5,472 nucleotides of DNA. Source: Candidatus Bathyarchaeota archaeon. Its GTDB lineage: Archaea; Thermoproteota; Bathyarchaeia; Bathyarchaeales; Bathyarchaeaceae. Positions 1-5,472 of the stretch are shown here, in pieces. The first letter of the stretch is position 1. Every line of letters starts with the position of its first letter. The notes under the pieces were generated by a model, which worked only from the letters and a program-made list of their open reading frames with translations, did not search any database and was not told where the DNA came from. The translations under genes were made by a program, and so were the position numbers. Location of the stretch: the NCBI GenBank assembly GCA_020350305.1, contig CP070709.1, forward strand, positions 197,598 to 203,069, read 5' to 3'.

Positions 1-3
1 CAT
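1..3 (-). CDS. Start codon of a divergent gene running off the left edge (partial)
   Basis: Only the initiator is inside the window. Read on the minus strand, an ATG occupies 3-1 and is preceded, with a 7-base spacer, by GAGGTGA at 17-11, a very good match to the archaeal anti-SD. A TATA-like CTATAAA lies at 50-44 on the same strand, at a distance that would give a short leader. SD, spacing and TATA agree, so a real minus-strand gene very probably begins here. Nothing can be said of its product. It would be divergent from NAD kinase. Confidence 0.5.
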
Positions 4-10
4 CTTTCTC

Positions 11-17
11 TCACCTC
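11..17 (-). promoter_or_regulatory. Shine-Dalgarno site of the divergent left-edge gene
   Basis: Minus-strand GAGGTGA, complementary to the CACCTC core of archaeal 16S rRNA ends, ends 7 bases before the ATG at 3-1. It is the main reason to believe that a gene begins at the window edge. Confidence 0.5.
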
Positions 18-43
18 ATCATACAGCAATCCTTACAACGTGA

Positions 44-50
44 TTTATAG
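44..50 (-). promoter_or_regulatory. Candidate TATA box for the divergent left-edge gene
   Basis: Minus-strand CTATAAA. With the usual archaeal TATA-to-start distance of about 25 bases, transcription would begin near position 20-25 and give a leader of about 20 bases containing the SD at 17-11. This rests on pattern only. Confidence 0.35.
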
Positions 51-96
51 ATTAAGGTATCGCTGTAACGTTTTGAATTAACAAGTAAATTAACCA

Positions 97-104
97 TTTA
101 AATA
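97..104 (+). promoter_or_regulatory. TATA box of the NAD kinase-nob1 operon
   Basis: TTTAAATA lies in an AT-rich stretch. Archaeal spacing would place the transcription start around 125-130, just ahead of the ATG at 146. The same octamer, on the other strand, precedes the nitroreductase operon at 5425-5432, which supports it as this organism's TATA element. Confidence 0.5.
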
Positions 105-145
105 GTTAGTTTTCGGCATTCTCTTATATCGGGCTTAAGCAGTAA

Positions 146-1021
146 ATGTTAGTTGTTGCGTTGGAGGAAATAGAACTGTTTAACGCCGTGGGCTTAGTTG
201 CACGCGTTGACCGTAAAGCTGCGTTAAAATTTGCAGCAAAACTGATAACTCACCTTGAAGCAAAAGGACTGTCTATATTTCTTGAGGCAAAACTAGCAAA
301 ACATATCAACAAGACCGAAGCCGCCTTGCCGCTGAAAAAAATGAAAGCTGATCTAATCGTCACAATAGGCGGCGACGGCACCATCCTGAGGACATGCCTT
401 CGGATTCCTAAGCCTGAGCCGCCCATTCTCGCCATCAACATGGGTGTGCGAGGCTTCTTAGCAGAAGTCAATCCCGAAGAAGGGTTAGACGCCTTGGACA
501 GATGTTTAGAAGGAAAATTCATGGTTGAACGTTACATGAAGCTCGCATCTTCTATTGCAGACACTCGACTGCCCGACGGTTTGAATGAGGTTTTCATCAC
601 GTCCCACGCACCAGCTAAGCTTTTGTACGCTAGAATATGGAAGGATGGTGAGGCGGTTGCAGAGTGCCGAGCTGACGGGATAGTGGTTGCGTCTCAGGCT
701 GGTTCAACAGGATATTCATTGTCTGGAGGTGGCCCAGTGCTTGACCCGGAAGTTGACGCTTTCGTTTTGACCCCTATTTGCCCGCTTACCGTTTTTCATC
801 CCATAGTTTTTTCTGCGAAATCCACAGTCAGCATCGAGCTTCTTAAACCTAAAAGAGCAGTTGTGGTGATAGATGGAGATTATCAAATGAACATGGAACC
901 GAAGAATCCACGCATTACGATTAAAAAGTCAGAATACGCGTCCTCTTTCGTTCGGTTTGAAGGCAATTTTTATCATCGTTTGAAAGGTAGGCTTCTTTTC
1001 TCCAAAGGGGGAAGGCCCTGA
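146..1021 (+). CDS. nadK: NAD kinase (ATP-NAD kinase family)
   Basis: It phosphorylates the 2'-hydroxyl of the NAD adenosine to make NADP, in the cytoplasm. Residues seen, numbered from ATG 146: a first Rossmann-like strand GLVARVDR (16-23); the hallmark GGDGT (75-79), followed by a stretch like the family's nucleotide loop; the NE motif (147-148); the NAD-binding DGIVVASQAGSTGYSLSGGG region (178-196); ICPLTVFHP (211-219); and DGD (243-245). The length of 291 aa is normal, at the long end for archaeal members. The start is uncertain. ATG 146 has no SD and adds about ten residues before the family fold. GGAGG at 163-167 lies 8 bases before an in-frame CTG at 176, which would give an N-terminus starting FNAVGLVAR. 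GTG 188 is in frame but 20 bases from that SD. The gene is followed at once by nob1 on the same strand, so it is probably the first gene of a two-gene unit. The family assignment is secure; the exact start is not. Confidence 0.95.
   Translation: MLVVALEEIELFNAVGLVARVDRKAALKFAAKLITHLEAKGLSIFLEAKLAKHINKTEAALPLKKMKADLIVTIGGDGTILRTCLRIPKPEPPILAINMGVRGFLAEVNPEEGLDALDRCLEGKFMVERYMKLASSIADTRLPDGLNEVFITSHAPAKLLYARIWKDGEAVAECRADGIVVASQAGSTGYSLSGGGPVLDPEVDAFVLTPICPLTVFHPIVFSAKSTVSIELLKPKRAVVVIDGDYQMNMEPKNPRITIKKSEYASSFVRFEGNFYHRLKGRLLFSKGGRP
163..167 (+). promoter_or_regulatory. SD-like GGAGG inside the annotated 5' end of NAD kinase
   Basis: GGAGG lies 8 bases ahead of an in-frame CTG at 176-178 and 20 bases ahead of GTG 188. 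No comparable site precedes ATG 146. If it functions, the protein starts about ten residues inside the longest reading frame. Confidence 0.3.
1007..1011 (+). promoter_or_regulatory. Probable SD of nob1, favouring a CTG start
   Basis: GGGGG pairs with the CCUCC core of 16S rRNA with one G-U wobble. It ends 6 bases before the CTG at 1018-1020, a normal spacing. The only standard initiator nearby, TTG 1048, has no SD at suitable spacing. Confidence 0.4.
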
Positions 1022-1551
1022 CGGCGACCAAGAGAAAAGCCCTCGTCTTGGATGCCTCTGCGTTTATAGCAGGCTTCGATCCTCTTTCAGTTGATGATAG
1101 ACAATATTCGGTTCCTAAGGTGGGAAAAGAACTCTTTGCAAACTCGTTACCTTCTGTGCGGTTTAACACCGCAGTGGAAGGTGGGAGGTTGAGAGTTAGG
1201 GCACCGAGCATGTCTTTCCTAGAAAAGGTTGAAGAAGCTTCTAAAAAGGTCGGAGACGTGCTCCTTTCTAAGGCGGATAGGCAGGTTTTAGCTCTGGCTC
1301 TCGAATTGAAGGATGAGGGCTATGATCCGCGGATTGTAACGGATGATTATTCTATTCAGAACGTGGCTAATCTGGTGGGAGTAGAGTTTGCTTCTCTCAT
1401 GACTTTTGGCATACGGTATCGCTTATATTGGATTAAATATTGTCCCGCGTGTCATCGGAAATATCCCTCGGACTATAAACGTAAACATTGTCAAGTGTGT
1501 GGCACTGAGGTTAAGAGAAGGCCTTTGAGAAGAAAGCCGGTAAGAAAATAG
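1018..1551 (+). CDS. nob1: Nob1-type endonuclease (PIN domain plus zinc ribbon)
   Basis: Nob1 is the PIN-domain nuclease that cleaves precursor rRNA at the 3' end of 16S/18S during small-subunit maturation. From the CTG at 1018 the protein has 177 residues. An N-terminal strand KALVLDASAFIAGF (7-20) carries the first catalytic Asp (D12), with further PIN acidic residues at about E38, D87 (SKADRQVLALALEL) and D109/D110 (VTDDYSIQNVA). A C-terminal zinc ribbon has paired cysteines C142/C145 and C158/C161 (CPAC...CQVC), then a basic tail. Length and order fit archaeal Nob1. The start is inferred: the frame is open only from 991, and its sole ATG, GTG or TTG is TTG 1048. That start would put the catalytic Asp at residue 2 and delete strand 1. 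CTG 1018 makes a CTGA overlap with the NAD kinase stop and has GGGGG upstream. A frameshift in the sequence is the main alternative. Confidence 0.9.
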   Translation: MTATKRKALVLDASAFIAGFDPLSVDDRQYSVPKVGKELFANSLPSVRFNTAVEGGRLRVRAPSMSFLEKVEEASKKVGDVLLSKADRQVLALALELKDEGYDPRIVTDDYSIQNVANLVGVEFASLMTFGIRYRLYWIKYCPACHRKYPSDYKRKHCQVCGTEVKRRPLRRKPVRK

Positions 1552-1565
1552 GGAAAGGGGCAGGG

Positions 1566-1570
1566 TTTTT
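1566..1570 (+). terminator. Candidate T-run terminator after nob1
   Basis: TTTTT begins 15 bases after the nob1 stop. Archaeal termination often needs only a short T-run without a hairpin. A single run of five is weak evidence, but the position before a convergent gene fits. Confidence 0.3.
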
Positions 1571-1693
1571 GATACGCTTCTTCGTCAGTGGTACAGTCTC
1601 TCGTATTCATAATATATAGTAGCGGTTTCGCCGTAATCTGCATGCATCTTCTGCTCTTCACAAATCTCAGTTAATCTAAAGATGCACGCACCT

Positions 1694-2575
1694 CTAAATG
1701 AGTTCTCCCCTAGCCGTCATTGCAACTGTTCCACCGACGTATACATCTATTTTCCCTTCTCTGTCTTGTGCTTTTAGGAGAAGCAGCGAAGGCCTGCCTA
1801 TTTCGTAACCCTGTTCAACCCGAATGTTGATTCGATCTTTTATGAAGTACCGATATTTCACTAAATATCCAGCTAGGCAACCGTTTGCACTTCCTGTGGC
1901 TGGGTCCTCAGGTATACCATAGTAATCAGCGAAGAATCGAACGTTCAAGTCATTTTCTTGATTGTATGTTTCGGGACAAAAGATGAGTATGGTTTTTGCC
2001 TGTATATCTTTGATCAACTTGAAGTATTTGTCTCTAATTATTCTAGCCCGCTTCAGGGCATCTAGGGTTTTCAATGGAACTATGATAGAAGGACCTCCTG
2101 TAGAAACCTCTTGAATAGGAAATCTACTGTCTAACTCCTTCGAATCGAGGCTCAAAACCTGCGAAATCGATTCAACATCGAAAACTTGGCCAAAAGTTGG
2201 TTGTAATTGCTTCATCCACAAAGTATCAACATGCCCTTCACTATAACTAAGTGTAACCGGAATCTGCCCAACCTTCAAGTTAAGGACTATCGTGTCAATA
2301 GGTTCTTTCACGATTTCATGTTGTATCACATAGGCAGTCCCCAGTGTTGGATGGCCAGCAAAGGGCAATTCTGTTTTCGGAGTAAAAATGCGGACATCGT
2401 ATCCGCCTTTTCGCTTTTCATCTGACAGAATGAAGGTTGTCTCCGAATAGTTCATCTCTTTGGCAATTCGTTGCATTTCAACATCTGAGAGGTTTTTGGC
2501 ATCTCTGATCACTGCGAGCTGGTTGCCAGCATATTTTTCCTCGGTAAACACGTCCACTATGCAAAAATTGAGCAT
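1694..2575 (-). CDS. PhzF-family isomerase-like protein
   Basis: The PhzF/YddE fold is a two-domain, diaminopimelate-epimerase-like protein. Characterised members are isomerases (PhzF in phenazine synthesis); most homologues have unknown substrates. Residues from ATG 2575: an N-terminal DVFTEEKYAGNQLAV (8-22); MNYSETTF with the catalytic Glu at residue 45, the same number as the acid in Pseudomonas PhzF; RIFTPKTELPFAGHPTLGTA (63-81); FCPE (199-202); PEDPATGSANG (222-232); and EIGRPS (258-263). Length (293 aa) is typical. I chose the ATG over the upstream GTG 2590, which adds five residues, because GGAGAGAGG lies just before the ATG. The gene follows the flavin-reductase-like gene by 15 bases and is surely cotranscribed with it. 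No phenazine genes are present, so the substrate is unknown; a small metabolite or detoxification role is only inferred from context. Confidence 0.92.
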   Translation of the reverse strand: MLNFCIVDVFTEEKYAGNQLAVIRDAKNLSDVEMQRIAKEMNYSETTFILSDEKRKGGYDVRIFTPKTELPFAGHPTLGTAYVIQHEIVKEPIDTIVLNLKVGQIPVTLSYSEGHVDTLWMKQLQPTFGQVFDVESISQVLSLDSKELDSRFPIQEVSTGGPSIIVPLKTLDALKRARIIRDKYFKLIKDIQAKTILIFCPETYNQENDLNVRFFADYYGIPEDPATGSANGCLAGYLVKYRYFIKDRINIRVEQGYEIGRPSLLLLKAQDREGKIDVYVGGTVAMTARGELI

Positions 2576-2590
2576 TTTTCCTCTCTCCAC

Positions 2591-3151
2591 TTATCTTGCG
2601 GTCGTGCCATTAATAATCCGTTCCCCAAGTTGGTAGTAATTGAAGTCGCCTCCGGTGGCCCAGATAATTGGATGAACCTTTCTCCAATCGAGCTTACCAT
2701 CTGTAATGCAACGTGGATCAGCATATGATTTGATGACTCGGCCTATGATTCCTTCGTTAGGGTCGTAGTCGAGGATTTCAGTCACTTCACACTCCATGTT
2801 TATGGGACACTGGCGAATCATTGGAGCGGTTTTCAGCTCTCCGTAAAATGTGTCAAAGAGCGATCCCTTGTCAAAGTCCCGGCCAGATTTGCTTCCACAG
2901 ATATTTGTTTCAGCCAATAGATCCTCTGAAGGAATGTTCACACTGAATGTTCTATTCTCATGAATTCCAATTCGCGTATAACGTTTCTTATACAGGCTAA
3001 TGAAGATGTGTTTTCCAAAGTCAAAAGGCGAACTGTATCCAATCACGAGGTAGTTTGGCTGGTTGTTGACCATCGCTCCAACCAAGACTATCGGTAGTGG
3101 GCTCAGCAGATTACCTTCAAGCTCCTTTTTGATTGATTTCGCTTCACTCAT
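2591..3151 (-). CDS. Flavin reductase-like FMN-binding split-barrel protein (flavoredoxin type)
   Basis: This is a single flavin-reductase-like domain; family members bind FMN in a dimeric split barrel and pass electrons from NAD(P)H or other donors. Numbering is from ATG 3157. The central strand and loop HIFISLYKKRYTRIGIHENR (50-69) is followed by FSVNIP (71-76) and NICGSKSGRDFDK (85-97), the flavoredoxin-type signature. A C-terminal WATGGDFNYYQLGERI (166-181) matches the family's usual G...Y..LGE ending. Length (186 aa) is normal. ATG 3151 is preferred over ATG 3157: GGTGA at 3163-3159 lies 7 bases before the second ATG but only 1 base before the first. The PhzF-family gene follows after 15 bases. 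A TATA-like element at 3230-3239 suggests its own promoter, separate from the ars-like operon. The electron donor and acceptor cannot be told from sequence. Confidence 0.9.
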   Translation of the reverse strand: MSEAKSIKKELEGNLLSPLPIVLVGAMVNNQPNYLVIGYSSPFDFGKHIFISLYKKRYTRIGIHENRTFSVNIPSEDLLAETNICGSKSGRDFDKGSLFDTFYGELKTAPMIRQCPINMECEVTEILDYDPNEGIIGRVIKSYADPRCITDGKLDWRKVHPIIWATGGDFNYYQLGERIINGTTAR

Positions 3152-3191
3152 ATGCATTCACCACTGGTGTAACCCTTAGGTTAGGGACATG

Positions 3192-3214
3192 TGTACAATC
3201 CCGTCATGAGTACA
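3192..3214. repeat. Inverted repeat TGTAC-N13-GTACA, possible operator
   Basis: Perfect 5-base arms (3192-3196 and 3210-3214) are separated by 13 bases, giving roughly two helical turns between half-site centres. It lies just downstream of the candidate TATA box of the flavin reductase gene, where a dimeric repressor could block transcription. Short arms mean chance is possible. Confidence 0.25.
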
Positions 3215-3229
3215 AAGCTTTGCATATTT

Positions 3230-3239
3230 CTATATTTAT
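3230..3239 (-). promoter_or_regulatory. Candidate TATA box for the flavin reductase-PhzF pair
   Basis: The minus strand reads ATAAATATAG here. Transcription would start around 3205 and leave a leader of about 50 bases. The inverted repeat at 3192-3214 would lie across the start point. This rests on pattern only. Confidence 0.35.
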
Positions 3240-3362
3240 CCGATCAATCATTCAATACACCATGCCATTGCAGCTAGAACAACCGCGGTCATTGGAACTG
3301 GGTCTGCCAAGAGAAGATCCAGATCAACGCTCACACCCATGCTAGCGAAGGAATCGGGAAAC

Positions 3363-3377
3363 AGTGTGGTGCACACT
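3363..3377. repeat. Perfect 6-base inverted repeat behind the Cys-rich minigene
   Basis: AGTGTG (3363-3368) and CACACT (3372-3377) flank a 3-base loop. On the minus strand this hairpin lies about 30 bases after the minigene stop and could help end or stabilise the operon mRNA. There is no strong T-run after it. Confidence 0.3.
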
Positions 3378-3380
3378 TCA

Positions 3381-3397
3381 GATTCAATGAATGAATC
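3381..3397. repeat. Second perfect 6-base inverted repeat behind the Cys-rich minigene
   Basis: GATTCA (3381-3386) and TGAATC (3392-3397) flank a 5-base loop, 3 bases from the neighbouring inverted repeat. In the minus-strand transcript it would form a hairpin starting about 9 bases after the minigene's TGA. The pair resembles an mRNA 3'-end structure, although AT-rich 6-base arms are weak alone. Confidence 0.3.
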
Positions 3398-3406
3398 ACT
3401 CACTGC

Positions 3407-3502
3407 TCAACAACAGCTAGTTTCTTTCTGCTCAGTGCTACAGCAGCTTGATTGCTGTTTTACTTGGTTCTCTACCTTTTTCTCTACCTTTTTACCATCC
3501 AT
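3407..3502 (-). CDS. 31-residue cysteine-rich minigene coupled to arsM
   Basis: I do not recognise a described family. The product starts [17 protein letters not shown], a charged Lys/Glu/Gln stretch with V at 6, 10 and 14 that could form a short amphipathic helix. It ends in two vicinal-cysteine motifs, SSCC (18-21) and TSCC (28-31), and CC are its last residues. Four of 31 residues are Cys, and there is no Trp, Tyr, Phe or Leu. Translation is strongly suggested. GGAGGTGAG at 3515-3507, a near-ideal SD, ends 4 bases before the ATG, inside the last codons of arsM, and the frame overlaps the arsM end by 11 bases. CC pairs bind soft metals such as As(III); ArsM itself carries SCCG and DCC. Inference: a detached thiol tail, As(III) carrier or reductant for ArsM. 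The gene could be dispensable, but chance placement of such an SD is unlikely. Confidence 0.72.
3470..3493. repeat. Perfect 12-base tandem duplication inside the minigene
   Basis: CTCTACCTTTTT occurs twice head to tail (3470-3481 and 3482-3493). On the coding (minus) strand it encodes the repeated Lys-Lys-Val-Glu of the minigene. Being a multiple of three, the duplication lengthens the helix without a frameshift. It reaches into the arsM stop codon. Confidence 0.85.
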
Positions 3503-4325
3503 TATTCTCACCTCCTAATACTTTATTCGTGTGTGTTTGTTTCTCCATGTCTTTTGTACGTCTCATTCGCTTGTGTGCTTTGACTTGAACACTTTTTATT
3601 TGTGCTTGTGAACAACAATCATTGAAGGTTCTTTCCGAAATGATTTTGACGTTTTTGAACCCAACTCTCCTTATGGTGTTCAGATACTGATTCTTTTCCA
3701 GCGCGCCTGCAACACAGCCCGCCCATGCGTCAAAGCTTTTCCTGACAGATTCAGGCAATTCTCCCTCTGTAACCAGATCGGAGATCATTATCCTTCCACC
3801 CGGTTTCAGGACTCTGTATGCCTCTTGAAACACCTTTTTCTTGTCAGGAGATAGATTGATCACACAATTGCTGATTACAGCGTCGATGGAATTATCTTCA
3901 ATGGGGAGATTCTCTATCTCTCCAAGTCTAAACTCCACATTCGTGTATCCGTACTTGGAGGCTGAAGCTTTTGCTTTTAGAACCATCTCTCTAGTCATGT
4001 CGATGCCAATAGCTTTCCCGCTTGGTCCAACTCTTTTTGCCGCAAGGAAAACATCGAATCCACCGCCTGAACCTAAATCCAAAACGGTCTCTCCTTCCTT
4101 TAAGCTGGCTAATGCAGTGGGATTTCCACAACCTAAACCCATATTGGAAGCTTCTGGAACATTCCTCAAATCCTCCTCTGAGTAGCCCATACTTAGAGCT
4201 GCATCTGTGTGTGCATGCGTCGATGAACCACAGCAGGATTTTCGCGTGCACGCTATCTCACCGTATCTTCTTTTCACGAATTCCTTGACTTCTTTTTCAG
4301 AGTGGTTTCCTACAGTGCTCTTCAT
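3492..4325 (-). CDS. arsM: Arsenite S-adenosylmethionine methyltransferase
   Basis: ArsM transfers methyl groups from SAM to thiol-bound As(III), giving methylated and partly volatile arsenicals; it is a cytoplasmic class I methyltransferase. Seen: an N-terminal [13 protein letters not shown] (21-33) with vicinal C31/C32; MGLGCGNP (62-69) with C66; SAM motif [12 protein letters not shown] (81-91); GIDMT (107-111); [14 protein letters not shown] (153-166) with C154; VLKPGGR (172-178); and AGCVAGAL (202-209) with C204. C154 and C204 are 50 apart, as are C174 and C224 of algal CmArsM, so the As-binding cysteines are present. An additional DCC (236-238) and a basic tail of about 25 residues end the 277-aa protein, within the family range. 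ATG 4325 overlaps the protease gene's stop (ATGA) and has GAGGTGA 7 bases upstream. The end carries the minigene's SD. No ArsR or arsenic efflux gene is in view. Confidence 0.95.
3507..3515 (-). promoter_or_regulatory. Near-ideal Shine-Dalgarno site of the Cys-rich minigene
   Basis: The minus strand reads GGAGGTGAG, fully complementary to the anti-SD core, 4 bases before the ATG at 3502. It lies within the arsM coding end, where it encodes Gly-Gly-Glu in a tail that is not part of the methyltransferase fold. It has no other visible purpose than to start the minigene. Confidence 0.75.
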
Positions 4326-4747
4326 GTATTCGTCACCTCTGAATCATTTCCACTCACACGCACAAACGACACTTCTTGTTGAGGATAATTGACGACAACT
4401 CGATAGTCTTTCATGAAATTGTATCCAATTACACCACCCACAGGCGTTCCCATCATGTTTGAGAGTGGTGTCAGATCATGTAGTCCAACATCAATATCCT
4501 TCGCTTTAGCATCACCTACTTGTATGGATTCAGCTTTCGCTAGAGTCATGGTCACACCAGCAAAAGAACCACTTAATGCTCTTCTTTGACCCCATGCTTT
4601 CTCATAAAGACCCAGTGCCTCGCTTGTGTGTTCTGTGATGGTTGTTATGCTGGCTCCTGTGTCAACTAGGAATCTGAAAGGGCCTTCACTGTTTACTCCG
4701 GCTTTAATGATGATTATAGGTGCCTTTTCAGGCAACTGAAATCTCAC
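4322..4747 (-). CDS. Retropepsin-like single-domain aspartic protease
   Basis: Family seen: an aspartyl protease of the retropepsin/gag-polyprotein type, which works as a homodimer with one catalytic Asp per chain. Numbered from the upstream ATG 4762 (146 aa), the active-site FLVDTGAS spans 31-38 with D34. The closing signature [18 protein letters not shown] (109-126) matches the family's G.(I/L)G.(D/N)FL...(V/I).(I/V)DY pattern. No signal peptide or membrane segment is visible, so it should be cytoplasmic. I prefer GTG 4747 (141 aa): GGAGGT at 4760-4755 lies exactly 7 bases before it, whereas ATG 4762 has no SD and would use that SD as coding sequence. The gene ends in an ATGA overlap with arsM and begins 38 bases after the nitroreductase stop. 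Substrate unknown; processing of ArsM or the minigene product is possible but speculative. Confidence 0.85.
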
Positions 4748-4754
4748 CTTTTCT

Positions 4755-4760
4755 ACCTCC
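4755..4760 (-). promoter_or_regulatory. SD that sets the protease start at GTG 4747
   Basis: Minus-strand GGAGGT is followed by 7 bases and an in-frame GTG at 4747-4745. The alternative ATG at 4762 directly abuts this site, so it cannot use it. Confidence 0.6.
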
Positions 4761-4785
4761 ATCTTTGTGCTGCGTCATAGCGGAT

Positions 4786-5379
4786 TTAGTGGAATTTGAA
4801 TGGATTCCCATATGTTTCCTCAAAGCAGATTTCTTGAAGGCTTTTTCTCGGTCTAGGCGGAGGGTCTTCATCTGGTATTCCTATTGCCACAAGAACAATA
4901 ATGTGCATGTGTTCAGGTATTTTCAATGTCTTCTTGACTTCATTAATCCATTCTTTCGGACGCGACTCATAGTTAGCAATCCAACAAGTTCCGTAGCCCA
5001 ATGCTGTCGCCGCCAACACTAAATGTTCCGTGGCAATCAAAGGATCCCGCGTGGCCCAAGTCGCCCGGGGGCAACATGAAACGCTTGGATCTCCAAGCAC
5101 CACAACTATGGCGTTTGCATCAGCGATGAAAAGTTGGGTGAGAAACGTGCGATTCTGAAAGTAAGGTTTTGCGAGAAGCTTTTTAGTTTTCTGATCTTTT
5201 ACAATTATGAAGCGCCATGGTTGACTGTTTTCTGCAGATGGAGCAAGTCGGGCTGCTTCAAGAATTTTCTTCAGGTCTTCTTCTGGAATGTCATACTGCT
5301 TATATTTCCGTATAGCTCTCCTCTTTTCAACTATTTCGAAGTAGTTTTCCGCCACACATAAGCTTTCATGTTTTCTCAT
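4786..5379 (-). CDS. Nitroreductase-family FMN-dependent oxidoreductase
   Basis: Members are homodimeric FMN enzymes that reduce nitro groups, quinones, flavins or other acceptors with NAD(P)H. Seen: EKRRAIRKYKQYDIPEEDL (18-36), whose basic residues contact the FMN phosphate; EAARLAPSAENSQPWRFIIV (41-60), the canonical flavin-binding stretch; DPLIATEHLVLAATALGYGTCWIA (112-135); and a C-terminal GIPDEDPPPRPRKSLQEI (167-184), typical of archaeal and anaerobe members. The length of 197 aa is ordinary. ATG 5379 has GGAG at 5393-5390, 10 bases upstream. SCC at 101-103 is an unusual vicinal Cys pair for this position, and the same motif recurs in two downstream genes. It is probably the first gene of the operon, behind the TATA at 5425-5432. 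Substrate unknown; a link to arsenical or thiol redox chemistry is only inferred from context. Confidence 0.92.
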   Translation of the reverse strand: MRKHESLCVAENYFEIVEKRRAIRKYKQYDIPEEDLKKILEAARLAPSAENSQPWRFIIVKDQKTKKLLAKPYFQNRTFLTQLFIADANAIVVVLGDPSVSCCPRATWATRDPLIATEHLVLAATALGYGTCWIANYESRPKEWINEVKKTLKIPEHMHIIVLVAIGIPDEDPPPRPRKSLQEICFEETYGNPFKFH

Positions 5380-5424
5380 CTATTTATCGCTCCGTGTTTC
5401 TACAACCACAAGGTAGTAGAAAGA

Positions 5425-5432
5425 TATTTAAA
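5425..5432 (-). promoter_or_regulatory. TATA box of the nitroreductase-protease-arsM operon
   Basis: TTTAAATA on the minus strand, with purine-rich GAGAAGG just upstream as a possible BRE. Transcription would start near 5400, giving a leader of about 20-25 bases that holds the GGAG at 5393-5390. It is the only convincing promoter above the four-gene run. Confidence 0.5.
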
Positions 5433-5437
5433 CCTTC

Positions 5438-5457
5438 TCTGACAGAATCTTATCAGA
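5438..5457. repeat. Inverted repeat TCTGA-N10-TCAGA beside the operon promoter
   Basis: Five-base arms at 5438-5442 and 5453-5457 lie immediately upstream of the TATA/BRE of the minus-strand operon. It could be a regulator half-site pair. The minus-strand T-rich stretch beyond it (5458-5472) could instead be the 3' end of a gene outside the window. Short arms make both readings weak. Confidence 0.2.
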
Positions 5458-5472
5458 AAAAGGAAGAAAAAA

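Follow-up and report, generated by a model that had tools for sequence, protein, structure and literature searches.

Directly behind the arsM gene of a Candidatus Bathyarchaeota archaeon lies a micro-ORF of 31 codons which, judged by its sequence conservation, is a true small gene. The encoded peptide is best explained as a free-standing dithiol tail that would act in trans with a CC-type ArsM, i.e. an As(III) SAM methyltransferase with an extra vicinal cysteine pair, most likely as a carrier or acceptor of the arsenical; we put about even weight on this reading. Positions without a locus name refer to the whole analysed stretch of 5,472 nucleotides, here called the window. An earlier note on this DNA had called the micro-protein undescribed, and indeed no description of it was found in the literature searched, which comprised titles, the beginnings of abstracts and passages, with subscription journals mostly outside the coverage.

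The micro-ORF is located at 3407..3502 on the minus strand (31 aa plus TGA, ATG at 3502-3500). A Shine-Dalgarno sequence (SD), GGAGGTGAG, is found at 3507..3515 on the same strand, 4 nt ahead of the ATG, and the first 11 bases of the frame overlap the end of arsM (3492-4325, minus strand). The coordinates thereby confirm the short minus-strand frame, the overlap and the strong SD which the earlier note had described. The translated frame shows a Lys/Glu-rich head, for which a helix is predicted at residues 2–22 with low confidence (mean pLDDT 62), and a dithiol tail. Its four cysteines in 31 residues are arranged as CC-x8-CC, with CC as the final two residues. In-frame repeats of 12 bases (GGTAGAGAAAAA type) at about 3470-3495 (minus strand) encode the KKVEKKVE part of the head. 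Neither Pfam nor NCBIfam gave a family match for the peptide (E 0.001). For comparison, 400 windows were simulated with a first-order Markov model that preserved length and dinucleotide composition. GGAGG-led frames of 20–60 codons turned up 0.93 times in each of them on average, i.e. about one is expected by chance. In 0 of the 400 did such a frame carry two CC pairs; the real window holds one, the micro-ORF itself.

Homologs were sought in the 256 genomes of one class, which was chosen by way of G001 (genome of L007, Candidatus Bathyarchaeota archaeon) and is taken to be Bathyarchaeia. The arsM search matched 84 of these genomes at 94 places (E <= 1e-80); together with L084 (E 3e-73) and the window, 96 arsM loci were examined downstream. 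A plain scan for CC-rich frames found three full-length homologs: L085:2325-2408 in genome G066 (ArsM 87% identical to that of the window in the aligned part), L086:1381-1476 in G070 (GTG start, ArsM 80%) and L088:1380-1469 in G143 (ArsM 72%, spacing CC-x9-CC). Their peptides are 54–71% identical to that of the window, and M1, K9, SSCC, E24, K26 and SCC are invariant in all four. An HMM built from these four, run across the 96 loci, gave E-values of 5e-15 or better for the window, L085 and L086 and of 1.3e-10 for L088, followed by a next-best match at E 0.46. A form with one CC pair, MEEKKKIGKEETEKAKESQGCCGT, is located in L090 (genome G185) behind the same SD and ATG; it was missed by the HMM and found by reading the sequence. 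The SD core GGAGGTGA is common to the window and all four relatives.

When the HMM was run against the 256 whole genomes, three strong matches were obtained (E 1e-13 to 1.8e-9), all directly behind arsM, as well as 16 weak ones in fifteen genomes (E 0.02-0.8). The weak candidates were rejected after inspection for CC-bearing frames: five loci gave none and the remainder were unlike the peptide, including one at L129, whose two CC pairs lie on the opposite strand in a hydrophobic frame of unrelated sequence. A sample of 398 genomes of the phylum returned G070 and G143 again, plus a weak match in G412 (E 0.006). Among 5.8 billion proteins one called relative was found, P0121, a protein of 35 aa whose Lys/Glu repeat is longer by four codons. 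As the same protein set did not yield the peptides of G066, G070 and G143, these appear to be unannotated. Thus, the expectation that gene callers miss such a frame is nearly true, the exception being P0121, which had been called.

Immediately behind the micro-ORF, at 3248-3403 on the minus strand, there is a 51-aa frame with a GTG start and without a family match in Pfam or NCBIfam; L086 is similar over about 20 codons and then divergent. Read-through of the TGA into this frame was considered and rejected, as a stop follows after five codons in L085 and the peptide of L088 ends SCCSA-TAA.

Codon comparison yielded dN/dS ratios of 0.35 (window-L085), 0.26 (window-L086), 0.31 (L085-L086) and 0.20 (L085-L088); in the remaining two of the six pairs the synonymous sites were saturated. 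For the SSCC tail, pS was 0.83 and pN 0.08 between the window and L088, and 0.16 and 0.17 between the window and L085, the latter showing no sign of constraint. In a permutation test the same substitutions were placed at random and open frames with as few amino-acid changes were counted. This gave 0.0035 for window-L088, 0.0155 for L085-L088 and 0/2000 for L086-L088; the three closest pairs (0.17, 0.08 and 0.13) have diverged too little for a decision. Where divergence is greater, the head has changed more than the tail. Indels among the peptides are in frame, including the four additional codons of P0121. One might still suppose that the frame is not a gene, being a chance frame or the relic of a tail formerly fused to ArsM, because it is short, because L090 is down to one CC pair and because the closest pairs lack significant constraint. 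Yet SD, frame, Cys pairs and in-frame indels are kept across peptides of such divergence, the ratios of 0.20–0.35 in four pairs and the significant constraint in the diverged pairs answer the question of selection that the earlier note had raised, and the simulated windows contained no such frame. We regard this possibility as extremely improbable.

The distance to arsM is variable. The micro-ORF follows after a gap of 12 nt in L086, where the arsM stop touches its SD, of 44 nt in L085, 49 nt in L088 and 304 nt in L090. The last ~25 residues of the window ArsM, where the overlap is located, are not common to close relatives, except partly to P0004 (Candidatus Bathyarchaeota archaeon), the best named match to this ArsM (80%); therefore, the overlap is particular to the window. 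Translational coupling by overlap, as originally proposed, is accordingly seen in the window and not in the four relatives. Since the SD of the peptide is conserved and the overlap is not, the micro-ORF appears to be translated independently of arsM, and it is presumably co-transcribed with the cassette. L090, with one CC pair at a distance of 304 nt, suggests that two CC pairs and tight coupling are dispensable.

The ArsM of the window (3492..4325, minus strand) scores 352.3 bits against NF008823 (cut-off 263). The alignment places C66, C154 and C204 opposite C72, C174 and C224 of CmArsM (4FR0, 4KW7), the As-binding cysteines of that enzyme (PMC5552862); the triad is thus intact. In addition, the window ArsM has a vicinal pair, C237-C238. 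Among 65 ArsMs aligned at this site, five have CC there, those of the window, L085, L086, L088 and L090, and these are exactly the loci, among the 96, with a micro-ORF behind arsM. We know of neither a microprotein nor a C237-C238 pair in CmArsM and its kin. At the other 91 of 96 loci neither micro-ORF nor CC pair at 237-238 was found, a count that includes L094 and L108 with a partly masked ArsM end and L099, L138, L160, L168 and L185 with < 500 bases behind arsM. The 31 ArsMs unaligned at 237-238 have no CC within their last 70 residues; in L104 and L109 a CC is present, but at the WAGC site of C204. The proposal that relatives with the same arsM share a CC-bearing frame thus came out favourably within one ArsM clade (five loci), and among the 96 loci the conserved link of a Cys-rich small protein with arsM is confined to this clade; the peptide is thus not a partner of ArsMs in general.

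A tree of 38 ArsMs unites those of the five micro-ORF loci with six metagenomic CC-type proteins (P0002, P0003, P0005, P0006, P0007 and P0088) in one group (support 88/63), and therefore the pairing of micro-ORF and CC-type ArsM may reflect a single origin. The sister of this group, with moderate support (93/72), is P0053, which has no CC at 237-238 and carries a fused tail ending KEENSCCSAY with one CC only. A search for further ArsMs with a tail of this type returned P0053 alone. A label test on the tree spoke against clustering (5 changes, 500/500 shuffles as low); it was set aside because the six metagenomic ArsMs, whose DNA context was unseen, had been scored as lacking the micro-ORF. Two further observations concern other ArsMs. 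P0019, P0037 and P0041 are relatives of 348–351 aa with an insertion of ~95–100 residues shortly before a conserved C-terminal SVQVEAYK-like stretch. P0114, an ordinary-type ArsM without CC at 237-238 and ~69% identical to the window ArsM (P0001), probably belongs to the same genome as the latter.

Cysteine pairs are also found fused to ArsM itself. Of the 80 matches listed from a contig scan with the ArsM alignment, we surveyed the 79 ArsMs that include a stop codon; best identity among the matches listed was 59%, i.e. these are more distant ArsMs, the close relatives having come from the class-genome search. Two CC pairs within the last 40 residues were present in 15 of these 79 ArsMs among the matches listed, all bacterial by title, and one CC pair in four more. 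The spacing is CC-x3-CC in 13 of the 15 and CC-x11-CC in two (L033 and L058), which read SSSCC...SCC. Examples are L033 and L058 from Lentisphaeria and L035 and L047 from Nitrospira; the C-terminal dithiol tail of ArsM is a grouping made in this analysis, not a curated family. As in these tails, the two vicinal Cys pairs of the peptide are separated by a short distance and lie at the C-terminal end or not far from it, and the enzyme family involved is the same. It differs in being a separate frame with its own SD and start (window, L085, L086, L088, L090) and a Lys/Glu-rich head, and in its spacing of x8 (x9 in L088) versus x3 or x11; the window ArsM has no fused tail. When a part is found fused to a protein in one lineage and on its own in another, the two forms commonly share a partner, so the peptide is taken as a tail of ArsM working in trans.

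Vicinal cysteine pairs are also found in the arsenic metallochaperone ArsD (PMC4562236, PMC12607644), located in R773 ArsD at the C-terminal positions 112-113 and 119-120 (PMC4562236). With ArsD the peptide has in common its small size, its place in an arsenic gene set and the vicinal Cys pairs; unlike ArsD, it has no ArsD domain (Pfam/NCBIfam, E 0.001) and no Cys12-Cys13-x4-Cys18 chaperone site, and it would work with ArsM instead of ArsA. Selenocysteine-carrying AhpD or DUF2284 domains fused to ArsM (NF041537, NF041536) are listed in PMC13188914. There, too, ArsM is supplied with an extra thiol or selenol part, but in the form of fused domains with Sec instead of a free 31-aa Cys peptide, and the window ArsM scores far below the cut-offs of both families.

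As putative roles, the earlier note had proposed As(III) delivery, re-reduction of ArsM or buffering of arsenic; the fused CC tails and the CC motifs in other proteins of the cassette now lend this some backing. Trivalent arsenicals are bound by vicinal thiols, of which ArsD offers an example, and the peptide is therefore taken as an arsenical carrier or acceptor. Its two CC pairs would be ligands of trivalent arsenic (As(III) or methylarsenite), and it would work in trans with an ArsM having its own extra CC at 237-238, as the counterpart of the CC-x-CC tail fused to the C-terminus of some bacterial ArsMs. Its most likely task would then be to carry or accept the arsenical locally, next to the enzyme; arsenic binding, ArsM contact and transfer direction are what we infer. 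An alternative role would be that of a metallothionein-like buffer for arsenic or other soft metals, made alongside ArsM and without contact to it. Four Cys per 31 residues, the own SD and a distance from arsM ranging from -11 to +304 nt all speak for this. Against it stand the pairing to one ArsM type in 5/5 loci and the presence of just two Cys pairs, and the peptide has no Pfam match, including to a metallothionein profile, although this is a weak test at such short length. We consider such a buffer distinctly unlikely.

The genes around arsM form a cassette. All five micro-ORF loci share the order nitroreductase - retropepsin-like protease - arsM - micro-ORF. In the window, the first gene codes for a nitroreductase-family flavoprotein (4786..5379, minus strand; PF00881, 7.3e-26), followed by a retropepsin-like (clan AA) aspartyl protease with a DTGA motif (4322..4762, minus strand; PF13650, 3.6e-13), which overlaps the arsM start by 4 nt. 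A flavin-reductase-like gene is located at 2591-3157 (minus strand), 249 bases beyond the micro-ORF. Such a gene lies behind arsM in the window and L086, but also in L087 and L091, both without micro-ORF, and was not found in the 0.9–1.5 kb behind arsM of L085, L088 and L090. These flavoproteins bear on the possibility that the peptide is a redox partner, a small dithiol reductant which, following every methylation step, would restore the reduced state of ArsM (by opening its disulfide) or reduce the pentavalent product, and would itself be reduced by them. ArsM chemistry requires a thiol reductant, and the nitroreductase is present in 5/5 loci. On the other hand, vicinal CC disulfides are strained, the peptide has no CxxC or thioredoxin-like motif, and the flavin reductase has the distribution just described, with and without the micro-ORF. 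This role appears unlikely to us, if conceivable.

The protease is found upstream of arsM in 5/5 micro-ORF loci; it has a single domain in the window and in L085 and a tandem of two in L086, L088 and L090. The first domain of the tandem proteases (L196:9375-10187, L197:9254-10093, L198:9204-10037) contains GCCS in L196 and L198 and GCYS in L197, and the active site in L198 reads DTAS in place of DTGS. Only 9 of the 256 genomes have such a protease (E <= 1e-8). It adjoins arsM in six of the nine: G066, G070, G143, G185, G062 (downstream) and G193, where it is an 88-aa frame without a Pfam match. An ordinary arsM, with neither protease nor micro-ORF, takes the slot flanked by nitroreductase and flavin reductase in G049 and G060. 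Compared with window positions 2614-5472, G049 (L200, G049:C116) is 85.7% identical in nitroreductase plus promoter and 91.9% in the flavin reductase, versus 72.9% in arsM. Protease, CC-type arsM and micro-ORF thus appear to have been exchanged as one block, as far as a G049 contig of only 3,121 bases can tell.

A cassette with a protease, a methyltransferase, a nitroreductase-family flavoprotein and a short Ser/Thr/Cys-rich peptide also invites comparison with a RiPP-like precursor, in which case the methyltransferase homolog, retropepsin and nitroreductase would modify and cut the peptide, and arsenic would be incidental or carried. That protease and peptide are both missing where an ordinary arsM fills the slot fits this idea. 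But the ArsM has the full arsenic-binding triad and scores above the ArsM cut-off, the protease adjoins arsM without a micro-ORF in G062 and G193, and a non-exhaustive scan, covering 9 proteins of the window and 10 flanking ones, found no RiPP maturase or exporter. A precursor of this kind is in our judgement very improbable. The same scan revealed no arsR, arsC or acr3 among these proteins, and therefore the link to arsenic is drawn from ArsM. A search for HTH_5 (ArsR-type) domains in six genomes was uninformative, as all six have 10–24 each.

A divergent regulator with a CC near its C-terminus (at 246-247; 245-246 in L198) is located upstream in L195 to L199 (L195:6696-7451, L196:10914-11675, L197:10781-11536, L198:10727-11476, L199:7474-8229); the window itself ends ahead of the regulator gene. 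Pfam assigned TrmB in both cases tested (L196 and L197), and L195, L198 and L199 look alike. The proteins end NPKCC or NPRCC plus a few residues and have further conserved Cys near 44 and 202. All four relatives of the window with a micro-ORF have a CC-ended TrmB-like regulator alongside. L199 has one in the absence of the micro-ORF and therefore the regulator does not depend on it. Judged by its cysteines, this protein is a candidate metalloid sensor for the cassette. A possible operator, the imperfect palindrome TTCTACTACC-N4-GGTTGTAGAA, is found at 5398..5421, with a TATA-like TTTAAATA on one side and the start of the nitroreductase gene on the other. The strict pattern TTCTACTAC...GTAGTAGAA just downstream of the TATA-like box occurs in the window, L196, L197, L198 and L200, and in L195 and L199 the palindrome is recognized by alignment only. 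It is the site that the TrmB-like regulator may bind.

Taken further, the peptide would be a dedicated carrier on which arsenic is bound during its methylation: the CC-type ArsM would take As(III) from the peptide or act on peptide-bound arsenic, the CC regulator would sense the metalloid and the protease would clear or trim the loaded peptide. If true, metalloid methylation would here follow a peptide-carrier logic instead of relying on glutathione. We think this extended version quite improbable. For the tail acting in trans as such, the following count in favour: strong homologs only behind arsM (three of 256 genomes), joint occurrence of micro-ORF and CC-type ArsM in 5/5 loci, the fused CC tails and the tail of P0053, purifying selection with in-frame indels, the regulator CC and the block exchange seen in G049. 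Against it count that the five loci, belonging to a single clade, do not stand for independent events, the divergent L090, the x8 spacing versus x3/x11, the unconstrained tail between the window and L085, the position of P0053, which is moderately supported and has one CC and no 237-238 CC, the scan without arsR, arsC and acr3, and the CC-ended regulator of L199.

CC tails on ArsM are already plain in the sequences; their free-standing form in a retropepsin-ArsM cassette was not found described in the parts of the literature covered, and the literature search yielded no description of such a cassette beside a CC-ended TrmB-like regulator. Proteins below annotation limits are hard to tie to a function; in this case a single enzyme is indicated by linkage, by selection and by the fused counterparts. 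This leads to testable claims on how archaea, many of which to our knowledge lack glutathione, feed thiols or arsenic to ArsM.
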